From Pseudomonas eucalypticola (GTDB taxonomy: Bacteria; Pseudomonadota; Gammaproteobacteria; Pseudomonadales; Pseudomonadaceae), in contig NZ_CP056030.1 of NCBI RefSeq assembly GCF_013374995.1, forward strand, positions 5,922,501 through 5,986,500: DNA of 64,000 nucleotides, read 5' to 3'. The notes beneath the pieces are model-generated. The model saw nothing but the letters and a program-made list of their open reading frames with translations. It was not told the DNA's origin and did no database searches. Within the stretch, counting starts at the first letter, position 1. Every line of letters starts with the position of its first letter. Made by a program: the position numbers and the translations under genes. Below, one piece after another: positions 1 through 64,000 of the stretch.

Positions 1-1928
1 AAATACCAGGGGCGCTTCCACTGGCCGACGTCTTCGAATTCGGCGCCGTTCTTCACGTGCCAGGCGTGCAGCGCGGTGAAGCGCACCGGTTCAAACAGGT
101 GGCCACAGTGGCGGCCGGCAATGGCGCCGAAGGTGATGGGGGTGTAGTTGGGGCGGAACATGGTGGTGCCCATCTCGGTGATCGAGATGCCACGGCTGCG
201 GGCCGCGATGGCCAGGCCGTTGATGTTGCCCAGCTTGCCCTGGTCGGTGCCGAAGCCCAGCGCGGTGTAGCGCTTGACGTGTTCCACCGACTCGAAGCCT
301 TCACGGGTGGCCAGTTCGATAGCGGCGGCGGTGACGTCGTTCTGCTGGTCGACGAATTGCTTCGGCGCCCGGGCAGTGGGCTTGTCGTGGGGCACCTGGA
401 ACAGTGCCACGGTGGGCTCTTCCTGGCGGTTCAGGGCCTTGGGCAGCGTGCCTTCGACAATCCTGAAACCCGCCTCGGCGGCAGCGCGCGCACCGCCTTC
501 GAAGCCATCGGACAGGGCATCGGCCAGGTTGAACACGCCGTTGATGCCGCCCACGCACACACGTTTCTGCGGCGCATCACCGGGAACGAACGCGAGGATG
601 TCTTCACGCCATACCGGCTTGCCACCCAGGTGTGACGCCAGGTGCACCACCGGGCTGTAGCCGCCGGAGCTGCCGACCAGGTCGCAGTCCAGCCATTCGC
701 CGGGGCTGGTGACCTTGTGGGCGTTGATATCGATGGCCGCGACCCGGGCGGCCGTCACGTGCTTGCTGCCGCGAGCTTCGATCACGGCGCTGGAGGTGAG
801 GATGCGAATGCCCTTGGCCCGTGCTTCTTCCACCAGCGCGCCGCGCGGGTTGTGGCGGGCATCGGCCACGGCCACCACTTGCAGGCCGGCGTCGAACCAG
901 TCCAGCGCCACACGGTAGGCGTAGTCGTTGTTGGTGGACAGCACCAGCTTCTTGCCCGGCGCCACGCCATAACGGCGCACATAGGTAGAAATGGCGCCAG
1001 CGAGCATGTTGCCCGGCACGTCGTTGTTGCCGTACACCAGCGGCCGCTCGTGGGCACCAGCGGCCAGCACCACGCGCTTGGCGCGCACCCGGTGGATCCG
1101 CTGGCGTACCTGGCCGATGGGCGCACGATCACCGAGGTGGTCGGTCAGGCGTTCGTGAATGGTCAGGAAGTTGTGGTCGTGGTAGCCGTTGACGGTGGCG
1201 CGCGGCAACAGGGTGACGTTGGCCAGGCCCTTGAGTTCGTTGACCACCTGCACCACCCACTCGGCGGCCGGCTTGCCGTCCAGGCTCTCGCGGGTGTCGA
1301 GCAGGCTGCCGCCGAACTCTTCCTGTTCATCGGCCAGGATCACCCGGGCGCCACTGCGGGCGGCGGCCAGCGCGGCCGCCAGGCCCGCAGGGCCGGCGCC
1401 GACGATCAGCACGTCGCAGTGCTGGTTGAAGTTGTCGTAGGTGTCGGGGTCATTCTCGGTAGGCGAGCGGCCCAGGCCAGCAGCCTTGCGGATGTACTTC
1501 TCGTAAGTCATCCAGAAAGACTGCGGGTACATGAAGGTTTTGTAGTAGAAACCCGGCGGCATCAGCTTGCCGCCGACCTTGCCGAGAATACCCATCATGT
1601 CGGTGTTGACGTTCGGCCAACCATTGGTGCTGGTAGCCACCAGCCCCTGGTACAGCGCCTGCTGGGTAGCACGCACGTTGGGAATCTGGGTGGCTTCGGT
1701 AGCGCCGATCTGCAGAACCGCGTTGGGCTCTTCAGCGCCGGCGGCGATGATGCCGCGTGGGCGCGAGTACTTGAAACTGCGCCCGACAATGTCGACGCCG
1801 TTGGCCAGCAGGGCGGCGGCCAGGGTGTCGCCCTCATAGCCGGTATAGCTCTGGCCGTTGAAGGTAAAGGTGATTTTCTTGCTGCGATCGATACGACCGC
1901 CGCTGGACAGGCGATTGACCTGGCTCAT
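1..1928 (-). CDS. soxA: Sarcosine oxidase subunit alpha, N-terminal 642 residues (cut by window edge)
   Basis: Large subunit of heterotetrameric sarcosine oxidase, which oxidatively demethylates sarcosine to glycine, passing the one-carbon unit to tetrahydrofolate and making H2O2. The reading frame starts at the ATG at 1928 and stays open to the left edge, so about 640 of the family's roughly 1000 residues are present. Visible are an N-terminal ferredoxin-like region (residues about 15-100) and a dinucleotide-binding motif VLIVGAGPAGLAAA near residue 175. The C-terminal aminomethyltransferase-like domain lies outside. The start overlaps the soxD stop as ATGA, which fixes it and implies translational coupling. 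soxG would be expected further left. Confidence 0.95.
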   Translation of the reverse strand, partial: MSQVNRLSSGGRIDRSKKITFTFNGQSYTGYEGDTLAAALLANGVDIVGRSFKYSRPRGIIAAGAEEPNAVLQIGATEATQIPNVRATQQALYQGLVATSTNGWPNVNTDMMGILGKVGGKLMPPGFYYKTFMYPQSFWMTYEKYIRKAAGLGRSPTENDPDTYDNFNQHCDVLIVGAGPAGLAAALAAARSGARVILADEQEEFGGSLLDTRESLDGKPAAEWVVQVVNELKGLANVTLLPRATVNGYHDHNFLTIHERLTDHLGDRAPIGQVRQRIHRVRAKRVVLAAGAHERPLVYGNNDVPGNMLAGAISTYVRRYGVAPGKKLVLSTNNDYAYRVALDWFDAGLQVVAVADARHNPRGALVEEARAKGIRILTSSAVIEARGSKHVTAARVAAIDINAHKVTSPGEWLDCDLVGSSGGYSPVVHLASHLGGKPVWREDILAFVPGDAPQKRVCVGGINGVFNLADALSDGFEGGARAAAEAGFRIVEGTLPKALNRQEEPTVALFQVPHDKPTARAPKQFVDQQNDVTAAAIELATREGFESVEHVKRYTALGFGTDQGKLGNINGLAIAARSRGISITEMGTTMFRPNYTPITFGAIAGRHCGHLFEPVRFTALHAWHVKNGAEFEDVGQWKRPWY

Positions 1929-2221
1929 GCTTTGTCTCCCGCGGCCGTGAACTGGGGCTTGGTGCCAATCGGATAGGTTTCGAGAATCTCGTACGTCACC
2001 GTGTCGCGGGTGGCGTTGAAGTACTGGCGGCAACCGGCGGCGTGAATCCACAGTTCATGGTGCAGGCCGCGGGGGTTGTCCCGGAAGAACATGTAGTCGC
2101 CCCACTGTTCGTCGGTGCACGCACCGGGGTCGAGCGGGCGCGGAATATGCGCCTGGCCGGCGCTGTGAAACTCTTCTTCGGAGCGCAGTTCGCCGCAATG
2201 AGGACAGAAGATATGCAACAT
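1925..2221 (-). CDS. soxD: Sarcosine oxidase subunit delta
   Basis: Small zinc-binding subunit of heterotetrameric sarcosine oxidase. The protein is 98 residues, the usual length for the family. It starts MLHIFCPHCG, so Cys6, His8 and Cys9 provide the known zinc ligands, and a further His lies near residue 60. It sits between soxB (18 bases upstream) and soxA (4-base overlap), the standard SoxBDAG order. It acts in the cytoplasm as part of the glycine betaine to glycine route, and its expression should follow the glyA-sox operon. Confidence 0.95.
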   Translation of the reverse strand: MLHIFCPHCGELRSEEEFHSAGQAHIPRPLDPGACTDEQWGDYMFFRDNPRGLHHELWIHAAGCRQYFNATRDTVTYEILETYPIGTKPQFTAAGDKA

Positions 2222-2239
2222 GGTGGAATTCTCCTGTAA

Positions 2240-3490
2240 TTAGTGGGCGACCGCGGCAGCGCCGTGTTCGTCGATCAGCGCGCCGTTGTGGAAGCGCTCG
2301 ATGGAAAATGGCTTGGCCAGGGGGTGCATCTCGCCCTTGGCCAGGCTGGCGGCGAAGACGTTGCCCGAGCCCGGGGTGGCCTTGAAGCCGCCGGTACCCC
2401 AGCCGCAGTTGAAGAACATGTTCGGCACCGGGGTCTTGGAGATGATCGGGCAGGCGTCCGGGGTGGTGTCGACGATGCCGCCCCATTGGCGGTTCATGCG
2501 CACGCGCGACAGCACCGGGAACATCTCCACGATGGCCTGGATGGTGTGCTCGATCACCGGGTACGAACCGCGCTGGCCATAGCCGACCCAGCCGTCGATA
2601 CCGGCACCGATCACCAGGTCACCCTTGTCGGACTGGCTGATGTAGCCGTGCACGGCGTTGGACATGATCACGCTGTCGATGATGGGTTTGATCGGCTCCG
2701 ACACCAATGCTTGCAACGGGTGGGACTCGACCGGCAGGCGGAAACCGGCCAGCTTGGCCATGTGCCCGGAGTTGCCCGCGGTGACTACGCCCACGCGCTT
2801 GGCCCCGATGAAACCCTTGGTGGTTTCCACGCCGATGCACACGCCGTTTTCCTTGCGAAAGCCAATCACCTCGGTCTGCTGGATCAGGTCCACGCCCAGG
2901 GCGTCGGCAGCACGGGCGAAGCCCCAGGCCACGGCATCGTGACGGGCCACGCCGCCACGGCGCTGGACCGTGGCGCCAATGATCGGGTAACGGGTGTTTT
3001 TCGAGCAGTCCAGGTACGGGATTTCTTCGGCTACCTGCTTGCCGTTCAGCAGTTCGCCGTCCACGCCATTGAGGCGGTTGGCGCTGACCCGGCGTTCGGA
3101 GTCACGCATGTCCTGCAGCGTGTGGCACAGGTTGTAGACCCCGCGCTGGCTGAACATGACGTTGTAGTTGAGGTCCTGGGACAGGCCTTCCCACAGTTTC
3201 ATGGCGTGCTCGTACAGGTGCGCCGACTCGTCCCACAGGTAGTTGGAACGCACGATGGTGGTATTGCGGGCAGTGTTGCCACCCCCCAGCCACCCCTTCT
3301 CGACCACGGCCACGTTCTTGATGCCGTGCTCCTTGGCCAGGTAGTAGGCGGTCGCCAGGCCATGCCCGCCGCCGCCGACGATGACCACGTCATAGACCTT
3401 TTTCGGCGTGGGCGTGCGCCACATGCGCTGCCAGTTCTCGTGGTGGCTGAGGGAGTGCTTGAGAAGGCCGAAGCCCGAATAGCGTTGCAT
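2240..3490 (-). CDS. soxB: Sarcosine oxidase subunit beta
   Basis: Catalytic FAD/FMN-bearing subunit of sarcosine oxidase, 416 residues as usual for SoxB. The N-terminus contains the FAD-binding glycine motif [19 protein letters not shown] at about residues 35-53. A conserved C-terminal stretch with the [14 protein letters not shown] motif lies near residues 364-377. It is 16 bases downstream of glyA and 18 upstream of soxD on the same strand, so the four genes form one operon. This links demethylation of sarcosine directly to the folate-dependent serine hydroxymethyltransferase that uses the methylene-THF and glycine it makes. Confidence 0.96.
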
Positions 3491-3506
3491 AAGTGTTTAC
3501 TCCAGC

Positions 3507-4760
3507 TCAGCGGTAAACCGGGAAGTCAGCACACAGGGCGGCGACGTTACGGGCCACATCGGCCTCCACGTCGGCATCGCCCAGGTTGTCGAGGATGTCG
3601 CAGATCCAGCCGGCCAGCGAGGTGCACTGGGCCACCTTGAAGCCGCGGCTGGTGACGGCCGGGGTGCCGATGCGCAGGCCCGAGGTCACGAACGGCGACT
3701 GCGGGTCGTTGGGCACCGCGTTCTTGTTGACGGTGATATGGGCACGGCCGAGGGCGGCGTCGGCGTCCTTGCCGGTCAGGCCCTGGCGAATCAGGCTGAC
3801 CAGGAACAGGTGGTTATCGGTGCCACCGGAGACCACGTCATAGCCGCGCTCGACGAACACGGCGGCCATGGCCTGGGCGTTATCAATGACCTGCTGCTGG
3901 TACGCCTTGAAGCCGGGTTCCAATGCTTCCTTGAAGCACACGGCCTTGGCAGCGATCACGTGCATCAGCGGGCCGCCCTGGCCGCCTGGGAATACCGCGG
4001 CGTTGAGCTTTTTCTCCAGGGCTTCGTTGGCACGGGCCAGGATCAGGCCGCCACGCGGGCCGCGCAGGGTCTTGTGGGTGGTGGTGGTCACCACGTCGGC
4101 AAACGGAATCGGGTTGGGGTACAGGCCTGCGGCAACCAGGCCGGCGACATGGGCCATATCGACGAACAGGTAGGCGCCCACTTTGTCGGCGATCTCGCGA
4201 AAGCGCGCAAAATTCAGGGTCTTGGAGTAGGCCGAGAAGCCGGCGATGATCATTTTTGGCTGGTGTTCGACAGCCAGGCGCTCCACTTCGTCGTAATCGA
4301 TCAGGCCGGTGGCGGTGTCGATGCCGTACTGCACGGCGTTGTAGAGCTTGCCGCTGAAGCTGACCTTGGCGCCATGGGTCAAGTGGCCGCCGTGGGCCAG
4401 GCTCATGCCCAGCACGGTATCGCCGGCTTGCAGCAGGGCCAGGTACACCGCGGCGTTGGCTTGGCTGCCTGAGTGCGGTTGAACGTTGGCATAGTCAGCG
4501 CCGAACAGCTGCTTGGCGCGGTCGATGGCCAGTTGCTCGACTTTGTCCACGTGTTCGCAGCCACCGTAGTAGCGTTTGCCCGGGTAGCCCTCGGCGTATT
4601 TGTTGGTCAGGCCGCTGCCCTGTGCCTGCATCACGCGTTTGCTGGTGTAGTTTTCCGAAGCGATCAGCTCGATGTGATCTTCCTGACGCTGTTCCTCGGC
4701 ATTCATTGCCGCCAGCAGTGCATCGTCGTAACCCTGGATCTGGTCTTGCTTGCTGAACAT
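3507..4760 (-). CDS. glyA: Serine hydroxymethyltransferase
   Basis: PLP enzyme interconverting glycine plus methylene-tetrahydrofolate with serine. It is 417 residues long, the standard size. The PLP-lysine motif is seen as [16 protein letters not shown], and the early motif [10 protein letters not shown] is intact. The frame is open further upstream to 4952, but the ATG at 4760 ([13 protein letters not shown]) matches the family start, and the upstream extension is Arg/Ala-rich noise running into the ltaA leader. As first gene of glyA-soxB-soxD-soxA it is the betaine-linked glyA paralogue. It converts sarcosine-derived glycine and C1 units to serine, which SdaB (35686-37065) deaminates. Confidence 0.95.
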
Positions 4761-5011
4761 CGCGGATCTCCCAGCGGCGGCGTGGCGCCTTTGATATTGG
4801 TTGGCGGCCGCCGTGCGACAGGGCCCCCTTTGCAGCGATGGTAGGGCCGGCGCTTGCAGACCAGATGCCTGCGCACGCCACACAAAGGTGCGTTTACGAC
4901 ATCGCCGCGAAACCAGTGGAGAGTCGCCGGGGCCCACAGCACAACATGCCAATACCCGCGGCGATATTCCTGGTTTACAGTGACCGGCTACACGAACACA
5001 AGGAACCGGCC

Positions 5012-6049
5012 ATGAACGACCAAAGCCAACAGTTTGCCAGCGACAATTACTCGGGCATCTGCCCCGAAGCCTGGGCGGCCATGGAGCAGGCCAACCAAGG
5101 TCACCAGCGTGCCTATGGCGACGACCAGTGGACGGCCCGGGCCGCCGATGAATTTCGCCGCCTGTTCGAAACCGACTGCGAGGTGTTCTTCGCCTTCAAC
5201 GGCACCGCGGCCAACTCCCTGGCGTTATCGTCCTTGTGCCAGAGCTATCACAGCGTCATCTGCTCGGAAACGGCCCACGTCGAGACCGATGAATGCGGCG
5301 CGCCGGAATTCTTCTCCAACGGCTCCAAGCTGCTGACCGCCCGCAGCGAGAACGGCAAGCTCACGCCCGAGGCCATTCGCGAAGTCGCCCTCAAGCGCCA
5401 GGACATCCACTACCCCAAGCCACGCGTGGTAACCCTGACCCAGGCCACCGAAGTGGGCAGCGTCTACCGCCCCGAGGAGCTGCAGGCCATCAGCGCCACC
5501 TGCAAGGAACTGGGGCTGAACCTGCACATGGACGGAGCTCGCTTCGCCAATGCCTGCGCCACCCTGGGCTGCTCGCCGGCAGAACTGACGTGGAAGTCGG
5601 GGGTGGACGTGCTCTGCTTCGGCGGCACCAAGAACGGCATGGCGGTCGGCGAGGCCATTCTGTTCTTCAAGCATGAGCTGGCGGTGGACTTTGACTACCG
5701 TTGCAAGCAGGCGGGCCAGTTGGCGTCAAAAATGCGCTTCCTGTCCGCGCCTTGGGTGGGCTTGCTGGAAAACGACGCATGGCTCAAGCACGCCCGCCAT
5801 GCCAACCACTGCGCCACGTTGCTGAGCCAACTGGTGGCAGACATTCCCGGGGTGGAACTGATGTTCCCGGTGGAAGCCAACGGGGTGTTCCTGCAGATGT
5901 CGGAACCGGCACTGGAGGCCTTGCGTGGCAAGGGCTGGCGGTTCTATACCTTCATCGGCAGCGGCGGTGCGCGGTTCATGTGCTCGTGGGATACCGAAGA
6001 GGCGCGGGTGCGGGAGTTGGCGGCGGACATTCGCCAGGTCATGAGCTGA
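5012..6049 (+). CDS. ltaE: Low-specificity L-threonine aldolase
   Basis: PLP-dependent fold-type I aldolase cleaving L-threonine or allo-threonine to glycine and acetaldehyde (phenylserine-type substrates are also used in the family). The protein is 345 residues. The motif CFGGTKNGM carries the Schiff-base lysine, and the HMDGAR motif is the conserved PLP-ring region. The ATG at 5012 is preceded by an AAGGA ribosome site about 7 bases upstream; the open frame extends back to 4838 but that part is not protein-like. The gene is divergent from glyA with a 251-bp shared regulatory region, as in other pseudomonads, where it is called ltaA or ltaE. Confidence 0.93.
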
Positions 6050-6063
6050 AACAGGGGGTGGCC

Positions 6064-6134
6064 TTTTCCCGAGCGTCGCCTGGTCCCACCTTGAACGCAT
6101 TGCAATTGCAGGACCGGGCGAAGCTCGGGAAGGG
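6064..6134. repeat. Dispersed hairpin element, copy 1 (likely bidirectional terminator)
   Basis: Left arm TTTTCCCGAGCGTCGCCTGG at 6064 and right arm ending GGGCGAAGCTCGGGAAGGG at 6134 are inverted copies separated by about 21 bases. It fills the gap between the convergent ends of ltaE and the chemoreceptor gene, so it probably terminates both. The same arms recur at 10746-10813, 44653-44730 and 46492-46545. Confidence 0.7.
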
Positions 6135-6145
6135 CGAAACACGGG

Positions 6146-8080
6146 CTAGAGCTTGAACCCTCCCATCTGCCGCGCCAGGTCATCGGCCAGCCCACGCAGG
6201 GCCTGGCACTCCTCGCGGCCGCTGCGCACCTCCCCTGCCGTGGCCCGGGCCAGGTCGGAAATGCCCTGCACGTTACGGTTGATCTCCTCGGTCACCGCCG
6301 TCTGCTCTTCGGTGGCCGTGGCCACCTGGTGGTTCATGTCGCTGATACGCTCCACCTGGTCGGTGATGGCCGTCAACGACGTGCCGGTACGTTGGCTGGC
6401 CGTGACCCCGGTCCCCGTCGCGGCCTGGCCGCTGTGCATCGACGCCACCGCTGTGTCGGCGCCTTGCTTGAGCCGGCCGATCATCTTCTGAATCTCGTCG
6501 GTGGAGGCCTGGGTACGCTGGGCCAGGGTGCGCACCTCGTCAGCCACCACCGCGAAACCACGGCCCATTTCCCCGGCCCGCGCAGCCTCGATAGCGGCGT
6601 TCAGCGCCAGCAGGTTGGTCTGCTCGGAAATACCGCGGATCACCGCCAGCACCTGGTCGATGGAACCCACCTGCTCGGCCAGCTCACCCACCGCGCTGGC
6701 TGCACTGCCAATTTCCTGCGACATGCCTTCGATATGGGCGATGGAACGGCCCACGATATCCCGCGCCTGCAAGGCCTCGTCCCGGGCGCTTTGCGAAGCC
6801 TCGGCGGCATTGCCCGCGTTGCGAGCGATTTCCTGCACGGTCAGGCCCATCTCATGTACCGCCGTGGCCACCATGTCGGTCATTTCCTGCTGGCGGCCGG
6901 CGCGTTCCGCCGTGTTGTCCACCACCTGCGCGACATGCCCTACCGAATGGCGCAGGCGCTCGCTGGTGGTCAGCACCTCGGCGATCATGTCGCGCTGGCT
7001 ACCCAGGAAACGGTTGAAGCCACGAGCCAGGTCACCCAGCTCGTCGGCGCGGGCGTCGTCAAGGCGGTGAGTCAGGTCGCCGCCGCCACTGCCGATCGCC
7101 ACCAGTGCAGCCGTTACCTGACGAATCGGTTTCACCAGCCCACGGGCCAGCAGCACCACCAGCAACAGGCACACGAACGCCACCGCCAGGCCGATCAGGC
7201 TGGTCAGCCACATGGCCTGGCGTGCCTGGGCATAGATCTGCGCCTCAGGCACTTCCGCGACCAGACTCCAGTTGAGGTCGCGCAGCGGCAGGGCCAGGGC
7301 CAGGTAATCTTCGCCGTCACGCTGGAAAACGCTGGTGGTCAAGCCGGTGTGGCCCAGCACCGCGGCTGCGGCCTGCGGGCCGATCTGCTCGGCCAACTGG
7401 CGCTTGCCGCTCAGCTGCGCGTCCGGGTGCACCTGGATCAAGCCGTCGTTGCGCACCAGGAAGACCTTGCCGTGCTCACCGAAGCTGTAGTTGTGGATCA
7501 GTTCCGACAGTTCGCTCATGCTCAGGCCCAGACCAGCGATGCCCAGGGTCTTGCCCGCCTGCTGCACCCGCAGATCGATGAACAGCGTCAGCGCACCCGT
7601 GCCAGTGTCCGTGTCGATATTGAGGGTCCGCGGCTTGCCGCTGTCCAGGAACTGGTAGAACCAGGCGTCCTGGGCATTGGCCCGGCTGAGGGTACGGTCC
7701 AGGCCCTTCTCGGTGTAGTAGCGGTTGCTGTCTGCGCTGGCGATCAAGGCGGTAAAGGCCTTGTGCTCGTTGCGCACGCCATCCAGGTAGCGGGTGAATG
7801 ATGGCAATTGGGCACTATTTTCGCCCTCCGCCAGCCATTGCTGCACCAGGGTGTTGCTGGCGATGTCATCGGCAGCCGTCAGGGGCCGGCTGAGGATCCG
7901 TTCGATGTCATTGCGCATGGCTTCCACGCTGGCTGGCAAGGCGGTTTCCAGCAGGTAGCTCTGAGCCAGGCGGTTCACCACCACGGTGTAAATGCCCACG
8001 ACGATCAGGATGCTGGCCAGCAGGGCGGTGCCCATGCTGAGGATCAATTGCCATTGGATACTGCGGCGCCACAACTGCAT
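6146..8080 (-). CDS. Methyl-accepting chemotaxis protein with dCACHE-type sensor (McpH-like)
   Basis: Transmembrane chemoreceptor of 644 residues. Transmembrane helix 1 is at about residues 10-33. A large periplasmic domain of dCACHE size spans about 35-285, TM2 is at about 290-312, and a HAMP domain follows. A C-terminal cytoplasmic coiled-coil carries the conserved hairpin tip ([20 protein letters not shown]). The ligand is not readable from sequence. Next to ltaE, as I recall, P. putida carries PP0320 (McpH), a receptor for purine derivatives, so orthology is a reasonable inference rather than a demonstrated fact. It is transcribed towards ltaE with a hairpin between them. Confidence 0.92.
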
Positions 8081-8189
8081 GGGTGTAACCCTCTGAATGT
8101 CTACATCGACCGAACTGCAACAGCCATGCCGATTGTATACATTAACCAGACCAACGGTTACACAGGAAGAGTAATGCGGGCGCCGGCGG

Positions 8190-8224
8190 GCCAGCGAGCT
8201 TCTGACGCTTGAACACTCGCTGGC
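8190..8224. repeat. Short degenerate REP-type inverted repeat
   Basis: GCCAGCGAG at 8190-8198 and CTCGCTGGC at 8216-8224 form a 9-bp stem. The left side continues CTTCTGA exactly as in the full REP element at 62632-62692, so this is a decayed or partial member of the same family. It lies in the 211-bp gap between the chemoreceptor gene and zapA. Confidence 0.55.
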
Positions 8225-8291
8225 ACGCCAGCACCTGCAGGATCGGGGGAGTCGGGACCAGGCCCCGCCGCGGCTGGCGAGGCCCCGTCCA

Positions 8292-8594
8292 TCAGCCGTG
8301 GCTGATGGTGTTCTTGATCACATCAACCGTGGCGTTGACTTGCTCTTGATAACGGTTGAGCGCTTCAGCGTGCTGCTGCTGCATATCCAGCTGCTTGGAG
8401 CACAGGTTCAATGCCGCCAGCACCAGCAACTTGTCGCCGATGAGGGACGGATATTTGCGCTTGGTCTCGGCCAACGACGCATTGAGCAGGCGAGTGGCGT
8501 CGAGCAGCTTCTGCTCTTCACCCGGCGGCGCCTTGAGCGAGTAGTCATTGCCCAGTATCGAGACGACCTTGATCGACTCCTGGTCGGTACTCAT
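8292..8594 (-). CDS. zapA: Cell division protein ZapA
   Basis: Small FtsZ-ring stabilising protein of 100 residues. It starts with the ZapA-type beta strands ([20 protein letters not shown]), followed by a helix with the conserved [12 protein letters not shown] segment and a C-terminal coiled coil. It acts in the cytoplasm at the septum by bundling FtsZ filaments. The start ATG overlaps the stop of the upstream coiled-coil gene by 3 bases, so the two are co-translated. The usual gammaproteobacterial downstream neighbours (6S RNA and 5-formyltetrahydrofolate cyclo-ligase) are not seen; a chemoreceptor gene follows instead. Confidence 0.92.
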
Positions 8595-8821
8595 GCGCTC
8601 ACGGCACCAGCGCTAGCGCGCTGAACCAGAGCCTGGATACGCGAAACGGTGGAGGTCTGCTTCTCTTCCTGTTCCATCAGGTTCAGTTGCAGGCTTTCGT
8701 TCTCTTCCTTGGCCTGGGCCAGTTGAGCAGTCAGTTGGGTGTTGTTTTCGGTCAGTTGGCGGTTCTGTTCAACCAGTTCGCTGACCAGTTGTTCCAGTTG
8801 GCTCAGAGTTGTTTCCAGCAT
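8591..8821 (-). CDS. Coiled-coil protein of the TIGR02449 / ZapB-like family
   Basis: A 76-residue protein that is almost wholly heptad coiled coil (LEQLVSELVEQNRQLTENN, then glutamine/glutamate-rich turns). The family is regularly encoded directly upstream of zapA in pseudomonads and is thought of as ZapB-like, but a cell-division role is inferred from that pairing only. It has no signal peptide or membrane segment, so it is cytoplasmic. Its stop overlaps the zapA start. The 285-bp gap upstream, to the divergent chemoreceptor gene, holds an imperfect GTCGCCGC inverted repeat near 8867-8924 and otherwise nothing I recognise. Confidence 0.88.
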   Translation of the reverse strand: MLETTLSQLEQLVSELVEQNRQLTENNTQLTAQLAQAKEENESLQLNLMEQEEKQTSTVSRIQALVQRASAGAVSA

Positions 8822-9106
8822 GGTGATTTCTCGGCAGATTCAAGGGGCGGTAACGATAAAGAAAAGTCGCCGCGCAGGCCAGGGTTTATCGGGCTCGGAA
8901 CCATGAAATCCGCTGCGGCGACCTTCCTGGCCACGCTTCGGGCCAGACCCGAAACAGACTCTGATGGACCGGCATAACTCCGACCGGTTCCCGGTGGCCA
9001 TTGGCCGTGCGACAAAAGGTCCCTAAAGACTTGCCTGCAAAGACCGATAGGCATGGCAACTGCCTGCACCCCGCACGGAACGCGCCCCCTATCCCTGGAA
9101 CCTGCC

Positions 9107-10732
9107 ATGTCCCTACGCAACATGAATATCGCGCCCCGCGCGCTCTCCGGCTTCGCTTGCATCGGCGCCCTGATGATCATCCTCGGCATCTTCGCCCTGG
9201 TGCAGATGGGCAGTATCCGCAAGGCCGGTGAAGAGATCGAGAACAACACCCTGCCCAGCCTCTCCAACCTGGGCCAGATCACCCAGATGACCCTGCGCCT
9301 GCGTGTGCTGTCCTACCGCCTGCTGGCCAACCGTGATGCCCAGACCCAGGCTGAAGCCCTGCAACTGCTGGACTCGCGCAACCAACTGATCGCCAAGGCC
9401 CAGGCTGCCTACGAGCCGCTGATCGCCGGGCCCGACGAGCGCGCCGCGTACGAACAACTGAAATCGGCCCTGGCCGAATACCATCAACTGGAAGCCCAGA
9501 TGCGCAGCGCCAACGCCGCCAACGACCTGGATGCCCTGCGCAAGGCGGTCAACACCGACCTGCAGGACAACTCGTCGCGCATCAACGCCGCGCTCGACAA
9601 GCTGGTGGAGATCAACACCCAGCAAACCGCCGACATGAACAAGAACGCCGCCGACCAGTATTCCTCTGCGTTCACCCTGGTGGTCACCCTGCTGATCATC
9701 GCCGCCGTGCTGACCTTCCTCTTCGCCTGGCTGCTGACCCGCAGCATCGTGGTGCCGATCGACCAGGCCCTGGCCGCCGCCGAGCAGATCGCCGAGGGCA
9801 ACCTGACCCGTCCGATCCACGTGGAAGGCCGCGACGAGGCCGCGCGCCTGCTGATTGCCATGGAGAAAATGCAGAACAAGCTGCGCGATACCCTGCAGCG
9901 CATCGCCGGCTCCGCTACCCAATTGGCCTCCGCGGCGGAAGAACTCAACAGCGTCACCGACGAAGGTGCCCGTGGCCTGGCCCAGCAGAACCATGAAATC
10001 GAACAGGCCGCGACCGCGGTCAACGAAATGACCAGCGCCGTGGAAGAAGTGGCCCGCAATGCGGTGAGCACGTCGGAAGCGTCGAAGGACGCCACCACTT
10101 CGGCCAGTGATGGCCGTGACCTGGTTCAGGAAACCGTGGGCGCCATCGAGCGCATGAGCAGCGACGTGCAGAGCACTGCCGAACTGATCGGCAACCTGGC
10201 CAACGAGTCCCGCGATATCGGCAAGGTGCTGGACGTGATCCGTGGCCTGGCCGACCAGACCAACCTGTTGGCCCTCAACGCCGCCATCGAAGCTGCCCGC
10301 GCCGGTGAAGCGGGCCGTGGTTTTGCCGTGGTCGCCGATGAAGTCCGCGCCCTGGCCCACCGCACCCAGCAGTCCACCGCTGAAATCGAACGCATGATCG
10401 GCAGCATCCAGGGTGGTACCGAGCAGGCCGTGAACTCGATGCGCAACAGCACCGAGCGCGCCGAGTCGACCCTGAACATCGCCAAGGGCGCCGGCATGGC
10501 CCTGGACACCATCAACGGCGCCATCGTGCAGATCAACGAGCGCAACCTGGTGATCGCCAGCGCGGCGGAAGAACAGGCCCAGGTGGCCCGTGAAGTTGAC
10601 CGTAACCTGGTGAACATCCGTGACCTGTCGGTGCAGTCGGCCACCGGCGCCAACCAGACCACTGCGGCCAGCGCAGAGCTGTCGCGCCTGGCGGTGGACC
10701 TGAACAGCATGGTGGCGCGTTTCAGCCTGTAA
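9107..10732 (+). CDS. Methyl-accepting chemotaxis protein with four-helix-bundle sensor
   Basis: Chemoreceptor of 541 residues. TM1 lies at about 12-32, a short helical periplasmic domain of four-helix-bundle size spans about 35-185, and TM2 is at about 190-212. A HAMP domain and the signalling coiled coil follow, with tip motif [19 protein letters not shown]. The ATG at 9107 was chosen because the sequence before it (from 9053) lacks membrane or receptor features. The ligand is unknown; in this position of the betaine cluster P. putida also carries a receptor gene (PP0317, from memory). It converges on gbcB with a hairpin element between. Confidence 0.93.
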
Positions 10733-10745
10733 ACCGCGTCGTCCG

Positions 10746-10813
10746 TTTCCCGAGCTTCGCCCGGTCCCACAGGTTCCTGCGTGATCTGCTGGGACCGGAC
10801 GACGCTTGGGGAA
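10746..10813. repeat. Dispersed hairpin element, copy 2 (likely bidirectional terminator)
   Basis: Left arm TTTCCCGAGCTTCGCCCGGT at 10746 and right arm from GGGACCGGACGACGCTTGGG at 10791 form an imperfect inverted repeat with a loop of about 20 bases. It occupies the gap between the convergent chemoreceptor and gbcB genes. Confidence 0.7.
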
Positions 10814-10824
10814 GCATCACAGGA

Positions 10825-11925
10825 TCAATACTCGATCCGCACATCCCCTTTCGGCACACTGCAGCACGACAAGATGTAGCCATCGGCTACGTCCTCGTCG
10901 GTAATCCCGCCGTTGTGCTCCATTTCCACCTCCCCGCCCAGCTTCATCACCTTGCAGGTGCCGCAGATACCCATGCCGCACGCCTTGGGAATCATCAGGC
11001 CGAGCTTGGCCGCTGCCGCATGCACGGTTTCCCCCGGCGCCACGCGAATGCTCTTGCCGGCCGCGGTGAATTCCACCTGATGCAGCTCGGACGCATCCAC
11101 TTCCGGCGCCTCGGCGGCCTGCTCGGCGTTTTCCACCGCATCGGCGCGAGCCTCCGGCGGCGTGGCGCCGAAGGACTCCTCGTGGTAGCGGGACATGTCA
11201 TAACCCGCCGCCTCCAGCAGGCGCTTCACCGCATTCATGTAGGGCGTGGGCCCGCAGCAGAAAATCTCGCGCTCCATGAAGTCGGCGGCGATCAGCTCCA
11301 GCAATTTGTGGTTCAGGTAACCCCGGTAGCCCGCCCAGGGCTCACCCAGCCCATGCTTCTCGCAAATGATGTGCAGGCTGAAATTGTCGATGCGCGACGC
11401 CATGTGTTCCAGCTCGCGATGGTAGATGATGTCCTTGGGTGAACGGGCGCTGTGCACGAACACCATGTCGACGTTGGCGTTGGTGTCGTAGAACCACCGC
11501 GCCATGGACATCACCGGGGTGATACCCACCCCGCCACTGAGGTACAGCACCTTCTGCGCCGGGTAATCGATGGCGTTGAACAAGCCCACCGGACCGTGCA
11601 CCGCCAGCTCCTGGCCTTCATGCAGGGTGTCGTGCAACCAGTTGGACACACGCCCGCCCGGGACACGCTTGATGGTGATGGAGAAGCTGTACGGCACCGA
11701 CGGCGAGCTGGAAATGGTATAGGAGCGCATCACCGGCTGGCCTTCGATCTCCAGCTCCAGGGTCACGAACTGGCCGGGCTTGAAGAAGAACAGGATCGGC
11801 TGGTCGGCCATGAAGCAGAAGGTGCGCACGTCCCAGGTTTCCTGGATGACCTTGACGCAACGGACCACATGGCGGCCATTGGCCCATGTCTGGGTATTTA
11901 CCGGGCTCAGGAAGCTGTTGGACAT
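10825..11925 (-). CDS. gbcB: Glycine betaine monooxygenase reductase subunit
   Basis: Electron-transfer partner of the Rieske oxygenase GbcA, which removes one methyl group from glycine betaine as formaldehyde. The 366-residue protein has an FAD-binding domain (MRSYTISSSPS near residue 66), an NAD-binding domain (YLSGGVGITPVMSM near 133) and a C-terminal plant-type 2Fe-2S ferredoxin domain (KACGMGICGTCKVMKLGG, with a distal cysteine pair in ILSCCSVPKG). The start is the ATG at 11925 behind a GGAGA ribosome site; a GTG four codons upstream is less likely. It is divergent from gbcA and probably shares control by GbdR through the 285-bp region between them. Confidence 0.95.
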   Translation of the reverse strand: MSNSFLSPVNTQTWANGRHVVRCVKVIQETWDVRTFCFMADQPILFFFKPGQFVTLELEIEGQPVMRSYTISSSPSVPYSFSITIKRVPGGRVSNWLHDTLHEGQELAVHGPVGLFNAIDYPAQKVLYLSGGVGITPVMSMARWFYDTNANVDMVFVHSARSPKDIIYHRELEHMASRIDNFSLHIICEKHGLGEPWAGYRGYLNHKLLELIAADFMEREIFCCGPTPYMNAVKRLLEAAGYDMSRYHEESFGATPPEARADAVENAEQAAEAPEVDASELHQVEFTAAGKSIRVAPGETVHAAAAKLGLMIPKACGMGICGTCKVMKLGGEVEMEHNGGITDEDVADGYILSCCSVPKGDVRIEY

Positions 11926-12052
11926 GCTCTTCTCCACGGCCGACTGTCGGCCTCATGGGGAAGGATTCTGCTTGGGCCGCATGGCCGTCACTTTCCTATC
12001 TGCGACATTCACATGCTTATGGCGACCAGCCCCATGGTACATGGCCTGGCGC

Positions 12053-12094
12053 GTCGGGAATGGATTGGGCCATGTCGCCCATGGATAAGGTTCG
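12053..12094 (+). promoter_or_regulatory. Candidate GbdR operator between gbcB and gbcA
   Basis: Two direct repeats exactly 21 bp apart start at 12053 (GTCGGGAATGGAT) and 12074 (GTCGCCCATGGAT). Two helical turns of spacing between half-sites is what AraC-family activators use. The same GTCG half-site and 21-bp period occur upstream of cbcX and caiX. It lies about 120 bp upstream of the gbcA start, in the divergent promoter region. Assignment to GbdR is inference from context. Confidence 0.5.
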
Positions 12095-12210
12095 CGGCCC
12101 GCGCGGACGCACACTCCACCGCAAATGAACCTGCTTTCTTCCGTGCCTTGCGTTGCAAACCGTATCAGCCACTTTTCGCGGCCGCACAGACGGCCATGAG
12201 GACACACACG

Positions 12211-13506
12211 ATGGACGTTACCGCTACCCTGAGCCTGGGCGACCCGCTGGAACCCGCACGCAAGGCCACTGCCGAAATGCTCCAGACCCGGGAGCGGACG
12301 TTCTCGCTGCCCCAGCCGTTCTACAACGACGAACGCCTGTTCGACATCGACATGCAGGAGATCTTCCACAAGGAATGGCTGATCGCCGGCATGACCAGCG
12401 AGATCCCCACCAAGGGCAACTTCATTACCCTGCAGATCGGCAAGAACCCGATCATCGTGGTGCGCGGCGCCGAAGGCGTGGTGCACGCGTTCCACAACGT
12501 CTGCCGCCACCGCGGTTCGCGCCTGTGCACCAGCGAAAAGGGCAAGGTCGCCAAGCTGGTCTGCCATTACCACCAGTGGACCTACGAACTGGACGGCCGC
12601 CTGCTCTTCGCCGGCACCGAGATGGGCGCCGATTTCGACATGAAGCAGTACGGTCTCAAACCGGTGAACGTGAAAACCGCCGGCGGCTACATCTTCATCA
12701 GCCTGAGCGACAACCCACCGGCCATCGACGAGTTCCTGCGTACCCTGGACCACTACATGGAGCCCTACGACATGGAGAACACCAAGGTGGCGGTGCAGAC
12801 CACCCTGGTGGAAAAGGCCAACTGGAAGCTGGTGCTGGAAAACAACCGCGAGTGCTACCACTGCGGCGGCTCGCACCCTGAACTGCTCAAAACCCTGCTG
12901 GAATGGGACGACGTCACCGACCCACGCGCCGACCAGGCCTTCAAGGACCACGTAGCAGCCTCGGCCGCCGCCTGGGAAGCCGAGAAGATCCCCTACGCCC
13001 ACGCCAGTTTCGGCCTGCGCAACCGCATCGTGCGCATGCCTTTGCTCAAGGGCACCGTGTCCATGACCCTGGACGGCAAGGTTGGCTGCAAGAAACTGAT
13101 GGGTCGCATCCAGAACCCCGACCTGGGCTCCATGCGCATCCTGCACCTGCCCCACTCGTGGAACCACTGCATGGGCGACCACATCATCGTCTTCACCGTG
13201 TGGCCCATCAGCGCCCAGGAAACCGTGGTCACCACCAAGTGGCTGGTGCACAAGGACGCCGTGGAAGGGGTGGACTACGACGTGGAGCGCATGCGCCAGG
13301 TATGGGACGCCACCAACGACCAGGACCGCCGCCTGGCCGAGGAAAACCAGAAAGGCATCAACTCCACCGCCTACCAGCCCGGCCCGTACTCCAAGACCTA
13401 CGAGTTCGGCGTGGTGAACTTCATCGACTGGTACAGCGAACGCATGCTCAGCAACCTGGGCGCCGCACCAGCCCCCTACCTCAAGGGCGTAGCGGTGCAC
13501 GAATAA
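12211..13506 (+). CDS. gbcA: Glycine betaine monooxygenase, Rieske oxygenase subunit
   Basis: Converts glycine betaine to dimethylglycine plus formaldehyde with electrons from GbcB. It has 431 residues. The Rieske 2Fe-2S site is intact: Cys98 and His100 in NVCRHRG, and Cys118 and His121 in LVCHYHQW. The catalytic domain follows, with ENNRECYHCGGSHPE providing the mononuclear iron ligands. The ATG at 12211 has an AGGA ribosome site 9 bases upstream. The open frame extends back to 11452 through gbcB on the other strand, but that is a shadow. It is the first committed step of betaine catabolism and is expected to be activated by GbdR. Confidence 0.96.
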   Translation: MDVTATLSLGDPLEPARKATAEMLQTRERTFSLPQPFYNDERLFDIDMQEIFHKEWLIAGMTSEIPTKGNFITLQIGKNPIIVVRGAEGVVHAFHNVCRHRGSRLCTSEKGKVAKLVCHYHQWTYELDGRLLFAGTEMGADFDMKQYGLKPVNVKTAGGYIFISLSDNPPAIDEFLRTLDHYMEPYDMENTKVAVQTTLVEKANWKLVLENNRECYHCGGSHPELLKTLLEWDDVTDPRADQAFKDHVAASAAAWEAEKIPYAHASFGLRNRIVRMPLLKGTVSMTLDGKVGCKKLMGRIQNPDLGSMRILHLPHSWNHCMGDHIIVFTVWPISAQETVVTTKWLVHKDAVEGVDYDVERMRQVWDATNDQDRRLAEENQKGINSTAYQPGPYSKTYEFGVVNFIDWYSERMLSNLGAAPAPYLKGVAVHE

Positions 13507-13543
13507 TCACTCCACATTGCAGCGGTGTCGTCACTCCACTCCC

Positions 13544-14172
13544 TGATCAATAAGTGATCAAACCTGGTACAGCCCGCTACACTGGCGGGCCCTGGCCATT
13601 CGCCAACACCTTATCCACAGCCGGGCCCACAGTAATTGTGGGCAAGCGCTGCCTGCCTGTGAAAAAAATTCAAAAAAAAACCGTGACTTATTCAGATACA
13701 CACTCGCGGCACAGCATTGATCAAAAAATGACCAATTCTCTGCAAGCCCCGTAATCAAAGGCTTTCAGGCTTAGGCGAACACCTTATCCACAGAAGCGCC
13801 AACAGACTTTGTGCGCAATTTTGACGGTGTTATGCGGGCCCTGTGGAAAACCCCTGAAAGCCACGGTTTACCGCTGTTGCGGGGCAGAAAAACACGTAAT
13901 CTTCTGTGATTGATCAAAAATCGATCAATCCCGGCAACGCCTTGATTGGCAAGGCTTCCAGCGTTACGCGAACAGATTATCCACAGAGGCACCAACAAGG
14001 ATTGTGGGCAAAACCTCCCTGGGAACCGTCGTCACCGCCACGATAAACCCAGGGAAAACAGCCGCTTGCGCTGTTCATTTTCTGATCTACCGGCTACAAG
14101 CCTTGCCCGCTGCGGCTCGCAGCCATGCACCAACAACTTACCCACAGGCACACCCACATGGATTGTGGGCAA
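13544..14172. repeat. Four-unit array of DnaA-box-like and TGATCA-like sites
   Basis: Fills most of the 754-bp gene-free stretch after gbcA. Each unit has (1) two TGATCA-like sites 11 bp apart, starting at 13544/13555, 13718/13729, 13911/13922 and 14072/14083; (2) a DnaA-box-like TTATCCACA at 13611, 13784 and 13977, or TTACCCACA at 14138, placed 55-56 bp after the second TGATCA-like site; and (3) an inverted TGTGGGCAA (TGTGCGCAA in unit 2) at 13638, 13810, 14003 and 14164, always 26-27 bp after the start of (2). An inner CCCACA/CCAACA box sits 5 bp before (3). A/T tracts lie at 13661-13680. Function unknown; the arrangement suggests DnaA binding. Confidence 0.8.
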
Positions 14173-14184
14173 TTCAGGGCGACC

Positions 14185-14200
14185 CCCTACATCTGTAGGG
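14185..14200. promoter_or_regulatory. Perfect 16-bp palindrome upstream of the small membrane protein gene
   Basis: CCCTACATCTGTAGGG is a perfect inverted repeat with a 2-base centre, 60 bp upstream of the ATG at 14261. The size and position suit a repressor operator for the two-gene unit that follows; no regulator is identified. Confidence 0.4.
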
Positions 14201-14260
14201 ATTGCCCGCCCCGTGATGCATAAGCACCCTGTGTACACCAATAAGAAAAGGGACCTTCCC

Positions 14261-14524
14261 ATGCATCCAGACAGCCTGCTCTCCGCCCTCGCCATCGCCT
14301 TGCTGCTCGGCATCAGCCTTGCCAGCGCCGACCCCCAGACCGACTGGAAGCAGGTCCTGCAGGTGGGGTTGCCGCTCTGCATGGCGGGCGTGGTGGCGGT
14401 GTTCTACTGGCTGCGACGCGACCAGCCGCGCAGCCAGGCACGCAAGCAGGTCCAGCCGGCGCGCAGCTTGTTGATGGTGTGGGTGAATGTGCGGTGGGAG
14501 GGGGTTGGGCGGCGCAATTCCTGA
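14261..14524 (+). CDS. Small membrane protein, two hydrophobic segments, unknown function
   Basis: An 87-residue open frame with a good ribosome site (AAAAGGGA, 8-15 bases upstream). Residues about 5-22 (LLSALAIALLLGISLAS) form a signal-like or membrane segment ending near an ASA site. A second hydrophobic segment (VGLPLCMAGVVAVFYWL) is followed by an Arg/Lys-rich stretch. The last 18 residues look unlike a conserved protein and could be read-through after a recombination junction. An ABC exporter gene starts 37 bases downstream on the same strand, so the two may be co-transcribed. I do not recognise the family; a small protein gene is also present near this place in P. putida, as far as I recall. 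Confidence 0.55.
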   Translation: MHPDSLLSALAIALLLGISLASADPQTDWKQVLQVGLPLCMAGVVAVFYWLRRDQPRSQARKQVQPARSLLMVWVNVRWEGVGRRNS

Positions 14525-14561
14525 GCTTGCGCAGAAACCATTCGATAACCTGGAGGCGGCC

Positions 14562-16226
14562 GTGCTGTCGTTCATCAAGGAAGCCATTCTGGCTCACCCG
14601 CTACTCTTCACGGGGGCTACGGTCATGGTCGCTACTCTGAAACTGTGTGCCCTCGCTCCAGCGTTCTTTCTTGGAAGAATCATCGACAGCCTTTCTGCGC
14701 ATCAAGCGCTGGATGCCTACACGATCGGCTTGCTACTGGCTGCTTTTTGCTCTGTGACCATTTTGCAGTCTGTTATCCACCCCCTTCAGACCTACCAGCT
14801 GACAAAACTGGTGCAGTTGACCCTCAAGGACAAATCCATCGAATGGACCACAGCCATCATGAACAAGGAGTTCGAGCAGTTTTCCTCGCTCCGGCTCGGC
14901 GCCCTGATCAAGGGAGTGGAACGGGGTATCACGGCCCATGAAAAGCTGCTCTCATTTTTCATCCTGAACGCTCTGCCCCTCACCATCGAACTGTTACTGG
15001 TAGCGGCCGCCTTCCTCTACGTGGGTGGAAACCTGTTATTCGTGATGATGTTGGCAACATCAATTGCGTATCTAACGGCATGTCATCGACTGATCATCTG
15101 GCGCAGGCCACACCTGGAGGCGGTCAATGACCAGGAAGATCTTGTCTCGACTCAATTGTTCGATGGTTTGAGCGCCGGCAAAGCCATCAAGTTGGAACAC
15201 GCCACCCTCCATGCGCTGCAACCGCTTTTCAATAGCTACGGTAGTTATGCACAGGCGGCTACCCAGGTTGCGAGTTCAGCCGCAGTGCTGGGGTCTGCAC
15301 GAATTTTATTCGTGGGCCTGTCGACAGCCGCGTTACTGGCGTGGGGAATACACGATAGGTTTCAGCCCGTCCCGACACTGTCGGTCGGCGAACTGGTGGC
15401 CATCTTTTCGATCGCTGGCGGGCTTTTGGTCAACATCAGTGGCCTGGCCGATGCCTATCGGACGCTCGACCAGTACATCGCCGACAAGCGTCGATTGGTT
15501 GAGCTGCTCGACCTCGACGGACTACCGCTTGATCACCCTATGCCCGACGGCCTGCAAGCAGAGCAGATCGGACTCCTTCCTCAGCCCGGTGAAGCGTCAG
15601 TGCCGCTGCGCTTCAACACCAGCCAATCAGTAGCCATCGTGGGGGCGAGCGGCGCTGGCAAGACAACGCTGCTGGAAACCCTGGCGGGACTGGTGGCGAC
15701 GGCCCGGCATCGCTTGATAATCAACGATAGCCCCATGGAACACCTCACTTGTTACTTGAAGATGATCAGATACTGCCCCCAGCACCCCGGTTTCGTTGAA
15801 GGCGAATTTCGCCAAGCGGTGCTGTTCGGGCAACCTCCGGCCCCGGTCATGGAGCGGTACGTTGACGCACTGGGGCTGCGAACCCTTGTGGATAACCGCA
15901 CGATCAGCGAGGGGGGGAAAAACATCTCCGGGGGGGAGGCGAAACGTCTCACCCTGTTGCGACTGATAAACCGCCCTGGCCGCTTCAACCTGTTTGATGA
16001 ACCCACTGCTTCCCTGGACGTCGAAACGACCACCCTGGTTTGGAACGTGTTGTTTGCTGTATTTCAGGGAAAGGGACTGGTGTGCGTCACCCACGATGTC
16101 GATGCGCTGCACCGTTTTGACCGAGTCCTGGTGATACGCGCCGGTCGTGTGGTGGCAGACGGCCCTTGGCAGGAGCTGAAAGGACGGCGCGACGTCGGCG
16201 CGATGATCGAAGAAATTGGCGGGTGA
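14562..16226 (+). CDS. Orphan ABC transporter, fused membrane and ATPase domains
   Basis: A 554-residue half-transporter. About six hydrophobic segments in residues 1-300 precede a nucleotide-binding domain. The Walker A GASGAGKTTL (near 360), signature ISGGEAKRLTLLR (near 473), Walker B FNLFDEPTASLD and H-loop VTHD are all intact, so it should hydrolyse ATP. I prefer the GTG at 14562 because GGAGG lies 5 bases before it; the frame is open back to 14487. The domain order is that of type IV exporters of peptides, lipids or drugs, but no substrate partner is adjacent. Its base composition is clearly lower in G+C than its neighbours. It separates gbcA from the etf genes and ends 5 bases from etfB, suggesting insertion into the betaine cluster. 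Confidence 0.85.
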   Translation: MLSFIKEAILAHPLLFTGATVMVATLKLCALAPAFFLGRIIDSLSAHQALDAYTIGLLLAAFCSVTILQSVIHPLQTYQLTKLVQLTLKDKSIEWTTAIMNKEFEQFSSLRLGALIKGVERGITAHEKLLSFFILNALPLTIELLLVAAAFLYVGGNLLFVMMLATSIAYLTACHRLIIWRRPHLEAVNDQEDLVSTQLFDGLSAGKAIKLEHATLHALQPLFNSYGSYAQAATQVASSAAVLGSARILFVGLSTAALLAWGIHDRFQPVPTLSVGELVAIFSIAGGLLVNISGLADAYRTLDQYIADKRRLVELLDLDGLPLDHPMPDGLQAEQIGLLPQPGEASVPLRFNTSQSVAIVGASGAGKTTLLETLAGLVATARHRLIINDSPMEHLTCYLKMIRYCPQHPGFVEGEFRQAVLFGQPPAPVMERYVDALGLRTLVDNRTISEGGKNISGGEAKRLTLLRLINRPGRFNLFDEPTASLDVETTTLVWNVLFAVFQGKGLVCVTHDVDALHRFDRVLVIRAGRVVADGPWQELKGRRDVGAMIEEIGG

Positions 16227-16231
16227 GGTGC

Positions 16232-17002
16232 TTAGCGCACCACCCCCTCCTCCACCAACACCTTGAGAATCGCCTGCGCCCCCTCCTGCGCACTCACACC
16301 CTTGAGCACCTGCCCGCCGCCACCGCTGGCCTTTGCCGTGGCTGCTTTCATGCGGTCGGCACCGCTCTTGGCCTTGATCACTTTCAACCGCTTGGGCCGG
16401 GGCTTGGCGGGGGTCAGTTCGGCGCCTGTGTATAAGTCGTCGATCACGATCTCTACCTTGTCCACCTGGAACTGGCCGCGCTGGGCTGGGCCGTAGGCGC
16501 TTTGCCGAGCTTTGGGCGCGGCGTTGTCGACGGTGGCCAGCAGCGGCAAGCGCACCTTGAGGCGGCGACGCTGACCGCGTGGCAGGGCTTGCAGGACCTG
16601 GGCGACGCCATTGCTGACCGACTCCACTTCGGCAAGGCCAGTCACCAGTGGCCAACCCAGGCGTTCGGCCAGCAGGAAAGGCAGCATGCCCGACCCTTCA
16701 CCGGTTTCTGCCTGGCTACCGGTGAGCACCAGTTGGGCACCGACGTCATGGAGGAAGTCGGCCAAGGCGGGTACCACGTCGCTGCCGGGGGTTTGCTCGA
16801 TGACGTCCATCTGGTCCAGGCCCATGCCCAGGTAGGCGCGCAGGGCGGGTTCGCGAACGTCGCCGGCGTGCACGACCTGCAAGTTATCCCCAGCCAGTTG
16901 CAGGCCCAGCTCGACGGCGCGCGAATCCTGTTCGGCGCGGCGGCTGCGGCCAGAGGTGGGGTGGGCGCCGATGGACACCAGGCTGACGACTTTCATGTTC
17001 AT
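16232..17002 (-). CDS. etfB: Electron transfer flavoprotein, beta subunit (betaine cluster)
   Basis: Partner of EtfA. The dimer most likely takes electrons from dimethylglycine demethylase DgcAB and passes them towards the quinone pool. The protein is 256 residues from the ATG at 17002, chosen because GAGG lies 6 bases upstream; an in-frame ATG at 17020 is possible. The adenine-nucleotide-binding fold of the family is recognisable (VLTGSQAETGEGSGMLPFLL). The C-terminal region is Lys/Pro-rich and diverged from the general metabolic EtfB, as expected for a dedicated paralogue. The start overlaps or abuts the etfA stop at 17010, in the operon dgcA-dgcB-etfA-etfB. Confidence 0.88.
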   Translation of the reverse strand: MNMKVVSLVSIGAHPTSGRSRRAEQDSRAVELGLQLAGDNLQVVHAGDVREPALRAYLGMGLDQMDVIEQTPGSDVVPALADFLHDVGAQLVLTGSQAETGEGSGMLPFLLAERLGWPLVTGLAEVESVSNGVAQVLQALPRGQRRRLKVRLPLLATVDNAAPKARQSAYGPAQRGQFQVDKVEIVIDDLYTGAELTPAKPRPKRLKVIKAKSGADRMKAATAKASGGGGQVLKGVSAQEGAQAILKVLVEEGVVR

Positions 17003-17009
17003 GTGCACC

Positions 17010-18230
17010 TCAGGCGGCATCGCGCTTGGCTTCGTTACGGTAGGCCGCGACCGCGTCGATCAGGGCCTCGAGCAGTTCGGCGCTGTCGCCGATCACCGAC
17101 AGGTCGGCGCGCTTGATCATGTCGCAACCAGGGTCCAGGTTGATGGCGATGACCTTGTCGCAGGCGCCGATACCCTGCAGGTGCTGGATAGCCCCGGAAA
17201 TGCCCACGGCCACGTACACCCGCGCGGTCACCCAGGTGCCGCTGGCACCCACCTGGCGGTCGCGGGTCATGAAGCCATCATCCACGGCCACCCGCGACGC
17301 GCCTTCGGTAGCGCCCAGGGCGGCAGCGGTGCGGTGGAACAGGGGCCAGTCCTTGACGCCGTTGCCGCCGGAAAAGATGAACTCGGCCTCGGCCATGGGG
17401 ATGGCGGCCGGGTCCACGGCTACCGCGCCCAAGTCCTCGATGCGTGGCAGGGAGCGGGCCACGGTGGTGGACAATTCCACCGGCAGGGCTTCGTGACGGG
17501 TTTCATCCACGGGTTCGGCGCACTCGGCGGCGGCCAGGATCAAGCGCGGCACAGCGCGGCTGATGTCGTGCTGGCCGGCGCCAGCACGGCCAACACAGGT
17601 ACCATCCCTGACTTGCCAGATGCGCGTCGCCGGGCGCTCGCCGAGGCTGGCGCCCAGGCGGCGACCAAGTTCGCCGCCGCCGCTGCGGCTGTCGGGTAGC
17701 AGCCAGTGGCGAGGGGTGAACTGGTTATCCACAGCCCGCAGGCCCTGCACGCGCTGCTCGGGGGCATAGCCGTCGTATTCACTGCCGGCGATCACCAACA
17801 GACGGTCGACGCCGGCTGTGGAAAACCCGCTTTCCTTGTGTTCGCCAAAGACAATGGCCAACACCGCGCCGTCGTTGCCGGCCAGTTGATGGGCCAAGCC
17901 AAGCAGGTCCCGGTCGTGGCTGCCGAGGCGGCCGCCGACCATGTCGGGTACCACGGCGATGTAGAACGCCGGGGCCACCACCTGGTGCAACGGCAGCAAC
18001 ACTTCAGCAGCAGCGCTGCGCTTGCCGGCGCCGCCCTGCTGGGCGCCACTGCGGTCGATACGCTTGACGCCATTGGGTCCGATGAAGCCCACGGCATGGG
18101 GATTCTTGCGGATCACCCCCTGGGGGCCCATCCAGGACGCCTGGGCGGGCTGCATGGCCGCGTGCAATGGATGCAGGCGGTTACGGGCGATCCACTCGGC
18201 CCGCGGGTCGCGGCGGATAATATCGCTCAT
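17010..18230 (-). CDS. etfA: Electron transfer flavoprotein, alpha subunit (betaine cluster)
   Basis: FAD-carrying subunit of the dedicated ETF, 406 residues, longer than housekeeping EtfA (about 310) because of an N-terminal extension rich in Arg/Pro. The C-terminal FAD-binding signature is present (VAVGISGAIQHLQGIGACDKVIAINLDPG). The ATG at 18230 shares one base with the TGA of dgcB, so translation is coupled; a TTG one codon earlier was not used. The pair acts with DgcAB in dimethylglycine oxidation; this follows from conserved clustering in pseudomonads rather than from a residue-level signature. Confidence 0.92.
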   Translation of the reverse strand: MSDIIRRDPRAEWIARNRLHPLHAAMQPAQASWMGPQGVIRKNPHAVGFIGPNGVKRIDRSGAQQGGAGKRSAAAEVLLPLHQVVAPAFYIAVVPDMVGGRLGSHDRDLLGLAHQLAGNDGAVLAIVFGEHKESGFSTAGVDRLLVIAGSEYDGYAPEQRVQGLRAVDNQFTPRHWLLPDSRSGGGELGRRLGASLGERPATRIWQVRDGTCVGRAGAGQHDISRAVPRLILAAAECAEPVDETRHEALPVELSTTVARSLPRIEDLGAVAVDPAAIPMAEAEFIFSGGNGVKDWPLFHRTAAALGATEGASRVAVDDGFMTRDRQVGASGTWVTARVYVAVGISGAIQHLQGIGACDKVIAINLDPGCDMIKRADLSVIGDSAELLEALIDAVAAYRNEAKRDAA

Positions 18231-20176
18231 CAATGCACCTCCGCAGGGATACGTTTAACCGGTGCTGGCTTTACCACCACGACTTCCTCCACCAGCGCAT
18301 CGGCCACCAGTTCGGCGATGTCCTTGATCAGGGGGCGAGGTTCAACCACGCCTTCGAGCATGGCGGTGCATTGCGGACAACCGACGGCCACCAGTTCGGC
18401 CTGAGTCTCGCGGATGTCGTCCATGCGCATGTCGGGAATACGCTGCTTGCCGGGGATGTCGGTGATCGGCGCACCGCCACCGCCCCCGCAGCAACGGGAA
18501 CGGAAGCCGGAGCGCTGCATCTCGCGCACCTCGATGCCCAAGGCCTTGAGCACGTCGCGGGGGGCCTGGTATTCGCCGTTGTAGCGGCCCAGGTAGCAAG
18601 GGTCGTGGTAGGTAACACTGCCACCCTTGTGCTGGCCCAGGTTGAGCTTGCCAGCCGTCACCAGTTCGGCCATGAAGGTGCTGTGGTGCTGCACATGGTA
18701 GTGGCCATTGAAGGCGCCGTATTCGTTCTTGAGCACGTGGAAGCTGTGCGGGTCGCAGGTGACGATGCGGCTGAAGCTGTATTTGCCCAAGGTCTGGATG
18801 TTGCGCCTGGCCAGCGTCTGGAAAGTGGCTTCATCCCCCAGGCGCCGAGCTACGTCGCCGCTGTCGCGCTCTTCCAGGCCCAGCACGGCGAAGTCCAACT
18901 TGGCGGCCTTGAGCACTTTGACGAAGGCGCGAAGGGTGCGCTGGTTACGCATGTCGAAGGCACCGTCACCGACCCAGAACAACACGTCGGCGGTCTTTTT
19001 CTCGCTCATCAGGTTGAGATTGAGGTCGGCAGCCCAGTTCATTCGCCCGCCGGGGTTGAAGCCGCCCGGGTTGTCGGTGGCGATCAGGTTATCCAGCACC
19101 TCGGCGCCCTTGTTGGGGGTAGCCCCCTTTTCCAGGGTGAGGTGGCGGCGCATGTCGACGATGGCGTCCACGTGCTCGATCATCATCGGGCACTCTTCCA
19201 CGCAGGCGCGGCAGGTGGTGCACGACCACAGGGTTTCGGCGTCCACCAGGCCATTGACGATGGGCTGGTGCGGATTGCCGCCATGTTCGCCCACGGGCTT
19301 GCCGGGGTACGGGCTACCAGCGAACGAGGCATCGGTACCGCCGGCCAGGCCCACCACCATGTCCTGGATCAGCTTTTTGGGGTTCAGCGGCTGGCCGGCG
19401 GCGAAGGCCGGGCACGCCGCTTCGCATTTGCCGCACTGGACGCAGGCGTCGAAGCCCAGCAACTGGTTCCAGGTGAAGTCTTTGGGCTTTTCCACCCCCA
19501 GTGGCGCGCTGGGGTCAGCCAGGTCCAACGGCTTGAGGCCGGTGGAACGGCCGCCGCCGAAGCGCTCTGGGCGGCGGTGCCACGCCAGGTGCAGGGCCCC
19601 GGCGAAGGCGTGTTTCATCGGGCCGCCCCAGGTCATGCCGAGGAACAGCTCGGACACGCCCCACAGCACGCCCACGGCGAGAATCACCGCCAGTACCCAG
19701 CCGCCAAAATCAGCGGGCAGGATGCCGGCCACGGGCAGGGTCAGCAGGAAGAAGCTGGCCGAGAATGCCAGCAGGCTTTTCGGCAGGCGCATCCACGGGC
19801 CTTTCGACAGGCGCGAAGGCGGGTTGAGACGGCGCTTGAAGACGAACACCGCGCCGACGAACATCACCACGGTGGCCAACAACAGTGCGTAGCCGAGGAT
19901 ACGGTCATGCAGCCCGAAGCCGTGTACCAGAATCGCCAGGACGATGGACAGCACCGCGCCACCGGCGGTGGCCACGTGGGTATTGGCGATGTACCTGTCG
20001 CGGGCCACCACATGGTGCAGGTCGACCATGTAGCGGCGCGGCATGGCCAGCAGGCCGCCGAGCAGGTCCACGGGCGAGGCGCGGCCGTTGCGCCACAGGC
20101 GCACCCGGCGCAGGGCGCCGAGAATGCCCAGGGCCAAGGCGGCGAATAGCAGGATGGAGAGGATAGTGTTCAGCAT
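18230..20176 (-). CDS. dgcB: Dimethylglycine demethylase subunit B, membrane iron-sulfur protein
   Basis: A 648-residue membrane protein working with DgcA in conversion of dimethylglycine to sarcosine. The N-terminal third has several membrane helices (residues about 2-20, 75-105, 145-185). A ferredoxin-like domain with CVQCGKCEAACP and CTTCRACVEECP, two 4Fe-4S motifs, follows. Then come CCG-type heterodisulfide-reductase domains, including GCCCGGGGGAP-like RCCGGGGGAP near residue 575. The start is the ATG at 20176 with AGGTGA upstream; ten codons of open frame before it are not family-like. The layout suggests electron delivery from the flavin subunit and ETF to the membrane. Confidence 0.94.
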   Translation of the reverse strand: MLNTILSILLFAALALGILGALRRVRLWRNGRASPVDLLGGLLAMPRRYMVDLHHVVARDRYIANTHVATAGGAVLSIVLAILVHGFGLHDRILGYALLLATVVMFVGAVFVFKRRLNPPSRLSKGPWMRLPKSLLAFSASFFLLTLPVAGILPADFGGWVLAVILAVGVLWGVSELFLGMTWGGPMKHAFAGALHLAWHRRPERFGGGRSTGLKPLDLADPSAPLGVEKPKDFTWNQLLGFDACVQCGKCEAACPAFAAGQPLNPKKLIQDMVVGLAGGTDASFAGSPYPGKPVGEHGGNPHQPIVNGLVDAETLWSCTTCRACVEECPMMIEHVDAIVDMRRHLTLEKGATPNKGAEVLDNLIATDNPGGFNPGGRMNWAADLNLNLMSEKKTADVLFWVGDGAFDMRNQRTLRAFVKVLKAAKLDFAVLGLEERDSGDVARRLGDEATFQTLARRNIQTLGKYSFSRIVTCDPHSFHVLKNEYGAFNGHYHVQHHSTFMAELVTAGKLNLGQHKGGSVTYHDPCYLGRYNGEYQAPRDVLKALGIEVREMQRSGFRSRCCGGGGGAPITDIPGKQRIPDMRMDDIRETQAELVAVGCPQCTAMLEGVVEPRPLIKDIAELVADALVEEVVVVKPAPVKRIPAEVH

Positions 20177-20193
20177 GAAATCACCTGGGTGAT

Positions 20194-20281
20194 AGCTGCA
20201 AGCCACAAGCCGTAAGTTGCAAGCGACGATCCAGACCCGATCACCGTCGCGTTCACTTGCCGCGTTGAGCCTGCAGCTTGG
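20194..20281. repeat. Intergenic A/G-rich REP-like sequence between dgcA and dgcB
   Basis: The 114-bp gap contains AGCTGCAAGCCACAAGC on the left and CCTGCAGCTTGGGG on the right, a loose inverted pair typical of the AGCTGCAAGC repeats scattered between pseudomonad genes. It interrupts an otherwise tightly spaced operon and could affect the dgcA:dgcB ratio. Confidence 0.3.
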
Positions 20282-20290
20282 GGCTGGGCC

Positions 20291-22351
20291 TCAGAAGTCC
20301 TTGCACAGGCGCAAAGCGTCATAGATCGCGGCATGGGTGTTACGCTGGGCCACGCAGTCGCCGATGCGGAACAGCAGGTAGCCGTCGCCAGCCTGGCTCA
20401 ACGAAGGCTGCGGCTGGATGGCGAACAAGGCTTCGATGTCCATCTGGCCCTTGTTGCGCGAGTCCTGCTTGAGCTCGTAGTACAGCTTTTCGTCCGGCCT
20501 CACGCCGTTCTCCACCACCACCTGGTCCACCACCCGCTCTTCCTTGGCACCGGTGTATTCGTTCTCCAACACCGCCACCAGCTTGTCACCCTCGCGGTAG
20601 ACCTTCTCCAGCATCAGGTCGCCGGTCATGATCACTTCCTTGGGGTACATGCTGCGGTAGTAGGTGGGGAACGACGTACCACCAATGGCCACGCCGGGCT
20701 TGATGTCATCCGTGACGATTTCCACCTGGGCGCCTTTGTCGGCCAGGAAGTCGGCCACCGACATGCCGGTGAATTCGCAGATGGTGTCGTACACCAGCAC
20801 GTTTTTGCCGGGCGCTACCTTGCCGTCCAGCACGTCCCAGCTGCTGACTACCAGGCCTTCTTCGGCGCCCCAATGCTCGTTCTGCTCCAGGAACGGGTGC
20901 CCGCCCACGGCCAGCACGACTACGTCAGGGCGCAGGTCCATGATGGTCGCCGCGTCGGCGGCGGTGCCCAGGCGCAGGTCGACCTTCAGACGCGCCAACT
21001 CCAGCTGGAACCAGCGGGTAATACCGGCGATCTGGTCACGCTGCGGCGCTTTCGACGCCGTGGTGATCTGCCCGCCGATGAATTCCTTCTTCTCGAACAG
21101 CGTCACGTCGTGGCCGCGCTCGGCCGAGACCCGCGCTGCTTCCATGCCCGCCGGGCCCGCGCCGACGATCACCACCTTGCGCTTGGGTCCGGTGGATTTC
21201 TCGATGATGTGCGGCACGCCCATGTATTCACGGGAGGTCGCGGCGTTCTGGATGCACAGCACGTCCAGCCCCTGGTACTGCCGGTCGATGCAGTAGTTGG
21301 CGCCCACGCACTGTTTAATCTGGTCCACCTGGCCCATCTTGATCTTGGCGATCAGGTGCGGGTCGGCGATGTGCGCACGGGTCATGCCCACCATGTCCAC
21401 GTAGCCGCCTTCCAGAATGCGCGTGGCCTGGTTCGGGTCCTTGATGTTCTGCGCGTGCAGCACAGGGGCCTTGACCACTTCCTTGATACCGGCCGCCAGG
21501 TGCAGGAAAGGCTCCGGTGGGTAACTCATGTTCGGAATGACGTTGGCCAGGGTGTTGTGGGTATCGCAACCTGAGCCCACCACGCCGATGAAGTCGATCA
21601 TGCCGGTGTCGTCGTAGTACTTGGCGATCTGCTTCATGTCTTCGTGGCTGAGGCCATCGGGGTGGAATTCGTCACCGCAGATACGCAGGCCCACGCAGAA
21701 GTCAGGGCCGACTTCCTTGCGCACCGCCTTGATCACTTCCAGGCCGAAGCGCATGCGGTTCTCGAAGCTGCCACCCCATTCGTCGGTGCGCTTGTTGACC
21801 CGCGGGCTCCAGAACTGGTCGATCATGTGCTGGTGCACGGCGGACAATTCCACGCCGTCCAGGCCGCCGGCCTTGGCTCGCGCCGCAGCGCTGGCGTAGT
21901 TACCGATCACCCGCCAGATCTCTTCCGGCTCGATGGTCTTGCAGGTAGCCCGGTGCACCGGCTCGCGGATGCCCGAAGGCGACATCAGGGTGGGCCAGTG
22001 TTCGCCGTCCCAGCGCGAGCGGCGGCCCATGTGGGTAATCTGGATCATGATCTTGGCGCCATGCTTGTGCATGGCGTCGGCCAGGTTCTGGAAGTGCGGG
22101 ATGATCTTGTCGGTGGCCAGGTTCACCGATTTCCACCAGCCCTGGGGGCTGTCGATGGCCACGCTGGAAGAACCGCCGCAGATCGCCAGGCCAATACCGC
22201 CCTTGGCTTTCTCTTCGTAGTATTTGACATAGCGATCGGTGGTCATGCCGCCGTCGGTGGCGTAGACCTCGGCGTGCGCGGTGCTGAGCACGCGGTTGCG
22301 GATCGTCAACTTGCCGATCTGGATCGGCTGGAACATCGCTTCGAAAGCCAT
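20291..22351 (-). CDS. dgcA: Dimethylglycine demethylase subunit A
   Basis: A 686-residue flavoenzyme of the old-yellow-enzyme / trimethylamine dehydrogenase family. An N-terminal FMN TIM barrel (residues about 5-370) carries the characteristic HxxH-like region VHQHMIDQFWSPRVNKR. A C-terminal FAD/NAD-binding domain follows (KVVIVGAGPAGMEAARVSAERG, near 390). A cysteine cluster near CVGANYCIDRQYQG corresponds to the 4Fe-4S region of the family, though it is reduced in cysteines. The start ATG at 22351 has GAGGAAA upstream. It oxidises dimethylglycine to sarcosine together with DgcB and EtfAB. Confidence 0.94.
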   Translation of the reverse strand: MAFEAMFQPIQIGKLTIRNRVLSTAHAEVYATDGGMTTDRYVKYYEEKAKGGIGLAICGGSSSVAIDSPQGWWKSVNLATDKIIPHFQNLADAMHKHGAKIMIQITHMGRRSRWDGEHWPTLMSPSGIREPVHRATCKTIEPEEIWRVIGNYASAAARAKAGGLDGVELSAVHQHMIDQFWSPRVNKRTDEWGGSFENRMRFGLEVIKAVRKEVGPDFCVGLRICGDEFHPDGLSHEDMKQIAKYYDDTGMIDFIGVVGSGCDTHNTLANVIPNMSYPPEPFLHLAAGIKEVVKAPVLHAQNIKDPNQATRILEGGYVDMVGMTRAHIADPHLIAKIKMGQVDQIKQCVGANYCIDRQYQGLDVLCIQNAATSREYMGVPHIIEKSTGPKRKVVIVGAGPAGMEAARVSAERGHDVTLFEKKEFIGGQITTASKAPQRDQIAGITRWFQLELARLKVDLRLGTAADAATIMDLRPDVVVLAVGGHPFLEQNEHWGAEEGLVVSSWDVLDGKVAPGKNVLVYDTICEFTGMSVADFLADKGAQVEIVTDDIKPGVAIGGTSFPTYYRSMYPKEVIMTGDLMLEKVYREGDKLVAVLENEYTGAKEERVVDQVVVENGVRPDEKLYYELKQDSRNKGQMDIEALFAIQPQPSLSQAGDGYLLFRIGDCVAQRNTHAAIYDALRLCKDF

Positions 22352-22366
22352 GACGGTTTCCTCGAC

Positions 22367-22897
22367 TTACAACGGCTTGACGGTGAACAGGCCATCTTCG
22401 TGGCCTTCTTCCGACCCGCTGTAGACCTGTTCGGCCACGGTGCGGATCTTGCTGCCTCGGGCGGCCAGGATCTGGTCCATGGCACCGGCGAACCAGCCGG
22501 TGAACATGTAGTCGACCTTGCGCCCGACCTTGCCGTACACGTACACGAAGCACGAATGCTCCAGCTTCACGCTGGCGGTGCCCTTGTCGAGGTCGATGTC
22601 CTGGATCTTGAACAGGCCCCAGCCGCGCTGGGACAGGCGTTTCATGTAGTGCTCGAACACCGCCACGCCTTCCAGGCCATGGCACTCGGCTTCCTTCTCG
22701 CACCAGTGCCAGGCGGATTTGTAGCCGGCCTTGTAGAGAATCTCGGCATAGGCGTCGGCACCGAGCACTTCCTCGATGCCCATGTGGTTATTGACGAAGA
22801 AATGCCGCGGCACGTACAGCATTGGCAGGGCATCGGAGGTCCAGACACCGGTCTCGCTGTCGACTTCGATAGGCAATTGCGGGGCGATCTTGGCCAT
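22367..22897 (-). CDS. DUF5943 / V4R-like protein of the dimethylglycine operon
   Basis: A 176-residue cytoplasmic protein always found beside dgcA in pseudomonads. The C-terminal half resembles the 4-vinyl-reductase small-molecule-binding fold (GWFAGAMDQILA, ending DGLFTVKPL). The cysteines that close that fold in classical members (C-x-F-x-V type end) are replaced here. Its exact role is unknown; co-transcription with the dipeptidase-like gene upstream (51 bases) and dgcA downstream (15 bases) ties it to dimethylglycine use. It could be an assembly factor or a ligand-binding accessory protein. Confidence 0.85.
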   Translation of the reverse strand: MAKIAPQLPIEVDSETGVWTSDALPMLYVPRHFFVNNHMGIEEVLGADAYAEILYKAGYKSAWHWCEKEAECHGLEGVAVFEHYMKRLSQRGWGLFKIQDIDLDKGTASVKLEHSCFVYVYGKVGRKVDYMFTGWFAGAMDQILAARGSKIRTVAEQVYSGSEEGHEDGLFTVKPL

Positions 22898-22948
22898 GGA
22901 AACTTAACTCCAGAAAATTGAAATGAGGTGATGAGGCGGGTTAAGGCG

Positions 22949-23926
22949 TTACTCGCCCCACACATCCTTCAGAACGTTGACCCAGTTTTCGCCCATGATC
23001 TTGCGCACCACACGCTCGCTGTGGCCGCGCTTGAGCAGGGTTTCGGTCAGGTTCGGGAATTCGCCCACGGTGCGGATGCCCAGCGGGTTGATGATCTTGC
23101 CGAAGTTGGTCAGGCGCCGGGCGTAGCCCTTGTCGTGGGTCAGGTATTCGAAGAATTCCTGGCCATGGCCCTGGGTGAAGTCGGTGCCGATGCCGATGGC
23201 ATCTTCGCCGACGATGTTCATGGTGTATTCGATGGCTTCGGCGTAGTCATCAATGGTGGAGTCGATGCCCTTGGCCAGGAACGGCGCGAACATGGTCACG
23301 CCAACGAAGCCGCCGTGGTCAGCGATGAACTTCAGCTCTTCATCGGACTTGTTGCGCGGGTGTTCCTTCAGGCCCGAGGGCAGGCAGTGGGAGTAGCACA
23401 CCGGTTTCTTCGATTCGAGAATCACTTCCTCGGACGTCTTGGAACCGACGTGGGACAGGTCGCACATGACGCCCACGCGGTTCATCTCGGCGACGATTTC
23501 GCGGCCGAAACCCGACAGGCCGCCGTCGCGCTCATAGCAGCCAGTACCCACCAGGTTCTGGGTGTTGTAGCACATCTGCACGATGCCCACGCCCAGTTGC
23601 TTGAACACCTCCACGTAGCCGATCTGGTCTTCGTAGGCGTGGGCGTTCTGGAAGCCGAACAGGATGCCGGTCTTGCCCAGTTCCTTGGCCTTGCGGATGT
23701 CGGCGGTGCTGCGCACGGGCATGACCAGGTCACTGTTTTCCCGCATCAGTTTCTGGCTTTTGCAGATGCTGTCCACCGTGGCCTGAAAGCCTTCCCACAC
23801 CGAGACCGTGCAGTTGGCCATGGTCAGGCCGCCCTTGCGCATGTCCTCGAACAGCTCGCGGTTCCACTTGGCAATGATCAGCCCGTCGATAACGATGCTG
23901 TCGGCGTGCAATTCGGCTGGGCTCAT
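22949..23926 (-). CDS. Membrane-dipeptidase-like (M19) zinc hydrolase
   Basis: A 325-residue amidohydrolase of the renal dipeptidase family. Metal-binding features are visible: DLSHVGSKTSEEVI with the bridging region, SHCLPSGLKEHPRN and GIGTDFTQGHG near the C-terminal Asp. The usual HxD motif near the N-terminus is altered to DGLIIAKWN, so the metal site may be unusual. It is the first gene of the dgcAB operon. The homologue in P. aeruginosa is in the same position, but its contribution to dimethylglycine metabolism is unproven. Confidence 0.87.
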   Translation of the reverse strand: MSPAELHADSIVIDGLIIAKWNRELFEDMRKGGLTMANCTVSVWEGFQATVDSICKSQKLMRENSDLVMPVRSTADIRKAKELGKTGILFGFQNAHAYEDQIGYVEVFKQLGVGIVQMCYNTQNLVGTGCYERDGGLSGFGREIVAEMNRVGVMCDLSHVGSKTSEEVILESKKPVCYSHCLPSGLKEHPRNKSDEELKFIADHGGFVGVTMFAPFLAKGIDSTIDDYAEAIEYTMNIVGEDAIGIGTDFTQGHGQEFFEYLTHDKGYARRLTNFGKIINPLGIRTVGEFPNLTETLLKRGHSERVVRKIMGENWVNVLKDVWGE

Positions 23927-24006
23927 CAGGCTGTCCCCTCTTGGTTCAAGACGCGCGCCGAATCGTGTGCCGGCGCTTTGGAGCCAGCATATGCCTGCGC
24001 GCCAAA

Positions 24007-24048
24007 GCGTCCGGATGCAAAAACGACAGGGGAATCGCTGAAAGCGTC
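24007..24048 (-). promoter_or_regulatory. Candidate GbdR-type operator upstream of the dipeptidase-dgcAB operon
   Basis: Read on the minus strand, GACGCTTTCAGCG (from 24048) and GTCGTTTTTGCA (from 24027) are 21 bp apart. GACGCTTTCAGCG closely resembles GTCGCTTCCAGTG in the cbcX upstream repeat. The centre lies about 100 bp upstream of the ATG at 23926. It is weaker than the other three candidates because one half-site has GACG. Confidence 0.35.
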
Positions 24049-24188
24049 AACGGGCGGATTTGCCCTGCCTGCGAGGCAGGACGGAAGGCAGTCCTGGAGG
24101 CCTTACCCTTTTGCAGCTGTATAGCTCGCCGCTTAGGTTAGGTGAGGCCGCCCAGGATGGGCGGCTCCGTTCACGACAGGAGCCATCA

Positions 24189-24959
24189 ATGAACGCGCAT
24201 GAAAAAGCGATTTATCGAGATCAGTTGCAATCCCTGGCAGAGGAATTCAAATCGCTGGTGCCCAAGCCTGCGGGAAGGATCGCGACACGCGCTGCCAGTT
24301 CGCGCTTCGACCTGCCTAGCGCGGCGCACCGCAACGTTGCAGGGGTGCTGGAGGACTCGATCCTGGCAGCGGAAAAAGGATTGAGTGACGAGCAGGTGCG
24401 CGGTATGTCGATGGCCATGCATTTGGCCTACCTGATCGCACGCGAAAACGGGCAGGTAGCCGGCCTGGTGTGGAATTCGAACTATCAGCGAACGCTGGAG
24501 CGGCTTGGCTGGAAAACCAGGATCAATACGCTGATCTATAATTCAGATTTACGCAAGAACACAGCTTACGAGGACGTGCTCGGCCGGATAGCTGAAATCA
24601 TCGGCTGCCACTCCACCGCGCCCCTAGCCAAACAGGCGGTCGCCCGACTGGAGCAGAACCCTGCAGCCCACGAGCTGATAAAGAAGAACAGTAGAATAAC
24701 CGGTAACCAGCACGGTTTCGTCTTCACGCCCATGCCCTCCCTCGGCAGCGACAACGAGATGCAATTCGGGGCAGCGTATTCACGGGCATTTTATGTCAAT
24801 GACAAGCCGACCCTCGGCTCATCCCCTACCGGCGTATTCCTGGTGGGTTCGGCCATGTTGTTCAAACTGGAAGCCGCGAAGTTCGAAATGATGATGGAAG
24901 TCGTCGAGCCTGCGCTTATCACGTTCTCCCGGCGCAAGTTCGAGGAAATACGGCTGTGA
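24189..24959 (+). CDS. Unrecognised protein, lower-GC gene
   Basis: A 256-residue protein with a strong ribosome site (CAGGAG, 6 bases before the ATG at 24189). No signal peptide or clear membrane helix. The N-terminal half is helical and charged; the C-terminal half has a glycine/phenylalanine-rich beta pattern (HGFVFTPMPSLGSDNEMQ, GVFLVGSAMLFKLEA). Length, overall layout and the segment from about residue 160 on weakly resemble the gene at 30525-31337. Base composition is lower in G+C than the flanking metabolic genes, suggesting acquisition. It stands alone between dgc and a lysozyme-inhibitor-like gene; I cannot assign a function. Confidence 0.75.
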   Translation: MNAHEKAIYRDQLQSLAEEFKSLVPKPAGRIATRAASSRFDLPSAAHRNVAGVLEDSILAAEKGLSDEQVRGMSMAMHLAYLIARENGQVAGLVWNSNYQRTLERLGWKTRINTLIYNSDLRKNTAYEDVLGRIAEIIGCHSTAPLAKQAVARLEQNPAAHELIKKNSRITGNQHGFVFTPMPSLGSDNEMQFGAAYSRAFYVNDKPTLGSSPTGVFLVGSAMLFKLEAAKFEMMMEVVEPALITFSRRKFEEIRL

Positions 24960-25029
24960 ACCGCAGCGAGGTGGATGTAAACTTTTCACCCGGTGGCCAC
25001 TGGTCATTGCCCACCACCTAGGCCAGAAT

Positions 25030-25060
25030 CCCCGCCATCGTTATCGCAATTTTGGCGGGG
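25030..25060 (+). promoter_or_regulatory. Hairpin overlapping the ribosome site of the LprI-like gene
   Basis: CCCCGCCA at 25030-25037 and TGGCGGGG at 25053-25060 form an 8-bp perfect stem. The right arm contains the purine-rich stretch nine bases before the ATG at 25070, so folding would hide the ribosome site. It could also be the terminator of the gene ending at 24959, though no T-run follows. Confidence 0.4.
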
Positions 25061-25069
25061 ATCTCGCAC

Positions 25070-25495
25070 ATGAAATCTTGGTTACTGGTATTGGCTCTGG
25101 CTTCCCTGGGGGCCCACGCGGCTGAAGACGGCCCTACCCCCTGCGACAACGTTGACGACAGCAAAGCCAGCCTGGCCTGCTCGGCGTACAACAAGAAAAC
25201 CGCCGAAAGCGAGCTCAAGGATGCCTACAAGGACCTGCTCGACCGCGCCAAGACCAACTTCAGCGGTGAACCTGCCAAACAGGCCAAGATGAAGGACCTG
25301 ATCGGCGCTGCCGAGGCCCAGTGGGAAAAGACCCGCGATGCCGACTGCGCCATCGAAACCTTCGAGGCCAAGCCCGGTACCCCGGAATTCACCACGGCCC
25401 AGGACGACTGCATCGCGCAAAAGAGCGACGAACGGTCGGAGTACCTGCAGACCCTGGCCAATCCGGGTGATGAAGGCGACGTACCCGAGCAGTAA
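25070..25495 (+). CDS. LprI-like periplasmic protein (DUF1311 family)
   Basis: A 141-residue secreted protein with a signal peptide (MKSWLLVLALASLGAHA, cleavage near residue 17). The mature part carries spaced cysteines (CDNVDD, LACSAYN, DADCAIE, DDCIAQ) and the tryptophan-containing helix AAEAQWEKTRD typical of the lysozyme-inhibitor LprI N-terminal family. It probably acts in the periplasm against lysozyme, an inference from family. The ATG at 25070 rather than the TTG at 25052 gives the expected signal peptide. A hairpin covers its ribosome site. Confidence 0.82.
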   Translation: MKSWLLVLALASLGAHAAEDGPTPCDNVDDSKASLACSAYNKKTAESELKDAYKDLLDRAKTNFSGEPAKQAKMKDLIGAAEAQWEKTRDADCAIETFEAKPGTPEFTTAQDDCIAQKSDERSEYLQTLANPGDEGDVPEQ

Positions 25496-25518
25496 CCCCC
25501 TCGTTGACAAGGCTTACC

Positions 25519-25941
25519 ATGAAAATCTGCGGCATCGACATCAAGGCCAGCGAAGCCATCTTCGCCCTGGCCAGCCAACAGGGGGGCGCACTGGAGCACC
25601 TGGCCCTGCCCCTGAAGAAACTGGCGCTGGAGGACGATGAGGATGCCGCTCAGGTGAAAGCTTTCGCCCGCCAGGCGGCCGAATTCGTCAGCGCCAACGG
25701 CATTACCCATCTGGCCATCAAAAAGCGCAGCAAGAAAGGTGAGTTCGCCGGCGGCCCCATCACCTTCAAGATCGAAGGCATCCTGCAATTGCTGGACGGC
25801 TGCGAGGTGCAACTGGTGTCGCCGCAAACCCTCAACGCCCAGGCCAAGAAGCACGACCTGGTGCTGCCCGCGACGTTGAACAAATACCAGCATGATGCCT
25901 ACAAGGCCGCGTGCGCGCTGCTGCTCAAAGCCAGCAAATAA
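25519..25941 (+). CDS. DUF3010 family protein
   Basis: A 140-residue conserved cytoplasmic protein beginning MKICGIDIKASEAIFAL, a start reminiscent of RNase H/actin-like folds (an early Asp in GIDIKASE). A second conserved segment is HLAIKKRSKKGEFAGGP. The function of the family is not established. The ATG at 25519 is chosen over 25504 because the family starts at MKICG. It lies 24 bases downstream of the LprI-like gene and converges on cdhR; the same gene is found near cdhR in other pseudomonads. Confidence 0.85.
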   Translation: MKICGIDIKASEAIFALASQQGGALEHLALPLKKLALEDDEDAAQVKAFARQAAEFVSANGITHLAIKKRSKKGEFAGGPITFKIEGILQLLDGCEVQLVSPQTLNAQAKKHDLVLPATLNKYQHDAYKAACALLLKASK

Positions 25942-25950
25942 GCCGCAGCC

Positions 25951-26913
25951 TCAATGCACGGCGGGATCATGCCGTACCCCACTGCGCCGCTCTTCCCGGG
26001 GGCAGCGCGCGAACCGTGCCCGGTAGCTGCGCGTGAAGTACGAGGCGGATTCGAAGCCGCAGGCAATGCTGACCTCCAGCACGCTCATACCGGTCTGACG
26101 CAGCAGTTGCCGGGCTTTTTCCAGGCGCAGGCGCAGGTAGAAGGCGCTGGGCGTGTCATTCAGGTGCAATTTGAACAGCCGCTCCAGCTGTCGACGGGTG
26201 ACACCGACGGCTTCTGCCAGCGCCAGGGTGCCGAGCGGTGGCTCGGTGTGCTGTTCCATTTCGCCAATCACGTGCACCAGCTTCGGGTTGCTGACCCCGT
26301 AGCGCGAGGCGATCTGCATGCGCTGGTGATCCTGGCGGGGGCGGATGCGCCCCACCACGAACTGCTCGGAGACTTCGATGGCCAAACCGCTGCCATGGGC
26401 CTGGGCGATCAAGTCGAGCATCAGGTCGATCGAAGCGGTGCCTCCCGCTGAAGTAATGCGCCGCCGGTCGATCTCGAACAATTCCTGGGTGGCCTGCAGG
26501 TGTGGATAAGTTTCCTTGAACGCCTCCAGCGCCTCCCAGTGCAAGGTAACCCGATGGCCGTCGAGCAGGCCGGCCTGGGCCAGGATGAAAGCACCCGTGT
26601 CGATGCCACCCAGGGTCACGCCGTTATGGTCCAGGCGGCGCAGCCATTGCTGCAACGCCGCCGTACTGGCCTTCAACGGTTCGAAACCGGCCACTACCAG
26701 CAAGGTAGCGCCCGGCGCCAGCGCTTGCAGCGCTCCATCGGCGTTCACCGACATGCCGTTGCTGGCCAGCACCGGGCCGCCATCCAGGCTCAGGACGTGC
26801 CAGCGGTACAGCTCGCCACGAAAGCGGTTGGCCACCCGCAGCGGCTCTACCGCCGAGATGAAACCGATGGCCGAAAAACCTGGCAGCAATAGGAAGTGAT
26901 AGTCCTGGGACAT
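25951..26913 (-). CDS. cdhR: Carnitine catabolism transcriptional activator (GlxA/AraC type)
   Basis: A 320-residue regulator with an N-terminal DJ-1/PfpI-like domain (residues about 4-190) and a C-terminal AraC-type double helix-turn-helix (TRRQLERLFKLHLNDTPSAF, then SVLEVSIACGFESASYFTRSY). It is transcribed divergently from caiX with 165 bp between. In P. aeruginosa CdhR activates the caiX-cdhCBA genes in response to carnitine; position and architecture support the same role here. A pair of 21-bp-spaced repeats in the intergenic region is the likely binding site. Confidence 0.93.
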   Translation of the reverse strand: MSQDYHFLLLPGFSAIGFISAVEPLRVANRFRGELYRWHVLSLDGGPVLASNGMSVNADGALQALAPGATLLVVAGFEPLKASTAALQQWLRRLDHNGVTLGGIDTGAFILAQAGLLDGHRVTLHWEALEAFKETYPHLQATQELFEIDRRRITSAGGTASIDLMLDLIAQAHGSGLAIEVSEQFVVGRIRPRQDHQRMQIASRYGVSNPKLVHVIGEMEQHTEPPLGTLALAEAVGVTRRQLERLFKLHLNDTPSAFYLRLRLEKARQLLRQTGMSVLEVSIACGFESASYFTRSYRARFARCPREERRSGVRHDPAVH

Positions 26914-26953
26914 GGCCGCTCTCGTGCAGTGAAGCCCCGTTAATACGCCGCAG

Positions 26954-26995
26954 GTCGCCGCTGTGCAAGTGCGGGTCGCCGCAGTGCGAATTCTG
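26954..26995 (+). promoter_or_regulatory. Candidate CdhR operator upstream of caiX
   Basis: Two direct repeats spaced exactly 21 bp start at 26954 (GTCGCCGCTGTGC) and 26975 (GTCGCCGCAGTGC), matching at 12 of 13 positions. The spacing and placement, 84 bp upstream of the caiX ATG and 41 bp upstream of cdhR, fit an AraC-family activator. The binding protein is inferred to be CdhR. Confidence 0.6.
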
Positions 26996-27078
26996 CAAAG
27001 CGAGGCAAGCTACCTTGTGGTCCAGGGTGCGCAGACGCCACCCCCATAACAATCAGAACTGCCGCCTGAGGAGCCATC

Positions 27079-28023
27079 ATGAAAAGACTGATCAGCTGCT
27101 GTCTGCTGATGCTCACCGGTACCGCGGTGCTCTCGGCCGCCCAGGCCGCCGAACCGCAAAGCTGCAAGAACGTGCGCCTGGGTGTGGTGAACTGGACCGA
27201 CGTGATGGCCACCAGTGCCATGACCCAGGTACTGCTCGACGGCCTCGGTTACCAGACCAAACAGACCAGCGCGTCGCAGCAGATCATCTTCGCGGGTATT
27301 CGAGACCAGCGACTGGATATGTTCCTCGGGTACTGGAACCCGCTGATGACCCAGACCATTACCCCTTTCGTGGAACAGAACCAGGTGAAAGTGCTGGCCG
27401 AACCGAGCCTCAAGGACGCCCGCGCTACCCTTGCGGTGCCCACCTACCTGGCGGAAAAAGGCCTGAAGACATTCAGCGACATCGCCACATTCAAGAAGGA
27501 GTTGGGGGGCAAGATCTACGGCATCGAGCCTGGCTCGGGTGCCAACAAGCAGATCAAGGACATGATCGCCAAGAACCAGTTCGGCCTCGGCGACTTCCAA
27601 CTGGTGGAGTCCAGTGAGGCGGGCATGCTGTCGGCCGTGACCCGCGCGACCCAGCGCAATGAGGCCATTGTGTTCTTCGGCTGGGCGCCGCACCCCATGA
27701 ACGTGAACCTGAAGATGACCTACCTCAGCGGTAGCCAGGACGCGCTAGGCCCGAACGAAGGCATGGCCACGGTGTGGACGGTCACTGCGCCGGACTATGC
27801 CAGCCGTTGCCCCAATGTCGGCAAATTGCTCACCAACCTGACCTTCAGCGCCGCCGACGAGAGCCGCATGATGCAGCCGCTGCTGGACCACAAGGACGCC
27901 TTGGCCTCAGCCAAGGCCTGGCTCCAGGCGCACCCCGAAGACCGGAAACGCTGGCTGGCCGGTGTGACCACCTTCGACGGCAAGCCGGCCGAACAGAATT
28001 TGCAACTCACCTCTACCCCCTGA
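27079..28023 (+). CDS. caiX: Carnitine-binding periplasmic protein of the Cbc ABC system
   Basis: A 314-residue type-OpuAC substrate-binding protein with a signal peptide ([23 protein letters not shown]). Aromatic ligand-box motifs are seen in [20 protein letters not shown] and [10 protein letters not shown], the last a quaternary-ammonium cage element shared with CbcX (FLGWEPHPMN at about 38110). There is no permease or ATPase gene beside it; in P. aeruginosa CaiX delivers carnitine to the CbcWV core, encoded here at 38528-40548. It begins the caiX-cdhC-cdhA-cdhB unit with a GAGGAG ribosome site. Confidence 0.92.
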
Positions 28024-28100
28024 CTGATCCCGTTTACGCCCTGGTGGGGCCGGCTCGCCGGCTTCACCGGGAGGCGTGCGCCTGCCATAAAGGAGATAGC

Positions 28101-28988
28101 ATGAACCACGACGTCATTATCACCTGCGCCCTCACCGGTGCCGGCGACACCACCGGCAAGAGCCACCTGGTACCCATCACCCCCAAGCAGATCGCCGCCG
28201 CCGCGGTGGAAGCCGCCAAGGCCGGCGCCACTGTTGTGCACTGCCACGTTCGCGACCCGCACACCGGCAGATTCAGCCGAGATGTGGCGCTGTACCGGGA
28301 AGTGATGGCGCGCATTCGCGAGGCCGACATCGACATCATCGTCAACCTCACCGCTGGCATGGGCGGCGACCTGGAAATCGGCTCCGGCGAAACCCCCATG
28401 GAGTTTGGGCCCGGTACCGACCTGGTTGGTCCTCTGACCCGCCTGGCCCACGTGGAAGAACTGTTGCCGGAAATATGCACCCTGGACTGCGGCACGCTCA
28501 ACTTCGGCGACGGCGACAGCATTTACGTTTCAACACCCGCCCAACTGCGCGCCGGAGCCAAGCGCATCACCGAGCTGGGGGTGAAGGCCGAACTGGAAAT
28601 TTTCGACACCGGCCACCTGTGGTTCGCCAAACAGATGATCAAGGAAGGCCTGCTGCACGATCCGCTGTTCCAGCTATGCCTGGGCATCCCCTGGGGCGCG
28701 CCGGCCGACACCACCACGATGAAAGCCATGGTCGACAACCTGCCCGCGAACGCGGTGTGGGCCGGCTTCGGTATTGGCCGCATGCAAATGCCCATGGCCG
28801 CGCAAGCGGTGTTGCTGGGCGGCAACGTGCGCGTGGGCCTGGAAGACAACCTGTGGCTGGAAAAAGGCGTACTGGCAACCAACGGCCAACTGGTGGAACG
28901 CGTCAGCGAGATCCTTGTCCGCCTGGGCGCTCGCGTACTCACACCGGCCGAAGGCCGAGCCAAGATGAACCTGATTCGTCGCACCTGA
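28101..28988 (+). CDS. cdhC: 3-dehydrocarnitine:acetyl-CoA trimethylamine-type transferase (BKACE family)
   Basis: A 295-residue beta-keto acid cleavage enzyme. In carnitine catabolism it converts 3-dehydrocarnitine and acetyl-CoA to betainyl-CoA and acetoacetate. The family's zinc site is visible as [12 protein letters not shown] (His-x-His near residue 48) and the later [24 protein letters not shown] is the substrate loop. AGGAG lies 6 bases before the ATG at 28101. It precedes cdhA by 9 bases, supporting coupled expression. The substrate assignment comes from context, since the fold alone covers many beta-keto acids. Confidence 0.92.
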
Positions 28989-28997
28989 GGACTCGCC

Positions 28998-29963
28998 ATG
29001 ACCTTCATCACCGAAATCAAAACCTTTGCCGCCCTGGGCAGCGGTGTCATCGGCAGCGGCTGGGTTGCCCGCGCCCTGGCCCACGGCCTGGACGTGGTCG
29101 CCTGGGACCCTGCCCCCGGCGCTGAAGCGGCGCTGCGCAAGCGCGTCGCCAACGCCTGGCCGGCCCTGGTGCAAAACGGCCTGGCAGCGGGTGCGTCTCG
29201 GGAACGCCTGCAATTTGTCGACACGGTGGAGGCCTGCGTGCGCAACGCTGACTTCATCCAGGAGAGCGCCCCCGAACGGCTGGACCTCAAGCTGGAGCTT
29301 CACGCCAGGATCAGCGCGGCGGCCAAGCCCGATGCGCTGATCGGCTCCAGCACTTCGGGCCTGCTGCCCAGTGAGTTCTACGAAGGCGCTGTCCACCCGG
29401 AACGCTGCGTGGTAGGCCATCCCTTCAACCCGGTTTACCTGTTGCCGCTGGTGGAAGTGGTGGGCGGCCAGCAGACGGCGCCCGAAGCGGTGCAGGCGGC
29501 GATCAAGGTCTACCAGGCACTGGGCATGCGCCCGCTGCACGTGCGCAAGGAAGTGCCCGGTTTCATCGCCGACCGGCTACTGGAAGCGCTGTGGCGCGAA
29601 GCCTTGCACCTGGTCAACGACGGGGTAGCCACCACCGGTGAAATCGACGATGCCATTCGCTTCGGCGCTGGCCTGCGCTGGTCGTTCATGGGCACCTTCC
29701 TGACCTACACCCTGGCGGGCGGCGACGCTGGCATGCGCCACTTCATGAACCAATTCGGCCCGGCCCTGAAGCTGCCCTGGACCTACCTTCCCGCGCCGGA
29801 ACTGAGCGACAAACTGATCGATGACGTGGTCGACGGCACCACCGAGCAATTGGGCAGGCACAGCATCAGCGCCCTGGAACGCTACCGCGACGACTGCCTG
29901 CTGGCAGTACTGGAAGCAGTGCGTGCGACCAAGGCCAGACATGGCATGGAGTTCAGCGAATGA
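28998..29963 (+). CDS. cdhA: L-carnitine 3-dehydrogenase
   Basis: NAD-dependent oxidation of L-carnitine to 3-dehydrocarnitine. The 321-residue protein is of the 3-hydroxyacyl-CoA dehydrogenase fold. The nucleotide-binding motif [17 protein letters not shown] is at residues about 11-27, the catalytic His region is [20 protein letters not shown], and the C-terminal dimerisation helices follow. It ends in an ATGA overlap with cdhB. Some species have cdhA fused to a thioesterase domain; here they are two genes. Confidence 0.95.
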
Positions 29964-30415
29964 TCACCTACCAAACGCCGGTGCTGGAAGAGTGGGTGGA
30001 CTACAACGGGCACCTGCGCGATGCCTTCTACTTGCTGATTTTCAGCTATGCCACCGACGCCTTCATGACGGAAATTGGCGTGGACCCCATCAGGGACCAG
30101 CATTCACTGTTTACCCTGGAATGCCACCTCAACTACCTGCACGAAGTAAAACGCGATGCCCTCGTGCAAGTGCGCACGCAGGTCATTGCCCATGACAGGA
30201 AGCGTTTGCACCTTCACCACAGCCTGATGCTCGCAGATGAAAGCGCCCCAGTTGCCGTGACCGAACAGATGCTGCTGCACGTGGATTTGAACGGCCCCCG
30301 TTCCGCCGACTTCAACGCCACGACAGTGCACCGGTTGAACAGCGTCATCGAGCAACAAACGCACTTGCCAGCCCCTTCCCACTGCGGCAGAACCATTGGT
30401 CTCGACCCGAATTGA
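29960..30415 (+). CDS. cdhB: Betainyl-CoA thioesterase
   Basis: A 151-residue hotdog-fold thioesterase that releases glycine betaine from betainyl-CoA, the last step of the carnitine branch. The hotdog signature [18 protein letters not shown] contains the catalytic Asp of the 4-hydroxybenzoyl-CoA thioesterase type. The start overlaps the cdhA stop by 4 bases. The product feeds GbcAB directly, which links the carnitine and betaine blocks of this window. Confidence 0.92.
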
Positions 30416-30524
30416 TCATGAACGTGACAAACTTTCCCTCTCGCCAAGGTGCACCGTCATATTTATCGTGAAGCCACCTGAAGACTCATTCTTCCGGACG
30501 TGTTTTTTTGAAAAGGACTTCATT

Positions 30525-31337
30525 ATGCTTATTACCACTGACACTTCCATTACCCAGCGACTGGCGGCCTTCGAGGCATTGGCATTACCAGACTATGCCG
30601 AAACCGGTATAGGAACACGGGCAATTCTGGAAGACGAAGACGACTACGCGCCTGAGGAATCCGAACGTCGTGGCGTGGTGGCCGGCAATGCAATCAACAC
30701 CTTCGAGGGTGAACTTTCGCTGCCCAACGAGCGTGACCTGAACAACATGGGCCGCTATGCCGAAGCCGTTGCCAATCGCCAGGTCGACAAGGAAAAGGAT
30801 ATACGCCAATGGTACAGAAAGTACACCGAGGTCATGGGTGTCCTCGGACTTGGCCTGCAGAGCTTTGGGTTTGAAGAACGAGGCACCACCGACGCCTCGG
30901 TGAAAGTCGATGCCGTCGCCCTGAAGCTGCTGGGCGGCGCCGCTATGGGCGCAGGCAAAGCCGGCCAGATCCTGGTTGCCAGCATCAAGGACGCCCTGAG
31001 CGCCATCAAGGATGACCAGAAAGCCCTGGGGTTGTTCGAAAAGCAAAGCAGTAACACGAAAGGCGCAAACTTCCAGATGATGCCTGCCGGGCAGAAAGCC
31101 AATGGTAGTTGCGTGGTATTGTTGGCCTGTTCCTACTTCCACAGTTCGATCAACAAAGGCAAAGTGCTGTTCGTCTCATGGAACAAGTCCAAGATCAATA
31201 TTTACGGTTCCGCGCAACGGACCATGTTCATTCGCGATGACTACGATGACGAAATGCGCACGGAAGTCGCGCGGTGGTTGAAGAAAAACGCCAAATACCA
31301 GTTCGCCAGCTTCAAGTTGCCGGATGATGAAAAGTAA
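30525..31337 (+). CDS. Unrecognised protein, lower-GC gene downstream of cdhB
   Basis: A 270-residue protein with an AAAAGGA ribosome site 7 bases before the ATG at 30525. The frame is open upstream into 30396 but without protein-like sequence. It has an acidic N-terminus (LEDEDDYAPEESER), a central Gly/Ala-rich hydrophobic helix (LKLLGGAAMGAGKAGQILVA, near residues 127-146) and a C-terminal beta-rich part with repeated aromatic strands (CVVLLACSYFHSS, KVLFVSWNKSKINIYG). No signal peptide. An amphipathic or membrane-inserting helix plus beta region recalls toxins or effectors, but this is speculation. It may be a remote relative of 24189-24959. Confidence 0.75.
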   Translation: MLITTDTSITQRLAAFEALALPDYAETGIGTRAILEDEDDYAPEESERRGVVAGNAINTFEGELSLPNERDLNNMGRYAEAVANRQVDKEKDIRQWYRKYTEVMGVLGLGLQSFGFEERGTTDASVKVDAVALKLLGGAAMGAGKAGQILVASIKDALSAIKDDQKALGLFEKQSSNTKGANFQMMPAGQKANGSCVVLLACSYFHSSINKGKVLFVSWNKSKINIYGSAQRTMFIRDDYDDEMRTEVARWLKKNAKYQFASFKLPDDEK

Positions 31338-31343
31338 GCACTG

Positions 31344-31380
31344 AAAAAAAGCCCCGATCCAGCCGTATCCGGATCGGGGC
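31344..31380 (-). terminator. Rho-independent terminator oriented for minus-strand transcription
   Basis: GCCCCGATCC at 31351-31360 and GGATCGGGGC at 31371-31380 form a 10-bp perfect stem with a 10-base loop. Seven A residues precede it on the plus strand (31344-31350), so a minus-strand transcript would end in a U-run. On the plus strand no T-run follows. It may still stop transcription of the gene ending at 31337. Confidence 0.75.
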
Positions 31381-31582
31381 ACAGTGTGTTGCGTTCAACG
31401 TAACGAAGTCGACCAAACCCGCACGCTGGAAGCCCGGCCAGTGTGCCCCGCGCCATGGCCCGTCAGTTAGCTGAAAACGACGTGCTCATGCCCACGGCAG
31501 CCACGCCGACAATCGCCTCTTGCCGTGCCGCCGGGGCGCTTCCAGAATCGCCCCAAGCCCCTTCGGAAAAAGGACTCGCCTC

Positions 31583-31843
31583 ATGATGCACGTGGATCTG
31601 ATTGACCAGGACGACCTGCTCGGCCAACTCAAGGCCCTGGGCTTCGACATGCCGGCCGGCGCCAGCGCCGAACAGGCCTGCGAATGCGCGGTGCGAGGCT
31701 TGAGCGAGGCGCGAGCGAAGGCCTTGCGCAAACTGGTCGAGCAGCTGCTTACCGGCAGCGCCACCATTCTGCCGGCCGTGCGCCAGGCCATCGACAAGCA
31801 GTTGCTGCCGGCGCTGGCGCAGTACCAGCAAACCCGCGGCTGA
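31583..31843 (+). CDS. Small helical conserved-looking protein of unknown function
   Basis: An 86-residue cytoplasmic protein, mostly helical, with two cysteines in QACECAVRGLS. An AAAGGA ribosome site is 8 bases before the first of two adjacent ATGs (31583). Codon choice is that of its high-GC neighbours, which argues for a genuine gene. No function is recognised. Upstream, 31381-31582 holds nothing I can identify beyond the terminator at its left edge. Confidence 0.65.
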   Translation: MMHVDLIDQDDLLGQLKALGFDMPAGASAEQACECAVRGLSEARAKALRKLVEQLLTGSATILPAVRQAIDKQLLPALAQYQQTRG

Positions 31844-32008
31844 ACCTTCCCTGCTGGCCCGAAACCGGCGGGCCAGACGCTTTCGCATCAGCACAGCATA
31901 AACAGAACACATACCTGCATAACCGTTTCGCGGCAGACTTGGGGTAAAACTGGTCGTACCGTCTCTTTACAGCGCCTTGGCGCGATGAAAATAAAGAGAG
32001 TGATGCCC

Positions 32009-33373
32009 ATGAACCAGCGTGCAGCCGTTGACGTCAAGGCGTGGATCGACACCCGTGCCATCTCCCCCTATCAGTGGCTGGTGCTTGCACTGTGCTCCTT
32101 GATCATCCTGTTCGATGGCTACGATGCGGCGGTCATGGGCTTCATTGCCCCTGCCCTGTCCCAGGACTGGAGCCTTGCGCCGGCCCAGATGGGCCTGATC
32201 CTCGGCGCCGCGATGTTTGGCGTAGCCCTGGGCGCGCTGGTGGCCGGCCCCTACTCCGACCGCCTGGGCCGCAAGCGGGTGCTGCTGGTGTCCATTGCCA
32301 GCTTCGGTTTGTTCAGCGTGCTGTGTGTGTTCGCTCGCAACCCCTATGAAATGGCGTTGCTGCGCTTCCTGACCGGATTGGGCCTGGGCGCCGTGATGCC
32401 CAATTGCGTGACGCTCGTGTCGGAATACATGCCCGAGCGCCGTCGCGGCCTGTTGATCACCCTGATGTACTGCGGTTTCAACATCGGCTCCGGCGCGGGC
32501 GGTTTCATCGCCGCCGGGCTGTTGCCACACGGTGGCTGGAAGGCGGTTTTGCTGGTGGGGGGGCTTGGTCCACTGCTGACACTGCCGATACTTGTCTGGC
32601 TGCTGCCCGAGTCGGCGCTGTACATGGTGGTTCGCAACCATGCCCAAGGCAGTATTGCTGGGGTCCTCGCCCATATGGGCGGTACCTTCGCCCACGGCAC
32701 GCGCTTCGTGCTCAAGACCCCGGCCATCGACAACAAGGCCCAGGTCCTCAAGCTGTTTTCCAAAGGCTACGCCCAAGGCACCTTGATGCTGTGGCTGACC
32801 TATTTCATGGGGCTGTTCGTGATTTACCTGCTCAACGGCTGGCTGCCGACCATCATGCGCACCAGTGGGCTGAGCCTGGAAAAAGCCGCGGTCACCGCCG
32901 GCTTGTTTCAGCTGGGCGGCACCCTGGGTGGCCTGCTGGTGGGCAGCCTGATGGACCATTTCCAGGCGCGCAAGAAGGTCATCGGCCTGTTCTATCTGCT
33001 GGGCATGTGCTGCCTGCTGGCCGAGGGCATCTTCGGGTTTGGGCCAGCGGTCCTGGGCATGCTGGTGTTCGTCAGCGGCCTGTGCGTGAACGGTGCGCAA
33101 ACCGGCCTGCAAGCCTTCTCGCCCACCTTCTACCCCACCGACATGCGCGCCACGGGGGTCAGCTGGATGCATGGCATTGGCCGTAGCGGCGCTATCATCA
33201 GCTCGTCCATGGGCGGCCTGCTGCTGGGTGCGTTCCCTGGTACCACCAGTATCTTCATCGTGTTGTCGGTGCCAGCGCTGTTCGCCGCGCTGGCCATCGT
33301 CAACCACCGCAATGCCGTAGTGACTCCACCGCTCAAGCCTGCCCCGCGCCTGCTTGAAGCACCTGCCCGATGA
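32009..33373 (+). CDS. MFS transporter of the aromatic acid:proton symporter (AAHS) family
   Basis: A 12-helix inner-membrane symporter of 454 residues. Family marks are DGYDAAVMGFIAPAL in helix 1, the loop 2-3 signature DRLGRKRVLL, and RFLTGLGLGAVMPNCVTL in helix 4. Acidic and basic residues of the AAHS family in helix 1 (Asp of FDGYD) are conserved, pointing to an aromatic or similar carboxylate as substrate. In-frame ATGs at 31985, 32003 and 32009 compete; I prefer 32009 because of its spacing from AGAGAG. The amidohydrolase gene follows after 7 bases, so transport and hydrolysis are probably coupled. Confidence 0.88.
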   Translation: MNQRAAVDVKAWIDTRAISPYQWLVLALCSLIILFDGYDAAVMGFIAPALSQDWSLAPAQMGLILGAAMFGVALGALVAGPYSDRLGRKRVLLVSIASFGLFSVLCVFARNPYEMALLRFLTGLGLGAVMPNCVTLVSEYMPERRRGLLITLMYCGFNIGSGAGGFIAAGLLPHGGWKAVLLVGGLGPLLTLPILVWLLPESALYMVVRNHAQGSIAGVLAHMGGTFAHGTRFVLKTPAIDNKAQVLKLFSKGYAQGTLMLWLTYFMGLFVIYLLNGWLPTIMRTSGLSLEKAAVTAGLFQLGGTLGGLLVGSLMDHFQARKKVIGLFYLLGMCCLLAEGIFGFGPAVLGMLVFVSGLCVNGAQTGLQAFSPTFYPTDMRATGVSWMHGIGRSGAIISSSMGGLLLGAFPGTTSIFIVLSVPALFAALAIVNHRNAVVTPPLKPAPRLLEAPAR

Positions 33374-33380
33374 GTGATTC

Positions 33381-34223
33381 ATGAGCGTATTGACCCAACC
33401 CAAGATCGACTGCCACCACCACATCTTCGACCCTGCCCGGTTTCCGTACGTGGCCGATACCCAGTACCGCCCCGAGGGCCATGAACTGGGTACCGCAGCG
33501 CATTACAGCGCGGTGATGCAGGCCTACAACATTCGCCACTCGTTGATCGTGGGCCCTACGTCGGGCTACAACACCGATAACCGCTGCCTGCTGGCGGCGC
33601 TCGCCGAACGCCCGGGGCGGTCCAAGGGCATCGCGGTGGTGCCGCTGGATATCGCCAGCGATGAGCTGGCGGCGCTCAAGGCGCAGGGCGTGGTCGGCAT
33701 CGCGTTCAACGTCGCCATGCTCGGCACCGCACCGTTCCTGGATGTGGACGGCCTGATGGGGCGCCTGGCCGAACTGGAGCTGTTCGCCCAGGTGCAGGTG
33801 ATGGACGATCAGTTGCCCGCGTTGATGCCATTGCTCAAGCGCAACCGCACGCCGCTGCTGATCGACCACAGTGGCCGCCCGGACGTACGCGCCGGCGTTG
33901 ACCAGCCGGCGTTCCAGGCGCTGCTGGCGCTGGCCGGCCAGGAACGCACCTTCGTGAAGTTGTCGGGGCTGTCGAAGTTTTCCCGCCAAGCCTATCCCTG
34001 GTCCGACGGCCATCCCTACCAACGGGCACTGCTGGAAGCGTTCGGGGCCGAGCGCTGCATGTGGGGTTCGGACTGGCCGTTCCTGCGCGCCAACGAACGC
34101 ATGGACATCGGCAGCCTGTTGCTGCTGCTAGAGCAGTTGTTCCCGGATGAAACCGTGCGCGAACAGATACTGTGGAGCACGCCCAAGCATCTGTTCGGCT
34201 TCGCCGATAGCCTCAGATCCTGA
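33381..34223 (+). CDS. Metal-dependent amidohydrolase (COG3618, lactonase-like)
   Basis: A 280-residue TIM-barrel hydrolase of the 2-pyrone-4,6-dicarboxylate lactonase / sulfomuconolactone hydrolase type. Metal-binding residues are seen in KIDCHHHIFDP near the N-terminus, LLIDHSGRPD in the middle and MWGSDWPF (catalytic Asp) near residue 225. The natural substrate is likely a lactone or cyclic amide brought in by the adjacent AAHS transporter, but cannot be named. Its 3' end overlaps the 3' end of gbdR by 11 bases in convergent arrangement. Confidence 0.85.
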   Translation: MSVLTQPKIDCHHHIFDPARFPYVADTQYRPEGHELGTAAHYSAVMQAYNIRHSLIVGPTSGYNTDNRCLLAALAERPGRSKGIAVVPLDIASDELAALKAQGVVGIAFNVAMLGTAPFLDVDGLMGRLAELELFAQVQVMDDQLPALMPLLKRNRTPLLIDHSGRPDVRAGVDQPAFQALLALAGQERTFVKLSGLSKFSRQAYPWSDGHPYQRALLEAFGAERCMWGSDWPFLRANERMDIGSLLLLLEQLFPDETVREQILWSTPKHLFGFADSLRS

Positions 34224-35316
34224 CGCTGGCGAACGTCGACTCGTTGCGCGCCTGGCTCAACGCCGACATCGGCCCCGACAGCGGCGCCAGCACCATGGCC
34301 TGCGGGATCGGCATCATCGCCACTTGCTGGGTGGTGTTGGACCCCACGCGCTCGTCACGTGGCGGAATGCCGAAGTATTCGCGGTAGCACTTGGAAAAGT
34401 GCGGCGTAGACACGAACCCGCAGACCGACGCCACCTCGATGATCGACATGGGCGTCTGCTTGAGCAGTTGCCGGGCGCGGATCAAGCGCAGCTTGAGGTA
34501 ATAACGCGACGGCGAGCAATGCAGGTACTTCTGGAACAGCCGCTCCAGCTGGCGGCGCGAAACCGACACGTACACCGCCAGCTCATCCAGGTCGATGGGC
34601 TCTTCCAGGTTGGCTTCCATCAGCGCGACGATTTCCTGCAGCTTCGGCTGGTTGGTGCCCAGCATGTGCTTGAGCGGCACGCGCTGGTGGTCCTGTTCAT
34701 TGCGAATGCGCTCGTAGACGAACATCTCCGAGATGGCCGCCGACAGCTCGCGACCATGGTCGCGGCTGATCAGGTGCAGCATCATGTCCAGCGGCGCGGT
34801 GCCGCCCGAGCTGGTGAAACGGTTGCGGTCCAGGGTGAACAGGCGCGTGCTCATGGCCACCCGCGGGAAAGCCTCCTGCATGGAGGCCAGGCATTCCCAG
34901 TGCACGCTGCAATCGAAACCGTCGAGCAGACCGGCGCACGCCAGCGCCCAGCTGCCGGTACACACCGCGCCCAGGCGCTTGGACTGGCGGGCCTGGCTTT
35001 GCAGCCAGGTGACGTGCTCGCGGGTGACCGTGCGCTGTATGCCGATACCGCCGCACACAATCACCGTGTCCATGGCCGGCGCCTTGTGCATGGCCGCGTC
35101 CGGGGTGATCTGCAGGCCGTCGCTGGCCCACACCTGCCCGCCGTCCACGCTCAGGGTGGTCCAGCGATACAGCTCGCGGCCGGACAGCTGGTTGGCCATG
35201 CGCAGCGGTTCGACTGCGGAGGCCAGGGAAATCAGCGTGAAATTATCCAGCAGCAGAAAGCCGATGGATTGAGGCGTACGGGTCTGGGGTTGGGCCCCGG
35301 AGTTGAACGACGTCAT
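34213..35316 (-). CDS. gbdR: Glycine betaine / dimethylglycine-responsive activator GbdR
   Basis: A 367-residue GlxA-type AraC regulator. The N-terminal DJ-1/PfpI-like sensor domain (about 20-200) includes the VCTGSWALACAGLLDG nucleophile-elbow-like region. The C-terminal AraC domain (about 225-325) has two helix-turn-helices: VSRRQLERLFQKYLHCSPSRYY and SIIEVASVCGFVSTPHFSKCY. The length matches GbdR of P. aeruginosa, which activates gbcAB, dgcAB, sox, cbc and sda genes when betaine or dimethylglycine is present. All of these targets are in this window. In P. aeruginosa gbdR itself is under nitrogen control through sigma-54, and a weak sigma-54-like sequence is seen upstream here. Confidence 0.95.
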   Translation of the reverse strand: MTSFNSGAQPQTRTPQSIGFLLLDNFTLISLASAVEPLRMANQLSGRELYRWTTLSVDGGQVWASDGLQITPDAAMHKAPAMDTVIVCGGIGIQRTVTREHVTWLQSQARQSKRLGAVCTGSWALACAGLLDGFDCSVHWECLASMQEAFPRVAMSTRLFTLDRNRFTSSGGTAPLDMMLHLISRDHGRELSAAISEMFVYERIRNEQDHQRVPLKHMLGTNQPKLQEIVALMEANLEEPIDLDELAVYVSVSRRQLERLFQKYLHCSPSRYYLKLRLIRARQLLKQTPMSIIEVASVCGFVSTPHFSKCYREYFGIPPRDERVGSNTTQQVAMMPIPQAMVLAPLSGPMSALSQARNESTFASVRI

Positions 35317-35397
35317 CGCGGTATCTCCTCACTCAAAGCGGGTGATGGCCTCAGGCGGAGGCTCTTCTTATCGCCCTGCTCGCAGGAGGGCTTTGCA

Positions 35398-35619
35398 ATG
35401 ACAACGCAAATGCCATGCCTGAAATTGAATGCCCATTCAATTACTCCTGAAAACGACGTCGCTCTGCGGCCAGTTGCCGCACAAGGCAAAATGCCACCCA
35501 TGGCGGCGCCCAAGGGCTGTGAGCAATTCGGTAGCACTTGTGTGAAGCGACGGGCGGTGGCCGCGCAACAGTGTCACCGCAAGCACGGGAGGACGGCAGC
35601 CAGCGACTGGCCGCCGTAG
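35398..35619 (+). CDS. Possible 73-residue small protein between gbdR and sdaB
   Basis: An open frame from ATG 35398, MTTQMPCLKLNAHSITPE at its start, preceded by an unusually good ribosome site (AGGAGGG, 6 bases upstream). It is divergent from gbdR within the 369-bp gap. It contains three cysteines and no membrane segment, and ends in Arg-rich sequence that may be non-coding. It could be a small regulator, a leader peptide, or chance. Beyond this frame and the weak sigma-54 match the gap holds nothing recognised. Confidence 0.25.
   Translation: MTTQMPCLKLNAHSITPENDVALRPVAAQGKMPPMAAPKGCEQFGSTCVKRRAVAAQQCHRKHGRTAASDWPP
35399..35417 (-). promoter_or_regulatory. Weak sigma-54-like promoter upstream of gbdR
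   Basis: On the minus strand the sequence reads TGGCATTTGCGTTGT, i.e. TGGCA-N7-TTG with the -24 GG and -12 G at the right distance but TTGT in place of TTGC. It is 83-101 bp upstream of the gbdR start. It is consistent with the nitrogen-regulated sigma-54 control reported for P. aeruginosa gbdR, but the match is imperfect. Confidence 0.3.
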
Positions 35620-35685
35620 GAACGATCGTACGAGGCTAAACGCGCCAAAACGTCGCGAGGGAAACCGGGAGTGGGCGAAAAAGGT

Positions 35686-37065
35686 TCAACATTCGATGGC
35701 GCTGACCGCCAGGCCGCCACGCGAGGTTTCCTTGTACTTGTCATGCATGTCGGCGCCGGTGTCGCGCATGGTGCGGATCACCCTGTCCAAGGAGATAAAG
35801 TGCTGGCCGTCACCGCGCAGGGCCATCTGCGCGGCATTGATGGCTTTCACCGCGGCAATGGCGTTGCGCTCGATGCACGGCACCTGCACCAGGCCGCCGA
35901 CCGGGTCGCAGGTCAGACCGAGGTTGTGCTCCAGGCCGATTTCCGCGGCATTCTCCAATTGCGCCGGGGTGGCGCCGAGGATTTCCGCCAAGCCGGCGGC
36001 GGCCATGGCACAGGCTGAGCCGACCTCGCCCTGGCACCCTACCTCGGCGCCCGAAATGGATGCATTCTTCTTGCACAGGATGCCAATGGCCGCAGCCGCC
36101 AACAGGTAGTCAACGACGTTGGCCTCGCTGACCTCGTCGCTGAACTTCATGTAGTAATGCAGCACCGCAGGGATGATCCCCGCCGCGCCGTTGGTCGGTG
36201 CCGTGACCATGCGCCCGCCCGCGGCATTCTCTTCGTTGACCGCCAGGGCGAACAGGTTCACCCATTCCATGGCGCTCATGGTGGAGCCGATCACGTTGGG
36301 CTTGTTCAGCTCTTGCAGGCTACGGTGCAGGCGCGCCGCGCGCCGCCGCACATTGAGGCCGCCGGGCAGGATGCCCTCGTGCTTGAGGCCATGCTCCACG
36401 CAATCCTGCATGGCATGCCAGAGTTTCATCAGGCCGGCGCGAATCTCCTCCTCGCTGCGCCATACCTTTTCATTCGCCATCATCAACTGCGACACGCGCA
36501 AGTCGTTTTTCTCGCACAACTCCAGCAGTTCGACCGCCGTATTGAAGTCGTAGGGCAACACCGTGTTGTCGGCGTCCAGCACGCCACTGGCCGCTTGGGC
36601 TGAATCGACGACGAAGCCGCCCCCCACCGAATAGTAGGTATCGCGGTGCAATGGGCGACCTTCGGCGGTTTCGGCGACCAGGGTCATGGCGTTGGGGTGG
36701 TAGGGCAGGTTTTCGTCCAGCAACAGCATGTCGCGCTGCCACACGAAGGGGATTGCCCGGGCACCCGCCAGTTGCAGCGTGTCGGTTTCACGCAGGGTGG
36801 CGATGTGCAGGCCGATCGTGGAAGGGTCCACTGCATCGGGCCATTCGCCCATCAGCCCCATGATGACCGCGTTGTCGCTGCCGTGGCCGACCCCCGTGGC
36901 GGACAGCGAACCGTACAGGCGCACCTCGACGCGTTGCACCTGTTCCAGCTCACCGCGCTCACGCAGGCCCTGCACGAACAGGGCGGCGGCACGCATAGGC
37001 CCCACCGTGTGGGAGCTGGACGGCCCGATGCCTATCTTGAACAGGTCAAACACGCTGATCGCCAT
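35686..37065 (-). CDS. sdaB: L-serine dehydratase (iron-sulfur type)
   Basis: Deaminates L-serine to pyruvate and ammonia, the final step turning betaine-derived glycine and C1 into central metabolism. It is a single-chain enzyme of 459 residues: beta-domain first ([16 protein letters not shown] near the N-terminus), then the alpha-domain with the 4Fe-4S cysteines in [15 protein letters not shown] and LTCDPVGG / QVPCIERN. The ATG at 37065 has a perfect AGGAGGTG ribosome site; the longer frame to 37113 is not used. Its placement between gbdR and cbcXWV matches P. aeruginosa, where GbdR induces it. Confidence 0.95.
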
Positions 37066-37278
37066 TGCCGAGCACCTCCTGAATTGGGCAGACCGGGCCG
37101 CCACTGCGGCCACTGGCGCAACTGCTACGCTTGAGCGGCGTGCGCCGGATTGCCTTCATCATCAGGCTTCCTGCCACGGGTGCGACGTCTGCAACCGACC
37201 CGCCCATGCCCACCAGCGCCCACGCCCACAGGAAGGCGTTTTCAGCGATGCCCGCGGTCGAAAACCACGCTTGCAGGG

Positions 37279-37341
37279 TTCGGAAAATCTGTAAACGACA
37301 CCACCGGCACTGGAAGCGACCCCCTATGTACTGGTTACGAC
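37279..37341 (-). promoter_or_regulatory. Three tandem 21-bp repeats, candidate GbdR operator for cbcXWV (and sdaB)
   Basis: Read on the minus strand, units start at 37341 (GTCGTAACCAGTAC), 37320 (GTCGCTTCCAGTGC) and 37299 (GTCGTTTACAGATT), each exactly 21 bp apart. The repeats lie 170 bp upstream of cbcX and about 215 bp upstream of the divergent sdaB start. The rest of the 445-bp gap (37066-37510) shows no gene. Confidence 0.6.
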
Positions 37342-37510
37342 CCCCCCTGTAGGCGACGGTTTTTCACTGGTACATGATCAGTCTCGACTCGATTGCACGG
37401 CACCCGGTTAGCGCTGTCTCGTTCAAGCGCTGCCCGCCACCCAACCGCGACCAGAAAGCGGGTCAGCCTGAGCAGGCCGCCCGAGAAAAAACATCCAGGA
37501 GCGCAACCCC

Positions 37511-38458
37511 ATGAAAGGTTCACCATCGTTGTTGTTGGCCGCCATGTTGAGTCTGCCGATGCTGGCCCAGGCCGCCGAACCGGCCCAGTGCCAGACCGTG
37601 AATTTCTCCGACGTCGGCTGGACCGACATTACCGTCACCACCGCGGTGACCAGCGCCGTGTTGCAGTCGCTGGGCTACAAGACCAACACCACCATGATTT
37701 CCGTCCCCGTGACCTACAAGTCCCTGGCCGACGGCAAGAACATGGACGTATTCCTCGGCAACTGGATGCCGACCATGGAAAACGACATCAAGCCATACCG
37801 CGACGCCGGCACCGTGGAAACCGTGCGCGCCAACCTGGAAAACGCCAAATACACCCTGGCCGTACCGCAGGAGCTGTACGACAAGGGCCTGCATGACTTC
37901 GCCGACATCGCCAAATTCAAGAAGGAACTGGACGGCAAGATCTACGGCATCGAGCCGGGCAACGACGGCAACCGTCTGATCCAGAGCATGATCGACAAGA
38001 ACGCCTTTGGCCTGAAGGATGCAGGCTTCAAGGTGGTGGAATCCAGTGAGGCCGGAATGCTGAGCCAGGTGGACCGTGCGCAGCGGCGCAATACCGCCGT
38101 GGTGTTCCTGGGCTGGGAACCGCACCCCATGAACACCCGCTTCAAGATCAAGTACCTGACCGGGGGTGACGACTACTTCGGCCCCAACTTCGGCCAGGCG
38201 ACCATCTACACCAACGTGCGCAAGGGCTACACCCAGGAGTGCAGCAACGTCGGCCAGTTGCTGAAGAACCTGTCGTTCACCCTGCCCATGGAAAGCTCGC
38301 TGATGGGTAATGTGCTGGACGACAAGATGAAGCCGGACGCCGCCGCCAAGGCCTGGCTGAAGAAAAACCCGCAGGTACTGGAAACCTGGCTCGCGGGCGT
38401 GACCACCGTGGACGGCAAACCGGGCCTGGAGGCCGCCAAAGCCAAACTGGCGCAGTAA
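37511..38458 (+). CDS. cbcX: Choline/betaine/carnitine ABC transporter, periplasmic binding protein
   Basis: A 315-residue OpuAC-type binding protein with a signal peptide (MKGSPSLLLAAMLSLPMLAQA). Ligand-cage features: GWTDITVTTAV, the aromatic NWMPTMENDIKPY, GIEPGNDGNRLIQ and FLGWEPHPMN. It is closely similar to CaiX at 27079 in all these elements. AGGAGC lies 8 bases upstream of the ATG. It is first in cbcXWV; in P. aeruginosa CbcX preferentially binds choline and shares the CbcWV core with CaiX and BetX. Confidence 0.94.
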   Translation: MKGSPSLLLAAMLSLPMLAQAAEPAQCQTVNFSDVGWTDITVTTAVTSAVLQSLGYKTNTTMISVPVTYKSLADGKNMDVFLGNWMPTMENDIKPYRDAGTVETVRANLENAKYTLAVPQELYDKGLHDFADIAKFKKELDGKIYGIEPGNDGNRLIQSMIDKNAFGLKDAGFKVVESSEAGMLSQVDRAQRRNTAVVFLGWEPHPMNTRFKIKYLTGGDDYFGPNFGQATIYTNVRKGYTQECSNVGQLLKNLSFTLPMESSLMGNVLDDKMKPDAAAKAWLKKNPQVLETWLAGVTTVDGKPGLEAAKAKLAQ

Positions 38459-38527
38459 CCGCAGAACTTGCGGCGGGCGCACCCGCCGCAAGCCGTTCTT
38501 TCAACTTGCATGCGGACGTTCACTACC

Positions 38528-39373
38528 ATGCTGACTGATCATAAAATCCCCTTGGGCGAATACATCGCCGGTTTCGTCGACTGGTTGACGAAGCATGGCG
38601 CCACCACCTTCGACGCCATTTCTTCCACCCTCGAAGCCATGATCCACGGCCTGACCTATGGCCTGACCTGGTTCAACCCACTGGTATTGATCGCGCTGAT
38701 TGCCGCACTGGCGCATTTCATCCAGCGCAAGTGGGGGCTGACCGCTTTCGTGGTGCTGTCATTCCTGCTGATCCTCAACCTGGGGTACTGGCAGGAAACC
38801 ATGGAAACCCTGGCCCAGGTGCTGTTCGCCACTCTGGTGTGCGTGGCCATCGGCGTCCCGCTGGGAATTGTCGCGGCGCACAAGCCGATGTTCTACACCA
38901 TGATGCGCCCCGTGCTCGACCTGATGCAGACCGTGCCCACTTTCGTGTACCTGATCCCTACCCTGACACTGTTCGGCCTGGGCGTGGTGCCGGGGCTGAT
39001 TTCCACGGTGGTGTTCGCCATTGCCGCGCCCATCCGCCTGACTTACCTGGGCATCCGCGACGTGCCCCATGAACTGCTGGACGCGGGCAAGGCCTTCGGC
39101 TGCTCGCGCCGCCAACTGCTATCGCGCATTGAACTGCCCCATGCCATGCCGAGCATTGCCGCCGGCATTACCCAGTGCATCATGCTGTCGCTGTCGATGG
39201 TGGTCATCGCTGCGCTGGTGGGTGCCGATGGCCTGGGCAAACCTGTGGTCAACGCACTGAACACGGCCGATATCGCCCTGGGCTTCGAAGCCGGCCTGGC
39301 AATCGTGCTGCTGGCGATCATGCTCGACCGTATCTGCAAACAACCCGATGCAAAAGTAGGGGGTGACGCATGA
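38528..39373 (+). CDS. cbcW: Choline/betaine/carnitine ABC transporter, permease
   Basis: Inner-membrane permease of 281 residues with about six helices (around residues 53-75, 80-95, 100-125, 145-175, 205-235, 245-265). The ATPase-contacting EAA-like loop is GIRDVPHELLDAGKAFGCSRRQLL. The ATG at 38528 was taken since the 20 codons before it lack ribosome-site support or membrane character. It overlaps cbcV by 4 bases (ATGA). It works with CbcV and exchangeable binding proteins to import quaternary amines for both osmoprotection and catabolism. Confidence 0.94.
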   Translation: MLTDHKIPLGEYIAGFVDWLTKHGATTFDAISSTLEAMIHGLTYGLTWFNPLVLIALIAALAHFIQRKWGLTAFVVLSFLLILNLGYWQETMETLAQVLFATLVCVAIGVPLGIVAAHKPMFYTMMRPVLDLMQTVPTFVYLIPTLTLFGLGVVPGLISTVVFAIAAPIRLTYLGIRDVPHELLDAGKAFGCSRRQLLSRIELPHAMPSIAAGITQCIMLSLSMVVIAALVGADGLGKPVVNALNTADIALGFEAGLAIVLLAIMLDRICKQPDAKVGGDA

Positions 39374-40548
39374 GCATAATCCGCTTCGACCAGGTAGACG
39401 TCGTCTTCTCCAATAAACCGCGGGAGGCGCTCAGCCTGCTGGACCAAGGCCTCTCGCGGGACCAGATCCTGAAAAAGACCGGCCTGGTGGTGGGCGTCGA
39501 GAAAGCCAGCCTGGACATCAACAAAGGCGAGATCTGCGTACTGATGGGGCTGTCGGGCTCAGGCAAGTCCAGCCTGCTGCGCTGCATCAACGGCCTCAAC
39601 ACCGTCAGCCGCGGCAACCTGTACATCGAGCATGAAGGGGCGCAGATCGACATCGCCCACTGCACGCCGGCAGAATTGAAGATGATGCGCACCAAGCGCA
39701 TCGCCATGGTGTTCCAGAAGTTCGCCCTGATGCCCTGGCTGACGGTGCGCGAGAACATCAGCTTCGGCCTGGAAATGCAGGGCCGCCCCGAGAAGGAACG
39801 GCGCCAGCTGGTGGACGAGAAGCTGGAGCTGGTGGGCCTGACCCAATGGCGCAACAAGAAGCCCGACGAGTTGTCCGGCGGCATGCAGCAGCGTGTGGGC
39901 CTGGCCCGTGCGCTGGCCATGGACGCCGACATTCTGCTGATGGACGAACCGTTCTCCGCCCTCGACCCGCTGATTCGCCAAGGCCTGCAGGACGAACTGC
40001 TGGCCCTGCAGAACAAGCTGAGCAAGACCATCGTCTTCGTCAGCCATGACCTGGACGAAGCGCTGAAACTGGGCACCCGCATCGCCATCATGAAAGACGG
40101 CAAGATCATCCAGTACAGCAAGCCTGAAGAAATCGTGCTCAACCCCGCCGACGACTACGTGCGCACGTTCGTCGCCCATACCAACCCGCTCAACGTACTG
40201 TGCGGCCGCAGCCTGATGCGCACGCTGGAGAACTGCAAACGCATCAACGGCTCAGTGTGCCTGGACCCGGGTGGCGACTCCTGGATAGACCTGGCCGAGG
40301 GCAACACCATCAAAGGTGCGCGCCAGGGCGCCGGGGTGCTGGACCTGCAAAACTGGGCACCGGGCCAAGCGGTCGAAGGCCTGGGCCGCCAGCCGACCCT
40401 GGTGGGTGCCGACATCGGCATGCGCGATGCCTTGCAGATTCGCTACCAGACGGGCAACAAACTGGTGCTTCACGACAACAATCGGGTGGTAGGGATATTG
40501 GGTGACAGCGAGCTGTATCACGCGCTGTTGGGCAAGAACCTGGGGTGA
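39370..40548 (+). CDS. cbcV: Choline/betaine/carnitine ABC transporter, ATPase
   Basis: Cytoplasmic ATPase subunit, 392 residues. Walker A GLSGSGKSSLL is near residue 60, the signature LSGGMQQRVGLARAL near 174, and Walker B ILLMDEPFSALDP near 195, followed by the VSHDLDEAL switch. The C-terminal 115 residues form an accessory domain of the ProV/OpuAA type, which in relatives senses ionic strength; CBS motifs are degenerate here. The start overlaps cbcW. A long hairpin follows the stop, towards betT. Confidence 0.94.
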   Translation: MSIIRFDQVDVVFSNKPREALSLLDQGLSRDQILKKTGLVVGVEKASLDINKGEICVLMGLSGSGKSSLLRCINGLNTVSRGNLYIEHEGAQIDIAHCTPAELKMMRTKRIAMVFQKFALMPWLTVRENISFGLEMQGRPEKERRQLVDEKLELVGLTQWRNKKPDELSGGMQQRVGLARALAMDADILLMDEPFSALDPLIRQGLQDELLALQNKLSKTIVFVSHDLDEALKLGTRIAIMKDGKIIQYSKPEEIVLNPADDYVRTFVAHTNPLNVLCGRSLMRTLENCKRINGSVCLDPGGDSWIDLAEGNTIKGARQGAGVLDLQNWAPGQAVEGLGRQPTLVGADIGMRDALQIRYQTGNKLVLHDNNRVVGILGDSELYHALLGKNLG

Positions 40549-40557
40549 AGCTGATAG

Positions 40558-40592
40558 CCTCATCGCGAGCAAGCGTTGCTCGCGATGAGGCC
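40558..40592. terminator. Long perfect hairpin between cbcV and betT
   Basis: GCCTCATCGCGAGCAA at 40558-40573 and its complement TTGCTCGCGATGAGGC at 40577-40592 form a 16-bp perfect stem with a 3-base loop. No T-run follows on either side, so it is REP-like, but its place between convergent genes suggests it ends or protects both transcripts. Confidence 0.65.
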
Positions 40593-40607
40593 TGAACAGG
40601 CGCTACG

Positions 40608-42224
40608 TCAACGGCGGATGAACTCGCGCCCACCCAGTGCCAGCAACTCGGCCTGCATTTGCTCCAAGCGGTCCTCTTCAGCCTTGGCGTCCTGCTTCAT
40701 GGCCTTGACCAGGCCCCACATGAACAGCAACAGCACCACCGAGAACGGCAGGCCCGCCAGTACCACCATGGTCTGCATGGCTTCGAAGTTGCCTGCGAAC
40801 AGCAGGCCGATGGTCACCAGGGTAATGATCGCCGACCAGAGGATACGCAGCCAGTGAGGGGCATCTTCATCCACATCGCCGCCTTTGCACGACAGGTTGG
40901 CCATCATCACCGCGCCGGAGTCCGCCGGGGTGAGGAACAGCACGAAGCCGACGAAAATGGCCACGCCGATGACGATCTTCGACGCCGGGAAGTGGTCCAG
41001 CAACTGGTACATGGCCATGGACGGCTGCTCCAGCGCGGTCTTGCCCAGCTCTGCTACGTTCTGGTTCATCACCAGGTCCAGGGCGGTATTGCCGAACACC
41101 GACAGCCACGCCAGGGTGAAACCCAACGGAATCAGCAACACGCCGAACACCAGTTCACGCACGGTGCGGCCACGGGAAATACGTGCGATGAACATGCCCA
41201 CGAATGGCGCCCAGGAAATCCACCAGGCCCAGTAGAACAGGGTCCACAGGCCCAACCAGCGTTCCGACTTGGCGGTGTCGCCGGTGTACACGTACAGGTC
41301 GAAGGTTTTCAGCACCACGCCATTGAGGTAGTCGCCGATATTCTGGATGAAGCCATTGAGCAGGTGCAGCGTGTCACCGGCCAGCAGCACGAACAGCAGC
41401 AGGCCGCTGAACAGGATGATGTTCAGGTTCGACAGGCGACGGATGCCGTTCTCTACCCCCGACACCGCGGCGATGGTCGCCACCGTGCTCATCACCAGGA
41501 TCACGATCAGCAGGTTGGTGTTGTTGTGCTGCATGCCGAACAGGTGTTCCAGGCCCGAGGACACCTGCATGGCACCGATGCCCAGGTTGGTCACCAGGCC
41601 CAGCAGGGTCACGAACATGCCGAACCCGTCCACCGCATCACCGGCCAGGCCCTTGACCCAGCGCTGCCCTACCAGCGGGTACAGCGCCGAGCGCAGCGCC
41701 AGCGGCTGATTGTGCCGGTAGGCGAAATACGCCACCGCCAGGCCTACCAGCGCATAGATGGCCCAGCCATGCAGGCCCCAGTGCAGGAAGGTCAGTTGCA
41801 CGGCCTGACGAGCGGCAGCACTGCTGGCCGAAACGCCCTCGGGCGGGTTGAAAAAGTGATCCAGCGGCTCCGATGCACCGAAGTACAGCAGGGAAATGCC
41901 GATGCCAGAGGAGAACAGCATGCCCGCCCAGGCGCCATAGCTGAAGTCGGGGGTATCGTCCTTGGTGCCCAGCTTCAGTTTGCCGAACGACGTGAACGCC
42001 AGGCCCACCACGAACACCAGGTAGGCACCGATGACCAGCATGTAATACCAGCCAAAACTTTTCGACAGCCAATCCTGGGCCTGGCCGAGCATATGCCCGG
42101 CCTGTTGGGGCGCGGCGATCAGCACCGCGGTGAGCAGCAGTATCAGAATCGTCGATGCGTAAAACACGACGGGGTTGAGCCGAACCCTTTCGGTGGGGTT
42201 CTTGATCAAGGAGGCAGAACTCAT
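40608..42224 (-). CDS. betT: Choline transporter, BCCT family
   Basis: Secondary choline uptake protein, 538 residues, 12 transmembrane helices. BCCT signature elements are intact: MLFSSGIGISLLYFGASEP, GLHGWAIYALVGL and the Trp-rich LFYWAWWISWAPFVGMFIAR. The C-terminal cytoplasmic tail is short, as in osmolarity-independent BetT1-type carriers, in contrast to E. coli BetT. The ATG at 42224 is chosen over an upstream frame to 42272. It is divergent from betIBA, with a shared operator, so choline uptake and oxidation are co-induced. Confidence 0.93.
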   Translation of the reverse strand: MSSASLIKNPTERVRLNPVVFYASTILILLLTAVLIAAPQQAGHMLGQAQDWLSKSFGWYYMLVIGAYLVFVVGLAFTSFGKLKLGTKDDTPDFSYGAWAGMLFSSGIGISLLYFGASEPLDHFFNPPEGVSASSAAARQAVQLTFLHWGLHGWAIYALVGLAVAYFAYRHNQPLALRSALYPLVGQRWVKGLAGDAVDGFGMFVTLLGLVTNLGIGAMQVSSGLEHLFGMQHNNTNLLIVILVMSTVATIAAVSGVENGIRRLSNLNIILFSGLLLFVLLAGDTLHLLNGFIQNIGDYLNGVVLKTFDLYVYTGDTAKSERWLGLWTLFYWAWWISWAPFVGMFIARISRGRTVRELVFGVLLIPLGFTLAWLSVFGNTALDLVMNQNVAELGKTALEQPSMAMYQLLDHFPASKIVIGVAIFVGFVLFLTPADSGAVMMANLSCKGGDVDEDAPHWLRILWSAIITLVTIGLLFAGNFEAMQTMVVLAGLPFSVVLLLFMWGLVKAMKQDAKAEEDRLEQMQAELLALGGREFIRR

Positions 42225-42410
42225 GGCACAGATGCTCCAGGCAGTGCGAGAGAAGGACACACAGGGACTCATTCCTTAGGCGAATGGGACAATACCCACA
42301 CGCCCAGGAGTGATATAAAGCACCTCGATTTTTTTCGGGGTGCCATTTGTGCCACTCGGACGCCCGCAAAGCATGTCAATGGCACAAATTGTCGCAGAGC
42401 TTATTCTTTG

Positions 42411-42430
42411 TTGATTGAACGTTCAATCAA
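42411..42430. promoter_or_regulatory. BetI operator, perfect 20-bp palindrome
   Basis: TTGATTGAACGTTCAATCAA is a perfect palindrome in the betT-betI gap, 71 bp upstream of the betI start and 186 bp upstream of betT. It agrees with the ATTGAACGTTCAAT-type core known for the choline-responsive TetR repressor BetI. Confidence 0.85.
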
Positions 42431-42501
42431 AACAAAATAGACTGGTCTTCGCCGAGACGGGCGGCTTGCTGTCCGTCGCAAGGCCAAAGGAGAAGTTTTC
42501 A

Positions 42502-43095
42502 ATGCCCAAGGTCGGTATGCAGCCCATACGCCGCCAGCAGTTGATCGAAGCCACGTTGCTGGCGGTCGACCAGGTCGGAATGGCAGATGCCAGCATTGCG
42601 CTGATCGCCCGCCTGGCGGGGGTCTCGAATGGAATCATCAGTCACTACTTTCAGGACAAGAACGGCCTGATCGCAGCGACCATGCGCTACCTGATGAACG
42701 CCCTGATCGAAAATGTCCGGGCCCGGCGCCAGGCTCTGGGGGACGAAAGCCCCCGCGCCCACCTGCAGGTGATCATCGAAGGCAACTTCGACGCCAGCCA
42801 GGTCAACGGCCCGGCGATGAAAACCTGGTTGGCCTTCTGGGCGGCCAGCATGCACCAGCCGTCTTTGCACCGGTTGCAGCGGATCAATGACCACCGCCTG
42901 TATTCCAACCTGTGCTGCCAGTTCCGCCGCGTATTGCCGCAGGAACAGGCACGCAGCGCCGCCCGCGGGCTGGCTGCACTGATCGACGGGCTGTGGTTGC
43001 GCGGCGCGCTCTCGGGCGACGCCTTTGACACTGAGCAGGCGCAGCAAATCGCCTACGAATACATGGATCAGCAACTGGCGAAGCAGATGAACTAG
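42502..43095 (+). CDS. betI: Choline-responsive transcriptional repressor BetI
   Basis: TetR-family repressor of 197 residues. The helix-turn-helix lies in residues about 25-55 ([27 protein letters not shown]). The C-terminal ligand domain has [12 protein letters not shown], the aromatic residues that form the choline pocket in BetI. The start is the ATG at 42502 behind AAAGGAGA; earlier open frame to 42415 overlaps the operator and is not used. It heads the betIBA unit, is 53 bases before betB, and probably represses itself and divergent betT through the palindrome at 42411-42430. Confidence 0.95.
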
Positions 43096-43148
43096 CGGTG
43101 ACACGCTCGCATCTGCCCGCTACCCAGACAAGCACTTGCGAGGACACT

Positions 43149-44621
43149 ATGGCCCGTTTCGAACTGCAAAAACTCTACATTGACGGCGGTTACGTGGACG
43201 CTTCCAGCGACGCCACCTTCGACGCCATCAACCCGGCCAACGGCGAAGTGCTGGCCCAGGTTCAGCGGGCCACCGAGGCCGATGTGGAGCGCGCCGTGGT
43301 CAGCGCCGAAAAAGGCCAGAAAGTCTGGGCCGCCATGACCGCCATGGAGCGTTCGCGCATCCTGCGCCGCGCCGTGGACATTCTGCGCGAGCGCAACGAC
43401 GAGCTGGCTGCCTTGGAAACCCTGGACACCGGCAAGGCGTACTCGGAAACCCGCTACGTGGACATCGTCACCGGTGCCGACGTACTGGAGTACTACGCCG
43501 GCCTGGTGCCTGCCATCGAAGGTGAGCAGATCCCGCTGCGCGACACCTCGTTCGTCTACACCCGCCGCGAGCCGCTGGGCGTGACCGTGGGTATCGGTGC
43601 CTGGAACTACCCGATCCAGATCGCTCTGTGGAAATCCGCCCCGGCGCTGGCCGCGGGCAACGCGATGATCTTCAAGCCCAGCGAAGTCACCTCGCTGACC
43701 ACCCTGAAGCTGGCCGAGATCTACACCGAAGCCGGCCTGCCAGCCGGTGTGTTCAACGTGCTGACCGGCAGCGGCCGTGAAGTGGGCAGCTGGCTGACCG
43801 AGCACCCGCGCATCGAGAAAATCTCCTTCACCGGCGGCACCGACACCGGCAAGAAGGTCATGGCCAGCGCGTCGAGCAGCTCGCTGAAGGAAGTGACCAT
43901 GGAGCTGGGCGGCAAGAGCCCGCTGATCATTTTCGACGACGCCGACCTGGACCGCGCCGCCGACATCGCCATGATGGCCAACTTCTACAGCTCGGGCCAG
44001 GTGTGCACCAACGGCACCCGCGTGTTCGTGCCCAACGCCCTGAAGGCAGCGTTCGAAGCCAAGATCGTCGAACGCGTGAAGCGTATCCGCGTAGGCAACC
44101 CGGAAAACGAAAACACCAACTTCGGCCCCCTGGTGAGCTTCGCCCACATGGAAAGCGTGCTGGGCTACATCGCCAAGGGCAAGGCAGAAGGCGCGCGCGT
44201 ACTGTGCGGCGGCGAGCGCCTGACCGAGGGTGAATTCGCCCAGGGCGCCTACGTGGCCCCGACCGTGTTCACCGACTGCCGTGACGACATGACCATCGTG
44301 CGCGAAGAGATCTTCGGCCCGGTGATGGCCATCCTCGGCTACGACAGCGAGGACGAAGTGATCCGCCGTGCCAACGACACCGACTTCGGCCTGGCCGCCG
44401 GCATCGTCACCCAGAACCTGACCCGCGCCCACCGCGTGATTCACCAACTGGAAGCCGGTATCTGCTGGATCAACGCCTGGGGCGAATCCGACGCCAAAAT
44501 GCCGGTCGGCGGCTACAAGCAATCGGGCGTGGGCCGCGAGAACGGCATCAGCTCGCTGAACCAGTACACCCGGATCAAATCGATCCAGGTTGAACTGGGC
44601 GATTACGCCTCGGTGTTCTAA
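43149..44621 (+). CDS. betB: Betaine aldehyde dehydrogenase
   Basis: NAD(P)-dependent oxidation of betaine aldehyde to glycine betaine. It has 490 residues, as in P. aeruginosa. Catalytic glutamate is in [12 protein letters not shown] (near 252) and the catalytic cysteine in [12 protein letters not shown] (near 286). The cofactor motif [11 protein letters not shown] is present. The ATG at 43149 is the family start; the frame opens at 43098 just past betI. Cytoplasmic; second gene of betIBA. Confidence 0.97.
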
Positions 44622-44652
44622 AGCCGCCCCCTGCCCGGCCCGCCATTCCCCT

Positions 44653-44730
44653 GTGGACCGGGCGAAGCTCGGGAAATGGCCACCGCCATCCAGCGCGGCG
44701 CCCCTTCCCGAGCTGACGCCCGGCCCCACA
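44653..44730. repeat. Dispersed hairpin element, copy 3 (arms everted)
   Basis: GTGGACCGGGCGAAGCTCGG begins at 44653 and TTCCCGAGCTGACGCCCGGC at 44705. The two arms are in the opposite outward/inward order from copies 1 and 2, so the GGGAA ends face each other. It lies within the betB-betA operon and could attenuate betA. Confidence 0.65.
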
Positions 44731-44789
44731 TGAGCGGGGGCCGCGCAACCCCACGACGATTTTCCCCCACCCAAAACGAGGGAGCAGAA

Positions 44790-46481
44790 ATGTCCAAAGA
44801 ATTCGACTACATCATCATTGGGGCCGGCTCGGCCGGTAACACCCTGGCCACCCGCCTGACCGAAGACCAGGGCGTCACTGTCCTGCTGCTGGAAGCTGGC
44901 GGCCCCGACTACCGCTTCGACTTCCGTACCCAGATGCCCGCCGCCCTGGCCTTCCCGCTGCAGGGCCGCCGCTACAACTGGGCGTACGAGACCGACCCGG
45001 AGCCGCACATGAACAACCGCCGCATGGAATGCGGCCGCGGCAAGGGCCTGGGTGGCTCGTCGCTGATCAACGGCATGTGCTACATCCGCGGCAACGCCAT
45101 GGACTACGACGGCTGGGCCAAGCTGCCTGGCCTGGAAGACTGGACCTACCTGGACTGCCTGCCGTACTTCCGCAAGGCGGAAACCCGCGACATCGGCCCC
45201 AACGACTACCACGGCGGTGAAGGTCCGGTGAGCGTCACCACGCCCAAGGCCGGCAACAACCCGCTGTTCCACGCCATGGTCGAGGCCGGTGTGCAGGCCG
45301 GTTACCCGCGCACCGACGACCTCAACGGCTACCAGCAGGAAGGCTTCGGCCCCATGGACCGCACCGTGACGCCCAAGGGCCGTCGCGCCAGCACCGCCCG
45401 TGGCTACCTGGACACCGCCAAGCAGCGCGACACCTTGACCATCGTCACCCACGCCCTCACCGATCGCATCCTGTTCGACGGCAAGCGCGCCGTGGGCGTG
45501 TCGTACCTGGTGGGCGAGAGCAATACCCCGGTCGAAGCCCGTGCCCGCAAGGAAGTGCTGCTGTGCAGCGGCGCCATCGCCTCGCCGCAAATCCTGCAGC
45601 GTTCCGGCGTCGGCCCGAAAGACTTGCTCGAGAGCCTGGACATTCCGGTGGTTCATGACCTGCCGGGCGTGGGCCAGAACCTGCAAGACCACCTGGAAAT
45701 GTACCTGCAGTACGCCTGCACCAAGCCAGTGTCGCTGTACCCATCGCTGCTGTGGTGGAACCAGCCGGCCATCGGTGCCGAGTGGATGTTCAACGGTACC
45801 GGCATCGGCGCCAGCAACCAGTTCGAGGCCGGCGGTTTCATCCGCTCGCGTCCGGAATTCGAATGGCCGAACATTCAGTACCACTTCCTGCCAGTAGCGA
45901 TCAATTACAACGGCAGCAACGGTGTGAAGGAACACGGTTTCCAGGCCCACGTGGGCTCCATGCGTTCGCCGAGCCGCGGCCGCGTGCAGCTGAAATCGAA
46001 GAACCCGCGCGAATACCCGAGCATCCTCTTCAACTACATGGCTACTGAACAGGACTGGCAGGAATTCCGTGACGGCATTCGCCTGACCCGGGAAATCATG
46101 CAGCAGCCGGCCCTGGACGAATTCCGTGGCCGCGAGATCAGCCCCGGTATCGAGGTGCAGAGCGACGAGGAACTGGACACATTCGTGCGCGAGCACGCCG
46201 AGACGGCGTTCCACCCATCGTGCTCGTGCAAGATGGGCACCGACGAGATGGCGGTGGTCGACGGCCAGGGCCGCGTGCATGGCCTGCAAAGCCTGCGCGT
46301 GGTCGATGCGTCGATCATGCCGATCATCACCACCGGCAACCTCAACGCGCCGACGATCATGATCGCCGAGAAGATCGCCGACAAGATCCGCGGCCGCCAG
46401 CCGCTGCCGCGCAGCACCGCTGACTACTACGTGGCCGGGGATGCGCCGGTGCGCAAAGCACCTATGCGCGCAGTGCAGTAA
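44790..46481 (+). CDS. betA: Choline dehydrogenase
   Basis: FAD-dependent GMC oxidoreductase of 563 residues, oxidising choline to betaine aldehyde at the membrane. The N-terminal FAD motif [17 protein letters not shown] is at residues 7-23. GMC signature 1 lies around [20 protein letters not shown], and the catalytic histidine is in [11 protein letters not shown] near 470. GGAG precedes the ATG at 44790 by 6 bases. It ends the betIBA unit, followed by hairpin copy 4. Confidence 0.97.
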
Positions 46482-46491
46482 CCGCGTCGCC

Positions 46492-46545
46492 CTTCCCGCG
46501 CTGCGCCCGACCCTACAGGGGAACCGGGCGCAGCGCGGGAAAAGG
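46492..46545. repeat. Dispersed hairpin element, copy 4 (terminator of betA)
   Basis: CTTCCCGCGCTGCGCCCGAC near 46492 and GAACCGGGCGCAGCGCGGGA near 46521 form a nearly loop-less inverted repeat just after the betA stop. It is a diverged member of the family at 6064, 10746 and 44653, with CGCGCTGCGCCCG replacing CGAGCTTCGCCCG. Confidence 0.65.
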
Positions 46546-46625
46546 GTGCCTGCCCATCTCAATCCTTGCGACAAATCACCGCAGCCACCTAAGCTAGACA
46601 CCCCACCACACAAAAAAGGGATGTC

Positions 46626-48047
46626 ATGCCCACCGCCCTGGACCCCCGCACCGCCAAACTACTGCCCTGGGTAGTCGCCATCGCCTTCTTCATGCAGTCG
46701 CTGGACGGCACCATCCTCAACACCGCCCTGCCCGCCATGGCCCGTGACCTGGCCGAAGACCCGCTGCGCATGCAGTCGGTGGTCATCGCCTACATGCTCA
46801 CCGTGGCCCTGCTGATCCCGGCCTCCGGCTGGATCGCCGACCGCTTCGGTACCAAACGGGTGTTCTTCAGCGCCATCGCACTGTTCAGCCTCGGTTCGCT
46901 GGCCTGCGCCATTTCCAGCAGCCTGACGGTGCTGGTGTGCTCGCGGGTGCTGCAGGGGCTGGGTGGCGCGCTGATGCTGCCGGTGGGAAGGCTGGTGGTA
47001 TTGCGAGCGTACCCGCGCTCGGAGCTGGTGCGCATCCTGGGCTTCGTGACAATTCCCGGCCTGCTTGGGCCCCTGCTGGGCCCGACCCTGGGCGGCTGGA
47101 TGGTGGAATACCTGAGCTGGCACTGGATTTTCCTGATCAACCTGCCCGTGGGCCTGCTGGGTTGCTGGGCAGTGTGGACCATCGTGCCGGACCTGCGCGG
47201 CAGCAGCCGCACGCACTTCGATACCCTGGGCTTCCTGATGTTCGGCGCCGCCATGGTGCTGATCACCATTGCCATGGAAGGCCTGGGCGAACTGCACCTG
47301 CCGCACCTGCGGGTCATGTTGCTCCTGTTCGGGGGCATGGCCTGCCTGGCGGCTTACTGGGTGCGTGCCGCCCATGACCCCGAACCGCTGTTCTCGCCGA
47401 CCCTGTTCCGGACCCGCACCTTCGCGGTGGGCATCCTGGGCAACCTGTTCGCCCGGCTGGGCAGCGGCGCCCTGCCGTTCCTGGTGCCGCTGCTGTTGCA
47501 AGTAGCACTGGGTTATTCGCCCGCCCAGGCTGGCATGAGCATGATCCCCCTGGCCGCCTCGGCCATGCTGGCCAAGTCGGTGGCACGGCCGCTGATCGAG
47601 CGCTTCGGCTACCGCGTCGTGCTGACCACCAACACCCTGGCACTGGGGGTGATGCTTGCCAGCCTGGGCCTGGTGACGCCGGACACGCCGTATATCGTGC
47701 TACTGGTGCAGCTTGGCATCATGGGCGCCGTGAACTCGTTGCAGTTCACCGCCATGAACACCGTGACCCTGATCGACCTGGACGACGCCAATGCCAGCAG
47801 CGGCAACAGCCTGCTCTCGGTGGTGGCGCAGCTGTCCCTGAGCCTGGGCGTGGCCTGCGCCGGTGCGCTGCTCGGCGGCTTTACTACCGAGGCCGACACC
47901 AACGTGCTGCAGGCTTTCCACCTGACCTTCCTGACCATCGGCATCATGGCGATGCTGGCCGCGGCGATCTTCGTGCAGCTGTCCAACCGCGACGGCAAAA
48001 AGGACAGCAGCAACGCTGTTCGTCCGGAACCGGAGATAGAGGCTTAG
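46626..48047 (+). CDS. mdtD: MFS multidrug exporter, DHA2 (MdtD-like)
   Basis: A 14-helix-type drug:proton antiporter of 473 residues. Helix 1 has FFMQSLDGTILNTALPAMA, motif A is ADRFGTKRVFFSAI, and motif C-like ARVLQGLGG is seen as SRVLQGLGGALMLPVGRL. The name follows similarity to MdtD. It is not in an mdtABC operon here, so the substrate is unknown. It starts at ATG 46626, 80 bases after the hairpin, and dbpA follows on the same strand after 57 bases. Confidence 0.88.
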   Translation: MPTALDPRTAKLLPWVVAIAFFMQSLDGTILNTALPAMARDLAEDPLRMQSVVIAYMLTVALLIPASGWIADRFGTKRVFFSAIALFSLGSLACAISSSLTVLVCSRVLQGLGGALMLPVGRLVVLRAYPRSELVRILGFVTIPGLLGPLLGPTLGGWMVEYLSWHWIFLINLPVGLLGCWAVWTIVPDLRGSSRTHFDTLGFLMFGAAMVLITIAMEGLGELHLPHLRVMLLLFGGMACLAAYWVRAAHDPEPLFSPTLFRTRTFAVGILGNLFARLGSGALPFLVPLLLQVALGYSPAQAGMSMIPLAASAMLAKSVARPLIERFGYRVVLTTNTLALGVMLASLGLVTPDTPYIVLLVQLGIMGAVNSLQFTAMNTVTLIDLDDANASSGNSLLSVVAQLSLSLGVACAGALLGGFTTEADTNVLQAFHLTFLTIGIMAMLAAAIFVQLSNRDGKKDSSNAVRPEPEIEA

Positions 48048-48104
48048 GGCCAAAGGCCACTGGGCTGGTACACTGCGCGACATTTTGTTTTGCAGGCCAG
48101 TCCC

Positions 48105-49490
<1,386 letters not shown>

Positions 49491-49540
49491 CCACTGCAAA
49501 TCCCGCGTTTGCGGGACCACTCGAATGAAAGGATGATGGT

Positions 49541-50719
49541 GTGCGCTCTACCGACGTTGTGATCATTGGCGCAGGTGCCGCCGGCCTGATGTGCGCTTTC
49601 AGCGCGGCCGCCCGCGGCCGCCGGGTGCTGCTCATCGATCACGCCAACAAGGCCGGCAAGAAAATCCTGATGTCCGGCGGTGGGCGCTGCAACTTCACCA
49701 ACCTGTACACTGAACCGGCGAATTTCCTCTCGCAGAACCCGCATTTCTGCAAGTCGGCGCTGGCCCGCTACACCCAGTGGGACTTCATCGCCATGGTCGC
49801 CAAGCACGGCGTGCCGTACCACGAGAAGAAACTGGGCCAGCTGTTCTGTGACAACAAGTCCAGCGACATTCTGGAGATGCTGATCAGCGAATGCGAACAG
49901 GTGAAGGTCGACCTGCGCCTGGACACGTCGGTGCAGAGCATCGAGAAAACCGAAGCCGGCTACCTGCTGGACACCAGCCTGGGCCAGGTGACATGCGCTT
50001 CGCTGGTGGTGGCTACTGGTGGCCTGTCGATTCCAACCCTGGGCGCTACCGGCTTCGGCTACCAGATAGCTCGCCAGTTTGGCCACAACGTGCTGGCCAC
50101 CCGCGCCGGCCTGGTGCCATTCACCATCACCGACCAGCTCAAGGGCTTGTGCACCGAGTTGTCGGGCACGTCGGTGGACTGCCTGGTGAGCTGCAACGAT
50201 CAGAGTTTCCGCGAGAACATCCTGTTCACCCACCGCGGCCTCAGCGGCCCGGCGGTTTTGCAGATCTCCTCGTTCTGGAACCCTGGCGACACGGTGGAAA
50301 TCAACCTGCTGCCCGACCACGACGCCCTGGCCTGGATGCAACAGCAACAGGCCGAGCGCCCCAACAGTGAGTTCAAGACCCTGCTGGGCGAGCTGTTCAC
50401 CAAGAAAATGGCCACCCTGTTGGCCGAGCAGTGGTTCGCCTCCAAGCCGATGAAGCAGTACACGCCCGCCGAACTGCGCGACATCGCCGAAAAACTGGGT
50501 GCCTGGCAACTGGTCCCGGCCGGCACCGAGGGCTACCGCACGGCCGAAGTGACCCTGGGCGGCGTCGATACCCGCGAAGTGTCTTCCAAGACCCTGGAGT
50601 CGCTGAAAAGCCCTGGCCTGTATTTCGTCGGCGAGGTGCTGGACGTCAGCGGGCACTTGGGCGGCTTCAACTTCCAGTGGGCCTGGGCCTCGGGCTACGC
50701 GGCAGCGCAGTACGTTTAA
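49541..50719 (+). CDS. HI0933/YhiN-family FAD-dependent oxidoreductase
   Basis: A 392-residue flavoprotein starting at GTG 49541 behind AAAGGATGATG. N-terminal FAD motif DVVIIGAGAAGLMCAFSAA; the family's KKILMSGGGRCNFTN follows at about residue 40. The C-terminus is GEVLDVSGHLGGFNFQWAWASGYAA. The family is widespread (YhiN) but its reaction is not established; proposals include reduction of an unidentified metabolite. It follows dbpA by 50 bases with a small hairpin between. Confidence 0.92.
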   Translation: MRSTDVVIIGAGAAGLMCAFSAAARGRRVLLIDHANKAGKKILMSGGGRCNFTNLYTEPANFLSQNPHFCKSALARYTQWDFIAMVAKHGVPYHEKKLGQLFCDNKSSDILEMLISECEQVKVDLRLDTSVQSIEKTEAGYLLDTSLGQVTCASLVVATGGLSIPTLGATGFGYQIARQFGHNVLATRAGLVPFTITDQLKGLCTELSGTSVDCLVSCNDQSFRENILFTHRGLSGPAVLQISSFWNPGDTVEINLLPDHDALAWMQQQQAERPNSEFKTLLGELFTKKMATLLAEQWFASKPMKQYTPAELRDIAEKLGAWQLVPAGTEGYRTAEVTLGGVDTREVSSKTLESLKSPGLYFVGEVLDVSGHLGGFNFQWAWASGYAAAQYV

Positions 50720-50837
50720 TAACGCGGCAGGCAGTATCCCGGAACATGATTTGCTGGTAATAAGAGAGCGGCGACAATGAGTCGCTGCACGCACCGGTTC
50801 ATTCAGATCAACTGCCCAACAGGTTCGCTTCCCCTCT

Positions 50838-53039
50838 ATGGCATCGACCTCGTTTCGCCAATCCATGCGTCGTTTATGGGCGCTCGACAAGTTCAGTTAC
50901 AGCGTGCGGGTATTCATCGCCCTCACCGGGTCCATGGCGTTCTGTTGGTACCAAAGGGAAATGCATGCGCTGATCCCGATCTTCCTGGGCATCATCGCCT
51001 GCGCCCTGGCCGAGACCGACGATAACTGGCAGGGCCGCATCAAGGCGCTGGCGGTCACCCTGGTGTGTTTCAGTTGCTCGGCGCTGTCGGTCGAACTGCT
51101 GTTTCCCTACCCCTACCTGTTCATCATCGCCCTGGCCGTGGCGGCGTTCGGGCTGACCATGCTCGGTGCGCTGGGCGAGCGCTACAACGCCGTGGCCTAC
51201 GCGACGCTGATCGTGGCGGTGTACACCATGATCGGCGTTGACCAGCGCGGCGGCGAAGTCAGCAATTTCTGGGAAGAACCGCTGTTGCTGGTAACCGGGG
51301 CCGGTTGGTATGGGCTGCTGTCAGTGCTATGGCAGGCCCTGTTCGCCAACCAGCCGGTGCAGCAGGCCCTGGCGCGGCTGTTTCGCGAGCTGGGCTTTTA
51401 TCTGAAGCTCAAGGCCAGCCTGTTCGAACCCATCCGCGGCCTGGACATCGAAGCCCGGCGCCTGGAACTGGCCAAGCAGAATGGCCAGGTAGTGGCGGCG
51501 CTCAATGCCACCAAGGAAATCATCCTGCACCGGGTGGGCGGCGGCCGACCCGGTTCGAAGATCAGCCGCTACCTGAAACTGTACTTCCTGGCCCAGGACA
51601 TCCACGAGCGGGCGAGTTCTTCGCACTACCCCTACAACGCCCTGGCCGAAGCCTTTTTCCACAGTGACGTGCTGTTCCGCTGCCAGCGCTTGCTGCGCCA
51701 GCAGGGCGCCGCGTGTCGGCGCCTGTCGGAGTCGATCCAGATGCGCCAGCCATTCGTCTACGACGATAGTTTTGCCGAAGCCCTGGGCGACCTGCACGCC
51801 TCGCTGGAGCACCTGCGCATCCAGAGCAACCCGGCCTGGCGTGGCCTGCTGCGTTCGCTGAGGGCACTGGCGGCGAACCTGGGCACCCTGGACCGCCTGC
51901 TCAGCGACGCCAGCAACCCCGACAAGCTCGCCGACGAGAGCGACAGTAGCCTGCTGGACCGCTCCCCCCGCAACCTCAAGGACGTGTGGGGACGCATTCG
52001 CCAGAACCTGACGCCTACCTCGCTGTTGTTTCGCCATGCACTGCGGTTGCCGCTGGCGCTGATCGTGTGTTTCGTCATGGTGCACGTGGTGCCCACCACC
52101 CAGAGCTACTGGATCATGCTCACCACGGTGTTCGTCTGCCAGCCCAGCTACGGCGCCACCCGCCGCAAGCTGGGCCAGCGCATCATCGGCACGGCCATCG
52201 GCCTGATCATCGGCTGGCCGTTGTTCAACCTGTTCCCCAGCCCGCTGGTGCAGTCGATGTTCGCCATTGCCGCGGGCCTGGTGTTCTTCGTCAACCGCAC
52301 CACCCGCTACACGGTCTCCACCGCGGGCATCACGCTGATGGTGCTGTTCTGCTTCAACCAGGTGGGTGACGGCTATGGCCTGTTCCTGCCGCGCCTGTTC
52401 GATACCCTGCTGGGCAGCCTGATCGCCATCATCGCGGTATTCCTGTTCCTCCCCGATTGGCAGGGCCGTCGGCTGAACAAAGTGCTGGCCAACACCCTGA
52501 GCTGCAACAGCATCTACCTGCGCCAGATACTGGAACAGTACGCCCGCGGCAAGCGTGACGACCTCAGCTATCGCCTGGCCCGACGCAACGCCCACAACGC
52601 CGATGCGGCGCTGTCCACCACGCTGGCGAACATGCTGATGGAGCCGGGTCATTTCCGCAAAGAGGCGGACGTTGGCTTCCGCTTTCTGGTGCTGTCGCAT
52701 ACCTTGCTCAGCTACCTGTCGGGCCTGGGTGCGCACCGGGCCACCGAATTGCCAGAGCCGGTGCGCAGCGAGCTGATCGAAGGCACCGGCCAGGCGCTGG
52801 CCGCCAGCATTGACGAGATCGCCGCCGCCCTGGCCAACAAGACGCCGGTGGCGCTGCACAGTGATGCCGAGGAAGGATTGGCCAATGCCCTGGAGCAGAT
52901 GCCTGAGGAGGTCGATGAAGGCCAGCGCCTGGTGCAGACGCAACTGGCGCTGATCTGCCGGCAACTGGGGCCGCTGCGGACCCTGGCCGCGCACCTGATC
53001 AAGGACAAGACCGAGCAGGCGACCCCCGCGGCGGCCTGA
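50838..53039 (+). CDS. yccS: YccS/YhfK-family inner membrane protein (FUSC-like)
   Basis: A 733-residue membrane protein. Two blocks of five or six helices (about residues 25-175 and 405-540) flank and alternate with cytoplasmic helical domains, the FUSC duplication seen in aromatic-acid and toxic-metabolite exporters. The conserved segment VVPTTQSYWIMLTTVFVCQPSYGATRRKLGQR is the second block's entry. No Shine-Dalgarno sequence is evident before the ATG at 50838, so the exact start is less sure. A weak hairpin (GCGGCGAC/GTCGCTGC) lies at 50768-50788. It converges with the solute-binding gene. Confidence 0.9.
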   Translation: MASTSFRQSMRRLWALDKFSYSVRVFIALTGSMAFCWYQREMHALIPIFLGIIACALAETDDNWQGRIKALAVTLVCFSCSALSVELLFPYPYLFIIALAVAAFGLTMLGALGERYNAVAYATLIVAVYTMIGVDQRGGEVSNFWEEPLLLVTGAGWYGLLSVLWQALFANQPVQQALARLFRELGFYLKLKASLFEPIRGLDIEARRLELAKQNGQVVAALNATKEIILHRVGGGRPGSKISRYLKLYFLAQDIHERASSSHYPYNALAEAFFHSDVLFRCQRLLRQQGAACRRLSESIQMRQPFVYDDSFAEALGDLHASLEHLRIQSNPAWRGLLRSLRALAANLGTLDRLLSDASNPDKLADESDSSLLDRSPRNLKDVWGRIRQNLTPTSLLFRHALRLPLALIVCFVMVHVVPTTQSYWIMLTTVFVCQPSYGATRRKLGQRIIGTAIGLIIGWPLFNLFPSPLVQSMFAIAAGLVFFVNRTTRYTVSTAGITLMVLFCFNQVGDGYGLFLPRLFDTLLGSLIAIIAVFLFLPDWQGRRLNKVLANTLSCNSIYLRQILEQYARGKRDDLSYRLARRNAHNADAALSTTLANMLMEPGHFRKEADVGFRFLVLSHTLLSYLSGLGAHRATELPEPVRSELIEGTGQALAASIDEIAAALANKTPVALHSDAEEGLANALEQMPEEVDEGQRLVQTQLALICRQLGPLRTLAAHLIKDKTEQATPAAA

Positions 53040-53780
53040 TCACAGGCCGTACTGCTTCAGCAACCGTTTGTAGGTGCCATCGGCCTGCATCTGGCCGATG
53101 GCCTTGTCGAACGCCGCCACGATCCGGGCATGGTCCGGGTTTCTCAGGCTGACCAGGATATGCAGGTGGTTGAGACTTAGGGGCACGGGCAGAAACTCCA
53201 CTGAGTCCCGCACCCGCGGGACTTCCCGGTTCAAGTAGTAACGCGCCACGAACTCGTCTTCCAGGGTCAGCTGTACTCGGCCCGCCGCCAGCATGCGCAC
53301 GGCCATGGGAAAATTGTGTACCTGCACCTTCTGCAATTCACCGTCGCTGTCGAAAGCACCGGAGTAGGCATAGCCGCGCACGATCGCGATCGGGTACGGG
53401 TGCAGTTCGTCGAGGTTGCCGCTGAAGGCGATGGGCGTGCCCCTGGTCTTGATGAACAGGATACGGTTCTGCAGGTAACTGCCGGAGAACTGGCCAATGC
53501 GGGTGCGTTCGTCGCTGTACCAGGCGTTGACCAGCACGTCATAACGCCCCTCATCGATACCCAGCAAGGCCCGCGCCCAGGGTACCTGTTCGAACTCGCT
53601 GGCATAGCCGGCCCTGGCCAAGGCCGTGGTCACCAGCTCCGTGGCCAGCCCGCCATTGACCATCGTGGCGTCGGTGAACGGCGGCCAGGCATCGGCTACC
53701 AGGCGCAGCTTGTCCGCTGACGCCAATGGGGCCACCAACAGCAATCCAAGCAAATACGAGACTCGAAGCAAATGCAGCAT
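53040..53780 (-). CDS. Periplasmic solute-binding protein (family 3, amino-acid type)
   Basis: A 246-residue secreted protein with a signal peptide (MLHLLRVSYLLGLLLVAPLASA). The mature chain follows the SBP family 3 fold: LRLVADAWPPFTD at the start, then GRYDVLVNAWYSDER, and a terminal QMQADGTYKRLLKQYG. No permease or ATPase gene is adjacent, so it may be a sensor-type or orphan binding protein. The start at 53780 gives the signal peptide; the frame is open to 53840. It abuts the yccS stop at 53039 in convergent orientation. Confidence 0.85.
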   Translation of the reverse strand: MLHLLRVSYLLGLLLVAPLASADKLRLVADAWPPFTDATMVNGGLATELVTTALARAGYASEFEQVPWARALLGIDEGRYDVLVNAWYSDERTRIGQFSGSYLQNRILFIKTRGTPIAFSGNLDELHPYPIAIVRGYAYSGAFDSDGELQKVQVHNFPMAVRMLAAGRVQLTLEDEFVARYYLNREVPRVRDSVEFLPVPLSLNHLHILVSLRNPDHARIVAAFDKAIGQMQADGTYKRLLKQYGL

Positions 53781-53925
53781 GCTCAAGATCCTGTAGCGGG
53801 CTCCAGGCCCGGCGTGTTGGTCAAGCCTTGCGATCAACATCCAGATTCTAACCTTAGCTCAACATCACCCGTGTCTGACACTATGATGGCGGTTGCCAAC
53901 CGACCTTCATTTTTCAGGAGCCCAC

Positions 53926-54384
53926 ATGTCCCTCGACTGGGTCTGCAAACACCACACTGATCTGGGTATCGACCAGCTCTACCGTATTCTTCAACTGCGA
54001 ACCGAAGTATTTGTGGTCGAGCAGCAATGCCCGTACCAGGAAGTCGACGGGCTGGACCTGGAGGGTGACACCTGCCACCTGATGGGCTGGGAGGGCAACC
54101 AGTTGGCGGCTTACCTGCGCCTGCTGGACCCGGCCGCCCATGACGGCGACGTGGTGATCGGCCGCGTGGTGACCGCGCCATTCGCGCGGGGCAAGGGGCT
54201 GGGGCATGAACTGCTGATGCAGGGGCTGTGGCATGCGGACAAACTGTGGCCGCAGGTGCCGATCTACCTCTCGGCACAGGCGCATTTGCAGGGGTATTAC
54301 GGGCGGTATGGGTTCGTGGCGCAAGGTGAGCAATACCTGGAAGACGGCATTCCCCATATCGGCATGCGCAGGGCTCAGGGGTAG
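53926..54384 (+). CDS. elaA: ElaA-like GNAT acetyltransferase
   Basis: A 152-residue acetyltransferase of the ElaA group. The substrate-side motif LRTEVFVVEQQCPYQEVDGLD is near the N-terminus. The acetyl-CoA pyrophosphate loop VVTAPFARGKGLGHELL fits the Q/R-x-x-G-x-G/A pattern. A GYYGRYGF segment is typical of the C-terminal strand. The ATG at 53926 has CAGGAG 7 bases upstream. The acceptor substrate is unknown. The 3' end overlaps the convergent winged-helix gene by 10 bases. Confidence 0.9.
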   Translation: MSLDWVCKHHTDLGIDQLYRILQLRTEVFVVEQQCPYQEVDGLDLEGDTCHLMGWEGNQLAAYLRLLDPAAHDGDVVIGRVVTAPFARGKGLGHELLMQGLWHADKLWPQVPIYLSAQAHLQGYYGRYGFVAQGEQYLEDGIPHIGMRRAQG

Positions 54385-54671
54385 CCGAGCGTGGCCTTGA
54401 TGGCCGACAGGTTGCGCCCGATCCAGGCCTTGTCGATGGCCCCCCAGTCGCGGATCAGGTATTGGCCGATATGGTTGCGCTCGCCTTCGCGCTGTTCGAA
54501 TTCGCAGATGATGTCGAGGTCGGCCAACGCCAGCAGTGTGTCCTGCGCGGTGCGACGGGGCATGCCGGTGGCTTCGGTGATGGCTGGCACGCTGCAGGCG
54601 GTGCCGCTGTCGATCAGCCATGCCACATACAGGCGGCGGTAGAAACTGGTCTTGGTCTTGCTGACATCCAT
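54375..54671 (-). CDS. Small winged helix-turn-helix protein
   Basis: A 98-residue protein whose residues about 25-65 (CSVPAITEATGMPRRTAQDTLLALADLDIICEFEQRE) form a winged helix with the recognition helix at PRRTAQDTLLAL. It has no effector domain, so it is a minimal DNA-binding protein. It lies 18 bases downstream of the YgjP-like gene and may be co-transcribed with it. The target is unknown. Confidence 0.8.
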   Translation of the reverse strand: MDVSKTKTSFYRRLYVAWLIDSGTACSVPAITEATGMPRRTAQDTLLALADLDIICEFEQREGERNHIGQYLIRDWGAIDKAWIGRNLSAIKATLGYP

Positions 54672-54689
54672 CGAACTATCCTTGGTCGG

Positions 54690-55184
54690 TCATTGCGGCA
54701 GGTCGCGCCAGGTCAGGTAAATGCGCAGGTCGAATTCCAGCTGATGGTAACCCGGCTGCATGTATTCGCAGAGCTTGTAGAACGCCTTGTTGTGATCCGA
54801 CTCCTTGAAGTGCGCCAGCTCGTGCACCACGATCATCCTCAGGAATTGCGGCGCCGCCTCCTTGAACAGCGAAGCGATGCGAATTTCCTTCTTGGCTTTG
54901 AGCTTGCCGCCCTGCACCCGCGATACCGCGGTATGCAGCCCCAGGGCTCGATGGGTCAGGTCAAGGCGGTTGTCATACAGCACCTTGTCCAGATTGGGGG
55001 CATTGCGCAGGTGTTCCTGCTTGAGCTCCAGCGCATAGCTGTACAGCGCCTTGTCGCTCTGCACGTCATGCCGCTCAGGGTAGCGCTGTTGCAGGTAGTC
55101 ACCCAGGCGGCCTTCAGCCAACAGCTTGCGCACCTGGTCTTGCAGGTGCGGGGGGTAGGCCTGGAGGTATTTGAGCGGCGTCAT
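54690..55184 (-). CDS. YgjP-like zinc metallopeptidase (DUF45/M48 type)
   Basis: A 164-residue cytoplasmic protein with the gluzincin motif VVHELAHFKESDHNKAF: HExxH at about residues 120-124, followed by an acidic/His third-ligand region (SDHNKAFY). This is the YgjP (DUF45) arrangement. Members have been linked to UTP pyrophosphatase or peptidase activity; which applies here cannot be told. No membrane anchor. The ATG at 55184 is the only reasonable start. Confidence 0.87.
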   Translation of the reverse strand: MTPLKYLQAYPPHLQDQVRKLLAEGRLGDYLQQRYPERHDVQSDKALYSYALELKQEHLRNAPNLDKVLYDNRLDLTHRALGLHTAVSRVQGGKLKAKKEIRIASLFKEAAPQFLRMIVVHELAHFKESDHNKAFYKLCEYMQPGYHQLEFDLRIYLTWRDLPQ

Positions 55185-55232
55185 GGTGGCACTGTACGGT
55201 GGGATCGACCGCCAGTGTACCCAATTGCATGG

Positions 55233-57353
55233 CTACACTGACGCCCAATCGAAGTGCCCGGGGAATCCGGTGGCGTCCTCGGACGTCAGCGGCTTGGCAA
55301 CGATGAAACCCTGGGCCAGCTCACAGCCATTGGCCTGAAGCCATTGATACTGCTCGCGGGTCTCGACCCCTTCGGCGATCACGGTAATGCCGAAATCCCG
55401 GCACAGCTCGATGACATTGCGCGCCAACGCGGCATCACGGCTGGATTCCGGCAGGCGTGCCACCAGGTGGCGGTCCAGCTTCAGCGTATCGATGGGCAGG
55501 TCGCGGAGCAATTTGAGCGAACAGTGGCCGGTGCCGTAGTCGTCCAGGGCCACGCGCACGCCCAGGTTGTGCAGTTCATGCAGCTGGCGCAGGGCTTCCT
55601 CCTGGTTGTGCATCAGTGAGGTCTCCACTACCTCCACTTCCAGCTGCTGGGCCTGCAGGCCGTTCATGGCGATAGCCCGCTGCAGCTCCGGCACCAGGTT
55701 GGGCATGGCGAACTGGGCGTTGCTCAGGCTGATGCTGAGAATAAGTTGCTCATCAAAGCTGTCTCGCCAGGCATGGCGCTGGGCTGCGCCCTGCTGATAG
55801 ATCCAGCTGGTCAGGCGGCTGATCAACCGGGCTTCTTCCAGCAACGGGATGAACAGGCCCGGCGGCACGTCGCCGACACTGGGGTGACGCCAGCGCAGCA
55901 AGGCCTCGAACCCGCGCAGGCGACCGTCGGCGATGGCGACCTGCGGCTGGTACACCAGGGTGAAATCTTTCTTCTCGATGGCACTGCTAACGCTGTCTTC
56001 CAGCATCAGGCGCGAGCGAGCGCGGCCGTTCATGTCCTGGTCGTAATAACGGTACTGCTGACGACCCGCCTGTTTGGCGGCGTACATGGCGATGTCAGCG
56101 GCGCGCAGCAGGCTGTCCAGGTTGGAACCACACTCAGGGTAGGTGGCGATGCCGATACTGACCCCCAGGGTCACGTCCAGGCCGTCGACCTGCTGGCACA
56201 TGGAGACCCGGTCGATCAGTTTCTCCGCGACCTTGGCGGCTTGTTCGGGGTACTCCAGGGTGTCGAGCAAGGCGGTAAATTCATCACCGCCCATGCGAGC
56301 CACAATGTCGTAGGAGCGCAGGCAATCCTTGAGCTGCTCGGCCACCCAGCGCAGCACCCGGTCGCCAGCGTCATGGCCGTGGATGTCGTTGATGCGCTTG
56401 AAGCCATCCAGGTCCAGGTACAGCAGGGCCTGGGATTTATCCGAACGCTCATTGCGCACCAGCGCGCTTTCCACCGTCTGGTAGAAACCGCGGCGGTTGA
56501 GCAGCCCGGTGAGCGGGTCGGTCACTGCCTGGTATTCGAGTTGCTGGTGCAGGTTGCGCACCACCGACATGTCCAGCACCGTCACCACCATGGCATGCTG
56601 CTCGCCCGGCAATGGCGCGCAGGACAACGCCGCCGGCAACTGCTGGCCGGACACCGTGCACAGGACCGCGTCATGCACCCGGAATGTCTCGCGGTTGGAA
56701 TACGCACGGTAGAACTCGGAGTCTTGCCATTGAGTGACCGCCGGCTTGGCGACGAACTTCAGCAGTTCAGCGCCGGTGAGCTCGGCGACCGAGGCGTTGA
56801 GCAGGCGGGAGATGGCCGGGTTGGCGAAACTGATTCGGCCTTTCTCGTCGATCACCAGGATGCCTTCGGCCGCGTTTTCCAGCACCGAGGCATTGAAGGC
56901 CCGCGCCGTTTCCAGATCGCGGCTCAGCCGTTGCAGGTCACGCCGGTTACGTTGTTGCTCCAGCAGCGCCTGCACCTTGGGACGCAGAATCTGCGGGTCG
57001 AACGGCTTGAACAGGTAATCGACCGCGCCGTTGGCGTAACCCTTGAGCACCGACGCCTGGTTCTGCTCGTTGGCCGTGAGAAAAATGATCGGGGTCAGCC
57101 GAGTGCGCTGGTTTCCGCGCATCAGGCGCGCCACTTCGAAGCCGTCCATGCCCGGCATCTGCACATCGAGCAGGACCAGGTCGACTTCATGCTCCAGCAA
57201 CATGCTCAAGGCTTCCACCCCGGATGCCGCCGTCACCACCTTCCAGTCCTGGCGTTCGAGCAAGGCCCGCATGCTGATCAGGTTTTCCGGATAATCATCT
57301 ACGACCAGCAGCGTCGAGGCGCCGTCGTTAGGCTGGGATTGCGCGCAGTCCAT
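55233..57353 (-). CDS. Response regulator with PAS, GGDEF and EAL domains
   Basis: A 706-residue cyclic-di-GMP protein. Domains: receiver at about 14-130 (VVDDYPENL, phosphoacceptor Asp in LVLLDVQMPGMDG), PAS at about 150-260 (NAAEGILVIDEKGRI), GGDEF at about 280-440 with intact RMGGDEFTALL, and EAL at about 455-695 with intact GFEALLRWRHP and DDYGTGHCSLKLLR. Both catalytic motifs are complete, so it could make and degrade c-di-GMP; in such fusions one activity usually dominates. No partner histidine kinase is adjacent. It is divergent from the alginate lyase gene. Confidence 0.94.
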   Translation of the reverse strand: MDCAQSQPNDGASTLLVVDDYPENLISMRALLERQDWKVVTAASGVEALSMLLEHEVDLVLLDVQMPGMDGFEVARLMRGNQRTRLTPIIFLTANEQNQASVLKGYANGAVDYLFKPFDPQILRPKVQALLEQQRNRRDLQRLSRDLETARAFNASVLENAAEGILVIDEKGRISFANPAISRLLNASVAELTGAELLKFVAKPAVTQWQDSEFYRAYSNRETFRVHDAVLCTVSGQQLPAALSCAPLPGEQHAMVVTVLDMSVVRNLHQQLEYQAVTDPLTGLLNRRGFYQTVESALVRNERSDKSQALLYLDLDGFKRINDIHGHDAGDRVLRWVAEQLKDCLRSYDIVARMGGDEFTALLDTLEYPEQAAKVAEKLIDRVSMCQQVDGLDVTLGVSIGIATYPECGSNLDSLLRAADIAMYAAKQAGRQQYRYYDQDMNGRARSRLMLEDSVSSAIEKKDFTLVYQPQVAIADGRLRGFEALLRWRHPSVGDVPPGLFIPLLEEARLISRLTSWIYQQGAAQRHAWRDSFDEQLILSISLSNAQFAMPNLVPELQRAIAMNGLQAQQLEVEVVETSLMHNQEEALRQLHELHNLGVRVALDDYGTGHCSLKLLRDLPIDTLKLDRHLVARLPESSRDAALARNVIELCRDFGITVIAEGVETREQYQWLQANGCELAQGFIVAKPLTSEDATGFPGHFDWASV

Positions 57354-57577
57354 GCATGCTTCTCATCGAGACGTTTGGCACCGGCCTTTCAGGCAAAAAC
57401 CGGATACAGATAGCTCCTTACTCTAGTCAAGGATCCAAGAGTGCGGGAGCAGCAGACGTGCCAGTACCTTGCCAATACAGACTTACCCGACTAACGGTAA
57501 GTTCCCAAACCCCCCAGAAATAGGGGCCTGCAGCGAATTCGACGTAAGGTTGGCGCCAAGTTATCGACTAGCCATCA

Positions 57578-57606
57578 TTAACAAACTATTTTTAAGACTC
57601 TATAAA
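57578..57606 (+). promoter_or_regulatory. Near-consensus sigma-70 promoter for the alginate lyase gene
   Basis: TTAACA at 57578-57583 and TATAAA at 57601-57606 with a 17-bp spacer each match the consensus at 5 of 6 positions, in an A/T-rich patch that stands out in this genome. The transcript would start about 75 bases before the ATG at 57690. The rest of the 336-bp gap 57354-57689 shows no gene. Confidence 0.6.
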
Positions 57607-57689
57607 GAGCGCCCTCTCAATCCCGAGCTCAAGCGGCCGGGTTGGTTTCTCGGCAGTCGACCGCCGCGATAATATGGAAGGCTACTATC

Positions 57690-58364
57690 ATGATCGACCT
57701 CTCGACCTGGATGCTGAGTGTTCCCGAAGGTACCCCAGCCCAGACCATCAGCACCCCCACCCTGGTCTCCGGCTTCAAGGACAAGTATTTCCATTCCGAC
57801 ACCGGCACGCTGTTCTTCTGGGCGCCCGTGACCGGCACGGTGACTGAAAGCGCCATCTACCCGCGCTGTGAATTGCGTGAGGCCAATGCCGACGGCTCCG
57901 TTCGCAACTGGCTGTATGGCGCCGCCGACAACACCCTTCGCGCTACGCTCAGCGTCGACCAGGTGCCCTCCTCGGGCAAGGTGGTGATCGGCCAGATTCA
58001 CGTGTACGGCAGCAACCAGCCGCTGCTCAAGGTTGAATACCAGTACAAGACCAAGACTCAGACCGGCAACATCGTCGCCAAGGTGCGCTACCACCTGGAC
58101 GATGACGAGCCCACGGTGATCCAGGTCGCCACCGGCGTGCCGCTGGGCAAGCAGTTCAACTACCTGATTCATCTGAGCCCGGGTGGCATGCTCAGCGTCG
58201 ACTCCGCCGGCTACACATGGGCCGACCAGATCAGCGCCACCTGGAAGGCATCACAGCTGTACTTCAAGGCCGGGGTGTACACCCAGGACAATACCGGTGA
58301 CACCACGGAAGGCGGCACCGTGACCTTCTACAAGCTGGCGATTGCCCATAGCACCTCGTCGTGA
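57690..58364 (+). CDS. Polysaccharide lyase family 7 (alginate lyase)
   Basis: Cleaves alginate by beta-elimination. The 224-residue jelly-roll enzyme has all three PL7 motifs: RCELRE (the R-x-E-L-R element, near residue 53), VIGQIHVYG (QIH with the catalytic His, near 111) and YFKAGVYTQ (with the catalytic Tyr region, near 192). No signal peptide is visible at the ATG 57690 start, as in the compact PL7 enzyme PA1167 of P. aeruginosa. Export by another route or release by lysis is therefore an open point. GGAAGG lies upstream. A bidirectional terminator separates it from fba. Confidence 0.9.
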   Translation: MIDLSTWMLSVPEGTPAQTISTPTLVSGFKDKYFHSDTGTLFFWAPVTGTVTESAIYPRCELREANADGSVRNWLYGAADNTLRATLSVDQVPSSGKVVIGQIHVYGSNQPLLKVEYQYKTKTQTGNIVAKVRYHLDDDEPTVIQVATGVPLGKQFNYLIHLSPGGMLSVDSAGYTWADQISATWKASQLYFKAGVYTQDNTGDTTEGGTVTFYKLAIAHSTSS

Positions 58365-58449
58365 GGCAGTACCCGGCAGCGTTACCGGCCGCAGCGGCGG
58401 CATGCCGGTGTAGCCGCCCATAGGGATATGGCAGCTGGGCAGCAGAAAA

Positions 58450-58472
58450 AAGCCCCGCACGAGGCGGGGCTT
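58450..58472. terminator. Bidirectional rho-independent terminator between PL7 and fba
   Basis: AAGCCCCGC at 58450-58458 and GCGGGGCTT at 58464-58472 form a 9-bp stem with a 5-base loop. An A-run precedes it and TTGTTTT follows it, so it works for both the alginate lyase gene and fba. Confidence 0.9.
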
Positions 58473-58489
58473 GTTTTACAACCAGGTAC

Positions 58490-59554
58490 TCAGTTGACCT
58501 TGGCAGCCAGCTCGCCCTTGGCGTAACGCTGGAACATCGCTTCCAGCGAGATCGGCTTGATCTTCGAAGCATTGCCGGCGGTGCCGAAGGCTTCGTAGCG
58601 GGCGATGCACACGTCACGCATGGCCTTCACGGTTTCACCGAAGAATTTGCGCGGGTCGAATTCGCTCGGGTTGGTGGCCATCAGGCGGCGCATGGCGCCG
58701 GTGGACGCCAGGCGCAGGTCGGTGTCGATGTTGACCTTGCGCACGCCGTGCTTGATGCCCTCGACGATTTCCTCGACAGGCACGCCGTAGGTTTCCTTGA
58801 TGTCGCCGCCGTACTGGTTGATGATCGCCAGCCACTCCTGCGGTACCGAGGAAGAACCGTGCATCACCAGGTGGGTGTTGGGGATACGCTTGTGGATTTC
58901 CTTGATACGGTCGATCGCCAGCACGTCGCCGGTAGGCGGCTTGGTGAACTTGTAGGCGCCATGGCTGGTGCCGATGGCGATCGCCAGGGCATCGACCTGG
59001 GTCAGCTTGACGAAGTCAGCGGCTTCTTCAGGGTCGGTCAGCATCTGGCTGTGGTCCAGTTGACCTTCGGCACCGATCCCGTCTTCTTCACCAGCCATGC
59101 CGGTTTCCAGCGAACCCAGGCAGCCCAGCTCGCCTTCCACCGACACACCACAGGCGTGGGCCATGGCCACGGTCTGCTGGGTGACGCGCACGTTGTAGTC
59201 ATAGTCGGTCGGGGTCTTGCCGTCGACGCCCAGGGAGCCGTCCATCATCACCGAGCTGAAGCCCAGTTGAATGGAGCGCTGGCACACGTCAGGGCTGGTG
59301 CCGTGGTCTTGGTGCATGCACACCGGAATGTGCGGAAACTCTTCGATCGCCGCCAGGATCAGGTGGCGCAGGAAAGGTGCGCCAGCGTATTTGCGGGCGC
59401 CCGCGGACGCCTGGACGATTACCGGGGAGTCAGTCTTGTCAGCGGCTTCCATGATGGCGCGCATCTGCTCAAGGTTGTTGACGTTGAAGGCTGGTACGCC
59501 GTAGCCGAATTCAGCGGCGTGGTCCAGCATCTGGCGCATGCTAATGAGTGCCAT
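58490..59554 (-). CDS. fba: Fructose-1,6-bisphosphate aldolase, class II
   Basis: Zinc aldolase interconverting fructose bisphosphate with glyceraldehyde-3-phosphate and dihydroxyacetone phosphate; in pseudomonads it mainly serves gluconeogenesis. It has 354 residues. Metal ligands are in [20 protein letters not shown] and [10 protein letters not shown]. The start at ATG 59554 ([15 protein letters not shown]) is the family one; the frame stays open to 59683. Last gene of the tkt-epd-pgk-fba block. Confidence 0.96.
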
Positions 59555-59657
59555 TGTGAGTCTCTCTCCCGGTCGAGGGTCGTTAATCGTGCAAGCCTGC
59601 CGTAGCGGCGGCTGCCATTCAAGTAGTGTAGGCCGGACATGTGCCCGGCCCTGCTCA

Positions 59658-59981
59658 TCACTGGGCCTTGCAGGCCCGGCCAATCAAATCGTTGGTCGCG
59701 ACCCAGTACACCAGGCCTTCATTGCCTTTGCTGTGGAACGCCAGCACGCCATCGCTGTACAGCTCGCCCGACGCACCGGGCTCAGCCTTGAGGTGGTACA
59801 CCTGGGTGCTGCCACCCAGCTTCACTTCCACGCTGTTCTTGCCGGCATCCAGGTAACGCCAATCGACGCTAGCCTGGCTGTCGCAGGTCCAGTGGGTCCA
59901 GTCAGCGGGCGCCGGGGCCTGATTGAAACTTGCACAACCACCCAGCATTGCAAACGCCATCATGGCCACAAAGCCTTTCAT
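59658..59981 (-). CDS. MliC-family lysozyme-inhibitor-like lipoprotein
   Basis: A 107-residue lipoprotein. The signal ends in the lipobox MLGGCAS, with acylated Cys near residue 16. The mature part [15 protein letters not shown] ... and the conserved cysteine pair (WTCDS and GRACKAQ) match the small beta-barrel MliC fold that blocks C-type lysozyme. It is anchored to the outer or inner membrane facing the periplasm. The ATG at 59981 is used. It sits between the small lipoprotein gene and fba, as in other pseudomonads. Confidence 0.83.
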
Positions 59982-60077
59982 TTTACTTCCTCGCTTGCAG
60001 CGCAACGGCAGGCCATGGCCTGCCGCTCAATTCCATCGGACTGAAAAGCCCGCCGGTTGTTCCGACCAGCGGTCGAC

Positions 60078-60302
60078 TCAAGGGCAACCCTGCCCCGGAG
60101 CCTGGCGCTCGGTGTCGTACTTTTCGAGGCCATCCGGGCCCAGGCGCTTGTTGATGACCGGCGCCGTCTCCGCCTGCCAGTCAGACTGGTAACAGCCGCC
60201 CTTGCCCGGCACGTGGTCGGGCTGGGCCGGGGCAGTGTCAGCCTTATGGGCACAGCCTGCCAGCGCAGTGGCCAACAGCAACAACGGCAATGCCTTGGTC
60301 AT
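60078..60302 (-). CDS. Small lipoprotein of unknown function
   Basis: A 74-residue predicted lipoprotein. The signal peptide MTKALPLLLLATALAGC ends in an ALAGC lipobox. The short mature part carries GKGGCYQSDWQAE and a terminal GQGCP, two cysteines that could pair. It begins 32 bases after the pgk stop and precedes the MliC-like gene; both lie between pgk and fba. No function is known for the family. Confidence 0.8.
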   Translation of the reverse strand: MTKALPLLLLATALAGCAHKADTAPAQPDHVPGKGGCYQSDWQAETAPVINKRLGPDGLEKYDTERQAPGQGCP

Positions 60303-60334
60303 CTGGACGCTTCCTTTCCACCTGTGCATGAGGA

Positions 60335-61498
60335 TCAGCCTTTGGCCCGCTGCTCCAGCATTTCGACGGCCGGCAGCACCTTGCCCTCAACGAACTCGAG
60401 GAAGGCACCACCGCCGGTGGAAATGTAGGAAATATCTTGGCCAACGCCATACTTGTCGATGGCCGCCAAGGTGTCACCGCCGCCAGCGATGGAGAACGCC
60501 GGGCTTTCGGCGATCGCCTTGGCCAGCACCTTGGTGCCATTGCCGAACTGGTCGAACTCGAACACGCCCACCGGACCGTTCCACAGGATGGTCTTGGAGG
60601 ACTTCAGCAACTGCGCGAACTGTTCAGCGGTTTGCGGCCCGATATCCAGGATCATGTCGTCTTCGGCCACGTCGGCGATGAGCTTGACGGTGGCTTCGGC
60701 GGTTTCCGCGAACTGTTTGGCGACCACTACGTCCACCGGCAACGGTACGCTGACCTTGGCAGCGATTTCACGGGCGGTGTCCAGCAGGTCCGGCTCGTAC
60801 AGCGACTTGCCGACGGGGTGCCCGGCCGCGGCCAGGAAAGTGTTGGCGATACCGCCGCCAACGATCAGTTGGTCGCAGATCTGGCTCAGGCTATTGAGTA
60901 CGTCCAGCTTGGTGGATACCTTGGAGCCGGCAACGATGGCTGCCATTGGCTTGGCCGGCGCGCCCAGGGCCTTGCCCAGCGCATCCAGTTCGGCGGCCAG
61001 CAGCGGGCCCGCTGCAGCGACTTTGGCGAACTTGGCCACGCCGTGGGTGGAACCCTCGGCACGGTGGGCGGTGCCGAAGGCGTCCATCACGAACACGTCG
61101 CACAAAGCCGCGTATTTGTGTGCCAGCTCATCGGCGTTTTTCTTCTCGCCCTTGTTGAAGCGCACGTTCTCGAACAGCACCAGGTCGCCAGCGTTCACCT
61201 GGACACCGTCCAGGTAATCGGCCACCAGCGGCACGTCGCGGCCCAAGGCTTTGCTCAGGTAGTCGGCCACGGGCTTGAGGCTGTTCTCGGCGGAAAACTC
61301 GCCTTCGGTCGGGCGGCCCAGGTGCGAGCAGACCATCACCGCGGCGCCTTTCTCCAGCGCCAGTTTGATGGTCGGCAGCGAGGCCAGGATACGCGCGTCG
61401 CTGGTGACCACACCGTCCTTCACGGGGACGTTGAGGTCTTCGCGAATCAGCACGCGCTTACCATGCAGATCGAGGTCGGTCATCTTCAACACAGTCAT
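60335..61498 (-). CDS. pgk: Phosphoglycerate kinase
   Basis: Cytoplasmic glycolytic/gluconeogenic kinase interconverting 1,3-bisphosphoglycerate and 3-phosphoglycerate, 387 residues as usual. Substrate-binding [15 protein letters not shown] is near the N-terminus, [11 protein letters not shown] near 59. The nucleotide-binding C-domain is seen in [15 protein letters not shown] and the terminal [13 protein letters not shown] ... [13 protein letters not shown]. It is 12 bases after epd on the same strand. Confidence 0.97.
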
Positions 61499-61510
61499 GT
61501 GTTCAGTCCT

Positions 61511-62569
61511 TCAAGCCTGTTTTGATTGTTGGTTGACGACGTACAGAAAGTGTTCTGCCACGTCGAGCATGCGGTTGGCGAACCCCCACTCGTTGTCGAA
61601 CCAGGCCAGGATGTTGACCAGGCGCGGGCCTGATACACGGGTCTGGCTGGCATCGACGATGGCCGAATGCGGGTCATGGTTGAAATCACAGCTGGCGTGC
61701 GGCAGTTCGGTGTAGGCCACCAACCCCTTGAGCGGCCCGCTGAGCGCGGCGTCATGGAGAATACGGTTGACCTCCCGGGCGTCGGTGTCGCGTTTCACTT
61801 GCAGGGTGATGTCCAGGCAGGACACGTTCACGGTCGGCACGCGCACTGCTTTGGCCTGGATACGGCCACCGAGTTCCGGTAGCAACCGCTCGATTCCGCG
61901 CGCCAGCCCGGTGGATACCGGGATGATCGACTGGAAGGCCGAGCGGGTACGGCGCAGGTCCTCGGCATGGTAGGCATCGATCACCGGCTGGTCATTCATG
62001 GCTGAATGGATGGTGGTGATCGAGATGTACTCAAGGCCCAGGGCCTCATCCAGCAACCGCAGCAACGGCACGCTGCAGTTGGTGGTGCAGGAAGCGTTGG
62101 ACACCAGCGTCTCGGTACCGGTCAATACCTGCTGGTTGATGCCGAACACCACAGTGGCGTCGACATCGGTCTCGCTGGCCATGGGCTGGGAGAACAGCAC
62201 CCGTGGCGCGCCGGCGTCGATGAAGCGCTGGCCGTCGGCACGGGTATGCCAGGCCCCGGAGCATTCCAGTACGAGGTCGACGTCAAGCGCCGCCCAGTCG
62301 ATGCCCTCGGGGGTGGCGCTGCGCAGTACTTTCACGCAGTCGCCATTGATCATCAGACAATCGCCTTCGCTGCGCACCTGGCCAGGAAAGCGGCCGTGGG
62401 TAGAGTCGAAGCGTGTCAGGTATTCCAGGCTGGCCATGTCGGCCAGGTCGTTGATGGCAACCACCTCGACGCCCGCTTCGGCGCCCCGCTCGTAAAGCGC
62501 GCGCATGACACAACGGCCGATGCGGCCGTAGCCATTGAGTGCAACTTTATAGGGACGCGGCTGGGGCAT
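61511..62569 (-). CDS. epd: D-erythrose-4-phosphate dehydrogenase
   Basis: GAPDH-fold dehydrogenase that oxidises erythrose 4-phosphate on the way to pyridoxal phosphate. It has 352 residues. The NAD-binding start VALNGYGRIGRCVMRALYERG and the catalytic cysteine in SNASCTTNCSVPLL are intact. Placement between tkt and pgk and the epd-type sequence around TRFDSTHGRF favour Epd over a glycolytic GAPDH, although the two cannot be separated with full certainty. A REP element separates it from tkt. Confidence 0.9.
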   Translation of the reverse strand: MPQPRPYKVALNGYGRIGRCVMRALYERGAEAGVEVVAINDLADMASLEYLTRFDSTHGRFPGQVRSEGDCLMINGDCVKVLRSATPEGIDWAALDVDLVLECSGAWHTRADGQRFIDAGAPRVLFSQPMASETDVDATVVFGINQQVLTGTETLVSNASCTTNCSVPLLRLLDEALGLEYISITTIHSAMNDQPVIDAYHAEDLRRTRSAFQSIIPVSTGLARGIERLLPELGGRIQAKAVRVPTVNVSCLDITLQVKRDTDAREVNRILHDAALSGPLKGLVAYTELPHASCDFNHDPHSAIVDASQTRVSGPRLVNILAWFDNEWGFANRMLDVAEHFLYVVNQQSKQA

Positions 62570-62631
62570 GAGGTGCTCACTGGAAACAATGGGTCAAACC
62601 TTGCTGCATGGCGGCATGCCCATGCAGGTGC

Positions 62632-62692
62632 GGGAGCTGGCTTGCCAGCGAGCTTCTGATGCCCTCAAAAGCTCGCTGGCAAGCCAGCTCCC
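62632..62692. repeat. REP element with 24-bp perfect arms between tkt and epd
   Basis: GGGAGCTGGCTTGCCAGCGA... at 62632-62655 and its exact complement at 62669-62692 flank a 13-base loop. This is the common pseudomonad REP sequence in inverted arrangement. Between two same-strand genes it can stabilise or attenuate the transcript. A decayed relative is at 8190-8224. Confidence 0.85.
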
Positions 62693-62715
62693 ACACCAGC
62701 CAGGCAGGCGGTACA

Positions 62716-64000
62716 TCAGTCTTCCAGCAGTTCTTCAGCGGTACCGACGACATTGTCGACGGTGAAGCCGAACTCTTCGAACAGCTCGGCCGCAGGGCCG
62801 GACTCGCCGAAGGTGGTCATGCCGATGACACGGCCTTCCAGGCCCACGTACTTGTACCAGTAGTCAGCATGCGCGGCTTCGATGGCAATGCGCGCACCCA
62901 CTTCCAGCGGCAGCACGGCCTGCTTGTAGCTGGCGTCCTGGGCCTCGAAGACGCTGGTGCACGGCATCGACACCACGCGAACCTTGCGGCCCTGCTCGGC
63001 CAGCTTGGCCTGTGCGCTGATGGCCAGGCCCACTTCGGAACCAGTGGCGATCAGGATCAGTTCCGGCTCGCCCTCGCAATCCTTGAGCACATAACCACCG
63101 CGCTCGATGTCGGCCAGTTGCGCGGCATCACGTGGCTGGTGCTGCAGGTTCTGCCGCGAAAACACCAGGGCCGAAGGGCCGTCGTTGCGCTGGATGGCGT
63201 GCTTCCAGGCCACGGCGGATTCAACGGCGTCGGCTGGGCGCCAGGTGTCCAGGTTCGGCGTGCAGCGCAGGCTGGCCAGTTGCTCGATCGGCTGGTGAGT
63301 CGGGCCGTCTTCGCCCAGGCCGATGGAGTCGTGGGTGAACACATACACCACACGCTTCTTCATCAGGGCCGACATGCGCACGGCGTTGCGGGCGTACTCC
63401 ATGAAGATCAGGAACGTGGCGCCGTAAGGCACGAAACCGCCGTGCAGGGCGATACCGTTCATGATGGCGCTCATGCCGAACTCGCGAACGCCGTAGTGCA
63501 GGTAGTTGCCACCTGGGGCTTCGGCGCTGATGCTCTGGCTACCTTTCCAGAAGGTCAGGTTGGAGCTCGCCAGGTCAGCCGAGCCGCCCAGCAGTTCCGG
63601 CAGCAGCGGGCCGAAGGCGTTCAGAGCGTTCTGGCTGGCCTTGCGGCTGGCGATGGTTTCGCCCTTGGCAACCACTTCGGCGATCCAGGCATCGGCCTTT
63701 TGCGCGAAGTCGGCTGGCAACTCACCGGCCATGCGGCGGATGAATTCGTTGGCCAATTCCGGGTGGGCGGCCGAGTACGCGGCGAAACGCTGGTCCCATT
63801 CGGCTTCCAGCGCACGACCGTTTTCCTTGGCATCCCATTCGGCGTAGATGTCGGCCGGGATTTCGAAGGCAGCGTGGTTCCATTTCAGCGCGGCACGGGT
63901 CAGGGCCACTTCTTCGGCACCCAGGGCCGAGCCGTGGGACTCTTCCTTGCCTTGCTTGTTCGGCGAACCGAAACCAATGGTGGTCTTGCAGCAGATCAGG
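62716..64000 (-). CDS. tkt: Transketolase, C-terminal 427 residues (cut by window edge)
   Basis: Thiamine-diphosphate enzyme of the pentose phosphate pathway. The frame enters at the right edge and ends at 62716, so roughly the N-terminal third of about 665 residues is missing. Visible are [22 protein letters not shown] (too long to be chance), the PYR-domain [46 protein letters not shown] and the C-terminal transketolase domain with [15 protein letters not shown]. It leads into epd-pgk-fba on the same strand. Confidence 0.96.

Follow-up and report, generated by a model that had tools for sequence, protein, structure and literature searches.

In Escherichia coli, DnaA is recharged at the DARS loci: ADP-DnaA molecules bound to the opposed boxes I and II make a head-to-head contact, ADP leaves, and apo-DnaA takes up ATP, as described in sections of PMC8682772 and PMC5742627, which also report that Fis activates DARS2 in growing cells. 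According to a section of PMC5742627, both DARS loci share a common spacing, with box I opposed to boxes II and III. DARS2 activity depends on Fis and needs IHF (part of PMC4245941), and datA, a noncoding cluster of DnaA boxes near oriC, needs an IHF site (part of PMC4585315); no Fis site is named for datA in the literature consulted. The distances of datA, DARS2, and DARS1 from oriC are 0.10, 0.21, and 0.33 of the genome, respectively (part of PMC5010248). The studies of DnaA-recharging and DnaA-inactivating sites consulted here are on E. coli, and a comparative figure in PMC8682772 covers E. coli, Shigella, Erwinia, Yersinia, Photorhabdus, Rahnella, Vibrio, and Shewanella; in the open-licence literature that was searched by titles and the starts of abstracts, we recognized no study of Pseudomonas that deals with DARS or with arrays of DnaA boxes.

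In this study, we have analysed a gene-free stretch of a Pseudomonas chromosome, at positions 13,545 to 14,172 of a 64,000-nucleotide stretch of DNA (the window), in which four units have one common geometry. Judged from its sequence, this region is very probably a DnaA- and Fis-binding DnaA-control array of the DARS sequence family. We favour, with rather less assurance, the reading that it is a tandem, Fis-gated, DARS-type DnaA-control locus of four modules, most likely promoting the recharging of ADP-DnaA, and it probably helps to set the timing of chromosome copying. What the sequence shows directly is the geometry of the boxes, the constant distance at which the Fis consensus stands from them, conservation across most of the sampled members of the genus, an oriC-proximal position, and a near-whole-turn spacing of the units. 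A preliminary description of this DNA had stated that no described element has this architecture; that is not the case for the core, which has the known DARS geometry, but the open-licence literature searched gave no description of the placement of the Fis site, the tandem array, or the phasing, nor of a tandem, phased, Fis-linked, oriC-proximal Pseudomonas array.

From the start of one unit to that of the next, the distances are 173, 193, and 161 bp. In each of the four, a 15-bp match to the Fis consensus GnnYAnnnnnTRnnC lies 66 or 65 bp before a strong DnaA box (box III), an extra weak box (...AACA) ends 2 bp ahead of box III, a weak box II follows box III after 3 bp on the same strand, and box I follows box II after 5 bp on the opposite strand. 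Unit 1 consists of a perfect (6/6) Fis-consensus site (13545..13559), 66 bp before box III, an offset that is kept across the units; a weak box at 13602-13608; box III, TTATCCACA (13611..13619, plus strand); box II, GGGCCCACA (13623..13631, plus); and box I, TTGCCCACA on the minus strand (13637..13645). Unit 2 likewise has a 6/6 Fis-consensus site (13719..13733), a weak box (13775-13781), TTATCCACA as box III (13784..13792, plus), the weak box II GCGCCAACA (13796..13804, plus), and TTGCGCACA on the minus strand as box I (13810..13818); an additional DnaA-like box, TTTTCCACA (13842..13850, minus), is located in the linker between units 2 and 3. Unit 3 has a Fis-like site that scores 5/6 (13912..13926), a weak box (13968-13974), TTATCCACA (13977..13985, plus), the weak box II GCACCAACA (13989..13997, plus), and TTGCCCACA on the minus strand (14003..14011). 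Unit 4 returns to a 6/6 Fis-consensus site (14073..14087), followed by a weak box (14129-14135), TTACCCACA as box III (14138..14146, plus), the weak box II ACACCCACA (14150..14158, plus), and TTGCCCACA on the minus strand (14164..14172).

Most of what had been described from the letters of this region was borne out. The fixed internal geometry of the four units is present and is kept in related genomes; the three perfect DnaA boxes are the TTATCCACA of units 1 to 3, with TTACCCACA as the one variant; and the inverted TGTGGGCAA, thought to start 26 or 27 bp from the strong box, starts exactly 26 bp past the start of TTATCCACA or TTACCCACA in all four units, in the version TGTGCGCAA in unit 2 (general form TGTG[G/C]GCAA). 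The A/T tract at 13661-13680 is also present, and the AT fraction of the array is 0.48, compared with 0.37 for the window. The pair of TGATCA-like sites assigned to every unit occurs only in units 1 to 3 and is absent from unit 4; in unit 2 its second half reads TGACCA, and unit 3 has CGATCA there. It is better read as one predicted Fis site than as two sites, because all four units fit the Fis consensus whereas only three have the pair; the alternatives of two separate sites or of an IHF site were dropped in favour of the single Fis consensus. The geometry exceeds what chance would give: a genome-wide search for TTATCCACA-N{8,28}-TGTG yielded 15 matches, two of which have one TTATCCACA in common; the spacer is N17 in eight of them, of which three are units 1 to 3 and the others lie elsewhere in the genome. 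Many units also carry a conserved GGC-T-CAG element about 16 to 24 bp before TTATCCACA, between the Fis site and box III, which resembles a stretch of a canonical Pseudomonas DARS-like locus. A search of the window against Rfam gave no matches.

Read on the minus strand, a unit consists of TTGCCCACA pointing forward, 5 bp, the weak box II pointing backward, 3 bp, TTATCCACA (box III) pointing backward, and the extra weak box 2 bp farther on. E. coli DARS1 (L033:2108-2142) reads TTATCCACT forward, 5 bp, TTATCCACA backward, 3 bp, and a third box backward; the box orientation and the 5/3-bp spacing are therefore those of all four array units, with box I opposed to box II and box III in tandem with box II. 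The core of DARS2 can be placed in this 5/3 frame as well. The strong box is box III in the array, versus box II in E. coli. Box I of the array matches 6 of 8 consensus positions and box II only 3 to 5, with the ACA end of box II retained at 0.97 per base (104 units). DARS1 differs from the array further in being a single core, and DARS2 likewise has a single known core. On a 24-point geometry score, DARS1 scored 22, the DARS2 core 19, datA 18, and the origins of E. coli and Pseudomonas 16 and 15, respectively; the array units scored 18, 18, 18, and 17, and in the remainder of the window a score of 17 was reached once in about 125,000 positions. The score thus separates the array from background but not from datA, and it was set aside as a discriminator because datA scored 18. 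The best module fit in datA has a weak box I (4/8).

Two sequence profiles were used for comparison. The array-based profile R1 was built from an alignment of 54 of 104 candidate units, and its scores for the four window units (E values of 3.8e-21 to 7.8e-17) are not independent, since these units are among the 54 sequences. R1 did not detect DARS1 significantly (7.8 bits, E value of 0.14). In other families, the box II of the sites that it matched was often a perfect TTATCCACA, which supports the assigned register of the boxes. Profile R2 was built from 25 modules without array units (10 canonical Pseudomonas modules, 8 from the core pattern, and 7 found through R1 matches). It found DARS1 in register (34.2 bits, E value of 1.2e-9) and gave the four array units 26.6 (a partial match, positions 2 to 80), 21.6, 20.3, and 17.6 bits; partial matches to datA and E. 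coli oriC reached 17.1 and 12.3 bits, so the weakest array unit is close to datA. R2 matched 126 of 140 genomes drawn evenly across the class, our own included. The core pattern itself, TTATCCACA-N5-TGTGGATAAC with one mismatch allowed, was found in 48 of 57 genomes. All 36 members of the genus have it, 31 at a single locus and 5 at two loci, as do 12 of the 21 genomes from outside the genus; the pattern written backward, used as a control, had no match.

The Fis site is the second element of the module. The consensus is that printed in the part of PMC8682772 consulted, and a Fis homologue (60% identity) is encoded in the genome. Among 112 units from 31 loci, a set in which 8 units come from other loci and some few are duplicates read in antisense, a perfect match lay at exactly -65 from TTATCCACA in 44 units and at -66 in 4; no other single offset had it in more than 2 of the 112. 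The corresponding search for a conserved IHF site was negative, with a perfect IHF consensus in at most 2 of the 112 units at any offset. At the Fis offset of the array, DARS1 scores 2/6 and DARS2 3/6, so that neither has a Fis site there. Canonical Pseudomonas loci scored at least 5/6 at that offset in 22 of 23 cases, which are largely one orthologous site. As an independent test, DARS-like cores of other families were chosen by the core pattern alone; of the 12 genomes outside the genus that matched it, 8 were used, and the site at -64 to -66 scored 6/6 in four, 5/6 in two, and 4/6 in two; the background was 0.34% at 6/6 and 4.9% at 5/6 or better, as taken from the window, which is possibly richer in GC than some of those genomes. 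At 29 class-wide loci picked by R2, the site scored 6/6 in 22, 5/6 in 4, and 4/6 in 3, a count that is biased, since R2 chose the loci and includes the Fis columns.

The array was traced through relatives of this strain. BLAST with the array gave matches in 30 of 57 genomes, our own included, all of them among the 36 of the genus, and none in six same-genus genomes of 3.7 to 5.1 Mb. Clusters of at least three units were present in 27 of the 36 same-genus genomes; in G001 and G003, for example, only pairs at other places matched. A pattern scan of named genomes found at least 120 stretches, and among the 80 matches listed, 79 were from Pseudomonas and 1 from a Methylococcaceae metagenome-assembled genome. 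A search of E. coli genomes with 61 bases of unit 2 gave no match. Across 149 loci, four units were present in 100, three in 32, five in 5, two in 8, and one in 4; these loci were selected by matching, so the counts are not prevalences, and some are one contig taken twice or loci other than the gbcA one. For the per-position counts, 99 arrays with four units and gaps of less than 260 bp were used, the others being left out. Identity among 62 arrays less than 85% identical (those at or above 85% having been collapsed) was 0.993 for TTATCCACA, 0.93 for CCAACA, 0.854 for TGTGGGCAA, 0.656 for the Fis 15-mer, and 0.522 for the middle spacer, although picking units by weight matrix inflates the conservation of the boxes somewhat. 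The earlier suggestion that spacing is kept while the bases between the boxes diverge is in line with these comparisons, in which the geometry is retained and the boxes stand far above the spacers in identity.

The distances between units fall into clusters of 128 to 129, 138 to 139, 149 to 150, 159 to 162, 171 to 173, 181 to 184, and 191 to 194 bp; only 10 of 384 spacings were strays (65, 124 three times, 147, 168, 169, 170 twice, and 200 bp). Tested for a 10.7-bp period, all 384 spacings gave a vector strength of 0.92 and the 186 spacings of the 62 nonredundant arrays one of 0.949, compared with 0.089 (n = 73) and 0.165 (n = 90) for the two flanking control spacers. On a tree of 96 distinct arrays (identical concatenations collapsed), built from the units themselves, 68 length changes were inferred, comprising 39 of 1 to 2 bp, 25 of 9 to 13 bp, and 4 of 22 bp. 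None of the 68 was of 3 to 8 or 14 to 18 bp, versus 15 of 51 in the gbcA-to-array spacer, a control that covered 59 of the 96 arrays. The absence of such off-phase changes suggests that the units probably act as one stereospecific complex, and selection apparently holds the array to a single face of the double helix. In this respect it looks like a DARS2-type stereospecific complex: in the part of PMC4245941 available, Kasho et al. report that in E. coli DARS2 5-bp shifts were worse than 10-bp shifts for some sites, although not for all. The phasing predicts that 5-bp insertions between units will break function and that 11-bp insertions will spare it. At a second locus with two modules, the lengths fell into classes of 362 to 365 and 374 to 377 bp, about 11 bp apart, with a vector strength of 0.79 (n = 11); another module pair, about 111 to 113 bp apart, was off phase.

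With dnaA located by PF08299, the array lies 438 kb from that gene in a genome of 6.37 Mb (0.07 of the genome), in agreement with the proposal that this betaine-cluster locus is not far from oriC, and this position resembles that of datA rather than that of DARS2 or DARS1. The distance was 326 to 648 kb in 10 of the 11 array-bearing complete genomes and 1,117 kb in G029; G003, G012, and G014 were excluded from this count, G014 having a weaker three-match cluster at 898 kb. All 14 complete genomes carry related units, each with 3 to 11 at 1 to 5 loci, mostly near oriC. Of the 128 units, 114 were within 1 Mb of dnaA, as were 56 of the 64 loci (2 of the 11 own-genome matches, with E values above 0.001, were omitted, and the lengths of G012 and G014 were rounded). 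Proximity to oriC is not special to the modules, because strong DnaA boxes in general cluster near oriC here: 98 of all 111 TTATCCACA sites in the genome were within 1 Mb of dnaA, versus 35 expected, with 100 of the 111 listed by position and the other 11 placed near dnaA by list order, some of which could be on the 29-kb second contig. There were no TTATCCACA sites between 0.97 and 1.87 Mb on one arm, and the backward pattern had 19 occurrences in the genome. This concentration near oriC looks like a DnaA titration domain. Further modules are located at four loci up to 0.76 Mb from dnaA (G000:C1:643,825/644,199; 756,025/756,228; 5,637,322; and 5,899,052), the one at 756,025 being weak (E value of 0.0017), and have counterparts at similar distances in other complete genomes. 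Canonical DARS-like cores occur twice in the same genome, at C1:4,879,727 (L040:2228-2331) and C1:5,028,106 (L267), 0.23 and 0.21 of the genome from dnaA, which is near the relative distance given for DARS2. They are like the array in core geometry, and the first, which is flanked by a DUF1232 gene and an FKBP-type isomerase gene, has a Fis-like site at -66; unlike the array, they are single units 1.3 to 1.5 Mb from dnaA, and the first has a strong I/II pair.

The principal alternative to recharging is that the array is a datA-like sink which, duplicated early, binds many DnaA molecules after initiation, titrates them or promotes ATP hydrolysis, and so blocks reinitiation. We consider this explanation unlikely, yet it has a substantial case: the oriC-proximal position is that of datA, 98 of the 111 TTATCCACA sites of the genome are within 1 Mb of dnaA, datA equals the array in the simple geometry score, the canonical cores are present elsewhere in the genome, and weak-strong-weak boxes in the same direction would suit head-to-tail assembly of ATP-DnaA. 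However, the array lacks the conserved IHF site that datA requires (part of PMC4585315), and opposed boxes at a fixed 5/3 spacing, Fis, and phasing of the units are not needed for plain titration. The role put forward in the preliminary description, a DnaA-titrating or DnaA-reactivating locus, is supported by the DARS-identical geometry, the Fis-consensus sites, the conservation in the genus, the proximity to oriC, and the phasing. Reactivation of ADP-DnaA, as opposed to titration or inactivation, is given only about an even chance, because box II is weak, the array lies where datA would, and canonical cores exist separately; since those two cores exist, the array is not needed for the canonical DARS role. 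Other points against the favoured reading are the lack of a conserved IHF site, the lack of a Fis site at this offset in E. coli DARS1 and DARS2, the nonsignificant R1 score of DARS1, the closeness of the weakest array unit to datA under R2, and the module pair that is off phase.

The remaining explanations concern the neighbourhood of the array and its origin. The left neighbour, and the usual flank in relatives, is gbcA (12211..13506, plus strand), which encodes the oxygenase subunit of glycine betaine monooxygenase, and the right neighbour in many relatives is etfB, for electron transfer flavoprotein (ETF) subunit beta (16232..17020, minus strand); in this window, a small ORF (14261-14524) and an ABC-type gene (14487-16226) lie between the array and etfB. 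An operator or enhancer for gbcA, the small membrane protein, and the ABC gene, with DnaA and Fis as transcription factors, would fit the location of the array upstream of the latter two genes in this genome. The typical site in relatives, however, is the gbcA-etfB interval, with other genes intruding on either side; the small ORF and the ABC gene are absent beside the array in many relatives in which it persists, the array is downstream of gbcA, and where etfB follows, the array faces its 3' end. The operator for the adjacent membrane and ABC genes that had been suggested is therefore improbable. A cryptic or mobile replication origin, or a plasmid remnant, which had also been suggested, would account for the DnaA boxes, the A/T tract, and the raised AT content, but the whole array has no plasmid or phage match, its locus is syntenic, no replication gene is among the named flanking genes, and the box cluster beside dnaA (C1:6,372,586-6,372,858) fits the module geometry poorly (best score, 15); we regard this origin as highly improbable. 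Nor does the array look like the chromosomal oriC: a box cluster adjoins dnaA, and the array is 438 kb away. Just as improbable is a functionless dispersed repeat family, for which the related units in each of the 14 complete genomes might speak: rather than the hundreds of random locations contemplated earlier for a generic repeat, there are 3 to 11 units at 1 to 5 loci per genome, 114 of 128 are no more than 1 Mb from dnaA, at distances that recur, the boxes far exceed the spacers in conservation, and the spacing is phased.

Under the DARS-type recharging that we favour, DnaA and Fis would bind each module, and Fis, which is abundant in growing cells, would bend it; the four cores, all facing the same side of the helix, could then cooperate in a single nucleoprotein complex in which the release of ADP would be promoted by DnaA molecules that oppose each other on boxes I and II. 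The locus would thereby help in DnaA recharging and in the timing of initiation. We would propose more tentatively that it represents a distinct class of DnaA-control element, namely, a phased scaffold of Fis and DnaA that has its strong box shifted to position III from position II and that may act as a cooperative, high-capacity charger or sink, forming, with about six other ori-proximal modules, a pseudomonad initiation timer atop ordinary DARS. A fourfold phased array near oriC in much of Pseudomonas offers a concrete, deletable locus for the study of replication timing in nonenteric bacteria.

Beyond the genus, the core-pattern and R2 comparisons suggest that DARS-like cores with a Fis-consensus site 64 to 66 bp away are widespread in the class. 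The combination of a DARS-like core with a Fis-consensus site at 65 to 66 bp may be a module found throughout the class, and R2 often had two matches per genome; if the site beside such cores in many families is real, growth-phase coupling of DnaA recharging may be ancestral in the class. A member of another family (G051) has three modules with identical cores about 670 bp apart (L200:1502-1604, 2171-2274, and 2849-2952). In E. coli K-12, a DARS-geometry site that scores 21 lies in the rppH-ygdT interval (L032:2136-2170), about 300 bp from the DARS2 core, which scores 19, and is possibly an unrecognized extra core.
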